From the NCBI RefSeq assembly GCF_018873765.1, contig NC_057925.1, positions 50,356,010-50,420,009 of the forward strand: a DNA stretch of 64,000 bases. Reading direction: 5' to 3'. A model generated the notes under the pieces. The model saw nothing but the letters and a program-made list of their open reading frames with translations, ran no database searches and was not told the origin of the DNA. The position numbers and the translations under genes are program-made. Below, piece by piece: positions 1 through 64,000 of this stretch (its first letter is position 1; the number at the start of each line of letters is the position of its first letter). The stretch comes from Telopea speciosissima. Taxonomy: Eukaryota > Streptophyta > Magnoliopsida > Proteales > Proteaceae.

Positions 1-86
1 TAGCCTCTCCTTGAAGCAAGAGTAAGGTTGTGTATATTTTGACCCTCCCCATAATGGTAGAGCCTCGTACATTGGGTACACCCTTG
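1..86 (+). repeat. Au-type SINE, 3' part, cut by the window edge
   Basis: The first bases match the second half of the plant Au SINE: an 'acagcctctc..gcagggtaaggctgcgtac' type core, then the 'gaccctcccc' stretch and the 'ttgggtacaccctt' tail. It is diverged from the consensus as I remember it, and the tRNA-derived head lies before base 1. Two better copies lie near 52 kb. Confidence 0.65.
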
Positions 87-305
87 ATTGTATAACAACC
101 TTAAACTCTTTTATGGTATTCACACTTTCAACATATAATTTTAGGATTGGATGGAGGTGGAATACATTTCTAAGATAATAGTGGTAGAGCCTTGGGTACA
201 CCCTTGATTGTGTAAGAAACTTAAACTCTTACTGAATATGGTATTCACACTTTCAACATATAATTTTGGGAAGGGAAGGAGGTGAAATCCATTTTTTAAA
301 TAATG
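57..305. repeat. Two-copy tandem repeat, period about 126 bp
   Basis: The stretch starting at 57 (ggtagagcc...gggtacaccc...ttcacactttcaacatat) recurs at 183 with scattered substitutions and small indels. The repeat unit includes the tail of the Au SINE, so the duplication took place after that SINE inserted. Confidence 0.75.
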
Positions 306-792
306 AAACTTTTTTGTAATCTTGATTGTGTAACTACCTTAAAAATAGTTATGCTCTCAATATATAGCTTTTTCGGAGAAGAATGGACACGTTTCTTGCA
401 CGCCAAGCCAATGGATACACGGGAGGGAGTGCATTATAGTACATTATGGTTTGTATATAGAATACTCACATGATGAGAGACAATGCCAAGGAAAATATGA
501 GAATTTGTGTACTATAGAGAACATGCGCGTCTTTTTTCTTATTTTTTTTAAATAAAAAATTTGATTGAAAAAATATAATAAAATTTAACAATTAAATTTA
601 GAATAATTTGGAGCTAATAAAACAATCATGCTAGATAATAATTACAAAAGTTTCTATTTTGAGATCGCTTGCAACCATACCAAGCTCCAAGCTGATGTGA
701 GGAGGTGAGAGAAGATGTCATATGGGTGGAAAACTTGGTGTATGGTGTAGCAAAACCCTATGTACTACTACAGTAAGAAAAATTATCTCCTC
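306..792. other. AT-rich spacer, nothing recognised
   Basis: A/T-rich spacer with no convincing ORF, repeat boundary or RNA gene. It is presumably distal upstream sequence of the oxidoreductase gene. Confidence 0.4.
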
Positions 793-951
793 CCAGTTCT
801 TTGTCTGGTCCAATTCCCCTAGTGTCTGTAGATTGTAATAAAAGGGGGATGTGGACTTCACCTGGGCAAAGTGTTCGGACAGGGGTAGGATAGTCATTGC
901 GATCCCTTTATTACAATCACTGGTGGAACCGTTCGGACAAAGAACTAGAGC
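793..951. mobile_element. Foldback MITE about 310 bp upstream of the oxidoreductase start
   Basis: The left arm from 793 (cagttctttgtctgg...gattgtaataaaaggg) is repeated inverted at about 902-951 (...ccctttattacaatc...gacaaagaacta). The arms are about 50 bp with several mismatches. The spacer has the 'ggggtaggatagtcatt' core also seen near 12.26 kb. No clear target duplication was found. Confidence 0.6.
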
Positions 952-1185
952 GGACAAAGATCCGTAGATCACATGTAAATTCACATATCCCTATATCTCA
1001 GAAATGCGTGACTGCCACGCTCAATAAGGCGCGTGGGCTGCGTGGCTGTATTATTTTTTCTATCCTCAATGGCATCTCTCGTTTGAACTACAAAGTCGTT
1101 ACCTACATGGTTTTGACTTTGACTAGAATTGAATGGCATAAGCTGTCAGCCTGAGGTATTCGCCTGTTCCGCCGGCCATTCCCTT

Positions 1186-1192
1186 TATAAAT
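1186..1192 (+). promoter_or_regulatory. Probable TATA box of the FSP1-like gene
   Basis: TATAAAT lies 69 bp upstream of the ATG at 1261. This predicts a transcription start near 1215-1225 and a 5' UTR of about 40 bases. No other core promoter motif is evident. Confidence 0.55.
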
Positions 1193-1260
1193 CAACCCTT
1201 TCTTGAACGAGGCTGCTATGTTGTTTTGGCGATCTTACTCATTCACACCATAACACCGCC

Positions 1261-4200
1261 ATGGCTACAGAGGAGCTGAGTTCTGCAAAGAGGGTCGTTA
1301 TTGTTGGAGGAGGAGTTGCTGGTGCTCTTCTCGCAAAAACTCTCCAATTCCGTGCCGATGTCACCCTCATAGATCCGTAAGCTTCCCAATCTTTCTCTCT
1401 TACCGCTTCTTCTTATTTTATATGTAAGAAACACGAGAGGACTATGAAATTTGATGAGAATCATAAGAATTTTTGCTTAGATTTTTTTTGTTGTTCCTAA
1501 TATTGAAAGTGATTGTTCGAATTGAATTTTGTACTAACGGTGAGGTGATATTCGACAAATATTACCAAGTTTTCTCCAAAGTTTCATGCGTAATTTCAAG
1601 CTTATGGAAAAGTTTGAATTCATTGAAGCTCTTAATGTTGCATTTGATGCATTTTTGAATTCATTGAAGCTCTTAATGTTGCATTTGATGCATTTGTGTG
1701 TTGAATTTTCGTCGGCGTTTTAAAACCTGAAAAACCTATCGCATTCCACTATGTAGAATTTGAACTAGATCTGTGAGAAATCCAATCTGAATGATACATT
1801 TCCAAGATATTGACCCAATGAATGTAGTCAATTTGTCTGTGTTTCCCCGAGTGCTACATACCAGCTTGGTATCAGAGGACGAGAGAGTGGAGAAACTAAA
1901 GGAGAACGTTAGTACCCTCCAGGAAGGCCAACATCAAATCCTCTCCAAACTCAACGAGTTATTCGAGAGGCTAAGTGTTCAACGTACCAATACTGTGTTT
2001 GAGAGGTGAAATTTCATGAGCATCAACTCAAAATGAAGAAGCTCGCCCTCCAAATTTACGGACATCCAACTCTCAAAGGACGACTTTTGCACCCAAATTG
2101 GTCAAATTGGATTTCCCTCCCTATAAAGAGGATGAAGATACAACCAGTTGGATGTGCTGAGCCGAGCAGTTTTTCATCTTCCATTAAACGTCCGAGGAAG
2201 AAAGAGTGTGTTGGCATCATTCCACTTGGAGGCAATGCCGAACTTTGGTGTCAACTTTACAAGCAGGATGTTGGAAGCACATTGTGGCAGAATTTTTATG
2301 AAGGGTTGCACACCTGATTCGGTCCCACTCAGTTCCAAGACTTCTTTGGCGAGTTGGGGAAGTTCCAACAATCCAGTTCTATCCATGACTATCAAGAAAG
2401 ATTTGAAAAAATCTTATCCAAGGTGGGGTACCTCTCTCCTGAGCTCCAAGTGAACTGCTTTGTCAGCGGACTAAAAGATAGCATCAAGGTTGATGTCCTA
2501 GTTGGTTGCCCCACAACCTTATCTGCAGCTATTGGATTGGCTCGACTATACAAGCCCTGCGATCACTTACTTGAGAGAAAAAGCATTCCACCTAACATAG
2601 AACCTCTTCCCGTTCATTGACTCATGTCAACAGAGATGCAAGAAAGGCGGGCTAAGGGACTTTTCATGCCTAGACATCGATCAAGAAATTGTTCTTGATC
2701 GAAGGTTGTTACGAAGAGGAGTACACGTGGGAAGATCAATGTGATATTCAACAAAAATTTCCATCTTACGGTCTTGAGGAAAAGACCAAATCTAGCAGGA
2801 AGGATTTGTTACATACCACTGGATTGATTCAATGTGAATTGGATAGTCAATGTATAACAACTTTGAATATGCATGAAATCCATTTGTGTCAAGTCTACAC
2901 AGCTGGGTTCTGGTCCATTCATAGATGAAGTGATGTGCTTACCTTGTAAAGTTAGTAGCCTTTATCAGTCAATAATTCCTAGTTTACCAGTATAGCTTTT
3001 GACTGGAAACTTATGTAGTATAATATGGCAACCGGGGTCCTAGTGATATTAATTTGTAGAGGTTCTATGGTATAAGCTAGAGATTGCACAATTTTGATGG
3101 CGCAGGTTCTCTACCTTGTATTAATACTTCCTGATTCTCTTCATCCAAGTAAGCTGGAGCTGCCACTTACTGTTGTGTCATATGATCATTTGCTTATCAA
3201 TAAGGAGCACTGATATGATAAGCTTGGAAATCAATTAACATAACACAACACAAATGAAAAGCTTGGCTTTGGATAATGGGAGGTGCATATGCTGAGGGTA
3301 TTCCATGCTGCACAGATTGCCTTAACTTAGTGCTCAAAAAAGTATGTGTAATGAAGGTTATTGGTGTCACATAATCTAGCTTTTTGTAGTGTTCTTGAGT
3401 TTTTAGTGTCTTGGGAACTCTGCAACCTCAAATTGGCAGTGCAAATTCTCTTGATGTTTGTGCTTCAGTAATCTTAGTTATGCACTGGAACAGCTGAATA
3501 ATGATACAAGTACTTATGACATTCTCATTTCTGGTTCTTATAATCTATAATTAATCATCTGAGGCATCACTGGATGGAGTGGGTCTGTGACTAATGCTTT
3601 TGACTTTATTGTTGCTACTTTTGGATGAGAATCTTCGATATAATTTTAGAAGTCTAAAGTAGTAGGTTTCAGAAATCCAGAAAATAACTAGAATCGCAGT
3701 TACAGGTTTAGAAATCAGGTTTGAAGAGAAACCTAATATCAGGAGATCAAAAACTCTGATCTGGTCAAAAGGCTGGTCGAGTCCTTAATTTCAACAGGTG
3801 AACAATATATCAGAAACTGGTCTCAATCTAATTGTTAAATTCTCTTAGTTACTGAAGAATCCCACATGAAGTAGGAAACCACGGACTCTCAAAGGATATC
3901 TGAACAGTAATCAAATAAGTTCAGGTTAAGCAGAATGATGATAACAGACTTCAGTTATGCAACAAGCAGAAATCTGACATCAGGTCTTGAAAACAGTAAC
4001 TGATTTGAAGTTTCCAGAAATCAGAGTTGAAATACGTTTCTGAAAGCAACAAGAAGATCAGATTTTGAAAACTGGAATAGCTTAAGAACTTGATCCAATT
4101 AATATGTATGAAAATAGATCTGAAATCTCAGGTCCAAAACTAAATTTATTCTCAGCATAAAATCGTGAGAACAAAGATTCCAATCCGTAGATACTTGCAT

Positions 4201-7200
4201 GCCAAAAAATGTGTATACTCTGGTCCTGAGTGTTGGATCTTTATCCTTTCCAAACTTTGCAAGAAGGGCATGGATGCCAATGCATAAGAAAATGCCAATA
4301 TTGGTTCTTTCTGCATGTTGAGCTTTCCAACCAAGGATCTTGCTTTATATTTACAATACAATAGTTTTCTATACTTACCATATTAAATAGCTTTTCTTAT
4401 TCATTTTGGGCTTGTTTTGTTTAAATAGTAAGGAGTATTTTGAAATTCCATGGGCAAACTTGAGATCAATGGTGGAGCCATCTTTTGCAAAGAGGTCAGT
4501 GATCCGGCATACTGATTACTTCAAAAATGGACGTATAATCACATCTCATGCAATTAACATCACCGACACTGAAGTGTTAACTGCGGATGGTCTTCTGGTT
4601 CCCTATGATTATCTTGTCATAGCCACTGGCCATGCTGATTCTGCCCCCAAAGCAAGAACTGAAAAGCTCCAACAGTATGAAGCAGGTACTGATACTATTT
4701 TCAAAAGAACAATCCCTCTAGGAATATACTAATATTTGTAATATTTTCTTAATGTCTGCTTTTCTTTTTTCCCTAAACAATCTTAATAGTGCTTATAAAC
4801 TGTTTTTTTTCCCCTGGTATTACATGTAATAACTAAATAGGTCTGATTTACTGTCACATCATTTGTTATAGTATTATTTATAAGTGTTCACTTTGGTTCA
4901 AAACTATGAACAATTAATTATAGAAGTAGGAAAATATATTGATACTCTCTAATTATATGTAACTTAACATTGAAATTAAGTTTTAAATAACTAAAAAATT
5001 TAAATTGAAGTTTGTCCTAACCTAAATTATTACTTTACCAAAAGAAGGAAAAAAAATTACATAGTGTTTTAAATATTATATAAGGCCCTAAAGCTTAATT
5101 ATTATTATTTTTTGTTTTACGTGGGCCCTTCACTCATTGATATAGTGATGTTGCTCTGCTTCATAGACAAGGCAGTTCGCCCCTATCTCTTTTGTTTGAT
5201 AGGCCTAAAAAAATTAAGAATGATTTCACCCAAAAAAAAAAAAAAAGAATGAGAAAAGAGGATCGGCTATACAGTCCAAGGCCTTCCCAGAAACAAAGCT
5301 TTACAAAGGAACGAAAGACGGGGAATAACATAACTTGGTAGTTATAGAAAACTGGGGGTTTCGTCCTATTAAGCTATGTGATGCAAACCTAAAAGGTTAG
5401 CACGCCAAGATTGAAGCTGGAAGAGAATAGGGGTATGTATAATGAAGATAGATAGATAAGTTGTAGATGAAGATAGATAGGTGGCAGCCTAGAGTCCCAC
5501 TAGTTGCCCAACGTCGGAGTCCCACCAAGGTCATGATTGAAGGAGTCCCACCTTGATCCCACTTGAGTCTCACAAGCAAAAGTTCTCAAATAGAGCAATT
5601 TGTTTTCAATTCATGGTTGTCTTTTGAGAGCAGCCAAGACTTGCATTATATAGAGATAGAAATCTTGAGTACAACACATAGCAATAAAGAGACTCTTAGA
5701 ATTCCAAAACCCCTTTGGAATTCCCCATACATAGATAACAAGTCCTAGATATGGAAAACTGCCCTCAAGACCTAGAAAGTTGTTCCCAAGACATAGGAAC
5801 TACAAAAAAAAACAATAAAGAGACTTTTGGGATTCCAAGACAAGGTAATTCCCAACAAGTCAAATTGAGAAGACCTAAGCAAACATTAAAACTTAGTATT
5901 AGACTCTAGACTACTACTTAGGAAATTGAAAAGACTAACTACTAGTCCTAGGAAATAGAAAAAGGCTCATAATCATGCCTTGGAATACAAAAAGACAAAT
6001 ACTAAAATTGAGAAGGTATTCTAGTGGCTTCCTAGCAAGGCCACTAGATGCACTTCAGCAGAATTGCCCTGGCCAGCCTAGGCTGAAAATGATGGGCTGG
6101 GCTTGGACCAACATGTGGACCAGATTCTATAAAAGAACTCCCTGAACCAATTTCTCCCTGCATCACTATGATGGCCAAGATATTAACCCCCTTGAATTCT
6201 GCACAAATGAAAGCCTTCCAAACTGAATTGTTCTTGATTATGGAAACTGGACAGAGCCATATCGATTTCCTCCTATTCTTATATCTTATTCCTTTTCATG
6301 GGTGAATTTTGCCTATTTTCACATCTTGCATTTTCATAATTTACATATACAACATACTACATATTACTGTCAAGAGTAAATTTCTTGTTTTTCAGATATT
6401 TTGATTAAAAAAAAGTAAGGATTAGAAGCTTGAAAAACAAGGATTGGGTTACACCATGAATATGAAAGAGTTGCAATAATCATGGTTCTTGAATACCTTT
6501 TCATTCCTAACCTGCTGTAGCTCTTGAATTTAACAAACATGGTCTTCTACCCCTGATTTTCCAGATTTGGGCATTCCAAATTTCCATATCTTGAAAAGAG
6601 AGCAGTTCCCTAAGAGACACATGCCACACATTGACTTCAACATTTCCTTTCTACTACATCATGAAAGGACCGAATATGAGAGGTTAGGAGCTGTTTTTGC
6701 AGCCCTAAGACAAAAAATGCATATGTTATAGACAACCAATAGCCCCTATCATCAGATGATCAATGCCCAGAAAACTACATTTATGTGCAGTCAACATGAA
6801 GAATTGCACCGCAGCCCAAACTAGGTGATGGGGAAAATCCGATGGTATGACTTAACAATAAAGGCACCTTAGCTTTTCATTTCCAAAATCTTCTGTCATT
6901 TTTCTCCCTAATGCAATCAACAGTTTCAATTAAACCTAGCAGATTAGTATGTTAAAAAACGTTCCATTGGTCATTAGCTTGTGAAAATAGTAATCAGCCA
7001 ACCCCTACCTTTCATTGGAATCAAAACAAAGATGGATGAAAAGGTTGAATTTCAAGCTATATCTCAGCACCAAATATCACTCTAAAAACATCTGCATATC
7101 ATTTCCCAACTTAACTTTATTTACTTGCAGGAAAGATTCTCTTTGACTCATGATGCATCTTCATAAACCTGATCTATATGTAGATGTCATTAGTCGAGTC

Positions 7201-10200
7201 TCCCAATTATGAAGAAGTCCGTTTCTTTCTGCAGTCACTGATCTTCAAAGTGTACCTTCTTCCTCTTTATTCTATGTAATCCTGTACTTCTTTCCGCCTA
7301 AGCCTTAAACACCTTCTTCCAATGAACAAGGTGATAGGTAGTCAGTCCCCTGCTCTCATCCACACCATTAGACATTCTTTTGAAATTTGATTCTGTTGAA
7401 CCTTATTAGCAACCAAAGCTGGAACAGTGGAAAGGAGAGATAGTGTATTTTTTTAATAAGTAAAAATAGCAATTCAGTATTATGGATGACATAGCACTTC
7501 ATAGAATTTTTTTGGGATCTATTTCAAATACTTTCTCTAATAAATATTCAGGTTTTGGAGTGACCTGAGAATAATATTTACTGACCTTTCTTCTTTCTTT
7601 CTTTTTCCCTCTTTATTTCTTTATAATTGCTTGTTGAATCAAAAGCCTGTGATTTATATTAGCATTTGCTTTGAATTAGTGTTCTGTTTTTTAACGTTTG
7701 AAGGAACTAAAAAGAATATCTTGATTGTTGATTGAAGCATCTATTTCCTGTATGGCATCTATCAAGGTCATACAGGAACATCTTCCTAAGTGGGCCATCT
7801 AGGAGAATCATTGCTGTAAATTTTCTTAGAATTTTATGCATGTACGTGTTTATTTTTCTTATCTTGCATTACTTCTCAAAATATTCTCAACTTCATCATC
7901 TTATAAAATTAGTCTCTACATAAAAGAGTGATAGAGCAGGGACTAAGCATCACTTCTGGAGAGATACATTCCATGTCTTAGGTGGTCCTTATATCTAACT
8001 TCAGGCCTTCATCTTTTAAAAAACTAGAGTCCTGCCCTAGGTTAGAAGTATAAATCTTAAAATATTGAGCTCTGGATCCTCAAGGTGTATTTGTTGACCC
8101 AATCAGATATTAGAAATCTTTTTTTTCAATTAGTTTGGATTCATTATAAAATAAACCCATTTGTCATTTTTTTTAATGGTCATCTTGCTGAAATATTCGA
8201 TATCTAATTAGGTCAATGTTTTGAACCCTTGTTCAAATGGAACAGTGGTTCAGAATGGCAAAGAGTATGGACTATCAATCTGTCACTATTGGTCAGAATC
8301 CAATGAACTCAGTTCAACTGTGCTGTACCTTTCTCTTTGGTTTGCTACTTTTCCTTTTTAATTTCATGCAGTATTTGTTACTGTGGGCAGTATTTGCTCC
8401 ATGTCCACATGATAGGCCCTGCTAGAAAATTCCCCCTTCTATGCATCCCCTGGTACCTGCCCTTTTACTTGAACAAAGTGACAGCTATGTCGTTACAACG
8501 GTTATTCACAATTTCAGTTAACTGTATTATCTTTCTAATGGCAGAATACCAAAAGATAAAATCTGCTGATTCGATTTTAATCATTGGAGGGGGTCCCACT
8601 GGCGTTGAACTTGCTGGAGAGATTGCTGTTGATTTCCCTGAGAAGAAGGTTACTCTGGTTCACAGAGGGTCAAGGTTGCTAGAATTCATTGGACCAAAGG
8701 CTTCTAAGAAGACATTAGATTGGTTGATCTCAAAGAAGGTTGAAGTGATTTTGGAGCAGTCAGTTGACTTGAACTCTGTACCAGATGGAGATGGGACATA
8801 TAAAACATCCGGTGGAGAAACTATAAGGGCTGATTGCCATTATGTTTGCATTGGTCAACCAACGGGTTCAGCCTGGCTAAAGGAGACCATACTAAAGGAT
8901 ATGTTGGATATGCATGGGAGATTGAAGGTTGATGAGAACTTGAGGGTTATCGGTCGGAAGAACATCTTTGCCATTGGGGATATTACTGACATTCAGGTAA
9001 TGTAACTTGTATTCTCCCATGCTTGTGTGAAATATAACTTGATTGGCCACAAAAGGCATCGTAGAGGCAAGCCAAGTCTTATTTTGGGAAGCCTTGGCAC
9101 ACAAATATGCGTGAAAAATTGTGCCTCTTGTGCTCAAAGTCCCAAACATGTAGCCTGGCTGGCCAACCTACTGATATTAACTATAAGTGTACAATATGTG
9201 AGTCATGTATTCTTCTTTTTCCCTTGCCAAGTAAATTTTCCATTGAGCTATTTACAACGAAATATTTCTTTCTCTGGGGCTAGAGCCAACTAGGAGTCTA
9301 GGAGTGTCTGCCTCATGTACAAAAAAACTATCGAAGACTTGGCTTTACAAGTTACTGAGTAGAGGATATACTGAGGTATTAAACTGTTCTAGCTGAGAAC
9401 AAATATATTATATACTTTCTAAGAGATGCAACAATCTCCAGTTAACCTGGAGAATCTTCCACATAAAAGATTTGATAGGGTAAGCATCAACCAGTAATCT
9501 ATAACTCCTGAAAATAGTTGGTTCCTTTTTGGACTACTCATTAACATGTGTGGTGAATTATTACCGAACCAAAATAGAGGTTAAAAATGGCATAACTTTC
9601 TAGATACCTATAGAGCTCTCAAACTAATTCTTGGTCTAGAGGACCTCCTAGACATGTTGCACCGTTTGTACCATATTGGATTGAAATTAATAATATAGAC
9701 CACCTGTCTAATACAGAGGAGGTACTCTCATACTAGTGGGACTATACAGTTTTTGTCCTCTGAATGAAGTTCAGGAGTGCATCTTTGATCTGGGGTTGCA
9801 AGACCCTTACATTGATCCAGAGCGATAATGGATTGAATCCCATTGTTAAATATGCATCATCTAGCGAATTGCTTGGGCCAAAATCAGCATGATCAAATGA
9901 CTTTTAGCCATCCCATCTGTATTATGTGGTGTTTTAGAAATTCCATCTCCCAAGTTGCATATGGTAAATGTAAATATTTGCAATCATTTCATCGTGCTGA
10001 TTCTTTGGTTAAGAAATCTTAAGCAGGAACTGTTCTGGAGCATATCCCAATCCCTTTTTCAAGAGACATGCCCCATATATGTGGGCCCAGACCAGAAAAA
10101 AATAAATAGTTTTCATATTTTTGTCTAGTAAATGTAAAATTATTTATGTTGTAGCATTTTCACTTATTCTTCAGTAATTTTAATGCCTTAATTATTGTTG

Positions 10201-10502
10201 GTGGTGGTGGAAATTAAAAATCACAGGAGATCAAACAAGGTTACATTGCACATAGGCATGCTTTATTGACTGCCAAGAACTTGAAGCTTTTGATGAATGG
10301 AGAAAAAGAAAGCAAGCTGGAAAAATACAAGCCTGGTAGCCCACTTGCACTTGTTTCGCTTGGGAGGAAAGAAGGCGTGGCACAACTCCCCTTCACAACA
10401 ATAATCGGATGCATTCCTGGATATATCAAATCCAAGGACATGTTTGTTGGGAAGACAAGGAAGGAAATGGGCCTACAATCTTATCCCGCGGAGAATGAAT
10501 GA
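1261..10502 (+). CDS. FSP1/AIFM2-like FAD-dependent NAD(P)H oxidoreductase, 4 exons
   Basis: Exons 1261-1376, 4429-4685, 8545-8996 and 10227-10502 join with GT-AG borders and compatible phases into 1101 nt, 366 residues, the usual length of the plant family. What is seen: an N-terminal FAD-binding Rossmann motif VVIVGGGVAG (residues 12-21), a second NAD(P)H-binding Rossmann motif LIIGGGPTGVELAGE (from residue 136), and the C-terminal FAD contact NIFAIGD (264-270). These are the marks of the pyridine nucleotide-disulphide oxidoreductase fold in AIF/FSP1-type quinone reductases. In animals FSP1 reduces ubiquinone or vitamin K; the plant substrate is an inference. There is no N-myristoylation start (the N terminus is MATEE) and no clear targeting peptide. 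The start is the first ATG after the TATA box. Only 12% of the gene is coding; introns 1 and 2 (3.1 and 3.9 kb) are swollen by repeats. Confidence 0.9.
1614..1695. repeat. Perfect 41-bp tandem duplication in intron 1
   Basis: A 41-bp unit beginning ttgaattcattgaagctc occurs twice head to tail, with the junction near 1654/1655 and no mismatch. It looks recent, since the surrounding intron is otherwise diverged. Confidence 0.85.
1865..2930 (+). mobile_element. Ty3/gypsy-like retroelement fossil in intron 1
   Basis: A primer-binding-site-like string (ttggtatcagag, complementary to initiator Met tRNA) at about 1866 is followed by protein fragments of a plant Ty3/gypsy gag (for example GYLSPELQVNCFVSGLKDSI and IGLARLYKP). 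After them come fragments resembling the extreme C-terminal, chromodomain-type tail of pol (WEDQCDIQQKFPSYGLE). It is a broken fossil in the same direction as the host gene. Flanking LTRs were not recognised. The protein fragments are still readable, so it is of moderate age. Confidence 0.75.
3640..4140. repeat. Unclassified repeat-like sequence, 3' part of intron 1
   Basis: This segment is rich in cagaaatcag/gatctga-type words and has no ORF. Similar composition recurs in the ARPC2B intron near 34.8-35.9 kb, which suggests a shared dispersed repeat. I cannot define its ends or class. Confidence 0.35.
4686..8544. other. 3.9-kb intron 2 of the FSP1-like gene
   Basis: No exon, RNA gene or protein homology is visible. 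The part 5400-6170 has repeated agtcccac words and a different texture, and may be an old inserted element. The rest is A/T-rich intronic sequence. Confidence 0.5.
8997..10226. other. Intron 3 of the FSP1-like gene
   Basis: A 1.2-kb intron with a canonical gtaatg donor and a tcacag acceptor. It contains nothing else that I can recognise. Confidence 0.6.
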
Positions 10503-11964
10503 GAGCTGAGTGAAATTAATGTACTATCTGTAAATTTTTTCCAGTTTTTTCTTATTTCTTCCTCAGACTTGTTTCTGCAGAAGTCAAGTAAGCAAATAGC
10601 CTTCCAACCCTTGTGATGTCCAGGCTAAAAGTGAGAGTCAAGAGAAACAGGTTCGTGGATAATTGTTGTTTCTTGTATTCTTCTTTTAATACTTTTTTTA
10701 ATTATTTTCAACTCTGTAAGTTTCTTGTTACCTCCTTAATGGTTATCTGCTCACTGTTTGGGGCTTATTTATTTTTAATATAAAAAAGACAACTAATAAT
10801 GTAATAGATTTTGGAATGTAATGGCATATGCACTATTAGTTCTGTAATAGATTTTGGAATCTAATGGAATATGTATTTTGTGGTTTTGATTTCATTTTTA
10901 TCATCGAGAATGCAAAATTGACCTAGAATGTATTCCAAGAATGCATACCAAAAAAGAATCTTGACATCATATTGGAAGTTTTTTTTTTTTTTGGGGGGGG
11001 GGGGGGGGAAATAAATATTGGAAGAAAAGTTGAGATCGCATGGAAACAAGTTTGATTACAATTCAGGGGTTTGAGGAATATCTTAATTGGGTCTCCGATT
11101 ATCATGTGAAATACCAAAAAAATTATTTATCTGATATATATTAAGTAATAAATTAGGTAGATAAAAATCGTAATAAATAGATATGAATCATAATGAATCC
11201 AAAACATTTTTTGGGGGGGTTAATAATAATAAATGTTTCATAATTAATGACTAATAAATCCATTTTGTTAGTAATTAATCGTTTTCATAATTCAATGGCC
11301 CAAAGCCATGCGAAAGTGTGATAAGATTTAACATCCATTGGTTGTATAGTAATTAAAGAAGCAAACAAGCCTATTTCTGTAAAATCAATTGATAAAAATT
11401 GAAAATAAGAATCAGGTGATGCACTGGAGACAACCCCACATCACATCCATCAACATCGTAAGATGATGATGGTATAGTGAAGAAATGGTGATCACATCAT
11501 CACCATATCATCATCGTCAACTACTGCAATCTGTAACAACTACTCTGTAGTCTATAGTCTATAGCCTATATAGTCTATAACCACAACCACCAGGTATCAT
11601 AAGTTCATAACTCATAAGGCGAGAGAGATATAAGGGGAGAATGGCATTTTCGTCCTTTCGTACAGTACAGAATGTCAAAATCAAGAACTCCAAAAGTCAC
11701 TGGAGAGACAGAGAGAACGTCAGGAACCCAAAAGGCAATAAAAGGCCAAAACCAAACAAGCAAAAATAACAGAAAAAAGGACGGACGAATATACTTGTCC
11801 TTTCACTGTAGAGAGTGGGAGAGTGAGAGAGAAATAGACCATTGGATGACGTCACGTTATCTGATTTCCTATTCTCTTCCCTGCACTTGAAGCCAGAGCC
11901 TAGAGCCACTGGATTCTGCTCCTCTCCACGCACCCATGAGTTAGAAATCGTCCATCGCGCCCAT
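10503..11964. other. 3' flank of the FSP1-like gene and spacer
   Basis: This is 3' UTR followed by A/T-rich spacer. It contains a half-copy of a hAT-type MITE (10893-10953, gaatgcaaaattgac..gaatgcataccaaa; compare 60902-61012) and a homopolymer tract of about 14 T then 16 G (10979-11008). No gene was seen. Confidence 0.5.
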
Positions 11965-12168
11965 GGTTTGAGGATCTTTGTCCTCTCAATTACATTATCC
12001 GTATTTGACGTCAAGTATATTTAACAGATGAGGTAAAAATGACTATCTTACTCTTATCCGAATAAACTGTTTGTAGTGAGGTCCATGTGAGGTCCACCTC
12101 CTTCTATTAAATGTACTTGACCTCAAATACGGACAGTCTAATTGAGAGAATAAAAATTCTGATTGGAG
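11965..12168. mobile_element. Foldback MITE, arms about 58 bp
   Basis: The left arm (about 11967-12024) carries ctctcaattacattatccg then tatttgacgtcaagta. It is repeated inverted at 12109-12166 with few mismatches, around an 84-bp spacer. This is a typical non-autonomous TIR element; no target duplication could be assigned. Confidence 0.6.
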
Positions 12169-12299
12169 GAAAAATTGTCTTTTGCAATTCTCTGGCCATT
12201 CCATTTTTCCAAGTCTATCTAATAGGGGGTGGTTTTTACTCGGACAGTATGTTCGGGCAAGGGGTAGGATGATCATTTCCAAACCTATGAGAGGAATTG

Positions 12300-12560
12300 T
12301 AGAAAATGGATGGTCAGGGAATTGATATCGGTATCGTATCTCCTGATATAGACTATATAGATTGATTTTCCAAGTGATTGATCTTGATATTGTGTCGATA
12401 CTATATCGGTGACACGGTACGAATAAATGGTAAAAACAATTAAAAAAAAAAAAAATCATTTTAAAAGGAGAACCAGGATATATTTATCTAATACGATCGA
12501 TCTGTGTCGATACCGATCCAATATCATATTGAGTTTGAGTTGACCAATACCATGCACTAA
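12300..12560. repeat. GGTATCGATA-rich dispersed repeat, copy 1
   Basis: The region is full of gatatcggtatcg/tgtcgataccgatcc words and ends in actaaaaccatgag, the reverse complement of the 'catggttttag' edge seen in other copies. It belongs to a family with at least six other copies in this window (12780, 15570, 40480, 43700, 57965 and 61030). It is non-coding. Confidence 0.55.
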
Positions 12561-12779
12561 AACCATGAGTGTGGTAGCAGATGCCAAAATGTGAATCAAT
12601 GAAGCACAACTAAACGTGGTGCACATGTGATGGAGAGATCCTCATTTTCAACTTGATGCACGCCGTCCGAAAGGCACCCAGGCCATGTGTTGTCACCTGT
12701 TGCCACACTAATTTATCTCTAACTCGGGGGTGTGCTAGAGAAGAGTTCAATGGGAAGATAGAGAGAGACAGAGAGATCA

Positions 12780-12970
12780 TTTGTCAAATTCATGGTTTTA
12801 ATGCACAATATTGGATCATATATCGGTCACTTGCAAAATTAATATGATACCGATATAGCAGCACGGTATCAGCAGCTTGGCCATATCGGACAAATTTGCT
12901 CTTAATTCTCCTAAAAAAAATTTTGGTTGATTAACGAAACTGATACGTATCGTAACTCAAACCTGATCGT
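12780..12970. repeat. GGTATCGATA-rich dispersed repeat, copy 2
   Basis: Begins tcatggttttaatgcac, then runs through atattggatc, atatcggtc and gataccgatat words to about 12970. It has the same family edge as the copies at 43700 and 57965. Confidence 0.5.
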
Positions 12971-13275
12971 ATCATCATAAGAAGATTCCGGCTTCAGCGC
13001 AACCAGTGAAGGAGACGCGTCAAACAAGTGTCGGTGAATGACGTGGTGGTGACGAGTATGAAATATAGAGCGACGGCGCCGTCAAAAAAAAAATAAAAGA
13101 GGGAAATCAGAGATTTTTTCGCCGTCTGAAAAAAAAGGAAATCAGAGATATTTTCGCCGTCGGCAATCGTCATCGATGAGACCTCCGTATCCATCAAACC
13201 CCAAGCCCCAAGATACGGCTGTACGCCTGTACATCACTTTCCATCCATTGCAGGTACAGCAGATACAATCATTCC

Positions 13276-13278
<3 letters not shown>

Positions 13279-13317
<39 letters not shown>
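13279..13317. repeat. (TC)n microsatellite upstream of CLV3
   Basis: An uninterrupted CT dinucleotide run of about 19 units, about 170 bp before the CLV3-like ATG. It lies in the promoter or 5' UTR and is likely length-polymorphic. Confidence 0.9.
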
Positions 13318-13319
<2 letters not shown>

Positions 13320-13484
13320 AATCTGGATTCGTTGTTGGTTTTTTTTGGGTCTTTATAATGCTCTTCAAACTTATAACTTCATATGTGTCCAACTCTCTTT
13401 TCACTTTCGATCGATCTCTCTCACTATCACTCTCAGTTACTCTCACTATCACTTCTTTCTCTGCTTTTCAAAGGTTTTGCGGCA

Positions 13485-14002
13485 ATGGCGATTCGGAGTT
13501 TGGCACCGGTAGTGCTTCTGCTGCTGCTGGCTTTAGCTTCGGTGATGGAAGAAGCTTCCAGTCAGTGAATACTTTCTTTTTGTTGGGTTTGTTAATTATA
13601 TTATAAATTTTATCTTTTTTTCTAATCTGGATTTTTTAATTTTTTTTTAATTTTTGAAGAATGCGATAATGGGTGGAGTCCATGCATGCTGGTGGCGGTG
13701 GCTGCTGCAGCTTCTCCAACAAAGAATCAAATTCGAAAGGTGTGTATGACGATTTTTAGTGATTATTGTTTTATGTTCCTTTTAACAAACAGCAGAATAA
13801 AGTTCTTAAAAATGGTTTCTTTTCGATTATTAACTCGCAGCTTCTGCATGGAGAGGAGGAGGAGGTGTTCAAGGTTGGTTTTGGATCATTGGATTCTCAC
13901 CATGGAAAGGATGTGGTGAGCTGGGATTTGAGAAAGGCTCCATCTGGTCCTGACCCTTTGCACCATAATGGTGATAGCCCTAAGAAGCCCCGAACTCCCT
14001 AA
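13485..14002 (+). CDS. CLV3: CLAVATA3-type CLE signalling peptide precursor, 3 exons
   Basis: Exons 13485-13560, 13660-13739 and 13841-14002 join in phase to 105 residues. The first donor (gtcagt at 13561) was chosen over gtgaat at 13565 because only it keeps the frame. The precursor has an N-terminal secretory signal (residues 1-25, APVVLLLLLALAS core), a variable middle, and the 12-residue CLE motif RKAPSGPDPLHH at 83-94, followed by a basic tail NGDSPKKPRTP. The SGPDPLHH block, the three-exon layout and the proline/lysine-rich C-terminal extension point to the CLV3/FON2 branch rather than CLE40 or TDIF types. The processed, hydroxylated and arabinosylated dodecapeptide is known to be read by CLV1-type receptor kinases to restrain WUSCHEL and limit shoot-meristem stem cells. 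Ala at motif position 3 replaces the Val of Arabidopsis. The family is certain; exact orthology is inferred. Confidence 0.88.
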
Positions 14003-14265
14003 ACTCTCTCTCTTTCTCTCTTTTTTTGTGGGTGGAGGTGAAGCCAAGTTAAGGATATAGTACTCTGTACTTGCTTGCCATGGTCGTCTCTCTTTTCTTG
14101 TTTTTTTCGTTTTTTTTTAAGCTTTTAATTAAATATGTGAGGAGTATGTAAGATGTATGTGTTTATGATGTTAAATATATGAGTGCAGTTTAAGTTTTAC
14201 AGACCAAAATTCTTTCTTCAAGGTTTGGTTTTTGTTACAAACCTGATTGTTTGTATACGCTTATT

Positions 14266-14770
14266 AGGGATGTGTTAATTTGGCCCGGCCAACCCGAGCC
14301 CGTAGGGTAGGCCTGGGCTGGGATTTTCAGACCCAAAGTCGGCCCAGGCTTGGGTTGAGCCGAGCCTAACCCTTCCAAATATATGTATAAAAAAATGTTG
14401 TCTGTGAGGGGGGGGGGGGGCATTGGCGACGCCCAAACACAGTGACGGCCGAAATAACCACTCCACACCCCCATGAATAGCAAAAATCTCACTCCCTGAG
14501 ATGGCAGCGCACACTGCACACATGCGTGGCCGTTGCGCTTTTCCACAAAGAACGCTCCTATATCATAACTCACTCGTTCACACATTAATTTTTTTTTTTA
14601 AAGAATCTAAGTCATCCTTAAGACTAAGGTCCAGCTCAATCAGGATCAATTAGGATTGGGCTGGGTTAGGTTGGGCTGAGTTATACCAGCCTGACTTTGG
14701 GATGGGCTGGGCATGGACTGAGTTAACAGAGCTTAGAATTGGGCTAGGGTTTTAAAAAACACTGCCTAGT
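14266..14770. repeat. GGGCTGGGC/GGCCCGGCC-rich hAT-like repeat with an inner foldback
   Basis: It begins tagggatgtgttaatttggc then passes through repeated cccgagccc, ggcctgggc and ggttgggct words, as at the ends of the complete hAT element at 47071. A segment around 14402-14530 (a G13 run, then gcgacgcccaaacacagtg) resembles the GC-rich foldback family and may be nested in it. No target duplication was found, so the ends are approximate. Confidence 0.45.
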
Positions 14771-14789
14771 CCGGTCCAAGCCAAGTCAC

Positions 14790-15210
14790 AATGATCTTAT
14801 TATATTCAACTCCAAAAACTGGTCTCAAAATGATATAATTAAAATTGCTCAGCAAGCTTTCAATGAATTTCCAACAGGCCACATCAAAGCCTCAGTGGTT
14901 GCACACAACAGCTATCCCTCCATTGGGTTCCTCCCCCTCCTCCTGGAGTAATCAAAATTAACTATGATGCTTCCTTCTCTCACAAAAGATAAATCTGTGA
15001 AAGAAATTGGAGTCATCCTCGGAGATCATTTGGATCTTCAAATCCAAGCTACGTTAAAACCTTTGCGCCTCTAATCGGCATTTCAAGGGGAAGCCATTGC
15101 AATCTGAAGTGCTTTCTCCCAAGCTCACTCAATTGGCCTCCAACATATTCAATTTGAATCTAATAATTTGGAGCTTGTTCATCTGGCTTGTTATAACTTA
15201 GCTTTCTCTA
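14790..15210 (+). mobile_element. L1 LINE fragment, RNase H region
   Basis: The conceptual translation reads WxPPPPGVIKINYDASFS, then IGVILGDHLDL and FQGEAIAI..AFSQAHSIGL. This is the RNase H-like domain found near the end of ORF2 in plant L1 LINEs. Frames are broken several times, so it is an old 5'-truncated copy. No poly-A or target duplication could be fixed. Confidence 0.6.
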
Positions 15211-15569
15211 TTTAAGAGAAGCTTCGCTGAACCGGTTAGCATAATTGCATAACACAATTAAGAGAAAAGTTGGAGAGAGAAAGAAAAAAACAAAGAGTCT
15301 TCTTCTTCTTCAAGCAAGGGGTTTGGATGTTGGAGGTAGTGCACTCGATGGAGATCTTGACCATGTGTTGTATTCCTTTGAAGGAACACACCGCTTGTGT
15401 GTTCTTGGTAATCAACAAATCATGTTCATATTATTATTACATATGTTCATTGAGTTCCTAGATACATGAAAATTTGTAATGTATATTATTTTGTTGTGCT
15501 TCTACCGCCACTTTTACCATATTCGTCTACCCTTCAATGGCTCTCTTCTCCTTTTTGCCATTGCCATGA

Positions 15570-15880
15570 TCAGGGTTTTAAAACTCGTAATAGGTGGCAG
15601 AATTGGTCAAAGCCGATTCTGTTCCGAATCGATTGGCACCAACCAGTTATTATCAATATAGGGGGTGAAATTAGAATCGGCCCTACATCGGGAATCAGTT
15701 CAATTCAACTAAAAATATAAAAGAATTGGTTAAAGAATTAGTAATCGGTTAAGGAATCCCCGTTTCAATTCCGATTTAAGTTATAATGATTAAGATTGAT
15801 AAAAATTGGGATCGGTATCAGCCAATTCTGTTACGAATCGGCCGATTAACCTATCTGATTCCCGATTTTTTAAACCCTAG
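15570..15880. repeat. Dispersed repeat related to the GGTATCGATA family
   Basis: It is bounded by 'cagggttttaaaactcg' on the left and 'ttttttaaaccctagcc' on the right, which are inverted edges. The inside is full of gaatcgg/ccgattc words. Such edges are common around TIR-type non-autonomous elements. Confidence 0.5.
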
Positions 15881-16227
15881 CCATGATAGAGATGAAAGAA
15901 ACAAGTAGTAAAAACTAAAAAGACAGAGAGACAAGGGAAACGATGCAAGATATCTGTCTTGAAAAATAAAAGGGGAAGAGAGTGAATGACGGGGCAGGGA
16001 GATTTTCAACTGTCAGCCCCAACGGTTAAGCCGGTCCAGCCTTAACCATCAAATAGACCGGTTGAACCCAGTCTCCCAGTTATAGGTTCTCCTTCCGTTT
16101 CTTTCTCTAGGGTTTATCGAGGGGTTTACAGGAGAAAACATCGAAAAAAATTCCGACTCTTGCAAGCAAAGAAGCTGTTGATGAACAACAAAACCCACTC
16201 GACAAATTTTAGGTAATTTGTTCACTG

Positions 16228-17382
16228 ATGTTTTCTTTTTCTGTTATAAAACCTCTTTATTTCCTCAGCAGAGATGCAAAAACGCATCTCTGCGTCATTG
16301 AAAACCTTTTTCTCAAATCTTTTTCTAACATCTCAGAATCCGTAATCCAACCATCTCTGGCCATAGATTACCTTATAAATTCATGTGGGTTATCCCCAGA
16401 AACTGCTGCTTCTGCAGCTAAGAAAATCCATCGTAAGTTCCACACTACAGAGAAACCGGATTCTGTGCTCAAGTTCTTTGAAAGCATTGGTTTTTCAAGA
16501 ACCCACATCACAAAGCTCGTCTCCATGAAGCCCAAATTGTTATTTTCTTCTGTGGATAATACCCTCAAGCCCAAGTTAAAGCCATTCCAAGATTTGGGTC
16601 TATCTGGTTCGGAACTCGCAATAGTGATTGCTTCAAATCCAGGTATCCTAGTTAGAAGCCTAAGAACCCAGATAGTTCCCAGCCTTAAGGTCATTACAAG
16701 CTATGTTGGGACGGGTAAGAATATATTGAGAACATTAAAGCGCTCAAGATGGCTACTTTCAGCCAATCCTGCAGGAAGATTGCAGCCCAACATTGATATC
16801 CTGAGGAATCAAAATGTGCCCGATTCAAGAATTGCTTACCTGATGATGACTCAACCGGGGAATTTGTTGATGAAGCCTGATCATATAAAAGAAGCAGTTG
16901 AGACCCTCAAGGGGTTGGGCTTCAAACCTGAGTCAAGAATGTTTACTGTGGGAATTCACATCTTGGGTTCGATGAGCAAATCTACTTGGGAGGCAAAGAT
17001 CAAGTTGTTGAAGGATTTGGGCTGGTCTGAAGAGCAAATTTTTGCTGCCTTTAGGAAATATCCTATCTACATGTCATGTTCAGAGAAGAAGATGAAGCTA
17101 GGAATGGAATTCTATGCAAATGCCCTCAATTGGGATGCTTCAGTTGTTTCAAAACATCCAAAGCTTCTAATGTTCAGCTTTGAAGAAAGGATTATCCCCA
17201 GATTTGAGGTTTGGAAGATGTTAATGTCAAAAGGGTTTGTTTTGAATAAGCAGGCGAATTTGGTTACAGCATGGAATATGTCCGAGCAAAATTTCTTGGA
17301 GAAGTATGTGGAGAAGTATAAGGAAAAAGTTCCTGATTTAATGAAGGTGTACAAGATGCAGAAAATTGGGATGGTAAACTGA
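16228..17382 (+). CDS. mTERF-family protein (organellar nucleic-acid-binding)
   Basis: A single-exon frame of 384 residues, as is common for the expanded plant mTERF family. The N terminus (MFSFSVIKPLYFLSRDAKTH) is rich in basic and hydroxylated residues and looks like a mitochondrial presequence. From about residue 50 the protein is a run of mTERF repeats: alternating helices with the LGLS/LGW, 'P.lL..s....LkPkl..l.dlG' pattern, for example KPKLLFSS, NPGILVRSL, KYPIYMS and KHPKLLMFS. Known members bind organelle DNA or RNA and act in transcription, splicing or translation; which of these applies here cannot be told. The start is the first ATG of the frame. It stands alone with no operon-like neighbour. 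Confidence 0.88.
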   Translation: MFSFSVIKPLYFLSRDAKTHLCVIENLFLKSFSNISESVIQPSLAIDYLINSCGLSPETAASAAKKIHRKFHTTEKPDSVLKFFESIGFSRTHITKLVSMKPKLLFSSVDNTLKPKLKPFQDLGLSGSELAIVIASNPGILVRSLRTQIVPSLKVITSYVGTGKNILRTLKRSRWLLSANPAGRLQPNIDILRNQNVPDSRIAYLMMTQPGNLLMKPDHIKEAVETLKGLGFKPESRMFTVGIHILGSMSKSTWEAKIKLLKDLGWSEEQIFAAFRKYPIYMSCSEKKMKLGMEFYANALNWDASVVSKHPKLLMFSFEERIIPRFEVWKMLMSKGFVLNKQANLVTAWNMSEQNFLEKYVEKYKEKVPDLMKVYKMQKIGMVN

Positions 17383-19316
17383 GTTGTTGGACAACATCGA
17401 GTAGTTGTCTCAAATGGAGGAAGAAGGAGGTGGAACTGCTTGAATTTAGCTATTGTCCTTGGGGATTCAGAGCTATGGAAGTGTTTTCAGAGATGACAGT
17501 GGAGATTTGAGAAGGGGTATGTTTTTTGGTTTTGGACCATACCCACAACCATGTCAGACACATAGCATCATAGCAATTAATAACTAGATGAATCCAGAGC
17601 CATTGAGGTGGTTGTAATTTAGATATCTACCTGTTTAATTGGATGTTGTTCATTATAAAAGCAATTCATACTCAAATCTTTTTATGAGTTGGACCTTTTG
17701 GTTCTTTTTGTTATCCATCAAGTGTTGAGGACTCTGCAAAGTGCAAATCATATGCTCATTTGTATTACATTTCATATAGTAAGTTGTTTTTTTAGTTTTT
17801 GGAAGATTATTGAAAAGCTAAATGCAAGGTTCTTTCCCAAAGAGAAACTGACCAGGTTTGCATGGTTGTTATATGCACAGGGAAGTTATCTGAAATGGGC
17901 ATGAGTATGGTGCTATGAAGTTCTTACTGAATTTCTATCCTTAAAGGTCATTGTTTCTCTTTATGTGTTAGCTCACATGTGGTTGTGGCATTGCACCCTG
18001 CAAATCTGATTATATTTTGCTGGCCCTAAACAGATGTTTCTGTGATCATTTGTTTGTTGGGAGTAGCCATGCTTCCTGCTGGTAGACTGGCTGTCCTTCA
18101 AAATTGTGCTTTTGATAGACAGGTCAAACTTTTGGTTTACTGGGATTCGACTAGCAATGGAGCTCCACATCTTTCTAAGAAGGAATCATTTCAAGTCCAC
18201 TAAATTGGAAAACAAAAGACAAGATAATAATCATTCAGGAGGTCGTATGAAGCAGGTAGCCAAGATTCTAGGTAAAATATTCAGATTTGATTGACAAAAT
18301 CTTGAAGCCTAGGCTTGGGATAACAAACAATTGACCAAAATAAATTCCAGAGAAGAGACAAGGACTAGGTTCTGTAACTAAAGCAAATATAATTAGTCAA
18401 GCTGTATCTTTTGTATATAAATTTCAGTTTCTCATAATTTAGATTAGAGTGCAACATTACAGATCCTAAAGGAAAATTTCTTGACAACCCACTAAAGAAC
18501 AGAGGTTCACATGCTTTTTGAATCAGACTTATCTTCAGACTTATTTTCAGATACTACAAATTTAAATATAAGTGAGGCCTTCATGAACTGAAATGCCTTG
18601 GCAAGTCCAACATGCAATAGAAGGTATTTGTGATTTTCCATTTTATTTTTTTCCCCTGGAATTCAAGGCTCTCACTATCTTTGTGGATTTCTCTAATGCA
18701 AATCGTATAGAGTAATTCCGATGGATGTATTTTGGTCAATATACTTCAAGAAGCCTGTAGATTTTGTAAATATAAATGCTGTTTTTATTTTTTTTTTTTC
18801 TCTTCCTTCTACAGTTCTCCCAGATTCAAAGAGGTCTATCTTAAGCTTAAGGATACTAACATGACTGATGACCCTGCTCCAATCCACTCTAAAATTTTTT
18901 TTAACTAAAATAGGCTAAAATCCATGAGATCCAAATGTTTCCACAAACTCAGAAATTATGAAGAAAGAAAAACATCAACAGCAAATAATATATAATTTGA
19001 ATGGTTCAGTTTTGTACTATTTTATCCTTTTCCTTTTTCTTTTTGGAGGAAAATACTAGCCTTGAAACAGACTTTTCAAACTCTAGCCTTGATGATGATT
19101 TGATTACTTGAACCAACAGAACTTATGCTTAAGCCCATTTTGAAATGTTTTTATTGGCCAATTGGAAAGTCTTCTACAATATTAAAATCCAAGAACAATT
19201 TGAGAAATGTTATATCCCCATTGATCTGGTATAATCTTTGGGCAATCAAATTCAGATTTTAGAACTCAACAAGATTTTTCGGAGGTAGGGAATTGAACAA
19301 GAAGTTGACGATTTGA
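17383..19316. other. Spacer downstream of the mTERF gene
   Basis: 3' UTR followed by about 1.9 kb of A/T-rich DNA. It holds a poly-T run near 18785 and a weak A/T satellite texture. No ORF, RNA gene or repeat boundary could be supported. Confidence 0.5.
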
Positions 19317-19680
19317 GTAGGGGTGTCAAAATGGATGCCAAATCGAAAGACCGACCAGACCAAATCGAAAACCAAAACTAACCAAACCAAAATAGGAAAT
19401 CCCATCAAGTCAATTATAAACTAAGTGTGTCAACGAGTCGGTTCTGGTCAGTTTCAGTCATACTTAATCAGTTCCTACAAATTTAAGGCCCTGCATCGAT
19501 TCTGCATGTTAATATAGTCAGGGCATGGACTCGTTTCTATTCGGTTGAAAGCTATCGGTCCATAATCGGATGTTAAAAGAGCTAATTGACTAATCAGATT
19601 ATAAGCAGGCTAATCGGGTCATATACAGGCTATACTAGCTAAACGGGCTAATCGAGCTTTAAACGGCCTAATTTTATTAT
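19317..19680. repeat. hAT-like terminal sequence, one end only
   Basis: taggggtgtcaaaatgg at 19319 matches the terminal inverted repeat of the complete hAT element at 47071 (taggggtgtcaatgg). It is followed by repeated gaccaaatcg/ggctaatcgg words, a usual subterminal texture in such elements. A partner end with a target duplication was not found. Confidence 0.45.
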
Positions 19681-19874
19681 TTCCAACCGTTTTTTTCAAA
19701 AGATTTGATATTTATGGAATACCGTAAATTAAACAGTCAAAACACATTTGCTAAACACCATCCATTAGATTTAATTAGACACCAGCAGAGAGAAAAGAAT
19801 TAAAGTGTTAACATAGGGCACTTTATCTTTTCTCTTTCTCTTTCTCTTCCTCTTCCTCTTTTATAATCAAGATA

Positions 19875-20029
19875 GTGAAATGGAAGCAAGAATCCAACGT
19901 TTCAGCTCATTACAGTTGCTTCTATAGGAAAAGATCTAAAGACCATGCTTCTCTTTCTCCTTATGCCTTGTGTTTTCCAGAAATTTGTGTAGAGAGAGAA
20001 GTCCAAGCTTTTATTGAAATGGATAAACT
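19875..20029 (+). other. Spacer with a pyrimidine-rich stretch
   Basis: A short open frame begins at 19875 after a tctcttcc-rich tract, but it has no recognisable domain and runs into an LTR-like sequence. It is not called as a gene. Confidence 0.4.
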
Positions 20030-20430
20030 GTTGGAAGTATGTCCATCAACCCTTTTATTTAAATTAAATTATTTAATTTGTTTAATTATTTAGCGTGATT
20101 TATTAACGGGCTTTGGTAGTCCTTAAGTTTTAACCTAAATTTATTCACGACTAGAGACGGGACAGGACTTGACACCCTGTTTATATGGTTGTCGCACTGT
20201 GTGCATCTGGAAATGAATATTTTGGACCACAAGTTCAAGTGTACATATAGTATATACATTGAATCAGACCACATGAGAATTTCGCATGTCTGTTACTGCC
20301 ATTTAGTGAACACAACTATATGTAATCTTATAACAAGTGTACATCTCATGTACAAGAAATTTCCATACCTCCAAAACATGTGAATATGAGATGTTCATGT
20401 AATTTTCAAGCCCCAAAACATAGGAACATC
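20030..20430 (+). mobile_element. Ty1/copia-like LTR fossil, left part
   Basis: It starts with the LTR-type TGTTGGAAGTATGTCC. Over about 260 bp it matches, in inverse orientation, the LTR whose TG end is at 29566 (shared ttttaacctaaa..ttcac/ttcat and tagtccttaa words). It is interrupted by an L1 and a SINE-like retroposon, and probably resumes at about 22680. It is a broken fossil, older than both insertions. Confidence 0.6.
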
Positions 20431-20484
20431 TTTTTTCTTTTTGGATTAAAGGGAGCTTATATTAATAAAAATTTGAATAAGGTA

Positions 20485-20805
20485 TTACAATCTGTAGTAT
20501 TTCTTTCCATTGGCATCATTCCTTATAAGTGTGGAAAGTGCCACTGGAAGGTTGTCAACACAAAGATGGATTTCTTGAAAGGAATGTAGGAAACCCGCCA
20601 AGAAGTCTGCACAACAATTGATCTCTCTCACGTGGTGCGCAAATAATACCCAAATACAACCTGCAGCAAATGCATCATAGTTGTTAACACACTTCCACCA
20701 TCTACAGAACGTCCGATAGCAAGCGTCAAAATTAATCGGCTACACAACACGACATTTACCAGGTTCATTAATCCCCCTGGCAGTCCATGATCCAAACTTA
20801 ATCAT
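20485..20805 (-). pseudogene. ORF2 remnant of the L1: start joined to RNase H tail
   Basis: ATG at 20805 opens like other L1 ORF2s (here IKFGSWTARGINEPGKCR). After an in-frame stop near 20740 the same frame resumes and reaches the RNase H end HHVREINCCADFLAGF and the stop at 20485. The start and the tail are in the same frame, as they are in the second copy at 28518-28760. Confidence 0.75.
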
Positions 20806-20942
20806 TTAGAAGGTGGGGGAGGGGAGCGCTGCGAGGGGTTGCTCCGTCTTGGACTACGACCACGCTCTCTAACGACTGTGGAGACAATCGTATCCATATT
20901 GCAAGAAGTCTCTGTCATCGTTGGGTCACGTAAGGAAGCAAA

Positions 20943-22294
20943 CTAATTCCCCAAAGGGAGGTTCAAAGAGGAAGACGCAGGACTGGATTTTGTCGCTTCA
21001 ACTGGTTGCACAACAGCACCATTGGAGAGTGGAGACGACGTCAGAACCATAGCAGCAGTTCTAGCGCCGTTGATAGTGTTGCATGCAGCATTGACAGTTA
21101 TAGCCAAACCACCAGAACGATAGTTTGGCGCATGTTTATCAACGCCATGCAAGTCCACAACCTTCTCTTTCCCACATCCAATATAAGGCTCCACAATTTT
21201 GGCACTCTTTTCAAACCCCCCATTTTCGCACTTGATCTGCCATTAGTGGGGGGAGTCGTGCCCCCTTTAGTAGAAATCACACTTGTAACTGTCTTGTTGG
21301 CTATAGCAGTTGGACTCGCCTTTCTATGAGGAAGAGAGGGTTCCCCCGCCGGCAGTTGTGAATCTGGCACCACCGGTGGGGTTGCAGCCACTGGTAGAGG
21401 GTGTTTTTTTTGTCCCCTTCGTTTAGAATCTGATTGCCAATGTTCCTCAACCTGCATTGCATCAACTGGTTGAACCTGATCAAGTTTCTATTTTTGATTT
21501 GCAACATCCTGCGAACATGCGTTGTTACTATGGCCAAAGACTTGACATAAACTGCAAATTGGGGGTACCCAATCATATTCAACTGGTTGCTCCAGAATTC
21601 TACCATCCTCTAAAGCAATGGTGATAGAAAGGGATAATCCAGCTGCAACTTTGATCGAGACACAGAATCTTGCAAATGATAGGCGCTCACGTTGTGATGT
21701 ACGCCTGTCAGCACAGATCGGTTTCCCTAACATGCTTGCAATTCGACCCAATGATCGAGGCCCCCAAAAAATGGAGATTAAGGCCATATAGTCTGACCCA
21801 TAATGGGAGTTCTGCCTCCTCCTTCTTGGACATAGAAACATCAGGGGACCAAGGTTGTAGGATAATTGGTCGAGTTCCCAACGTCCAAGGGCCTCATCTA
21901 GCATTTGTCAACTTAGTTCAATGCCCTGGAAATCAAAGAGAAAAATACCACTTTCTAGACCAAAAACTTCAATTTCCCCTAATGAGACCATTTCTCCTTA
22001 ACAAATCTTTTTATGGTGGAAAAGGATGGTTTAGTTCTAAAGACAGCCAACAATCGCAGCCTCCCACCTATCTTTTTTGTCTAATAAATCTTTAGCAGTG
22101 CAGCATGCCACTTTCTTACCATCAATGAGAGATGGTTCAACAAAAGGGATATCATCAGCCCCATCCCTTACTTGGCCTCCAGAAAAGAGGCTTACCCACG
22201 ACTGTTGTGGATCCATCCTCCCATCACCACCGGCAACAACTTGGGAGGTTGGAACAATGTCATGAGCCACCGGGTTAGGAACACCGGTGGCCAT
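20943..22294 (-). pseudogene. L1 ORF1 (DUF4283 and CCHC zinc knuckle), broken
   Basis: It starts MATGVPNPVAHDIV. The region FVEPSLIDGKKVACC..DLLDKKDRWEAAIVGCL and RSLGRIASMLGKPICADR are typical of the DUF4283 nucleic-acid-binding domain of plant L1 ORF1. A zinc knuckle follows, CSLCQVFGHSNNAC (C-X2-C-X4-H-X4-C, near 21530). The frame shifts several times (between 22037 and 21904, and again after 21488), so no full-length product is possible. In the family, ORF1p coats the element RNA. Confidence 0.8.
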
Positions 22295-22387
22295 GAAACG
22301 TGAAAGAGAAAATATAGAAAAAAGCTTCGCACTTCAAACTTCACCAAGGATACCTATGTTCCATATGAACATCTTATGTTCATGTTA

Positions 22388-22666
22388 ATTTTTTTTTTTT
22401 TGGTAATCACACAAAGCACACGCTAATCCTAAAAGGTTAACCAACTTTTGGGATCGAATGGTGGATATACACAACACACACTACACTCACACACCCAATG
22501 TGGGATTAAACCCATGCACCCAATGCACATGGTGCAATGCATTTTTTTGGTAATCACACAAACTACACGTCAATCCCAAAAGTTTAACCAACTTTTGGGA
22601 CCACGGAATGATGAATATACACAACACACACCCCAATCACACACCCGATGTGAGACTAAACCCACG
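22388..22666 (-). mobile_element. Dimeric SINE-like retroposon with perfect 13-bp target duplication
   Basis: Two related units of about 125-140 bp lie head to tail (about 22400-22540 and 22550-22666). Each ends, read on the minus strand, in gtgtgattaccaaaaaaa. Each contains cccacatcgggtgtgtg-like and ccaaaagttggttaa words. The whole is flanked by tatgttcatgtta at 22375-22387 and 22667-22679, without mismatch. A-tails and a target duplication around the pair show that it moved as a dimer by retroposition. The 5' part has no obvious pol III boxes to my eye. Confidence 0.72.
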
Positions 22667-22679
22667 TATGTTCATGTTA

Positions 22680-23097
22680 TTTTTCATGCCCCAAAACATC
22701 ATCCCAATATTAAATCACATTTAATTATAAGTATTCTGGTGTCCTTAGGCCCACAAGTGTTTAAATCTCATGGGGGACAACCCCCTTATTTGTGCCAAAT
22801 ATTCACCTAAAGTTATGTTTTTTTTGGTAACACCTAAAGTTATATCATATCTCTTAAAATATGCAAGCCCAACTTGCAAGCCCATTAAAATATCCAAATT
22901 CTTATTTCAAAAATACTATATTATATGGGTCCCACCTAGTCAAAACTAAGGTTTGTGAATAATCAAGATTTAATAACCTATAATTTCCAAAGTTTACTAA
23001 CCTTATTGTATATTTTAGTGGGCCAGCAAAGAATGTACACATAATGGGAATCTAATTAATGATTTCATAAATTATTAATTAGGGGAAAAGAATGTTG
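22680..23097 (+). other. Probable continuation of the interrupted LTR fossil, then A/T-rich spacer
   Basis: The words tgttcatgttatttttcatg and gccccaaaacat at 22669-22700 repeat those at 20392-20420, just before the L1. The old LTR-like sequence therefore seems to resume here. The end cannot be fixed, and nothing else is recognised. Confidence 0.45.
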
Positions 23098-23260
23098 CCT
23101 GGTTACAGACGGTGCACGGTTCATGCGCCTAGATAGATGGCTGCACAAAATGACCGCCATGCCCCCATGGAAAGGAGGAAATCCCTGAGGGTGCGATAGT
23201 CATTTTGCGCGGTCTTGTGTCTAGGCACAGGAGCCACACACCACACGTGACCAAGTAGCA
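23098..23260. mobile_element. Foldback element, GC-rich hairpin family
   Basis: The left arm (tgcgcctaga...ctgcacaaaatgaccgcc, about 23123-23165) is repeated inverted in gtcattttgcgcggtc...gtgtctaggcacagg (about 23190-23233). The core around the loop (aatgaccgcc) is shared with the hairpins at 40877 and 45135. Confidence 0.6.
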
Positions 23261-23367
23261 TTCTCTTACCTTATTAATTATTAGAGTTTAAAGCTCTATG
23301 GAGAATATTAAATAAAAGAAGCTGGTGACTCAACCATTTGATCACCTGGGTTGGCAAGAATTTATGG

Positions 23368-24734
23368 GATTTTTATCTGCTCCATTACTGACACGCTCCA
23401 TTTTGCTCCATTTACCTTGTAGATGGTTGACACATGGCATATTTAAATTCAATTGTTAGATTTGAGTTATGAGTTTTACCCATCCAATCCTAACCTAACC
23501 TGAGTTAATTACCCAGTCTCTCTCCTCTCTCTCTGCAACCCATAATCTCTCCTCTCTTTATGCAACTCCACTTGCAACACTGCCCCCTTCTCTCCTCCCA
23601 CCTCCGCCCTTACCCATCTGAAACCCTCGGCGAAGAACAAAGAAGAAGAAAGTCAGCCAGTTGCTAGCCCCCATTTTACGCTTCGTCGTTTGACCAAAGG
23701 TCTCTACTTCTTCTTTTGCTTCATCGAATCGGGGTTCTAATGGCTGAAAACACTGAAGTGAAAAGTATGGCAGAAGCTGAGAAGAAGAAAGAGCTACATA
23801 CAACATCATGGCCTACTCATCTGATTTCATTTTATATCTAAGTGATGTGGTCACCAATTTTTATTCAATGTCTCCAGATAAATGTTCTAAAGGTTATAAA
23901 GAAGTGGGAAGTAGTTTGGAAAACAAGAAGAAAAGAGAAAGAAAACAAAGGAAAGTCTACAGGGAGAAGTCCCTTAGAACACGTAAAATAAATGGATTAA
24001 GAGGATCACAAGTTCATCTTTATTCATCAGTTGTCCACAAGTTGAACAGAACACAAGTTCATCTGTTCCAAACCCATCTTGTACTGCCAACACATCTCAA
24101 TAAAGGCAATCCAAGCCTGAGCTCCAAAACTTCAACCCCTGCTGAATAAATGGATTAAGAGGATCAAAGGAGATAAAAAAAAAAAAGAAAAAAAAAGGAG
24201 AGATTGGTCGCTGCCGCAGTTGATTGGGTCTTCTCCCTAGGGCAACTCAGATCCTAGGTCCCTAACCTCAACTATCTCCTCTATCATGGGATATTAATTT
24301 GAAACTAGACCTGACATTCCTTCTTCCGCCAGACCCAGGTTCATATCCATCAATCCCTCTTATTGCAGGTTTTCTCAATTTGATTTGTAGCACTGCTGGG
24401 AGGATTGGTAGTTGCGATTCACTGCCTGAAAACCCACATCGATTGAGTTCCTCAAGAGGGAGATCCCATCTTGAATCACATTCCTCGTCTCCGAGAGTTG
24501 CAGCAGAGAGAAAAAGAGAATAGGTTAGAGTTGGAGGAGGAGAGAGATGAGGGTTGGATTTGAAAACCGTTGTTAGGATTAGGATTGGTTTGAAAACCAT
24601 GGTTAGAATTGGGTTGGTTAGATTTTGAATGATCTTTATTTTTTACGATTGGATTTAAAGGTGTCATGTGTCGACCATCTAAGGGATAAATGAGGCAAAA
24701 TGGAGCATGTTAGTAATGGAGCAGATAAAAATCC
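23368..24734. mobile_element. Mutator-like element (non-autonomous) with 76-bp TIRs
   Basis: Terminal inverted repeats begin ggatttttatctgctccatt and extend about 76 bp (left 23368-23443, right 24658-24734) with roughly ten mismatches. The flanks are gaatttatg (23359-23367) and gaatctatg (24735-24743), a 9-bp target duplication with one change. Nine bp and long TIRs are the Mutator hallmark. The 1.2-kb interior has no transposase. It contains a gene-like start (ATG at 23740, AENTEVKSMAEAEKKKE) behind a pyrimidine-rich leader, which could be a captured host exon. A 22-bp direct repeat (aaatggattaagaggatca) lies at about 23990 and 24147. Confidence 0.75.
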
Positions 24735-24743
24735 GAATCTATG

Positions 24744-25309
24744 AGGCTTAATATATACTATTTGGTCACCTTAAAACATCTTTTAAATAACAACATACTA
24801 AAGCCCATATCATGTTTTATGTTTAAGCCAATGCGGGCTTAATTAAAGCACTTTTAAGTGTCACATGCATGATATAAATTCCAGTTTATATGGGTTATAA
24901 TTAAAACACTTTTAAACTAAGCCCATATAGTCAAAAAAAGTTCTAAAATAAATTATTTTTATTTTAAAAACCCAAACTCATATGGCTACAATATAACCCA
25001 CTCATATGACAACTTAAGCACATTCAGGCTCCCCATGTATTAGGCCCATGTGGGCTTAACAAAAACAAACACATAACTACAGGAGAGGGGCAAATGTGTT
25101 ATTTCTTGGTAGAGTTTCATAAGTCCTACCCTTCTCTTCTTCTTCTTCCTCCTCTTCCCCTAGTCGCCACCAAACCTGCTACTCATTTGCAATATTTTTT
25201 TATAAATGCAAGAGGATGGTCATGACTCGTAGCCGACAGTGAGAGTCACCAACCAACGACCTAGGCCCACCATCGCATAGCAAAAAGATTCGGCAATCGC
25301 AGGCTCTGG
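24744..25309. other. A/T-rich spacer
   Basis: Repeated 'agcccatat' and 'cacttttaa' words and pyrimidine tracts, with no ORF of note. It is possibly degraded LTR sequence but cannot be assigned. Confidence 0.4.
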
Positions 25310-27363
25310 CCTGGTCCCAAAGCCAGCAACCACCAACGTTGGGAAGGGCGTGGGGCATGAGGTAAGGAAGGGGTAAGAGGTGTTGAGGAATCGCAGGTGT
25401 TTGGGGCTACCAAACTTTACCATGCAGGCTCCCCTTAAGAGGTGCCTTGTGAGACAGCTAAGTGGGGTGGTCATGATGTAAGGAACAATGTGGATTTTCA
25501 TTTTTATTTAAACTAAAGTTGCATGTCAAACCTACAACATTACCTTTTTCTCGCTAAAAACAAAAATGATATTGTTCCTTACATCTGATTGTGTTTTTCA
25601 CATCTTTTGTTTTTAATTAAAAGCAAAGGGAAAAGGTGGGCATATTGTCGGGATTGCCGCCTTATGTTTATCTCTCTTCTACCCCCCATGGAATTGACCA
25701 CCTTGTCTCTCCCATCCCAACCCGCCCACTTACCTAAAGCGAGCGCTGGACCCAACCTCTGTCAAAAAGTAAAACAACTACATTATTTACTATTAGTTTA
25801 TGTGACCCCAACCCCATGCTAAACTTTCCTATTTTAATATGCATAGGAGCCTCTAACCCAAGTCCAAATTCTTATGGTTGAACCCTATGCATTTTGTTAG
25901 ATGGACATTTTGTTTTGGTAGCTACATAAATTTTAATTGCAATGGATAGTTTGGAGGTCGTATTTTTTTGGTCTTTTGCAAGGGCTAAAACATGCAAAAA
26001 GTCTTTATCTCAACATCAAAGAAGTTAAGTGTAACAACAAAGATATATGCTCTCTTAAAAGTTCCAGTCGATACCACTTGGCCCTGGAACGTTTTACCTT
26101 TGCTTCTCCAACTATCTGATGTTACCATGAACTTAAATAATTTTATTTTATTTTATTTTTTGTCTTTTTTTGTTTTTAACAAATTAACACTGCCTCATTG
26201 ACCAGGAAATTTGTTTCTCATGCAATATTGAGAAAGCATAATTTTGTATATTTTGAAACACATGTATCTTTTGACTCCTTAATTTAATATATAAATTCAT
26301 TAAAAAAAATTACATTATTTCGTGAATTGTAAAATGTTACTTTTTCTCTCTTTTTTTTAATAAAACAAAACATTATCACAACTCGATGAACATTGATGTT
26401 ACTTTTTTGCCTTATATTTAAAAAAAATAATAAAAAATGAAATACTAGGATCAAACTATGCAATAAATAATCAAATAAACATGAAAGTCCCCCACCGGTA
26501 GGGGAGGCTCTGATAACTATTGTTGGGTGACAGAAGATCCCACCAGTGAGGATGACCATTCGAAAATTTGTAATCATACACAAAAGAGAAATTAAAGTTA
26601 CTTATAGCCTCACAAGTGCAAGGCCTCCACAGAATTTTATCCCTTCCACAATCGGTTCTTTCCACTACTGTAGCTTTTCATTCCGTCAATATTGGCCACC
26701 AACGTCAGGAGGGGCGCGTGGCATGGGAAAGGAAAGGGAGGCAAGGGGTGCTGAGGAATCGCAAGTGCTTGGGGCGGCCGAGCCTTATGATGCGAGTTCC
26801 CTTACGGGGTACCTTTTGAGGCAGCTAGGTGGGGTGACCATGATGTAAGGAACAATGTGTGTTTTTCCTTTTTTTTAAACTAAAGCTGCAGGTCAAACCT
26901 GCAACATTACTTTTTTCTGATTAAAAACAAAAATGATACTAATCTTGTAAGAAATAGTGTGTTTTCAATTTTTTTTTCAATTAAAAGCAAAGGAAAAAGG
27001 GTGGGCATGGTGCCCGGGTCCTCGCCTTGTGTTCATCTCTCTCCCACCCCCATGGAAAGGACCACCTTGCCTCTCCCATCCCACCCTGCCCATTGGTCAA
27101 GGCTGCCCATTTACCTGAAGCGAGCGGCATGCCCAACCTTTGCCTAAAAGCAAAACAACTATATTTTTTTGTGAATTGTAAAAGGTTACTTTTTCTTTCT
27201 TTTTTAATAAAACAAATCATTATCACAATTCGGTGAACACTGATGTTATATTTATGCATTACATATATATTTTTTTAAATAAAATACTAGGATCAAACTA
27301 TGTAATAAATAATCAAATAAACGTGAAAGCCCCCCACCGATAGGAGAGGTTCTGATACCAATT
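25310..27363 (-). mobile_element. LTR-retroelement fossil, duplicated internal and LTR-end segments
   Basis: Two related blocks lie in tandem: 25310-26690 and 26697-27530 share aggaatcgcaggtg, catgatgtaaggaacaatgt, aattaaaagcaaagg and later words in the same order. Each block ends in a reverse-complement primer-binding-site-like string (ctctgataact / ttctgataccaat) directly followed by an LTR edge TGTTGGG (26523 and 27364). The element therefore reads on the minus strand. No gag or pol protein was recognised. Broken fossil. Confidence 0.55.
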
Positions 27364-28041
27364 GTTGGGCGACGGATCATCCCACTGGTGGGGATGGTCG
27401 TTCAAAAAATTTTAATCATACACGAAAGAGAAATTGAGGTTACCTGTAGCCTCTTAAGTGCAAAGCCTCCACATAGTTTTAGCCCTTCCACGACCGGTTC
27501 TTCCCACTATTGTAGCATTTCATTTCCGTCAACGTTAGCTCCCTCCAAGAACCCTAGGGTTTCACATACCCCTATATTCAATTTCATATACACACACTAG
27601 GGGGAGGAAGAGAGGAGCTCGATATTTGGAGAGATGAGAGAGATTGAAATTCAAATGGAATCAATTCTCTAAGGAGAGAGATTTAGTATATCATATAGAA
27701 GCCAATCACCAATATCTCCTAAATTATTTTTTTATGGATCAAATTCAACTATAGTATGATTTAGTTATATTTTGAATTGTTTGAATTCACAATTCAAAAG
27801 TATAGAGAAAAGATTCCATGCTACCTCATCTTCCAAATGTTGATATGAGATTTAATTTCTCATCAAAATTATCATCTATTGGATATAATCCAAAAGGCTA
27901 TGACCAATAATAAACATGCTACATAAATGGATTGAACCAATAGGAAAGGGGTAGGATCCTATTGGGATTACACCCAACTTGCCACATGTCAGGTTAATGC
28001 AGCATTCTACAGTGTGATATTTATCAACATGTACACAACCA

Positions 28042-28815
28042 CCCAGAGTGCTTGATAAGAATGTTTTGAAAATTAAACCTGTAACCACCAAGTCGACAAG
28101 TACTTTAGTGGTTACAAGTAACAGCAAACAATTGAATCAGGGTCCAACTAATGGTTCGGTTTTGGTGGTTGGTTCATCGGTTTCTCCAGCACCAAGTGAT
28201 GGGTCTGCCTCTGTTAAACGAGTGATCCCTCCTACTCACGTTGAACCTGTGCTGGACACTTTGCCTCTACATACAGATGGAAGGGAAGGGGATACTGCTG
28301 AAAGGAAAGGGGCTTCGCAACAGCCGAAACCTGCAGTTCAGAGAGGTGAGATGTTGATGGATGCTCCACTCTGTTCAAATCGGTTTGCGGCTTTGGCTCC
28401 AGCGGAGATAGCTTAGTGTGTTGTTGGTGGAGAGGCTGCAGTTCCCCCTGTTAGAGTACGCGATAGAAGTCCGAGTCGGAGCGGCTCGTTGCGACGCTCT
28501 TCCTAGCCTAAATCCTCATGATTAGGTTCGGTGCATGGAATATCAGGGGGATGAATGCCCCTGGTAAGAGGCGGGCAATATTGGATTGGGCTTCTAGCAA
28601 TCATTTAGTTTTTTTTTGGTATTTTGGAGATTTGTGTACGTTCTTGGCTAGGTTTTTGCACTCCACACAGGAGATATCTCTTTGTATTGACTCTCTTCCC
28701 ACAACCCTTTCTCTACTACTGCAGAATGCTGCTAGGGGGAAGAAATATCTAAGAATATAATTCTCTACTGGTAATTTATAATATATAAGCTCCATTTTAA
28801 CCAAAAAAAAAAAAA
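28042..28815 (+). mobile_element. 5'-truncated, ORF2-less L1 LINE with 14-bp target duplication
   Basis: A 774-bp plus-strand L1 flanked by catgtacacaacca at 28028-28041 and 28816-28829, without mismatch, and ending in a poly-A run (28803-28815). It carries the C-terminal third of ORF1 (28048-28416, ending LCSNRFAALAPAEIA), a short gap, then an 80-codon frame. That frame joins the ORF2 start to the RNase H tail. Its 3' end (ataagctccattttaacc) matches the L1 at 20431. It sits inside the LTR fossil, so it is younger. Confidence 0.85.
28518..28760 (+). CDS. Open 80-codon remnant of L1 ORF2 (start fused to tail)
   Basis: The N-terminal part IRFGAWNIRGMNAPGKRRAI is the canonical beginning of plant L1 ORF2, the first strand of the endonuclease domain. 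After VFFW it changes directly to LARFLHSTQEISLCIDSLP...GKKYLRI, the end of ORF2. The frame has no stop. Catalytic residues of the endonuclease and reverse transcriptase are absent, so no enzymatic activity is expected. It may simply be a relic. Confidence 0.7.
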   Translation: MIRFGAWNIRGMNAPGKRRAILDWASSNHLVFFWYFGDLCTFLARFLHSTQEISLCIDSLPTTLSLLLQNAARGKKYLRI

Positions 28816-29566
28816 CATGTACACAACCAAGCAGGTGTAACAAAAATTTCTCAATTTAACCATAAGGAATGTGTGTATTCTCATAACCCCAATGTATAGA
28901 AAATTCTTTTCTAGAAATTCTATAATTTCAATTGGTTAGTAAAATCATTTCAAAAAATGTTTGTGAAAATAAATATTAATTTTGAAAACTTTGCAAATAA
29001 TTTACCAAAATGCAACGGGATCCAAAATTAAGTCCAATTAATTACAAATATTTTCTCTCATTAATATTCCTTCAATTAGGGTAGTGGATTCAATGTTGAC
29101 AGTTTCTTTAGAATGCGGCCAAACACTACGAATCTAGTACATCAATATATAGTCAAGGAGACGTCAATTGTTGGTGTGCCAAAACTCACAATGTGTGACC
29201 GCATCGATAAAGACCCTTCAAAACAAAGGAACCAATTATACACTACTGACGAAAATTTCATTTTAATTCAACTATCAGTAACACACATGTAAAATTTTCA
29301 TATGATTTGATTTTTTTTTTTTTTGGTAAAACGTATGATTCGATTCAATATACAAACCATATGTACATTCGCACTTATGTCTTGGAATCTCTATTTCTAG
29401 GTACACATAATACAACGACTATATGCATGAAATGTCCAACCCTGTTCTTAATCATGAACAATTTTAGGTTAAAATCTAAGGACTACCACGCTTGACCGTA
29501 ATTAAATCATGCAAATTTATTTAGATATTCTATATAAATATGAATTTGATAGATGTATTTTCAACA

Positions 29567-30126
29567 ATTATATACTTTGAAAAAAAAAAAGACATAGTTG
29601 AATACTTGAATTTGAATTTAGAATTACTTTCTCAAGGAACTTTCATGAACCTATAGCTGAGTTTGCAAGGACCATGCCTCACCAGTAAGAAGTCATTAGT
29701 TACACTTTTCTTGGGTTTTACATACCTATAGATTAAAAAAAATGTTAGCGCCATTTAATTTGGGTTATGGGTGTAAAATCCTCTTGTCCCATGGATCCAT
29801 CCAAGTTTTTGTTTTGTCAAAAAAAAAAAAAAAAAAACAAAATGGGCATGCACAAGACCCACAGCCCCAAACAAAGAAGATCAGAGCTATTGGGCTTCTC
29901 TGTAGCGCAGCGCGACACAGTGTGTAATGCACCATCCGATGATCCTATGTGCTTAGACACGTAGACCAACACCCAGCCACGCCACAGAGGATCCGAATCT
30001 GCCGTCAGTCTGTTTTCAAATGTAATTTGGATCAAGGATCAAGGGGTTTGGGGTCATTACATTTCACCAGCTTTATCGATCCTTCTCATGCCCAACTACA
30101 TCAATTTCGATGGACTGGCAACACAT
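29567..30126. other. Upstream spacer of the DUF716 gene
   Basis: It contains an A-run at 29820-29837 and no gene. A TATA-like attataatt lies near 30126, about 245 bp before the ATG at 30373, and could serve the following gene. Confidence 0.4.
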
Positions 30127-30372
30127 TATAATTCCACCCCCTCCCCAGTCCCCACCCAAAAACAATATTTTTCTTCTCCTCCTCCGTCAAACTGGTTCAT
30201 TCTCATATGAATTGAACTAAGAAACACATCTCTGCAGGATTTTATTTCCACCAAATTGTGAAGGATAACACTCAAAGAACTATTCTCTGCTATGGATTTG
30301 GATTTCTGTTAAGAGGACTAGACGACAAGTATTCAGTGTTGTCTCTTCCACAAGGGAGTGAAGAGAATTAAA

Positions 30373-31239
30373 ATGGGATCATTAGCAACTAATTTCTTTG
30401 CATTTTTCTTCTTATTCCCAATTGGAATTCGTCGACTCCTCTGCGCATTCTCTCTCTACCTGAAGAACCCATGCGTCTACAGATCAAAGACATGGTATAT
30501 GTCAGAACCCAGATGGAAAAATATTGATTTATACGTCCTTCTTATTGCCCTTCCCATTGCCTCATTCTCCGAGATTTTCTTCTTCTTGACGTTCTCTGGT
30601 CATTCGACGTATCGATTCGCTTTCATTCAGCAAGCAGCAGTTGTTAGTCTCTTCTGGGTCCTCGTCGTTTTGGTGATTCTCCGAGAAAACATCGACCCTT
30701 TTCTTATGCACGAAGGTCTTGTCTATGTTTTCGCTGGCATTGCATTTCTCATAGAGTATTCGCTGATGGGAAAGGGAATTACAGGGCTTGCTGGTCGTGT
30801 TTATGAATTGTTAGGTGCGCTCACGCTCTTATGTGCTGCTGCTTGCTTTTACCTTTCCTTCCGGCCTACAGCGTTTTTCGCAGAGGTGGGTCTATCTTCA
30901 GGTATTATTTTCAAGGGGACTTGGGTTTTGCAGGCTGGGTTGTCCTTGTACTCTGACACCTTCTCATTGAAGGGTTGTCGTAAGATCCCATTTTCTCCTG
31001 CTCAACTGACCACTGATGTTCAATGCGATCTGGAAGATGATAGGTTGAGAGGTGTGGCTCTGATGAATCTACTGTTTGTGTTACATTTGATTGGTATCTT
31101 GACCATGAGTTTCAGCTTGTTTGGGGCTCTATCTTGGAATCGCAACTTGAGATGTGGGGAGGGGGCTGGTCCGTCACTGGCAGATGTCGAATCAGAAAGT
31201 ATGTTGATGCGCCCACTTCCTGAATTTGAGTTGGAGTAG
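30373..31239 (+). CDS. DUF716/TMEM45-like multi-pass membrane protein
   Basis: A single-exon gene. The in-frame ATG at 30373 is preferred over the one at 30358 because family members start with MGS followed directly by the first hydrophobic helix; this gives 288 residues. Several strong membrane segments are visible, including FFAFFFLFPIGI, LYVLLIALPIASF, AVVSLFWVLVVLVIL, LVYVFAGIAFLIEY, LLGALTLLCAAACFYL and LLFVLHLIGILTMSFSLFG. The HEGLVYVFAGIAFLIEY block and the W.LQ.G motif (GTWVLQAGLSLY) are typical of DUF716. The C-terminal tail is acidic. Molecular function is not established; some plant members have been described as virus-response related. Localisation to the endomembrane system is an inference. 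Confidence 0.82.
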   Translation: MGSLATNFFAFFFLFPIGIRRLLCAFSLYLKNPCVYRSKTWYMSEPRWKNIDLYVLLIALPIASFSEIFFFLTFSGHSTYRFAFIQQAAVVSLFWVLVVLVILRENIDPFLMHEGLVYVFAGIAFLIEYSLMGKGITGLAGRVYELLGALTLLCAAACFYLSFRPTAFFAEVGLSSGIIFKGTWVLQAGLSLYSDTFSLKGCRKIPFSPAQLTTDVQCDLEDDRLRGVALMNLLFVLHLIGILTMSFSLFGALSWNRNLRCGEGAGPSLADVESESMLMRPLPEFELE

Positions 31240-31907
31240 ACTTGTCGGGTCTTTGTTATTTTGTATTCAGATTACAGAAAAGTAAGTTTTGAATGGAATT
31301 TATCAGTTTTAGTGAATTTCTTCATTTCTACTGGTTTCTAGTTTCATGTTCTGTTCCATTTCTTGCTGTTTTACACGCACAATTTGATTTCCGTAGCACA
31401 TAATCTAATCAAAATCCAGTTGTATATTCTTCCTGTTCACTTTCCCCAATTATGGAATTAGATCGTCACTTAAATGAAATATCTTGTCGAGCCTATTCAA
31501 GTGCAGGAGCTTTAGTGAAAGGGTGAGATATTACAAACAAGCAGCAAAATCCATTATTGGACAGCCAACTTTTGCATTGAGAGTCTTTGGTGGTTAAAAT
31601 TTGTTTCTGTTTGCTGGTTAACACTCTTCCTAGTCCTGAAAAAGGCCTAACTACTTTGTGTAGACTAGCTTCACTGGTTCCATTACCATCTAAAAGGTTG
31701 CTTTCAGAGACAGGTTTACCTGAGCTCTATTGTATGATTGTATCTATGGCACAAGATGGATGATCATGATGTCTGGTTTGTAATGGTTCAAAAGCATTCT
31801 TTTTACTACAATGGGTTTCTGCAAGCTGTAGTATGACCACATCCTCCAGCATTGACGGGGATGTGCATCTTTCCCGAGACTTGATAATTAGCATGGCATG
31901 TGGGCTT

Positions 31908-31944
<37 letters not shown>

Positions 31945-32149
31945 GATTTCAAACCTGAACATCATCAGATGAATGAGATGATTCGTAACATAACTCAGCT
32001 AGGCATAAGTCTATCATCTGAAATCAATACTGGTTTATATGTGGTTGCTTCAATACTGTTACAGTCAACAAATTGGTAGCATACATTCAATATGTTACAG
32101 ATCATGAAGTTAGGACTGCAAGGAAACATAATTTGGGGCATTATTAGAA
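31240..32149. other. Convergent intergenic region DUF716 / ARPC2B
   Basis: It holds the 3' UTRs of two convergent genes and a T-run of about 33 bases (31911-31943), probably the A-tail of an eroded minus-strand retroposon. No ORF of note. Confidence 0.55.
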
Positions 32150-35100
32150 TTAGTCTAATTTGCTATATCTCCTCAAGGAATAAAATTTTGGAATTTTTAA
32201 CAATCGTCGACGGAATCGAGTGAATGCATGAATTTTAATTGGGGAATGGATTCTCTTGATCTTCTTGCCAAAACTGTAACACTTCCCTTTAAAGATTTTT
32301 GATTTTGAGAAGGTTAGCACTTTCCTCATGTACTTACACCCTGCATCAAACCACATGGTTTTCATTAGTAAAAAATGTATTAAAATCAACTGCCTTAACA
32401 AACTTACTGTCACTGTTTGATGGTTGGAAGTTCTATTAAGCTTACCCATTCTAGACCTTTGGTCTGGAAAGAGAGAAGACCATGTTACCTGATCCTTCTC
32501 CTAAGTAAAAGCTTAAAAGCTGGAGCCATTGTGTATGACTGTACTCTGTTGGTAATATTACCAGCTCTGTTCAATTTACTGACATATTGCAACTTTGCAA
32601 GGGCATTACTGGCATTTCAAGTATCTGACATTTAGTTTACATTGAAAATATACCTTTCCAATACAACATAGCATACATTTTGTGGTATCTGGGAACGGAC
32701 CGTGTTATGGTCTTGTGATATTTTAGATATATTTTATGTGTTTGTATATATTCACCTTGGACTTCCTTATTCTGTACATCTTCTCTTATCCCTGATTCCT
32801 GCAGGACCTGCAAGTTGGGCAGAGAGAGAGAGGGTGAAAATTTAGTAAGACAAATATGGGCAGAGAGGGAGGCATTTTAGTTTTAGATCCATCACATGCG
32901 CCAGATTTTCCAAACGCTTCCTCATCCTTCTTTGTATAAAGCCTCGGGTACACTGTAGAATCTAGTATTGTTAGCCAGATATGTAGGAAGCAGTGGTAAT
33001 TTACAGAATCATCAAACAACCCAAGAAAAAGGAAAAATGGAAGTTCTACCTTTACATGATACTTCACATAAGCATAGAAGTTCAATAGACTCCATGCAGT
33101 CCTGTCAAGCTTTTCTCCTTCAACATGACGTGAAAAAATATCTGTAAACATGTGATGCGGGAATGTATTAGAGTAAGTCTATCCGGCAGTTTACCAATCC
33201 AAAATAATATTAATATATAAAAATACTATTTCCATATATGAAGAAAAATCAATTTCTAAATGTTTAGTGCCCATCACTTGTTTTCCACGTACTTGTGAAT
33301 TTATGTTCTATTGCATGATGTTACTACATTTGTACATTTGTAAGATCCCTTTCATTTTATAACTAAAAGACTCCTGATATTACAAAATATGATTGGGGAC
33401 CACTGCCATTAAGGGACTTGTTCTGTAGCCAAATTATCATCTGTTCTTTATCCCCTCATACACCAGAAGGTTGAACTGGTTTCTGTCAAGAACTAGGATT
33501 TGGAAATGCTTACCAAAGGAGACAAATCCTCCATTTGTGCTCAGATCTTCGAAAGTCTCTCCTCTTAACTCTGGAGGAGGAATGGGCGACCAGGCGCAAG
33601 GAGGTGCTTTAGCCCATTCTGCTGAAGATCCCACATCCATGAGTTCCTGTTTTTATTTCATGTAGGTTGATGAGGAGGATATACTTGAATGTTATCATTA
33701 TTAACAAAAGATATAACACACTTATAATTTATATTAGCCAACAACCTGGAAGAAGGTTGTCGCAATAATCACATCTGTGTTGTCTCTGAAGCGCATAGGA
33801 AATACTGCAGTGATCTTCTTTGGCTGCGAAACATATTGAAGGACTTTCGTAGTCAATGTGAAGTTGCATAAGCAAACATCTAGTGTTACTGTATATGTCA
33901 GAATCAGAATTTAACAGAACTCTACTGCTTTATGTTAACAGTATAGTGATTCTATGGCAAAAACTTCAACTTTAGTAATAAAAGTAATCGACACTCAAGT
34001 TCTGGGACTGACCATGGTATAACTCAATTTAGATGCACTTTACAAAACTTTATTTCTCAACTAGGAAAAAAAGCCATACATAGGTGGGCATGGGTACAAG
34101 CTGTTTCTTAAAATTGCAGACACTACCTATCAGGTTACTGTTATATTTCCTGAATATTTGTTTTTTCTCCTGGTTATAAATAAGTATGATTCCTTGTATA
34201 TTCAGTACGAAAGAAATTGGATATATGAAAGACAAAGAAATTACCATTCTGATAATAAAGAAAGGCTCTCTTGGATGATAAATAAGTTTGACGGGCTTGT
34301 ACATCACTAGAGAGATATCCTGGGAACCAAGATTCCACAACATTTCTTTCAGCTGTGAGCTCAATATTACTGCTTGCACCGCGGAAATGTCTGTGATCAC
34401 CTTCACACTTTCTGAGGGGAAAACAAGTAAAAAAATAAATGCATGTCCTTATTAAGGTATAAATTGATAGATAATGTCATCATGTAATGAGCTATTTATC
34501 TTCATTAATTCCAAGACACAGCCTTCTGGAGACAGGTATGTAAATTAATAGAATCTTTATGAATAAAATTGTTGCTGTTACTGCTCCACCATTAAGAGAA
34601 AAGAAAAAGCAAGAAAGAAGTAAATAAGGAAATGGAAAGGAATTAGCATATCTTGTCTGGTGCACCATAATAGGGGATATTTCAAGACCATAGCGATCAT
34701 AGAAGTGGTAAGCAGCTTGCATTGTTATGAGGCATGGTTGTTATAGTGCCAAGGTTAGCCAAGCCACCATGATGTAATGGGTTTCTAGTCACCTAGGATT
34801 ATTTGGTTTCAGAAATTAAAGGAATTTCCAGAACCAGAAAGAACTATGAACCAGAATTAAGAGAATCAAATATCAGAACATTGGTGGGTCAGATTTGGCA
34901 GGTTGAGTGCTCAGTTTACTTAGGAGAGCAGAATGGTAAAATATCAAGGTAATCCAGTGGTCTAATTCCAAGATATTGTGGAATCCTATTTGAGATAGGT
35001 TAGCTCAAGAATTAGAATTCGATGGTTTAGTTTAGAAGATTCAGAATAGCAATCAACGAGAATAGAATAATGGATAAACAGCAACAAAGACTCAGCAGAA

Positions 35101-38100
35101 ACAAGAGAAATATTAATCTGAAACCAGATTTCAGAAATTATTTCAAATTAGAGAGATTTTAAGAAATCAGACTTGAACTATGACTATGAAATCGATGGGA
35201 GGATGAGTTTTTGAAAACAGAATCAGAACTAGAAGTAGACTCAGGAGAAGGAGATGACTAACAGAATATTATCAAGCAAAACAGAATTAAACAAGAAGAA
35301 AAAACCATGCGCTGAATCCCACCAACGCTTCACTGCGTCTCCTTCTCCTGACCTGATTCGATGGAAGGAAGAAAAGAAGAAGAGAAAGAGAAGCGATTCA
35401 GGAATACCACCTGAATCCAGACGTGGAATCCCACCAAGGCTTCACTGCATCTCACAGCAAACTGTTGCTCTGAATCTCACAAAACTAGGGGCAAAAACCA
35501 AATTCCATTCAACTGTAAATTGTGGGGAGGGCCTAGCCCTCTACGTGTATTTAAGGACTTTGATAAGATTGATTCAAACTTGTCTTAAAAAAGTTGAGAG
35601 CCAATTAGAATCAATCCTGGACAAAACATGAAAAGAAAGAAATCAAAACAAAGTAGGAAAGCTCCCCCTATCCACAGGCGGTAGAATTCTAAACTGACTA
35701 AGGCTTCAATAATAAGACTTCAAACTGGTCTGGAATTTAAAACAAGTATTCCGGCCAGAACAGGAAACATAATAATAATAATACAATGAATGAATGAACC
35801 AAATAACAGTCCTAATCTAACCCCACGATTGGAGAAACAGGTCTGAACCAATTCTGGAAAACTGAACCAGAAAACTGATCTAAACCAAGTCCAAACCAGA
35901 ACCCAAGCTAAGTTCTGGTCTTCTTCCTACTGTACTGCAACCTGGATCTTGAATCTGCATCATTGATGCCTAAGGAATTCCTTGGTGAGTACAATGCCAG
36001 CAAAGTGACTACCATAGTCCAGGTATATTTGCCCTATTACTGGTATCTTTTCCTTATCCAGTTCTTTTTCCTTCATCTTGTAGGTCTGGATACTTGGGCA
36101 TCAAGGCCCACTTTGTCGCTTAGGGAACGCCTTGAGCTAACATTGATTTTAGTGTGTTCAATCATTTGTCTTAGTGAACTACTTGACATCAGCTGCATGA
36201 ACATGTGCCTCCATTCACTCTATGCAAGGACATATCCATTGTTAATCATGAACATTATTGTCTGTGCTCGTGACTCCAATTCAAGCTATTTCCTGCCTTC
36301 TCCCCATCATCTTAATGCCTTTTAACTTGTAAAACATCATTCCATCTCACTAGTGCATTTGTTGGACTTCATATGCATGGTCAAATTGTCTTAAATGCAT
36401 TCGTTATATATCCATAGCTAAGTGGTAGAGCATTCGACTGCAGATCTAGAGGTCACCAATTCAGGTTTGTCTGGCCCCTTTCTTGGGACGTCTTTAATAT
36501 TAGCATTTGGCTCTCTATTACAGAAAAATGTATAAGTTTCTTGCTTAGGTGTGTATCCATTTTTCCTGGTGATGATATTAGTTGCCTAAGTTCTAACTCC
36601 TAACAAATCTATTGTCAAAGAATCTAGGCAAAAAGTTTGAGCAATGTGAAAGAGCTTTTCAGTTACAAGGTAGATTCAGACTTAGGATATGCTTGTGATA
36701 ATTGGATTTATTTTCTTGGTGAATTTTACTTCAGCTGTCTGGGTTCCATTCTTGAAATAAATAAATAAATAAATAAGACTTCATTATTTCGGACCTCTTT
36801 CTGGCTGCCGTTCTTATGGATCTCTTGTTTTGAAGTCTTAATAGATTCTTAAAGATTCCTGTTCTTTTAGGAGGAGAAACAATTCTAGATTCAGGGTTGT
36901 TTCCCAAGATGGAAATGATGTACTCTCCTTCTGGTGTACGTAATTCTACTGGTCATATCACAACTATGTTCTCCATAAATTTCATGTTAAATCTAAAACA
37001 AAAGGAGGGCTACAAGAAAAAAGGATAAGCTGACAGTGCCAGTGCCAAGTTGAGGGGAGATTCTTCCATTATATGTTCCTTCCTAGTTTTCTGTTTCGTC
37101 TCTGTAAGCCATTTAGTTAGAATTCAGTCATGCAGTATGTATCATGAACAAGTCCGACTTTGGACTCATAGATGATATTTGGTTTCAGAACCCTGTACTA
37201 TGTGACCTGTTCAATTCCTTGGTCTCTCCCAGATGTGGAACTTATTTTTAAGAATGTCCATATAGTGTCTCATAACACTGTGCTATGGAAACTGTTCAAG
37301 TGCTTGGTTTCTCTGTCTCTCTGTTGTGCATGCATGTACAGTGGTATTCAGCAACAGGCTATTCCGATATTTTCCTCAAAACATAACCAACTGAATGATG
37401 AATCTCTAGACTAGTTGGGTCTACTCTCTCCCACAACTTGCATAGAAAAAATAATGAACAAAGGAAAATACCATGTAACAAATATTAGGAACTATAAGTG
37501 CATTCATTATGCAAGCACCAATCAACAGTTAGCAATACTTAGTGTCATGAGAAAAAGTACCAAACCTTTGCCATGTGGAATCTTATCAAACTTGAGTCTT
37601 AGAGTAAGTTGATATCCTCCTTTAGGGGGTTCGGCGATCTCAATAATGCTAGGACAAGTTCTTTGTACAGTCTGTAAAGTCCTAGGTGGAAGTCCATCAC
37701 AAAGCAAGATCCCTCTTGACAGTATTGGGGTTGATACTGACAAGTAGACATTATGAGGGTCTGATTGAGAAGCCTACACAACATTTACCTTATCAGAGAC
37801 AATATATGTTTCATGCATGTAACTATGCAGTGGAAAAACAAATGCAGTTGAATTTTGTTCATTATGTGTGTGTGAATAAGAGGAATCATCTCTTATTTTT
37901 CCCATCAACTATGATGGACAACGTGTGAAATATCATTTTTGATGCCATTTACCTGTAAGAACACCTTATGAGGCAGTTGAAATTCTGCAAATTTAAACGA
38001 AGGAAAGATCTTGAAGTTTTCTATACATCACCCTTGTCTCACTAATCCAATAGAAAGCATTTATAGACCGAGAACATGAAATAAATCTAAATTTTCTCTC

Positions 38101-39269
38101 TAGAAACATATCAAAATTGTGAGAATAACTTCAGCAAAATCAATATGTTAATCTGAGGTGATCCTACCTGGATATGGTATTGGACCGATCCAAATTCATG
38201 TATATGATGATCAATCTCCATTGGGATTTCAGCACTGTGACAAAAGTGAAAAAAGCATGAGTCATATGGTGGATTTTGATCTGGTTGAAAATCTTCTGCA
38301 ATTGACTTTGGCATTTGATAAATCACCATAAACATGGGTAAGATTCTTCCCCAAATGGGATCCTGTGGATCTTTGATGGAGAGTCAGCTTGAAACCTTCG
38401 AGTTCAAACAAAAGCCACAGGTGTGGTCTTTGAGTGGTAAATATAACTAGATGTTATGGCATGTTGCAAAACATTACAGGCAGTAGGAAGTAAATTAGTT
38501 GCACCCATGAGATGGATTCTGCTGATGGAAAGTTATAAATCTACAGAAGGAAAATAGAAATTCAATTGTATGTTTGTTCCTGACTTCATTTTGATGGGAC
38601 ATAGCATTGCTATCCAGTATGAAACAGCTTGTATTTTTCTACTGTCATAAGAACTTGCTGGAAAGCTACATTCTGAGATAGAGAAATCAACTAATTCTTT
38701 TTACATGACATTCTCAAATTGGCACCAAGAAAATGTCTAGAAATTCCTTGGTTTGGCATAATATTTATAGAACTGAACTCTATGGACCCTGAACTGTGTT
38801 TAGTTAAGCATGTTTAGAGTATTAGCTACTAACCAATTAGAGTATTCTAGCTTAGCAGTCTATATACAGCATATCTGGTCATATAAGGCAAAGAGCATTT
38901 GGGAGCGATTGGAGCTAATTCAGATGGACCCTCCTGGGTAAAAAATTAAACCTAGTAAGGTTAAAACCCTTTTTTTCCCCATAGTTCATTGATCAGTGTT
39001 TCTTTCCAGCCTTGCAATTGAATGCAATTATTATTTGGTTCTCATCTTCTGGTTAACCAATCAAAAGTTTGTTCTCATAAGCTATAGACACTGCTCTCCC
39101 TTTGGTGCAGGTCAGTATAAATCAAAACCATGGATAAAACAGTGAAACATTTTCTGCTATCTATAGATGATCCTATTTATAATAGGCTAAGTTTCAGAAA
39201 GGGCGATTACCGGTGCAATTTGAACAAGACCTCCTTCAATGCCGGCGAAGCCCTTTGGAGGCAAGCCAT
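32150..39269 (-). CDS. ARPC2B: ARP2/3 complex subunit 2B (p34-Arc family)
   Basis: Exons read on the minus strand: 39269-39211, 38234-38168, 37760-37566, 34411-34245, 33823-33746, 33646-33514, 33141-33050, 32952-32896, 32807-32756 and 32340-32150. Except for one junction, all join with GT-AG and matching phase to about 363 residues; the Arabidopsis protein is near 374 as I remember it. Diagnostic blocks are SPALKEVLFKLHRAE, HHIHEFGSVQYHIQ, AVILSSQLKEML, KLIYHPREPFFIIR, AVFPMRFRDNTDVIIATTFF, LSTNGGFVSF, SRHVEGEKLDRTAWSLLNFY and YVKYHVKCTRGFIQRRMRKR. The C terminus is basic and ends RRYSKLD, as in the plant B-type subunit and unlike A-type (DIS2). ARPC2 with ARPC4 forms the core that anchors the ARP2/3 actin nucleator to mother filaments. 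The exon 2/3 join needs about four more codons, probably a microexon that I could not place. Confidence 0.88.
34735..35960. repeat. Unclassified repeat inside the long ARPC2B intron
   Basis: This part of the 3.15-kb intron is rich in cagaa/aatcag words, like 3640-4140. It contains a direct duplication of gaatcccaccaacgcttcac (35314 and, with one change, 35426). It is possibly an old LTR-type insertion, but no protein, primer site or target duplication was found. Confidence 0.4.
36408..36480 (+). pseudogene. tRNA-Cys (GCA) relic
   Basis: ccatagctaagtggtagagc forms a D-arm with an A-box-like sequence, and attcgactgcagatctagag supplies an anticodon arm with GCA. The TTC region (ggtcaccaattcaggtttgt) is degenerate, and the acceptor strands (atatcca and tggcccc) no longer pair well. 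A plant tRNA-Cys would have intact GGGTCCA/TGGACCC-like ends. It is therefore a pseudogene, or a tRNA-derived retroposon head, lying antisense in the ARPC2B intron. Confidence 0.65.
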
Positions 39270-40479
39270 CCTCAGCTTCTGTATAAGAACTGGTTGTCTC
39301 TCTTGCTTCACATTGTGGCATATATATATACATAGATAGTGAGGTAGGAATGAGAGTGCTTTCACTTTGTAAGACCCAAAGAAATGAGTGAAAGGAAAGA
39401 CAGCACTGAGATAATTGGAGGCTACTCTGGTATAGTGAAGTATGAGTAAAATGTACTTTCAAGTTGACAATCATGTTAGCATTTTCCTGAAGCAAAAGCC
39501 TTACTTTCCTACTGATCACTTGGATTCAGAAACACTCCAAAATGATTGCCCATCCATCTACCTCTTCAGGTTCATCAAACTCTTCAAGTATAACTATTGT
39601 TTCCTTTGTTCCATTAGCTGGACATTATTTGTTTTTGTAACATATCCATGATCTTCCTCAATTGTATTATTTCCAAGTAATCTGCCACGATGAACCGAAA
39701 ACCAAACAATTGTACCCTTGTATAAGATGCATCTTGTCGTCACCAAGTAGGTGGATTAAGAAGTTGTAACCTTATCTTTTTTTTTTTCCCCTTTGTCTTA
39801 TTACCAAAAGTTATTTAATATAGAGGCAATATTGTCATTTCACATGGAGAATGATATCTTTTGTAAATGATATAATGATAATTCATTTTTAATTTATTTT
39901 GAAAACCTTTTTTTTTTTTTGCCGATAATTAAAATAACATTTGAAAATAAGAAAAGAGACAAAAAAGTTAGATTACAATCTAGTTGTAACTAACTTTGGT
40001 TACAACAAGATTTTCCCATTTTTAGGGAATCCGTGGTTTGGAGCATCAGACCACTCAAATGGAATAAATTCTACACACTATCCGAGATCGTCAAAACTGC
40101 TCTCCATTTTTATTTTTTCTTCCTATTTTGACCCTAAATGTCCATGATCCGTCGACGGGCGAATCCCTTCCCACCTTCCCATATATATAGGTAGGCCTAA
40201 AGGAAAGTTGAACTCTGACTGACTAGTGAGGTGTTGGTCCTTATCAATTGAGCAACCCCTTGGGGTTTACCATGATGAATGTTAACCCATCATGACCAAA
40301 CATATGGCAATACATGGATGGGTTACAGTAGTTAAATTTGAGCCATTTTTCTTGCTTCATCTATGTTGAAACTTTAGATTCGTGTGGGTCATGAAGGATT
40401 ACCATTCACATTGCCACTTGTGAAAGAAAAATTTTTTGTTTTTTTTTTTAAGGTCCTACTTATTTTACTTGAGTTTGAC
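39270..40479. other. Upstream region of ARPC2B and spacer
   Basis: On the minus strand a TATATATATA stretch (39319-39330) lies about 55 bp above the ARPC2B ATG. A ttcttatacag|aag sequence just before the ATG could be the end of a 5' UTR intron. Further out the region is A/T-rich with no gene. Confidence 0.45.
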
Positions 40480-40670
40480 CCAAGGTTTTTAAAACACGGA
40501 ATTGGACATTGGATCGGTTCTTGCGGATTTTAATTTAGATTGGATCTGAATCTGCTGGATTCAGTACTAAAAACCCTAGAATCAGCCCCCTATATCTTAA
40601 AACCCATTGATCACAGCCAATTTCAATCCAAATTGATCGATTCATTGATTCAATTCTGATTCTTAAAGCC
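40480..40670. repeat. Dispersed repeat with gaatcgg/ccgattc texture
   Basis: It begins ggtttttaaaacacggaatt and is filled with ttggatcgg and attgatcgattc words. It is related to the copy at 15570-15880. Confidence 0.45.
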
Positions 40671-40876
40671 GTGGTCATCAATTCCAGTCAACCAAACTAG
40701 GCCAACTATTAGAATACAATTAAACTAATACATAATAGGCCAAATTTTCTTTGTGCTGGGAGCACAAGCTACCCAGACACATGGGGTGGGCGAAAATACC
40801 ACCCCACCCCCTGAATGGCGGAAATACCGCCCAGATACTAACCAATTTGGATCCTCTACTGCTGAACAGCCCGATA

Positions 40877-40997
40877 GGACCGTGCTGCCCAGACACGGTG
40901 GTGTGCGCAATGCCCGCCTTACCCCTGTCCAAATGCCTTGCCCGAGTGGGGGTAAGGCGGTCATTGAGCGCAACACCGTGTCTGGACAGCATAGTCC
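40877..40997. mobile_element. Foldback element: 49-bp arms, near-perfect hairpin
   Basis: The left arm 40877-40925 (ggaccgtgctgcccagacac..cgccttacccc) and right arm 40949-40997 (ggggtaaggcggtcatt..gtgtctggacagcatagtcc) pair with about six mismatches around a 23-nt loop. It shares the ggtaaggcggtcatt core with 45135-45305. Confidence 0.75.
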
Positions 40998-41379
40998 TGT
41001 AGGCCAAAACTACAAACCATGGGATCAGGGCGGTTCACCTAGGCAAACCGATTATAAATCAATTAGGGTTTTACACCCCTGAAAAATCAATATACTGAAA
41101 ATTAGGGTTTTGCACCCTGGGGCTAATCCATAGGAAGCCATGGGTGCCCCTATTTAAATTTTTAGGATTTTACATGGTTGCCCATGAAACCCTGGTGCAC
41201 CTTAAATTCATTATTTCATGTTCCCCATAATTATGGGATCCGAACAGAAATAAAACAAACATCTCCGTTCCATCCCATGGAGGGAGGGATCCATCCCATG
41301 CCCGAATGCGCAGCGAAAATAAATCGATTCGGGTTTCTTTCGTATCCCATGAATATTAAAAATTAATAACAATCAAAAG

Positions 41380-41587
41380 AAATTAACAGAATGTTGCTAA
41401 CCTAGTGAGCCTCAAGTGTTGCTCCTCCAATAGACAGTAGTTCTTCCTCCAAGAAGCACTCCAAGTAAACAGATTTGAACCTCCAATGGTGCTACCACGG
41501 TTCTCCAAGCCAATCCGAATGTATCTCCAACCAGACCTGGGTTTCTAAAACCCTAGCTCTCAAAACTTGAGAGCAAGAAGAAGAGAT

Positions 41588-41624
<37 letters not shown>

Positions 41625-42690
41625 AAAACCGTGGGAGGGGGTGGCAGTGAAAAAACGTGGAAGCCCTTGCCACCCCTCCTGCGTTTTGGCTTCTATTTAT
41701 AGATGGATTTCCAAAACCCTGATGGGAAGAATCCCTGTGAAAGTCTGACACTCTCTCTCCTAATTGGATTTATCTGTTTATTTGAGATAGACTTTATCTG
41801 TCTATCTCAGAGTCCTTTACTTGGTGAAGAAGCAGAATCTAATAGAGAAAGTATTAATTAGTTACTTTATTTAATATTTATGGATAATTATAATTAGTAC
41901 CATATCCAATAATAAAATAAAGAACCAATTAAAATAGTAAATTCCAAATAACTCCCTATATGATAACAATTTATCATATACAACCCCCCCACTAATCAAC
42001 ACCATCATTATGGAATCTAGGGCATGGACACATGTACTGCCAAACCCCAATCCATTGTATATGTCCATATAAGAGCGTCTGTGCATCTGATCGAGTCCTG
42101 CAAAACTCGAAAAAACACTTTGTTCAAATAATTATAAATAATCTATTATTTTATGTAAAATAGATTTTTGCAAACCATTTCCAAAACAGCACTAGATCCA
42201 AATTTCGATCCGACCATACACAGACAATCTCTATCTTGGTGTTCCCCAATCGGGCAGTGGTAACCATGTTGAGTAACTCCTTCACTCACAAAGCGTTCAC
42301 GCATTCCCAGAACACCGGCTTTGACTCGCTTGAGTCTCAATCATAGATGAACCAAAGAATGCAGTCACACTTTGCAGTGACAGGGTTCCCTCAGGTAAAA
42401 GGGTGTCGGTGACACATGTCTATCCCTTCCTACATCTGGCAGTAATACATGAGGGAATCAACAAAGCAGATTCTTCGCCAATACACACATCAACGTGTGA
42501 GTACTCGTATTCGTATCCTGACATCACATGTCTAGGCATACCCAATGCGACGACCATATGAAAAGGGTACCCAGCCCAAACCCTAGTCATGACTACCATT
42601 TTAAGTATAACTTACGAACACATAATGCTCAAAAAATTTATATCGCATGTGATAATATAAAACCAAAATGTATAAAAGTTCAATACAAAG
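41380..42690 (-). mobile_element. Ty1/copia-like LTR fossil
   Basis: Read on the minus strand this follows the word order of a well-known plant copia LTR type: gactagggtttgg, gggtaccctttt..gtcgtcgcattggg, gagtactcacacgttgatgtg, gggatagacatgtgtcaccg, ctgcccgattggggaacacc, ttgcaggactcg, then gttgattagtggggg. It ends in a leader with tataaatagaag. A (AG)n run lies at about 41589-41622. No coding part was recognised, so it is a solo or truncated LTR, broken and fairly old. Confidence 0.6.
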
Positions 42691-43699
42691 GTAAATCGGG
42701 TTGAACCAGACCGAATCGGGTTTGATGGACACACATATCCAACAGGTCCTGCCAGACAGCTCGACAGTAGAAGATCTGAATCAGATACTAACACACTTTT
42801 TTTTGTGTATCTCTTCATACACCTTTTTTTTTTGGTCACATGCACACATTTTGCTCTCTCTCTCTCTCTCCACACACACAACACGGGCAAAGCTGGGCCA
42901 TAAGAAACCATTTGATGGGACAAGGGCAATCCCTTCCTCACTCCACAATTAGGCATTAAGTATCTTTTGCACAAATTAAATAATAGGTATCTTAAACATG
43001 TGTATCTCTCTATGCTCACTTTGATATGTCAATATCTGATTAGCACAGGTTTTTGGGATTCAGCCCACGCAGGCACACATCCCGCGTGCCAGCAACTAAG
43101 CGCCCTTAGATGCCTCCCTAGGCACTCCCTGGACGCTGGGGTCACAGGAGAGGAGTCCGATCCGGTTTTTTGGAATCATGACTATAAGCTTTTTTGTTTT
43201 TTTTTGGGTCCGTCGTACTCAAGTATTGTTTCAGAATGTTAAATCAAATCTGGTGAGTGTTGTTCTGGTATAGACTTGTGACAAGGTCGAAGCTGAAATC
43301 AAGTGCCTTGCTCAAGGAATTGCTGCAGCTTTTGAGGCGCTCTATTTCCATGAAGTGGTTCTTGAAGTTTGATCTGTAAGTGTAGTTTTTTAAGACTTCA
43401 TGACATTGGTCTTATTGAAGTGAAGTTTGAGTCCTTTAATTGACTTCTGTAGACATCTTATTTTGTTACCTTCCAAAGCCCCATTGGCGATGACGAACAC
43501 CCTTCAAGACGTAGTGTTTAGGTATGTGTAGATGTAGGGCAAGTGTTCAGTTCCCCGAATTCGTCCATAAATCGCCCATCCAAAATTCCACTGAGAAGAA
43601 AATAAAAGAGAACTCTCATAACCCTGGACTTGAGAAAGACCAGGCTTATTTGGCAATACTTTGAACCTACACATTCCTAATTCTATTAGCGTATGAGAA
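42691..43699. other. Spacer without recognised genes
   Basis: Mixed A/T-rich DNA with a short CT run (42854-42872) and a GC-richer patch around 43050-43160. No supported gene, and the repeat class is unclear. Confidence 0.4.
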
Positions 43700-43970
43700 C
43701 ATGGTTTTAGTGCATGATATCCGATTGGGTATCGCTCACCTTCAAAACTGGTATGAAATCAATATGGTATCGGCATGGATCGACTGTATTGGACAAATTT
43801 ACTCTTGATTTTCTTTAAAAAATGGTTTTTTTTTACTATTTTACCCTTTATCTATATCGTTTCACTAATACGATATCAGCATCTGTCACCTTCAAAACCG
43901 TGGAATATCAACATATGGGACGATCCAATACCGATACCAATACCTCAAACCATGTATGATAATAGTCTAA
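43700..43970. repeat. GGTATCGATA-rich dispersed repeat with catggttt edges
   Basis: Left edge acatggttttagtgcatgat, right edge cctcaaaccatgtatgata, with tatcggcatgg, gatatcagcatc and gataccaatacc inside. It is the clearest copy for defining both inverted edges of the family (catggttt...aaaccatg). Confidence 0.6.
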
Positions 43971-44484
43971 AAAATGTAGACTGTTGAAAACGTTTGATAT
44001 TGGTGAGAACCGTGAAGGTTTTTGTTGGTGGTAGGACGTCCTTACCAGCCAACAACACTAAAGAAAAGGACCAAACAGGCAGAGTAGATATACTAATCCA
44101 TCAAAATCCAACCAAATGAAACTGCCTTTATTCCAAGTCTGAATGCTACAGCCTCGCCTCGCCTCGCCAACACTAGTTGACATCGAGTAGATGTGATGCG
44201 TCGCGAAAAGGACCAACATAATTTCTCTAGATCTTTCAAGATGATCCACCTCAACCCCATTGCTCTCGCTCCCATTATTTCGACTGCAACATCTGTGTAT
44301 ATAACATGGCAATCTGCCGACAACAGCTTGCGCTATGGATTCAGCTCCTCTCCTGCGAGTACCCTGTCTAGTGAGTGAGGCATCCAATGGTGGGGCTGCT
44401 CGCAACGCCTTGAGATGTGTCCTTGATTTCACCCCAAGTTCCCAAGAGTTGGGATCAGCTATCCACATGCATGGGGAGCAGTGG

Positions 44485-44575
44485 GGACAGATCCCAGCCC
44501 TCCATGGGCTGTGGGATCCACCTCTGGGGTGTGGGACCCATGCTCCATGGAGGTTTCAGATCTGTCCACACCATC
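44485..44575. mobile_element. Short GC-rich foldback
   Basis: gggacagatcccagccctcc..gggatccacctc (44486-44526) is repeated inverted as gtgggacccatg..tccatggagg..agatctgtccac (44535-44573). The surrounding 44330-44700 has the same unusual GC-rich texture. Confidence 0.5.
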
Positions 44576-45134
44576 CCCAACTGGAAAGCAAATCCGGACT
44601 CAATCCCCAATGTCCATCTCAGCATCTGCAGAGTAGTCCTGTTGGGATGTGTGCTTGGCCTTATCCCAGCGCACATCTCGTTGCATGCAGAGCAACCCCG
44701 TCGTTGAATGCCTCATTAGGCCGAGTATTCGCTAGGGACGAAATTTTGTTGTTACTCGGGTTGTAGGAATGTTACTGCTACCGGGTTCAAAGCCAAAGAA
44801 ATGGAATCAGAAAAGTTATTTTGGAAAATATTATAACATAGGAAGGAATTTGTGAATCCTAAGGGGAAGTGAATTATTCTATTCTTTGATAGCAACCCCA
44901 GATAGCATGAACATTCCTACAACCTGGGTAGTAGCAAAAAATTTTCCACTCACTGGAGAGGAGCTCGATCCTTGCATTGCATATGCTATGCAGTTAACCT
45001 CCCTAACCTTGGTGGTCCCCACCCTATCGGGCAACCCCTAGGGCACTCCGCTTTAACACTCAAATTTTTTTTTTTTTTTATGGCAACCTTGAGTAAGCTC
45101 AAAACTGGAAGATGTGAGGGATTTTTACACAATT

Positions 45135-45305
45135 CAGATCCTCTATGGCGCGCTGTCCATAGCAGCCTGAGCGGCACACAAATAGGGTGCGTTGCAATGA
45201 CCACCTTACCCTTGTCCGAGTGGGGGTAAGGCGGTCATTACGTTGCGCCCTATTGGTGTGCTGCTCAGGCCGTTATGGGCAGCACGCCGTAGACGATCTG
45301 GATCC
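45135..45305. mobile_element. Foldback element: 77-bp arms, 12-nt loop
   Basis: The left arm 45135-45211 (cagatcctctatggcgcgctg...aatgaccaccttaccc) and right arm to 45305 (gggtaaggcggtcattacg...cgtagacgatctg) are inverted copies with about a dozen differences around ttgtccgagtg. This is the largest hairpin in the window. If transcribed, it would form a long imperfect dsRNA. Confidence 0.75.
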
Positions 45306-45559
45306 TTTTTTACATGAGAGGAGAGATAAAATCTCTGTTGCATTCCTATTTATCAACGAGAACCACTCATGAAGGTTGGGATTGTTTTTTTGAAGACTAC
45401 TCCATTTTTAGTTTTTTCAAACCCTCTCACTCCACAATCGCCTAAAACATTTCAGTCATTCCAAAAAGTGATCTAAGAAAGAAAATATCTTGTCTTCCCA
45501 ACCATATATTTGGTTAAGGAAAAGGGTTTTTTATGTAATGAGAGTTGTCAAGAAAACAA

Positions 45560-46090
45560 CGCTCAGAATGGCGATTTACAGAAAAAAACGAGAAACAAAG
45601 TAAGCATACAACACACAATATCAGAGATTTACGTGGTTCCAAAATGGGAAGCTACGTCTACGGTTGAGCAATAAAATAGATTTTACTATCTTTTGGAAAT
45701 GTTACAAAACCACTCATACAGTCTTTTCAGAGATAAGAATATTATATAGAGAAGCCCTAACCCGAGGAAGTACAAAAATACCCCTAGACCCAAAAATTGT
45801 TAAATCGGACAGGATCGAACCAAAACATAACATATATCCCAAAATATATTGTTTCAAAGATCTCGACGAATACAACACAACTTCCAACTTTTGACGGAGA
45901 TCTACGCTATTTTTTGGCAATCCAAGATCATTTCGAGATCAAAATAACCCTCCGAATATCCCGACAGCACATCCAAAATGAAAATCAGACTTCACCAATA
46001 ACAAGGGCAATTTCTTACACTACACCAAAGTGTGGAATACATTGTCAAAAAAAGAGAAAGTGTTAATGTGGGATCCATATGGTTCGTGGG
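45560..46090. mobile_element. LTR-like fossil fragment
   Basis: The words tcagagatttacgtggttcc..gctacgtctacggttgagca (45629-45671) are common in plant LTR sequences. They are followed by an A/C-rich stretch. No pairing LTR or coding part was seen, so the assignment is weak. Confidence 0.35.
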
Positions 46091-46507
46091 ATATTTTTTC
46101 TTTTGTTTAATAATGAATTATTCAAAGATGCTTTAATTGGGTTCTAAATCGTTACTTAGTGCCTTATGAGCACTATAAAAAAACACTAAATAAAGCAAAT
46201 TTACAAAAGCAACGCAGCAGCTCCTCCAATGTCATGAGGTGATGTCATGTCCTTTTCCTTAATCTTTATTATGTCATATCTTCTAACACTCGTCATCACG
46301 GGGCCAGTTGGTCTAGATCACCGTTGGTAGAACAAGGATTCACATTTTATGCTCTTACTTTTAGAGATGTAAATAGTTAGATTGAATACTTATCAGATGT
46401 GATTGGATTCAAATATCTCCTAATCACATATGGATACCTCTAAATGAACATGGATGCATTTTAAATTTGAAATTTCAACTATATGTCTTCATCTATGATG
46501 GACTAGG

Positions 46508-46640
46508 ATCCTATGCAATATCAGCGGGGTGGCGATGCACATTTGACGGCACAGTAGAGGTCAAGTGGCACATATGGAACACATGACCTCTACTGTGCCA
46601 CTAGATATGCATCATCACCCCACCAATATTGCAAAGGATT
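46508..46640. mobile_element. Foldback MITE, 60-bp arms
   Basis: atcctatgcaatatcagcgg..cacagtagaggtcaagtg (46509-46568) is repeated inverted in cacatgacctctactgtg..ccaatattgcaaaggat (46580-46640). About ten mismatches, very short loop. Confidence 0.7.
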
Positions 46641-47062
46641 TTAATACAATCCGTGTATTGTGTAATCAAAAACCTCTTTTCAAACTAATACAATTTACTG
46701 TCACTCTATCTCTCTTAATTATCTTAGTTTTTTTCCTCGTTCTTTACAATCTACTGAACTTTCTAGAACGTTACCCCCAAAAAAAAATCTGAATTTTTAA
46801 GAACCCTTAATCGTTATGGATAACTATTACGTCACCCGTGGGTGACAGATAGGTGCCATTAATTTATTTTCCAATCATATACATGGATTGAGAAATTTTA
46901 AGGGTAACCATGTGAAAAACTAGTATTTTGGTAGTTTGGCAAAAGATTCAGAGCGCTAGGTGGCTTGGCAGTTTGTGGGGGTTTAATGATCTGGGGGAGC
47001 TCCAGCCTAACAAGAACGATGAATTGTGAAATCCCAAATTGATTAACTAAGCTACGCACTAC
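46641..47062. other. A/T-rich spacer
   Basis: No ORF with recognisable content and no clear repeat boundaries. Confidence 0.4.
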
Positions 47063-47070
47063 CATAGGCG

Positions 47071-48602
47071 TAGGGGTGTCAATGGGTCGGGTTGGGCCGG
47101 GCCTACCTAAACCCTGACCCTGACCCTAGAGGCCTTAACCTAAACCCTGACCCTGACCCTGACCCAACCCTGGCAGGGTCAAGAAACCCTCAACCCTGAC
47201 CCGACCCTGGCAGGGTCGGGTTGGCCCTGATTGACCCTGTCTTGACCCTGACTCTGACTTTATTTTTAAAATTTTTGGGGTTTTTACTGCGGAGAGAGTA
47301 TAAAAACAATTCCTCAACTATGCATCTGTCACTAAAACCATCACTAGATTCTCATGAAACTATAGGTAAATCTAAAAATGCACCCACAATTGATCCACTC
47401 ATTAATTAAGTAGAGTGGCATCTCTGAGCGACCTTAACAAAAATCCACCATTATTGCTTCATAAAACAAATTGAGAATAACAGAATTGATAACAATAATC
47501 TATTGTTTTGGGGCCATAATCTACAACAATTTAATCTCATATACACCTGTATATTAAAACAGAATTACAATAGCCAATCATGACCTGCGGCCATAGATAA
47601 ACCATGGATACAGCTACAATGTGGTAAATAATACTAATCCCAAGAAGATAGATAAACCACAGGTACAACTACAACATGGTAAATATTTCTCAGCCCAAGA
47701 ATGAGAGTTTGAAGCCTGTTCTTGAAGAAAATAGAAACAGAAAATACCGACAAAAGGTAAGGATATGCACCCACCAATCCATTGGCAAGATAACACCAGC
47801 AAACTTTTGCCTCAGGCCTGATTTAACGCTTGCCACCATGATGTCTAGGGCCAGATCTTGGACCAGGATACCGAGCAAACTGCATCTGCAGGAAGGATGG
47901 GTATTGGGATTCGTGTGGGGAAGAAATGACTAAAGGAGGGTTTTGAAGGAAGAACGATAGACGCTCGCAGTTGAGGCTAGGGCTCAGGAGCTTCCAAAGT
48001 TCCAGTGACCTTCTCCTCCAAACGAGAACGATACACGTAGGTAAGCCTAGGGCTCAGTATCTTCCAGTGACCTCCTCCAAACGAGAACGATACAAGGAGG
48101 CTAGGGTTCATGATCTTCCAGCGACCTTCTCCTCCGAACGAGAACGATACACGCAGTCACAAACATGAGGCTAGGGCTCAAGATCTTCGATCTTCGATCT
48201 TTGATCTTCTCCTCCAAAAGAGCACGATAGATGAGGCTAATCCAAACACTAGGTGGGAGATAAAACGAAATGCTGGGACTTAAGAAATTAGGGTTTCTTG
48301 TTTTCTAAAGCAACAACTTAAATCCTACGGTCCTAACAAAAACAAAAAAAAAAACCTTAAATCCTACGATACAAAATGGACACCCAAAAGCCCAACCTAT
48401 ATTGTATATAATTATAATTAGTATAGGGTCGGGTCGGGCCGGGCGGGCTAAGCCCGGGCTTAAACCCTAACCCGACCCGACCCGCCAGGCCGGGTATTTC
48501 TAACCCAAACCCGCCCTTCGGGTTGAAAAATCAGGGTCGGGTCCGGCCGGGCTCGGGCGGGTTCGGGCGGGTTCGGCTAGCCGGGCTTTTTTGACAGGCC
48601 TA
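47071..48602. mobile_element. Complete non-autonomous hAT element with 8-bp target duplication
   Basis: The left end taggggtgtcaatgggtcgg and right end ..cttttttgacaggccta give 12-bp terminal inverted repeats with two mismatches. The flanks are cataggcg at 47063-47070 and 48603-48610, identical 8-mers as expected for hAT. Subterminal regions are packed with gaccctgaccct / ggcagggtc repeats on the left and ccgggc/ggtcggg words on the right. No transposase frame exists in the 1532 bp. The middle (47280-48300) has normal composition and includes a short tandem repeat at 47975-48240. Confidence 0.85.
47975..48240. repeat. Minisatellite inside the hAT element, 4 units
   Basis: Four variable units of about 55-70 bp share tagggctca, atcttccagtgacc, ttctcctcc and aaacgagaacgataca in the same order. 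The last unit has an extra cttcgat triplication. Confidence 0.8.
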
Positions 48603-48610
48603 CATAGGCG

Positions 48611-49560
48611 GCGGTCAAGTCAGCAGGCGCATCTTAGCAATTACTCCATTAGATTTTTACGAATAATTATCTTAACTTTAATCATTAATTTTTACAAGAC
48701 ATAAAGAATGAAAAGAAAATTAATTCTAATTTTAGAACCAATGGATCAATTGAGATTCTCTACTTTCGCTTGCCCCTACTGTCGTGTGCGTCCCACAAAC
48801 GAACAAGGCAAAAAAAAGCTCAAATAGAATATTCACCCCATCCACCAATGAACCACACATATTCAAATAATTAAAAGGAAGAGGGTTCAATGAAAAGCAG
48901 TGTGGCCTTGATCCAATGGAGTCCGAAACCCCTACCCATGTGGGGAATCACCCCACATGATGAGAACCAATCAAATAGAATCAGTACTTGGTCTCAGGAT
49001 CTCTACACCAGCATATCCAGAAAAGTGGAGTCCGGAACCCCTACCCATGTAGAATCCTGCCCCTATGTTGGTGTTGGGGCCACACTCTAATCCAGAAAAG
49101 TCTTTTTCATAATTTCCTACAAAAAATAATGGGGCATAAGATCACTACTTGGTCTCATGGTCTCTACACCAGCATATAGGTCAATGGAAGAGTGCCTCTC
49201 AGTATCTGGCCAAGGGACAAGGGCATCATTTCATAATGCCTTATCAGAAAGCATAGGGTGTACCATCAAGTGGGGATCTTTTTCTCAATATAATATGAAA
49301 AAAGAAAAAGACCTGTCCGAGAGCATGGCCCCGGCCCTGCACCTGCACCTGAGCCAATGGGAGCATGCAAACAGGCATTAATTGGGGGATCAGGGGCACG
49401 GTGGTCATTTAACGAACCTTGTGTCTGGGACGGAGGGGCCAAGGTCATCCTTTTCCCTAAAATTGAAAACGAAGAAGTAATAATTGGTCAGAGCCTTTCA
49501 TCATTATCAATCATCGTCCAAACTCGAACGAAGCGCAATTCTCTGGTTCCAATATCTGGC

Positions 49561-49605
<45 letters not shown>

Positions 49606-50064
49606 GTCTCCACTAATTTTGGTTTTCTTCTTCTTTACTTGTATTTACATGTAACCTTTTGGCAACTTTTTTCCTTTCTTCTGCAATTCCTTCTGTCTTT
49701 TTTTTTTTGGGTTGTGAACTCTGCTGCAGAAGCATGAGATTTCTGTAAGAAATATCTTGTTTTGTGTCTTATTTCTCTCCATTTGGATTTCCTAACTTTT
49801 AAATTTGTTTCCAATTGTCTCCAAAAGGGAAAACTCTAATTCTGTGAACAATCTCGTCGAAATTGGCATTGGTGAATTCGAGTGTCCTTTTCGAATCTCA
49901 TTAAGAGCCTCAGGGATCCTCAACTCTAGATCTTCAATATCAAAACGGATGGATTTATCCATCTGTTGTCGAAAGGTGGTAGCTTTTCCATTGATCACTC
50001 ATTGGGGACCCTCTTTTTATCTGGGCTGATGGATCCACTCAGCTGCGATTCGAACAACTGATCC
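48611..50064. other. Upstream region of the CaaX-tailed protein gene
   Basis: A repeated segment lies at 48900-49180: acccctacccatgt at 48928 and 49037, and tctctacaccagcatat at 48997 and 49159. There is a (CT)n run at about 49564-49603, probably in the 5' UTR or promoter, and a pyrimidine-rich leader up to the ATG. A 5' UTR intron is possible but not provable. Confidence 0.5.
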
Positions 50065-53000
50065 ATGGCTACGGTCGTTTCTAACCCTAATGGCTGCAAA
50101 AGCAAGCCCTCAGAAACAAAAGATCCTCAGAGAGGCCAGGTTACTCTTGATAGAGAAGAAAATGATGAATTGAAGTCTTTGCTATCGCCTAGAAGGGGTG
50201 GCATATCGAAGAACCCGAAGAAATCGCGTCAAAAAGTGCAGTGGAAAGACAGGAACGGTAATAAGCTTGTGGAAGTTTTGGAATTCCAACCAAGGTAATA
50301 CATGGGCTCACTCTTGCTCTGTGTTACTCTTTTTTTCCCACCATGTATCCATCGTAATGCATTAGCATGGTTAGGAAGTAGTAACTATGATGTCTCCATT
50401 TTAGTTTTGACCTTCTGTGATTTTTGCCTGATTTGCTTTGCCTGCAAGCCTTTGCTTTGGAACTTAATCACAGTATTTTTACTCTCTAATGCATAAATGT
50501 AATGTAAGATGTTGCCGCTATACGTCTCTTTGACAGACAAGTTTTGGTTCATCATCAGTGTAGTTTGAGAAGGATTTTATCTCATTTAGTCACTAAATTT
50601 AATATGCTTAGTTGAGCAGGCTCTAAAATCTCATCATGCCACAATTTAAATGTGATGCATATCAAGGTTAGCTTGAATTAAGCGTTAAAAGGCCAGAACT
50701 TTGGACAAATAAGAATTTGATGGTGCCCAATGGTGGGTTAATTTGTTATGCTGGTTCCTGTTGTTGTGGTTGATACTTAAATATGACATAAAACTTGATT
50801 TTTGTTACCATATCTTTCAATCAACATCAACTATTGTTATCAGCACTTCTTTTGATATTTAAAACCTGCCCATATTTTATTTGATTGGCAGTTTGAGGCA
50901 TTAAAAGACATAAAACTTGATGTTTTGTTTCCATAACTATCACTTGACATCAACTATTTTTTCAGCACTTCTTCTGATTTTTTAAACTTGCCCACCTTAA
51001 TATCATCCATTTGATTGGTAGTTTGAGGCATTGTATATGTGGCACACTAAAAATATTGACAAAAAGTTGCTGAGATATAAGATGGATGCCAAATGGGTAT
51101 TCTGAATACTCCTGACAAATCCTTCATTTTCTTGAATTGTATTTTGAACTCGTCATCATCGTATTCCTATAAGAGGTGTTGTAAGAAACTCATCCTATGC
51201 AGCCTTCCAAACTTCCTAGTTCTATCGTTATCCTCTTCAATCTGTTGGTTCTGGCACTACAACCTTAAGTGAGTGGAAATTGTGCACATTTTAATTGATG
51301 GGATTCATTTTTGTCTACTCCTTCATGGAATTCCATATGATTCTTCCGTAATTACAGCATAGTCTCTTTGCTACTAATCACCTTTTCCATGAAATCAGAA
51401 GTTCCAAAACAGTATGCAAATTTCACTGTGCAGTAATGTGACAGTATTTCAAAGAGTTTGAATTTGCCTAGTGACACAAACCTTGCAGCAAAATTTCCAT
51501 AATCTCTCTGATATTCTACAACTTGTTTGGTTTCTTCATAAAGTTAAGATTTCCCTATTGTGAGTTCTAAGGAGCGCGTATTATGGGGGTCTGATTCTTC
51601 AGGCAAATATAGATAGCTGTGCGCCTAGCTTTAATTATGTGTGTTTATATGTTGCTGTAGTACCAAACTGTCATTGGTATCATTTCCTACAAGCTCATGC
51701 TCTAGTGAAGAGTTGCCTGGATAATTTACCTACATTTATAAGAATATTCTAGCTCTACATTCTCACTCCTGATGTTTCTCATGAACTATTATTCTATGTT
51801 CATGTAGGGGTTAACTTTGGACTGTGTGATCTACTTCTGTACTAGTTGCCCTTGAGAAATTTACAGGGTATTTTATGATTGTAGTATTTCAAATAGTAAA
51901 TAATGTGATATGCGATGAAAAAACTTTGGTACCTTATAGCCTTTGCCTTCTCTTTTCCTCAATGATATTTTGACTAATCTACTTCAAGATGATTGGAAAC
52001 AGCCTCTCCTGCGAAGCAGGGGGTAAGGCTGCGTACATTTGCCTCTCCCAGGCCCTGCAGTAGCAGGAGCCTTGTGCACTAGGTTGCTCTTTTTACTTCA
52101 AGATGAAAAGAGGGGCATACCCAGTGCACGAGGACGCAGCCTTACCCCTGCTTTTGTAGAGAGGCTGTTTCCTGACTCGAACCCGTGACCACTTGATCAC
52201 AATGGAGCAACCTTACTGTTGCACCAATGCTCGCCCTCTTCTACTTCAATATTAAATTCTATTGAAAATTCAGCTTCTCGTAGATTTCTCTTTCTGCCAA
52301 TGCAGTCCTTTCCACCTTATAAAGTAGGTATTTAGAGACGCCATTATATGATAGTTGGCTCAGATCATAGTGTGATCTGTTAAGTATTCCCAATTCTTTG
52401 AGCCTGTTGTTTGAGTTCAATGCTATTTCCAAGATTTTTTGAACCATCTGTCAGAGCGCAGAACAATATTTTTTCTTTTTCTGTGGAGATATCCATAGTT
52501 GAGGGTGACTGAAATTGCTGTGATAATGAACCCAAGCTTTGAGAAGGCACCATGTGGACCAATGCTTGTGTCATTTCTTCAGGAAGTTGCAAATTATCTT
52601 TATCATTTAATTTTTTATTAAGAAAAGGAGAGATTAGGCTTAGTCACAAGCTTTGAGTCTGATTTGGAGATTTATTTTAAAGAACTGGTGATAACCTCTG
52701 CTTTCAGCCCTTGTCCTCTGGAATTCCTACTGATAGGTTGCAGGGGTGGCATTACACTGATTTTCTACCACAGAGCACTTCATTTAGTACTTTAACTGTT
52801 AATCTTGGGCGAGAAGCTATAGCTTTCAAGAAGCAGGTGTCTTCATGTTTCATAATGGTATAAATATTTTTAGCTGTAGCTATTAGAAAGTAACAACATA
52901 TGAGTTCTTTTCTTTTTTAAGTAAAGACAACATATGAGTTCTTTAGGGCTTATTTTTTCGCTAGAATAAAGGGCATCATATGTCTTTTACATATCTTCTA

Positions 53001-53320
53001 CTTGCTTTTTTCTTTGATGAGAATAGTGTAGTAGATCCAATTTTCTACAGTTATCCATGCTGCAAAACTACTTAACCTTGTAAAAGGGCTAAAAGGAGAC
53101 CATTAAGAATATTACCATGCATATCTGATGACAGTTTTGCAACTATGAATTGGTTTTGTTTTGTTCCCCAACTCTCTCTCTCTCTCTCTCTTTGCGCATA
53201 AACTTACTTGTAAGTATTCATGTCTCGTCTTCTCACCCAGAATCCCCTGTTTGTGCTTGCAGTGATGCAAGCGACTCTGATGACGAGGGTTTAGATTCTT
53301 GTATCTGTACTATACTGTAG
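50065..53320 (+). CDS. Small plant-specific protein with acidic segment and CaaX-like C terminus
   Basis: Exon 1 (50065-50294) and exon 2 (53263-53320) join at AG|T to 95 residues: MATVVSNPNG.., a conserved basic core SLLSPRRGGISKNPKKSRQ then KVQWKDRNGNKLVEVLEF, an acidic stretch SDASDSDDEGLDS, and the end CICTIL. I recognise it as a small uncharacterised angiosperm family whose members usually end C-I-C-T-I-M/L. No enzymatic domain is present. CTIL fits a CaaX prenylation box (X = Leu favours geranylgeranylation) with a second Cys two residues upstream that could be acylated. That would make it a peripheral membrane protein, by inference. The 3-kb intron carries two Au SINEs. The tiny last exon supplies the whole acidic tail and the lipid-anchor candidate. 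Confidence 0.85.
51993..52092 (+). mobile_element. Au SINE, 5'-truncated, plus strand
   Basis: ggaaacagcctctcctgcg, ggtaaggctgcgtac and gagccttgtgcactaggttgctc are the Au SINE second half in order. The flanks are ctacttcaagatga (51979-51992) and ttacttcaagatga (52093-52106), a target duplication with one change. Confidence 0.82.
52107..52240 (-). mobile_element. Au SINE, minus strand, internally deleted
   Basis: On the minus strand it starts gagcattggtgcaacagtaag, with the tRNA-like boxes (gcaacagtaaggttgctcc and gggttcgagtc). It continues to ggtaaggctgcgtcc and the end ctgggtatgcccct, lacking part of the usual middle. Its flanks (acttcaagatga and ctacttcaatatta at 52241-52254) are the same target word as its neighbour's. 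Confidence 0.82.
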
Positions 53321-54572
53321 ATCACGTCGAATACACAAATTTGTCAGCTGAATAGAATCGAAAGGACCACGACCTCCAACTCTAACTTAATTGTGTTCTT
53401 AGTTATTGTTCTCCAGCTTGTGGCCATAAAGATGGACTGTCCAACAAGGAAAAAGAAGCAATCTTTCATCTCTGGCTTTATTTTGTTTCTTTCCAGAAAG
53501 GAAAGCCTGACCAATTTGAAGTTGCCGCATGGGCATTCTAATTATCAGATTTCATTGATATGGATCAACTCGTCAAAATGAAAGCAGATATATAAGAGAC
53601 TGATAATTCCCAAACATGTAATATATATTTAATAGACATGGAGCCTTTGTAAGTTGTCTAGGTTTCTGATAACTTCATGTGATATGTGTTGAAATGTTCA
53701 CACACCAAATACAATCCTATTGCACGAAGCGCCACTCCATGGCTTCTGGTATTTTTTTCTTTTTTGTGGTGTACTGATGTTAGCATGTAATATTTCTTTG
53801 AATTGTTTCCTGGGACAATATATAATTGGTTGCCTTTTCTTTTTTCTTCAATTCTGAGAAGTATTAAAACAGAGGCAGAACAGAAATTCTTCTTAGGATC
53901 CCTCGAGTTTATGCAGATAGGTAGTACTACTTCCATAATTGGGAGCCTTGCTGGGCAAACCCAATCATCTGCTTTTGTAACTGGTATCTCCAATCAGGTG
54001 GTGAATTCCAGTGCAGATCGATCTGTTTTTTTTTTTTTTTTTTAATTCGTTCACAGTAGAATTAAAAGAATCTTTTTTTTAGAGTTGGGGGCCTTGGGCT
54101 CAGTAGGCAGACCTAGAAACCAAGCCGATCCCAACCAAATACTTAAAGCTGTTCATATTACTTTGAAAGGGTTAGGGTTGCTGTTCACATGCCGAAAGAG
54201 GTACTGTTTTTAAACGTTGGCAGACTTTCATCATGTGCTTACTAGGTCCTGTGACAAGTTGCAGTTTTATAGAACTATGCCAAATGGCAAAAGAAACTTT
54301 TTTTTTCTTCTTCTTCTAAGAAATCAAGAATAGTATAAAGAACTGTCTTTTTTGGACCAAGGCTCAAAAGTGCTTTACAAGTTGGGCAACGGCACTGAAG
54401 TTGAGACTAGTTCCCATTTCAGCTTCCAGCAATATATGATGTCATGCTCAAGTTGAATCAGTTTGTGAGCTTGGTTGGTCCTTTATGTCAAACCACATGT
54501 CAGAGAAAAGCATCTATGGGTGTTTATGTAAAAATCTATGTAGAATAGATTTCAATTTCTACCAAAAAAAAA
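53321..54572. other. 3' flank and spacer
   Basis: 3' UTR of the preceding gene, then A/T-rich DNA with T-runs near 54027-54044 and 54299. A frame around 53810-53993 is open on both strands but matches nothing I know. Confidence 0.45.
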
Positions 54573-55447
54573 TGAATAGATTGGAATCAAGAGGTTTTAA
54601 GTTAAGCAGAACAAAGACAGAATATATGATGTGTAACTTTAGTCAAAACAGGAGAGGTGATGAAGTGGTGAAACTTGAAAAGCAGGAGATACCACAAAGT
54701 GAATGCTTTCGATATCTGGGGTCAATCATTAACAAAGAGGGGGATATAGAGGATGATGTGTCCCACAAAATTAAAGTAGGGTGGATGAAGTGGAGAAGGG
54801 CATCGGAAGTGTTATGTGACAAATGTATGCCCGTTAAGCTTAAGGGGAAATTCTACAAGACAGTAATAAGACCAGCTATGACTTATGGGGCAGAATGTTG
54901 GGCAGTAAAGAAGAGTAATATAGACAAGATGAGTGTAGCGGAGATAAGGATGTTGAGGTGGATGTGGGGCAAGACTAGAAGAGATAGAGTAAGGAATGAT
55001 TGTATTAGAACCGATTTGGGAGTTGCATCAATACAGGACAAGCTCTGTGAGAGCCGATTGTTGTGGTATGGCCATGTCCAACGGAAACCCATGGATGCAC
55101 TAGTAAGGAAGAGTGACAAGATCCAGCTTGACGGAGCTAAAACAGGTAGGGGCAGACCTAAAATGACTTGGAGAAGTGGTAAGAAAGGATATGCATGTGG
55201 TAGGGCTCAATCCTAGTATGACCGTAGATAAAGTTGTTTAGAGGACAAAGACCCGTGTAGATGACCCCTTGTAGAGGATTGTTCCCAGGATGCTGCTTTG
55301 ACTACTGCTTCGACGTATATCCTTACTTATTTTCTTAACTCCCTTTTACTCTTTTTATTTCTCTTACTTCCATTACTGTCATAGCATCTATCGGATCCAT
55401 GTAGCCGACCCCATTTAGTTGGGATAAGGTTATGGTTGTTGTTGTTT
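54573..55447 (+). mobile_element. RTE-clade LINE, 5'-truncated
   Basis: An open stretch encodes the end of an RTE reverse transcriptase and its C-terminal region: RLESRGFKLSRTKTEYM, FRYLGSIINKEGDIEDD, YKTVIRPAMTYGAECWA and LRWMWGKTRRDRVRND, then GRGRPKMTW. From about 55165 the frame shifts and continues in another frame (NPSMTVDKVV..). The 3' end is the typical RTE tail gccgaccccatttagttggg then gataaggttatggttg, with (TTG)n to 55447. Possible but weak target duplication: tctaccaa (54560) / tttaccaa (55452). Most of the element is missing, and it was recently active enough that the protein is well preserved. Confidence 0.88.
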
Positions 55448-55711
55448 GTATTTACCAAGAGAGAGAGAGAAGATAATTCAAGGTTTTTCTTCAATAAATG
55501 ATGAAATTAAATCCCATTAAAGTATGTATTATTTTCAATTTCCAATCTCTTTAAAGCAACAGTAATTAACAATAGACAAGCACTTCCTTAGCAGTACAAA
55601 CAACAGCATGGAATCTATCATGACTCATGAACAACAAAAAAGGGAACCAATGACCTTGAAACCACACACAACTTGAAACGACTCCCAGATCCCCAAATCT
55701 CAGCCTCTTAT

Positions 55712-57366
55712 CTAAAATTTACTGGTGTAAGCTTCAGCAGAACCTCTGTTTAAAGCTCTCTCCAGCCTTTTCTCAAATGGAGTAGAGTGCCAATTCACTC
55801 TCTTATCCTGCACAGAAGACACACACTTGTATCAGAGCCTGCACCATTAAACCACTGATAATCAAACCAGAAATATTACTTCACTGATACCTCTCTATAT
55901 TTGCTGGTTGTATTAGGTATGCCCTTACATGAAGAACCAGAGCTTGAATCCATGGCTTGACCTGTATGACTCCAGTAACTCCCCACGGTACCTATAATTG
56001 GTATTTCATCAGGGCTCCGGCTCGGTGACTTTCTTGGAGATGAAGATAACGCCATCTGTTTCAGCTCTTCAACCGTTAATGCGCCTAAAATTGGTCGATC
56101 TTCTAGACTTCTTGGCGAATTCGATCTCTGTGATCTGCTTTCTTCTGTTGATTCATTGGCAAAAGTGAATGAGCTAGTTTGTGTGTTAGGTGTGGTTTCA
56201 GTAGACAACAACCAGTTTGAAAGGCTGGCATCAACTTTGATTTCTTCATTTTTAGGCCTAGAGTGACTGAAGCTTTGGTTGGATTTCAAAGGTGATGACT
56301 TGAAAGTTGGCTCTGGACTGAAGGGTATTTGTGGTTCTTGCTCAAAATTGGTATTCTCCTTCTGAATCTTTGATGGTGGTGTTGCTGCTGCTCTTGGTCT
56401 CTCCGCCTTGACAGCTTTCCATTGTGAAAGATTCTCAACTGGGTTCAACACTGAGTGAACATATTTGCTCCTATCTCGAACATTCTGGTTCAAAGGTAAT
56501 GTCTTCAGTTCCCGTTCAGGTGAACTACAGATTTTGGTGGAACTGTTAACTTCCTTTTCATTCGGTGGAGTCGCACAAGTCTCTGTCCGTGATTCCACTG
56601 GTAAAGAGAAAAACGACTCGGAAGACTCTTCTTTGAATTCTGTTGGTTCAATATCTTCCTCATCAAAGTCATCCTCGTCATCGTCCAGATCGCTTTCATC
56701 AGATTCTATTCCTCCATCTTCATCATCACTGTCTCTGCAATTTTGGTATCTGTGGTTAGGGGGATAAGATCCCAAGCTAGATGTGACAGAATCATCCTCA
56801 GAGACCGAAAGGGATTCGGTTGTTTTTGCTGTTTTTTCTTCTTCCTTTCCCCTTTCTTTCTCTTCATCGTTCTCGGATGAATAATTTGTGGCTTCAGGTG
56901 CTGGTACGTGCTCATAGGTCTGCACATTCAGATCGAAAGTGACCTTTTTTCTGGCGCTGAAGCTCAATTGCTCTTCGGGCTTATCCCTACATAGAAAGCG
57001 AAAGAGAAGGGTAAGAAGTGTAAGCCATCTATAGAACAAGAACCAAGAAAACTCAAAGAAGCCAAATAAAAATCCAGAATCAAATCAACCTCTGTTCTGA
57101 AACAAGTCTAGTGGGTGTTTCCTTGCTTTCTTGGTTCAAAGAGAGTGTTGGTTTTAGTGGATCATAGCTTCCCTGTATCTGCAACAAAACTCGACACAGT
57201 AAGTAATTGGCAAATATAAACCAAAATCGATAAAACCCCAGAACGGAAAATTAAGAGCTTGAGAAGGTGCTTAATTTACCTGATGCGCAGGTAGGACATT
57301 ATGTTTACGGCGGCGCTTTCGATCCTTGTTCTTGGAGGGACCAAAACAAGCAAGAAAGCAACCCAT
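55712..57366 (-). CDS. JASON-like protein, 4 exons
   Basis: Exons on the minus strand are 57366-57280, 57178-57090, 56986-55891 and 55807-55712. All have GT-AG borders and phases that give 455 residues. The protein begins MGCFLACFG, a good N-myristoylation (Gly2) plus S-acylation (Cys3, Cys7) signal. A basic patch KDRKRRRKH follows, then the conserved KKVTFDLNVQTYEHV motif. Next come an acidic serine-rich region (DESDLDDDEDDFDEED), the conserved SNWL..TETTP and RPILGALTVEELKQ blocks, and the C-terminal NWHSTPFEKRLERALNRG box. These blocks fit the plant JASON family, whose Arabidopsis member controls spindle orientation at male meiosis II, so that its loss gives unreduced pollen. Whether this copy is the meiotic paralogue is unknown. 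Confidence 0.72.
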
Positions 57367-57964
57367 TAGAGAGAGGTCTCTGGTTCTGATTGGTTTCAGA
57401 GGCTGATTTGTTTCCCTATGACGAATATCCGTCAGAGGGTTCTCATTGCTAATCGGTGAGCCATGAGTGAGCGAATTGAGATACAGAGAGAGGACTGCGA
57501 AGGGTGATGGGTGCGTGAATGGAGAAGGAGAAGAGCGTTGTTTGTCTTTCTAGGCTACAATAGGAAGAAAAGGAAACTAAGAAGCAAAGGATAAAACGGT
57601 CAAGTGAATCCGATGAAATCGATGGGGGGAGTTTGAAATATGACCGTTGCAATAGTAGATGGGATTAATGGTGTGGTGGCGGCCAGAGGGTTTCTATTAA
57701 TTAAAGCGGTTCATAATCTCCCAGCAGTCTCATGTCCGTATGATTGGAATCCACAAGAGATAAGATGATTTTTGAATTAATTGTATTATCTGCAGCTTAT
57801 TAGTTTCTTTATTGAGTTATTTTTTCTTGATCTTCCAAAGTTTTTTTTTTCTTTTTGGTAAATTGATCTTCCAAAGTTATGAACATTAATACAGATGATT
57901 TTTTAGCCCACAACTTCCTCCCGGCACAAATAAATTTGGATCGAGTTTAGCGTACCCTATCTTT
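57367..57964. other. 5' flank of the JASON-like gene
   Basis: Contains the minus-strand 5' UTR and promoter. No certain TATA box was identified. There is a poly-T run at 57840-57850. Confidence 0.4.
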
Positions 57965-58145
57965 TATTGGGGTATCATGGTTTTAGTTCGTGGTATTGGG
58001 TCGGTTTTGGTTGCTAATATCGATACGTATCGGTAGTATTGGCCAGCATTGGTTGATTCTAGATTTTTCTTTTTTTTTAAAAAAATATTATCAATTGATA
58101 TATATCAGTATTGGTCACCATCGATATCTGATATTGATACCTAAA
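57965..58145. repeat. GGTATCGATA-rich dispersed repeat
   Basis: Begins tcatggttttagttcgtgg, then tattgggtcgg, atatcgatacgtatcggtag and tcgatatctgatattgatac. Same family as 43700-43970. Confidence 0.55.
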
Positions 58146-58424
58146 TTAGGCTCTCTTTGGTATGACTTTGAGAATTATTTAAAGGGATAATTTCAATTTT
58201 GGAAGTTATTTGGTAAGATTTGCACCTTATTTATGTGAAATTGAAAGCATTTTCTACAGAAATCCTGAAATAGCTGAAAAACTGTTTCACCTATTTTTTG
58301 AAAGAAATCTATTTCACAGTAAACACTATAATGAACGTGATTATAATAAAATAAAATCAAAACAAATCTCTCTCTCTCTCTCCACACCCCTGGAATAATA
58401 ATAAGGGAGGGATCATTGATAGGA
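58146..58424. other. A/T-rich spacer, possibly MITE-like
   Basis: ggctctctttggtatgac at 58150 resembles the tttggt edge of hAT-type MITEs, but no matching second edge was found. A short CT run lies at 58367-58382. Confidence 0.35.
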
Positions 58425-60300
58425 TGTGTTACACCCCCATTTCAACAAGGAATAAAATAGTAATAAACACGGGCATGACTAGGACAACACGTGTCATTCT
58501 ATATAATCGTCAGAATCACAAATGCAGTGGCTCGAATTACAATCAATCTAACGCACATTTATCAGAGTGTGAAAAGAGAAATATTACATTTCCAATTATA
58601 AGAGGTTGCAAAAGCGTTTACAAATCAAATAGTTACAAAATATTCATTTGAACTAATGTGATAATAAGTACTATGTCTATACATGTTTCTCAATGACCAT
58701 CTCATAACTACAAAATAAGTATAAAAAATAATTGTTTATACAATAATGGTATGAAACTCAAAATAAACAAAAGTAGAATCTCCAGATCAATAAGCCCCGT
58801 AGGCACAATCATTGCATGGGACACCCATCGCCATGGTCAATCTATCAGCGACTCTGGGTCCTCGACACCGATGAAATCATATTCCGAGGAGGGTACCCCA
58901 AGATTCGCCACATATCCAACATCTATAGTAACATCTAAAAATGTGTACACAAAGAAGGGTAAGCTCCACTGAGCCCAGTGAAGGGATGGGGAGCATATAA
59001 ACAATAACATGTAGTCCATGATACATGTATTAATTACAATGTTGCCACCTGACAAACAATCTAAGTTACTAGGTACTTGCTACTACAACAACTCGGGATA
59101 CACCTTGGGTCATTTATAATCATCGCCGCAATGTATCCTCAATCACTGCCTTGGGGCTCACGCCGGACATAACCATGCACGATACTACCTAGTGGCAGAC
59201 CCTGATAGCCAATGGTCATCCCCGGCCTAGCCTCTCTCACATTCCACAAGCAAGTAGGGAGCATTGACTACCCAACACCTAAACCCCTGTTGGTAAGGGT
59301 AGTAGCAAGGGAAACAAAATCCTAACCGCATGTATACTATATGATTCAATCGTGTTGAGAGGTATTCCGGGCATATCAATGTCTCATACTATCTATCGCC
59401 TGGGTACTAGCATGACCCGGCACATGACAGATCATATATACATATCTTGCACATGGATCTAATGCCGGCCTACCCCGGCCACCGTCTTCGGTACCACACA
59501 ACATACAATATAACCAATGCAACATTATCACATTCACAATCATAGTTACATTAATGCAATATGAAAAGCATGCATGTTAAATGACATTCAAAACCTAAAC
59601 TAATGCAAAACATTCCCAAATTAAATCAATTTGGTGTAAACTGTTACAATAAGTTTGTAAACAAATTTATAAAATTTTAGAAAAATCCATTCAATATAAA
59701 AATTAGGGAGAGGGTTTGTAACATGGACAGGATGTAGTTTCATGACTTGGAGGAAGGGCATTATGAGAAAATATTAAAAATAAGAAGGCATATAAGACAT
59801 TTTACAGGGGTGGTGCTACAGTAATCTTGAGTTTCATGAGGGGTGTTTGCTTACAATTTTGAAATTAAATGACATTGTGCAAATCTTTTACCCTAAGAAT
59901 TAAAAGTGGGAAAAAAAACAGTGAATATCCAAGAAAAATCTATACAATGTACCCTAAATTTATAAAAAATATATATTTTTAATTAAAAAAAAAACTAAAT
60001 ACTATTACTGAATTTTAAAAATAAAAAATATCATCATAGTGCAACTTTGATAGATTTTTTGTTAGAAGATCCATAAACTTAAAAAACTCATAACTTGAAT
60101 GTTGTAGATCTCAATGTTATGATCATGGTAAAAAAATTTATTTTTATTTCATTTTTATAATATTTGAAAATTTTGTAAAAATCACATTAACAATATCTTT
60201 TTACACCAAAAAAAAAAAAAAATTGCAAAAAACTTAAACGGGAAATTGTTCTACTACCAACATATCATCACAAAGATGTGTTTTAGAGCAAAAAAATACC
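58425..60300 (+). mobile_element. Ty3/gypsy-type LTR fossil
   Basis: It opens TGTGTTACACCCCCATTTC, a frequent start of long plant Ty3/gypsy (chromovirus-like) LTRs. It continues with their usual long non-coding body (gtaagctccactgagcccagtgaag, ggatacaccttgggtcat, ccgccctcgg-type patches). No gag or pol was seen and the right end is vague. Probably a solo or truncated LTR; broken fossil. Confidence 0.5.
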
Positions 60301-60324
60301 ATCAAAATTGATTAAAAAAAGAAA

Positions 60325-60707
60325 GGGTAAATTACACGTCACCCCCTGGTTTTCAAACGAAACTCAAATCATCTCTGATTTTTTAGAATACTCATCCGTC
60401 CCCCTCTACAGTAACGGTGTTAGTCTGCTGTTAGTTATTGGTGTGAAATGACTATTTTACCCTTGTACTAAAACATTAGAATTAAATTTTCAATATTACC
60501 CTTCAAAATCTATGTTTGGATGTCAAGGGTAGTTTAGGGATTTAAATTTATTTAATTGGCTGACAACATCACTTAACAGCATAAAACTAAGGGTAGGGAC
60601 TAATTTGTCATATTGGGGTCTAATACCTGGGATGATTTGAGTATTTTCAAAAACCAGGGGGTGATTTGAGTTTCGTTTGAAAACCAGGGGATGACGTGTA
60701 ATTTATC
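60325..60707. mobile_element. Non-autonomous TIR element, 48-bp inverted ends
   Basis: The left end gggtaaattacacgtcaccc..tcaaacgaaactcaaatcatc recurs inverted at 60660-60707 with few changes. An internal direct repeat of the end motif (accagggggtgatttgag at 60653 and the terminal copy) is also seen. The class is uncertain (Mutator-like?), with no clear target duplication. Confidence 0.65.
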
Positions 60708-60901
60708 GAAGAAGAAAAATACATCAACTTTGATATTTGGGGAAATCACTTGAGGAAACGTTAAACCAAATTTCTGCATCCTTGGATATCTAAAGGAGGT
60801 AAAAATGGTGTTTGGCTCCAAATTTTGTCAAAAACAAAGAAGGAATGAGAGAGACATGAAGTTTTGGAATTCTAATTGCAAAACTCGAAAAACCTACATT
60901 C

Positions 60902-61012
60902 TGGTTATGTTTGGTCTGCATTCTTGGAATGCATTCTAGGTTGATTTTGCATTCATATCGTTTAAGAATGCAAAATCAATCTAGAATGCATACCAAACAC
61001 AACCTCAGTCAC
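60902..61012. mobile_element. Palindromic hAT-type MITE, about 110 bp
   Basis: ggttatgtttggtctgcattc..ggttgattttgcattc is mirrored by gaatgcaaaatcaatctag..accaaacacaacc, almost a perfect inverted pair with a 10-nt loop. A half-copy lies at 10893-10953. Confidence 0.7.
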
Positions 61013-61029
61013 ATGTGTTAAAAGGGGGA

Positions 61030-61400
61030 TCAGTGGATCATGCCAATCTGTCTATCCGAATCATGGTTCGTAATCTAGGATCAGATTGGATCGCCGAGAC
61101 AGATCCGATCCACCTGTATGGACAAGGGTAACATAGTTTTAAAAATGAGTTTTTTTTTTTTTTTTTTTGGTTGCAAAAAAGGGCAAAAGTGTCATATTTG
61201 GCTCGAGATTGGGTGATCTCGATCCAATCCACCAATCCGATATTGATACCATGATTACGAACCATGATCCAGATCCGATACCTACCCCGATCCATGATAC
61301 CATCCCAAAATTATCAGGTACATATATCAGGGTGCTAATATCGATATCGATCATCTAGTACGACCAATCTGATACTGATAACTCAAACCATGTCCGAACC
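61030..61400. repeat. GGTATCGATA-rich dispersed repeat
   Basis: Words ggatcagattggatcgccg, gatattgatacc, gatccagatccgatacc and atatcgatatcgatc lie between atcatggttcg (61062) and actcaaaccatgtcc (61380). A T-run splits it at 61147-61168. Confidence 0.5.
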
Positions 61401-61523
61401 CTAAGTTTTTGAAAGAAACATATAGAAATTATTTTTGTCATAAGATAAAAGGAAAAAAAAATTTTAATTCCTATATTTTTTTGGTGAAAATTATCTGTCA
61501 CAAGACAAAAGGAATTAAAAAAA

Positions 61524-63089
61524 GAGTAAATTACTCCCCCCTCCCCTCGATTATGCTCTAAAGACAAACCTCATCCCTGGGTTTTGAGTAATGACTCTCC
61601 CCTCCCCTGCATTCCCAAGATTCTATCAACCATACCCATTCTGTTAAAAAGGGTTGTTAAGTGATGACATCACCCAAAATATTTTCATTTAAACCCCAAA
61701 ATGCCCTTATTATTCTGATATACCAATAATACCCCCTAATAACAATAGACAAAATAACCTAAAATCTCTTCTTCTTCCTTTTGTTCGAATATTCTAGCGA
61801 AACCAACGAAGATATTCTTCATTTCGTTCGACCACTCCGGTGATATCAAAGATTACGAATCTTATTTCTTTGGTTCAAACACTCCAGCGGAACCAAAGAA
61901 CTTCAAGAAGTTTAGTTCTCCTCTTTTTCTTCTCGTTGAACACTTCGACGGAACCAGAGAGCTTCTTCTTCGTTTCGGTCGAACACTCCGGCGCTATTCC
62001 TCTACCATCAAGTTGTTGAAGGTAAGGTTTTCTCTATTTTTGTTTTAGAATGTTTCATTGGATTTTTTTTAAAGTCCATCGAGTAACCCTAATTTTTGGG
62101 GATTTTGTTGTTTCAATTCAGAGTGAAATTTCTGCATCCTCTACTTCAAATGTGAAAAAATCTCTTGCTGCTACACACGGTTAGGTAAGAACTTTCAATT
62201 CAGACTGTAATCTTTGCAACCTTTGAGGTTACACTGAAGCTTGATCTTGTATTCTTCTGGGCATTATAGTCGTTATGTTTTTTGAATGATTTTCTTAATC
62301 TAATACTACTATAGGCTTCTAAAAACCCATCACCTAAGACTGGTGAGAGGCTTTTTAAGGCCATAAGATTTTCTCACTCAGACACACCCACAAGATGGAG
62401 TGACTGGGCTTTCCCTTGCTGATCCAATTCTTGATTTTGAAGAATCTCACTGTAGTACACAGACATCAATTAATCAATGAAAAAATGACGTGTCATTTTA
62501 AGAAGAACAAGGTATGACTAGAGCTGGTTACAAGCATGTTTGGCAAAGGAACAATAATCCTTTACAAGTTGATGTTGTAGGTCCAACCGAGCCGAGATGG
62601 GAGTCGTAGGTCGAAGCTGAGATGGGATGGGAGTTGCATGTTCAAGCCGATATAGGAAAGAAGTTGCAGGTCCAAGTCGAGACGGGAGTTGCAGGTCCAA
62701 GCCGAGGTGGGAGTTGCAAGCCCAAGCCGAGGTGAGTTGCAAGTGGTTTCAGCTCCTTATCTTTGATTTTCTCGTTTCCAAGGGTTGAAGACAATATGGA
62801 AAGGAGAAAGAAGAATGTTGGATCCCTATAATGTCTTAACACTTAACTCTAGAGGGTAATATGGTCTTTTTATAACATTAAACTATTAGAGGATAATATG
62901 ATCTTTTTTTAATACTTAACACTTAAAGGGTAATGTTTTTTTCTATCACATAACAGCCTTTTTTTAATGAAATGAGTACGATTGATAGAATCTTGAGAAT
63001 GTAGGGGAGGGGAGAGTCATTACTCAAAACCTAGGGGAGAGGTTTGTCATTAGAGCATAATCCAGGGGGAGGGGGGAGTAATTTACTCT
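61524..63089. mobile_element. Mutator-like non-autonomous element with ~118-bp TIRs
   Basis: The left end gagtaaattactcccccctc...ttctatcaaccatac and right end (62970-63089) are inverted copies over about 118 bp with few changes. The flanking 9-mers ttaaaaaaa (61515-61523 and 63090-63098) agree, though in A-rich DNA this is weaker evidence. The 1.3-kb interior has no transposase. It carries a repeated ttcgttcgaacactccggcg-like segment (61780-61995) with a gaaggtaaggttttctct donor-like end, and a minisatellite (62573-62742). Gene-like leaders in the interior make a captured host fragment possible. Confidence 0.72.
62573..62742. repeat. Minisatellite, ~25-bp unit
   Basis: About six imperfect units of gggagttgcaggtccaagcc + gaggt, four of them close to each other. 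It is internal to the Mutator-like element. Confidence 0.8.
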
Positions 63090-63602
63090 TTAAAAAAATA
63101 TTGTGGTGGGGGGTGGTAAGAGAATAGTCATCGACAAATGAAATCGTTAAATCCTATTCGGCGTTGAATCTAATCTAATTTGAAAGAGAGAAAGACATGT
63201 GTTCTATTCCAATTGGCTAAAGATAAAAAACCATTCTTCACAGAATCAGGACCGTCAATTACTGTTATCACGTCGAAGAAATCTAGACCATCCAAAACAA
63301 CCAATCTTATCCGTTAAAATAAATCTATTTTTTTTTCTTCTCTGAAAGGCAGAAATTGTTAGTTAGCTTTTTCCCTATTCTCTCCAGGGCATACGATAGT
63401 GTAGATATTTTTTTTTGGGGTAAGGCCAAAGTCGGCGTTGGCGTTCCCTTTGGCACAAACCCTTACCTTCTTCTCCATCTCATCTGTCCTCTGGTTCTCC
63501 TTCTTCTTCAACTCTACAGAAGAGAGTGAAGAACAGGGGGAAAAAGAAGTAATACTGATAGCAGAATAGAAACTGTGTAGGTTGAGATTTGGTTGAGTTC
63601 AA
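63090..63602. other. Promoter and leader region of the RRM gene
   Basis: It has a pyrimidine-rich leader (ccttcttctccatctcatc..ctccttcttcttcaac) typical of plant 5' UTRs just above the ATG. No confident TATA box. Confidence 0.45.
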
Positions 63603-63824
63603 ATGGATTCGGATCAAGGAAAGCTATTCATTGGTGGGATATCTTGGGATACATCAGAAGATAAGTTGAAGGAGTATTTTGGGAACTATGGAGAGGTTTT
63701 GCAGACTGTGATCATGCGTGATAAGATGACAGGAAGACCCAGAGGGTTTGGCTTTGTTGTCTTTTCAGATCCTTCGGTCCTTGATAGGGTTCTTCAGGAA
63801 AAGCATACTATTGACGGGAGAACG
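63603..63824 (+). CDS. hnRNP-type RRM protein, first exon only
   Basis: The ATG at 63603 opens a 74-codon exon ending at ACG|gtaaga (63825). It holds most of an RNA recognition motif: RNP2 LFIGGI (residues 8-13), RNP1 RGFGFVVF (47-54), and the SWDTSEDKLKEYFGNYGEV and MRDKMTGRPRG linkers. This start (MDSDQGKLFIGGISWDT) and the RRM layout are those of plant hnRNP A/B-like (RNP1/musashi-like) proteins, which carry two RRMs and a glycine-rich tail. The rest lies beyond the window. Such proteins bind RNA in nucleus and cytoplasm. The frame beyond 63824 to the stop at 63843 is read-through into the intron. Confidence 0.88.
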
Positions 63825-64000
63825 GTAAGACTCGATTTTTTATGAGCTTAATGGGTTTCATTTCTTCGATTTGTTATCTTTGATGGGTAATATTGGTTTT
63901 GTTATCTTTCGTTTATTTTGATTAGATTTGATTATTTATATTGTCGTTTGCTCCCCATGTTTCATATTTAGGTCTTTTGTTGAGACACCGATTTCTTTTC

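Follow-up and report, generated by a model that had tools for sequence, protein, structure and literature searches.

The genome of Telopea speciosissima contains L1 elements that have lost nearly all of ORF2, including the endonuclease and the reverse transcriptase, while keeping ORF1, both ends of ORF2, and the 3' end. These half-L1s are a real and recurrent HAL1-like phenomenon in a plant. We give a probability of roughly 80% to the reading that they are HAL1-like, non-autonomous L1s that arise repeatedly and are mobilized in trans. We observed that single joins between the two ends of ORF2 recur in separate insertions, which are truncated at various 5' points and carry target duplications and A-tails. 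We also observed full-length relatives, more than one origin, and an excess of in-frame joins. The deletions arose many times, from different full-length L1s, and some of the deleted forms then multiplied via target-primed reverse transcription. Because ORF2 is missing and the 3' ends are shared, we infer that half-L1s move with the ORF2 protein of other L1s, most simply of full-length elements with the same 3' end. They would use their own ORF1 protein, and their RNAs may be favored when translation of the ORF2 remnant can continue as far as the native stop, close to the 3' end. Elements of the HAL1 kind are already known in mammals; what is new is that more joins than expected are in frame.

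The window is a stretch of 64,000 nucleotides (C10:50356010-50420009) with two half-L1s, copy 1 and copy 2, on opposite strands (Table 1). The genome that we searched for relatives comprises 823 Mb in 1287 contigs. Only the best candidates were scored in each search, and the resulting counts are lower bounds.

Table 1. Positions of the two half-L1 insertions and their parts within the window.
Feature	Positions	Strand	Basis
Copy 1, half-L1 insertion: broken ORF1, fused start and end of ORF2, 3' end, A-tail	20433..22361	-	sequence, alignment
Copy 1 target duplication, A-tail side	20419..20432	.	13/14 bp matching
Copy 1 target duplication, 5' side	22362..22375	.	13/14 bp matching partner
Copy 1 fused ORF2 remnant, 107 codons including stop, internal stop at codon 22	20485..20805	-	frame kept throughout
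Copy 2, half-L1 insertion, 5' side cut inside ORF1, A-tail	28042..28814	+	sequence, genome search
Copy 2 target duplication, 5' side, ACATGTACACAACCA	28027..28041	.	sequence comparison, 15 bp exact
Copy 2 target duplication, A-tail side, ACATGTACACAACCA	28815..28829	.	sequence comparison, 15 bp exact
Copy 2 remaining ORF1, two stops, end overlapping ORF2 start	28042..28520	+	reading-frame inspection
Copy 2 fused ORF2 remnant, 80 codons plus stop	28518..28760	+	open frame 28518-28757

An earlier note on this DNA had described A-tails, target duplications, and shared 3' ends for both copies, and all of these are confirmed. It also had both copies keeping ORF1 and the two ends of ORF2. The ORF2 ends are indeed present; copy 2 is truncated within ORF1, and the ORF1 part fits its longer relative L009 better. 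In alignments, copy 1 and copy 2 are 71% identical over 119 bp at the ORF1/ORF2 boundary and 68% identical over 176 bp at the 3' end.

The start and the end of ORF2 do lie in one frame in both copies, as had been proposed, except that the join of copy 2 (28641-28646, within the microhomology TTCTTG) is itself out of frame relative to the local ORF2 frame. This is compensated by one extra T in the T-run at 28609-28617, so that the reading frame is shifted over the codons between the T-run and the join. The 80-codon fused frame was correctly described as open.

Three insertions have the join of copy 2: copy 2 itself, L009 (C4:19151744; 94% identical to copy 2 across all 774 bases), and a shorter relative, L011 (C6:59611245, ~59.61M). 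L009 starts ~1.97 kb before its A-tail, copy 2 starts 0.77 kb before it, and L011 starts ~0.3 kb before it. One join in three insertions with different start points implies a small amplified family; the earlier note had named copies with the same join as the sign of such a family. L009 has a target duplication of 15-16 bp and an ORF1 of 432 open codons with a DUF4283 domain (Pfam). L011 has one more T than copy 2, which puts it out of frame, and we looked for a target duplication around it and found no convincing one.

Copy 1 differs in this respect. Its main join, at ~20643-20648, is absent from all of the relatives found in the genome searches, and as far as we have seen, copy 1 does not belong to a family amplified by retrotransposition. 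A second deletion at ~20746-20752 (57 bases net) also preserves the frame. Despite both deletions being in frame, the fused frame is closed by the stop at codon 22. The nearest half-L1 relative, L029, is cut at another site, out of frame. At 22391-22660, just past the target duplication on the 5' side of copy 1, there are by eye two similar stretches of ~120 bases, each of which opens with a T-run and TTGGTAATCACACAAA.

Elsewhere in the window, the region between the two half-L1s (25372-27524) contains direct repeats of 62-248 nt that are 71-85% identical, with spacings of ~842-847 and 1365-1381 bases. We also take a stretch around 26500 and 27350 to resemble an LTR end with a primer site. An open frame of 258 codons (54440-55216) has no Pfam match; it is presumably the end of the reverse-transcriptase protein of another type of LINE. 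Pieces of host genes at 8307-9005, 16213-17382, and 30322-31239 have Pyr_redox_2, mTERF, and DUF716 domains, respectively.

Full-length L1s with the same 3' end had been named as further support for a half-L1 family, and we found four. L025, L039, L040, and L041 have a full-length ORF2 and share the 3' end with the half-L1s, and L025 has RVT_1 and RVT_3 (Pfam). All four of these copies have frame breaks when read, and there is no intact donor among them. Among the half-L1s, long open stretches of ORF1 are present in L009, L010, L014, L023, L034, L035, and L036, and the DUF4283 domain (Pfam) is found in L014 as well as in L009. We take a DUF4283-type ORF1 to be the plant L1 type. The half-L1 relatives are L1-derived and keep ORF1, and ORF1 is broken in both copies in the window.

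To gauge frequency, we used DNA searches with ORF2 starts, which gave 41 matches (best 40 of 54 candidates) and 33 matches (31 of 31 scored). Half-L1s account for 30 of the 41 and 11 of the 33. There are at least 64 distinct ORF2-start loci: 38 are half-L1s, and in 26, ORF2 continues past the usual join. Nearby reverse-transcriptase matches served to class four of the latter (C11:51686061, C9:16735231, C5:26216885, and C11:42507246). L044 was classed by an ORF2 that runs past the join together with a reverse-transcriptase match ~5 kb further on. One locus, L048 (C5:27055150-27056700), has two tandem ORF2 starts ~255 bases apart, with endonuclease sequence after the second.

The best case of amplification is family A, which has a single join at eleven places (L012-L020, L022, and L024; the last was assigned by alignment). 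The join corresponds to positions ~4014-4023 and 7953 of L025. A join-spanning search, for the best 40 of 111 candidates, returned the same eleven places. Members are 70-76% identical to copy 2 and ~80-96% identical to each other, among those compared. They have different 5' start points, and most are fragments of ~420-820 bp. Target duplications are clear for five of the eleven (L012, L014, L016, L019, and L020); L017 has one of 11 bp and L013 has a weak one, and we sought them around L015, L018, L022, and L024 and found none. Overall, clear target duplications are present for these five members, both copies in the window, L009, and L010.

Differing 5' starts identify separate insertions in family B (L021 and L023), family C (L031, L032, and L033), and family E (L036 and L045), and differing 3' flanks do so in family J (L066 and L067). 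L042 has the same join as family C, for which the evidence of separate insertion comes from the three members above. Amplification by retrotransposition is therefore found in families A, B, C, E, and J and in the family of copy 2. The two members of family H (L030 and L053) have a join in common, and family I (L060, C6:37124251, and C5:17194022) comes from the match table only. Family D (L034 and L035) was considered as two insertions and rejected: the flanks match, which makes it one duplicated insertion. Its two copies (C4:46.80M and C4:46.93M) are ~131 kb apart and are 95% identical over 2.2 kb.

We compared 29 joins from loci that were picked by DNA match, with frame not a criterion; L066-L069 and L077-L079 were picked for the half pattern in the match table. 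Three half-like places (C8:20464198, C10:37501215, and C6:68014183) lie outside this set. All 29 joins are downstream of ORF1, and in all 29 the 5' cut in ORF2 is within the first ~240 bases (~15-240 kept). In 28 of the 29, the other side is within the last ~370 bases of ORF2 (~20-370 kept), and both the endonuclease and the reverse transcriptase are lost. The exception is L026, which keeps ~1.35 kb of the ORF2 end, with zf-RVT and RVT_3. The deletions remove ~3.7-4.1 kb of ORF2, or 2.8 kb in L026.

Twenty of the 29 joins are in frame: those of families A, B, C, D, E, H, I, and J, copy 1, L010, L037, L043, L046, L047, L050, L051, L062, L068, L069, and L079. The other nine are out of frame or broken before the join (the family of copy 2, L026, L027, L029, L052, L054, L073, L077, and L078). 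Frame was judged beside the join; even where a family is in frame, an individual copy can be broken by a later indel or stop, as seen in D, L033, L051, and others. In L027 and L073, the join is in frame and a one-base indel lies upstream; counting them as in frame gives 22 of 29. In L073 (C3:27009000-27010200), a further short segment from the start of ORF2 lies inside the join, between the two ORF2 ends, as a double jump of the copying enzyme might leave it.

Against an expectation of one third, the binomial p is 9.4e-5 for 20/29, 3.4e-6 for 22/29, and 4.1e-4 for 18/27, where L010 is merged with L037 and L043 with L051. Against 0.35, these values become 2.0e-4, 8.5e-6, and 8.0e-4. We also computed a null from all possible joins in such ranges of L025, L040, and L041, which gave 0.33-0.36 in frame for microhomology of at least 0-3 bases; at longer microhomologies it scatters between 0.14 and 0.39, with small counts. 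Open frames are not significantly more common in multi-copy than in single-copy cases: 8/8 versus 13/21 if H and the restored family of copy 2 are taken as open (Fisher p = 0.066), or 7/8 in the multi-copy cases if the family of copy 2 is counted out (p = 0.37). The excess of in-frame joins is clear across all joins, with no demonstrated tie to copy number.

The ORF1 tree, which has 18 rows, intermixes half and full copies: the state changes five times, and well-supported branches force at least four of these changes. Copy 1 groups with L029 (98/91), and this pair falls within a group that includes full-length L041 (100/100). L036 groups with full-length L025 (99/97), and L027 groups with full-length L040 (96/95). 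L009, from the family of copy 2, groups with the half element L010 (100/100). A single clade of every half copy is rejected (p-AU = 2e-56), so the idea of one half-L1 lineage is abandoned. The alternatives offered with it were independent deletions or a lineage that went on shrinking. Several origins are borne out, and shrinking is possible only locally, for the family of copy 2 and L010, which have nearly identical 5' breakpoints.

We had considered L010 and L037 as one family because they have the same join. However, a tree of the two ORF2 ends rejects a clade of L010, L037, and the family of copy 2 (p-AU = 5e-6), so we counted L010 and L037 as two joins and also give the merged count. An identical join can arise twice, or can predate what the ORF2-ends tree suggests.

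Why would so many joins be in frame? We tentatively propose that a half-L1 RNA needs ribosomes to pass from the start of ORF2 to its native stop, and does not need a specific peptide. Stopping there might let a nearby ORF2 protein be captured in trans, and for that reason only near-complete, in-frame excisions might tend to found lineages, and do so repeatedly. In the consensus of family A, the stop codon of ORF1 and the start of ORF2 overlap, which would fit termination and restart of the ribosome.

Another possibility, which we also hold at well under even odds, is that half-L1s are passive passengers: their RNA would be copied via the 3' end, as for SINEs, and ORF1 and the frame would be irrelevant. 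Family A mostly consists of short fragments, and its substitutions give some support to this. In the fused remnant, the shared substitutions are 29 nonsynonymous and 10 synonymous; at the end of ORF1, they are 27 nonsynonymous and 10 synonymous, with one stop. In the absence of selection, ~27-30% would be synonymous, so the amino-acid changes look neutral. On the other hand, passengers would not explain why 20/29 joins are in frame or why all 29 are downstream of ORF1. Also, dN/dS for L009 versus L010 is 0.35 across ORF1 and 0.19 in the DUF4283 part, which reflects selection in the half state only if the two had one half-L1 ancestor, as their nearly identical 5' breakpoint suggests. Within-family pairs have dN/dS of 0.6-2.2, the range to be expected of dead copies, which leaves these tests with low power.

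If the fused ORF2 remnant were a working small protein, this would account for the in-frame excess and for the many copies in which the fused frame is open. We consider this unlikely. Neither the copy 2 remnant nor that of family A has a Pfam match, and that of family C yields only a sub-threshold trace of RVT_3 along with an equally weak and implausible Flu_NS2. L079 has lost all but about six codons of the ORF2 end and is still in frame. Together with the neutral-looking changes in family A, these results suggest that any constraint may be on the frame or on the position of the stop rather than on the peptide. We withdrew a case for selection on the fused peptide (L010 versus L037, dN/dS 0.21), because their divergence may date from full-length ancestors, and family A shows no such selection.

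Ordinary decay, in which full-length L1 insertions later lose ORF2 by private genomic deletions, is very unlikely. It would suit copy 1 and several others, each of which occurs once and has a private join, and family D, which is one insertion duplicated with its flanks. There is also a precedent for internal deletions linked to microhomology in single LINE copies: one paper (PMC2861651) describes Hebe, a bdelloid LINE, in which such deletions of 12-200 bp inactivate single copies. The plant deletions resemble these in their microhomology, but they span ~3.7-4.1 kb (2.8 kb in L026) and some of the deleted forms were re-amplified. Decay is refuted for families A, B, C, and E and the family of copy 2, each of which has one join and different element start points, and for family J, where the 3' flanks differ; the excess of in-frame joins also argues against it. 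Finally, half-L1s could stem from L1 RNAs that were spliced and then reverse-transcribed, like the human SpIREs, which are RNA-derived, integrated L1 copies that are shortened internally (PMC5860796). The plant joins do retain both ends and lack an internal stretch, but this reading is barely credible: the joins of SpIREs are at splice sites, the three of 29 plant joins that we viewed by eye (the family of copy 2, L010, and L036) have no GT-AG, joins differ among families, and the join of copy 2 lies inside a microhomology.

We therefore return to recurrent, HAL1-like L1s that are mobilized in trans. The comparison with HAL1 had been drawn in the earlier note, and it is apt. The primary paper on HAL1 is reportedly that of Bao and Jurka in 2010. 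As described in PMC5753468, HAL1 of mammals is a non-autonomous L1 derivative that kept ORF1, lost ORF2, and had several independent origins, and the plant half-L1s are also non-autonomous, keep ORF1, and arose several times. In contrast to HAL1, the plant elements have a DUF4283 ORF1, a short and usually in-frame fused remnant of ORF2, and small families. They are not HAL1 in the strict sense of descent from a mammalian L1, given the DUF4283-type ORF1.

A limited and partial search of the literature found no report of half-L1s in plants. If they are general in plants, then half-L1s would be a recurrent outcome of L1 evolution beyond mammals, and their joins would reveal, as a natural experiment, which parts of an L1 RNA are required for copying by another element's enzyme. 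The joins would thereby bear on cis preference and on movement in trans.
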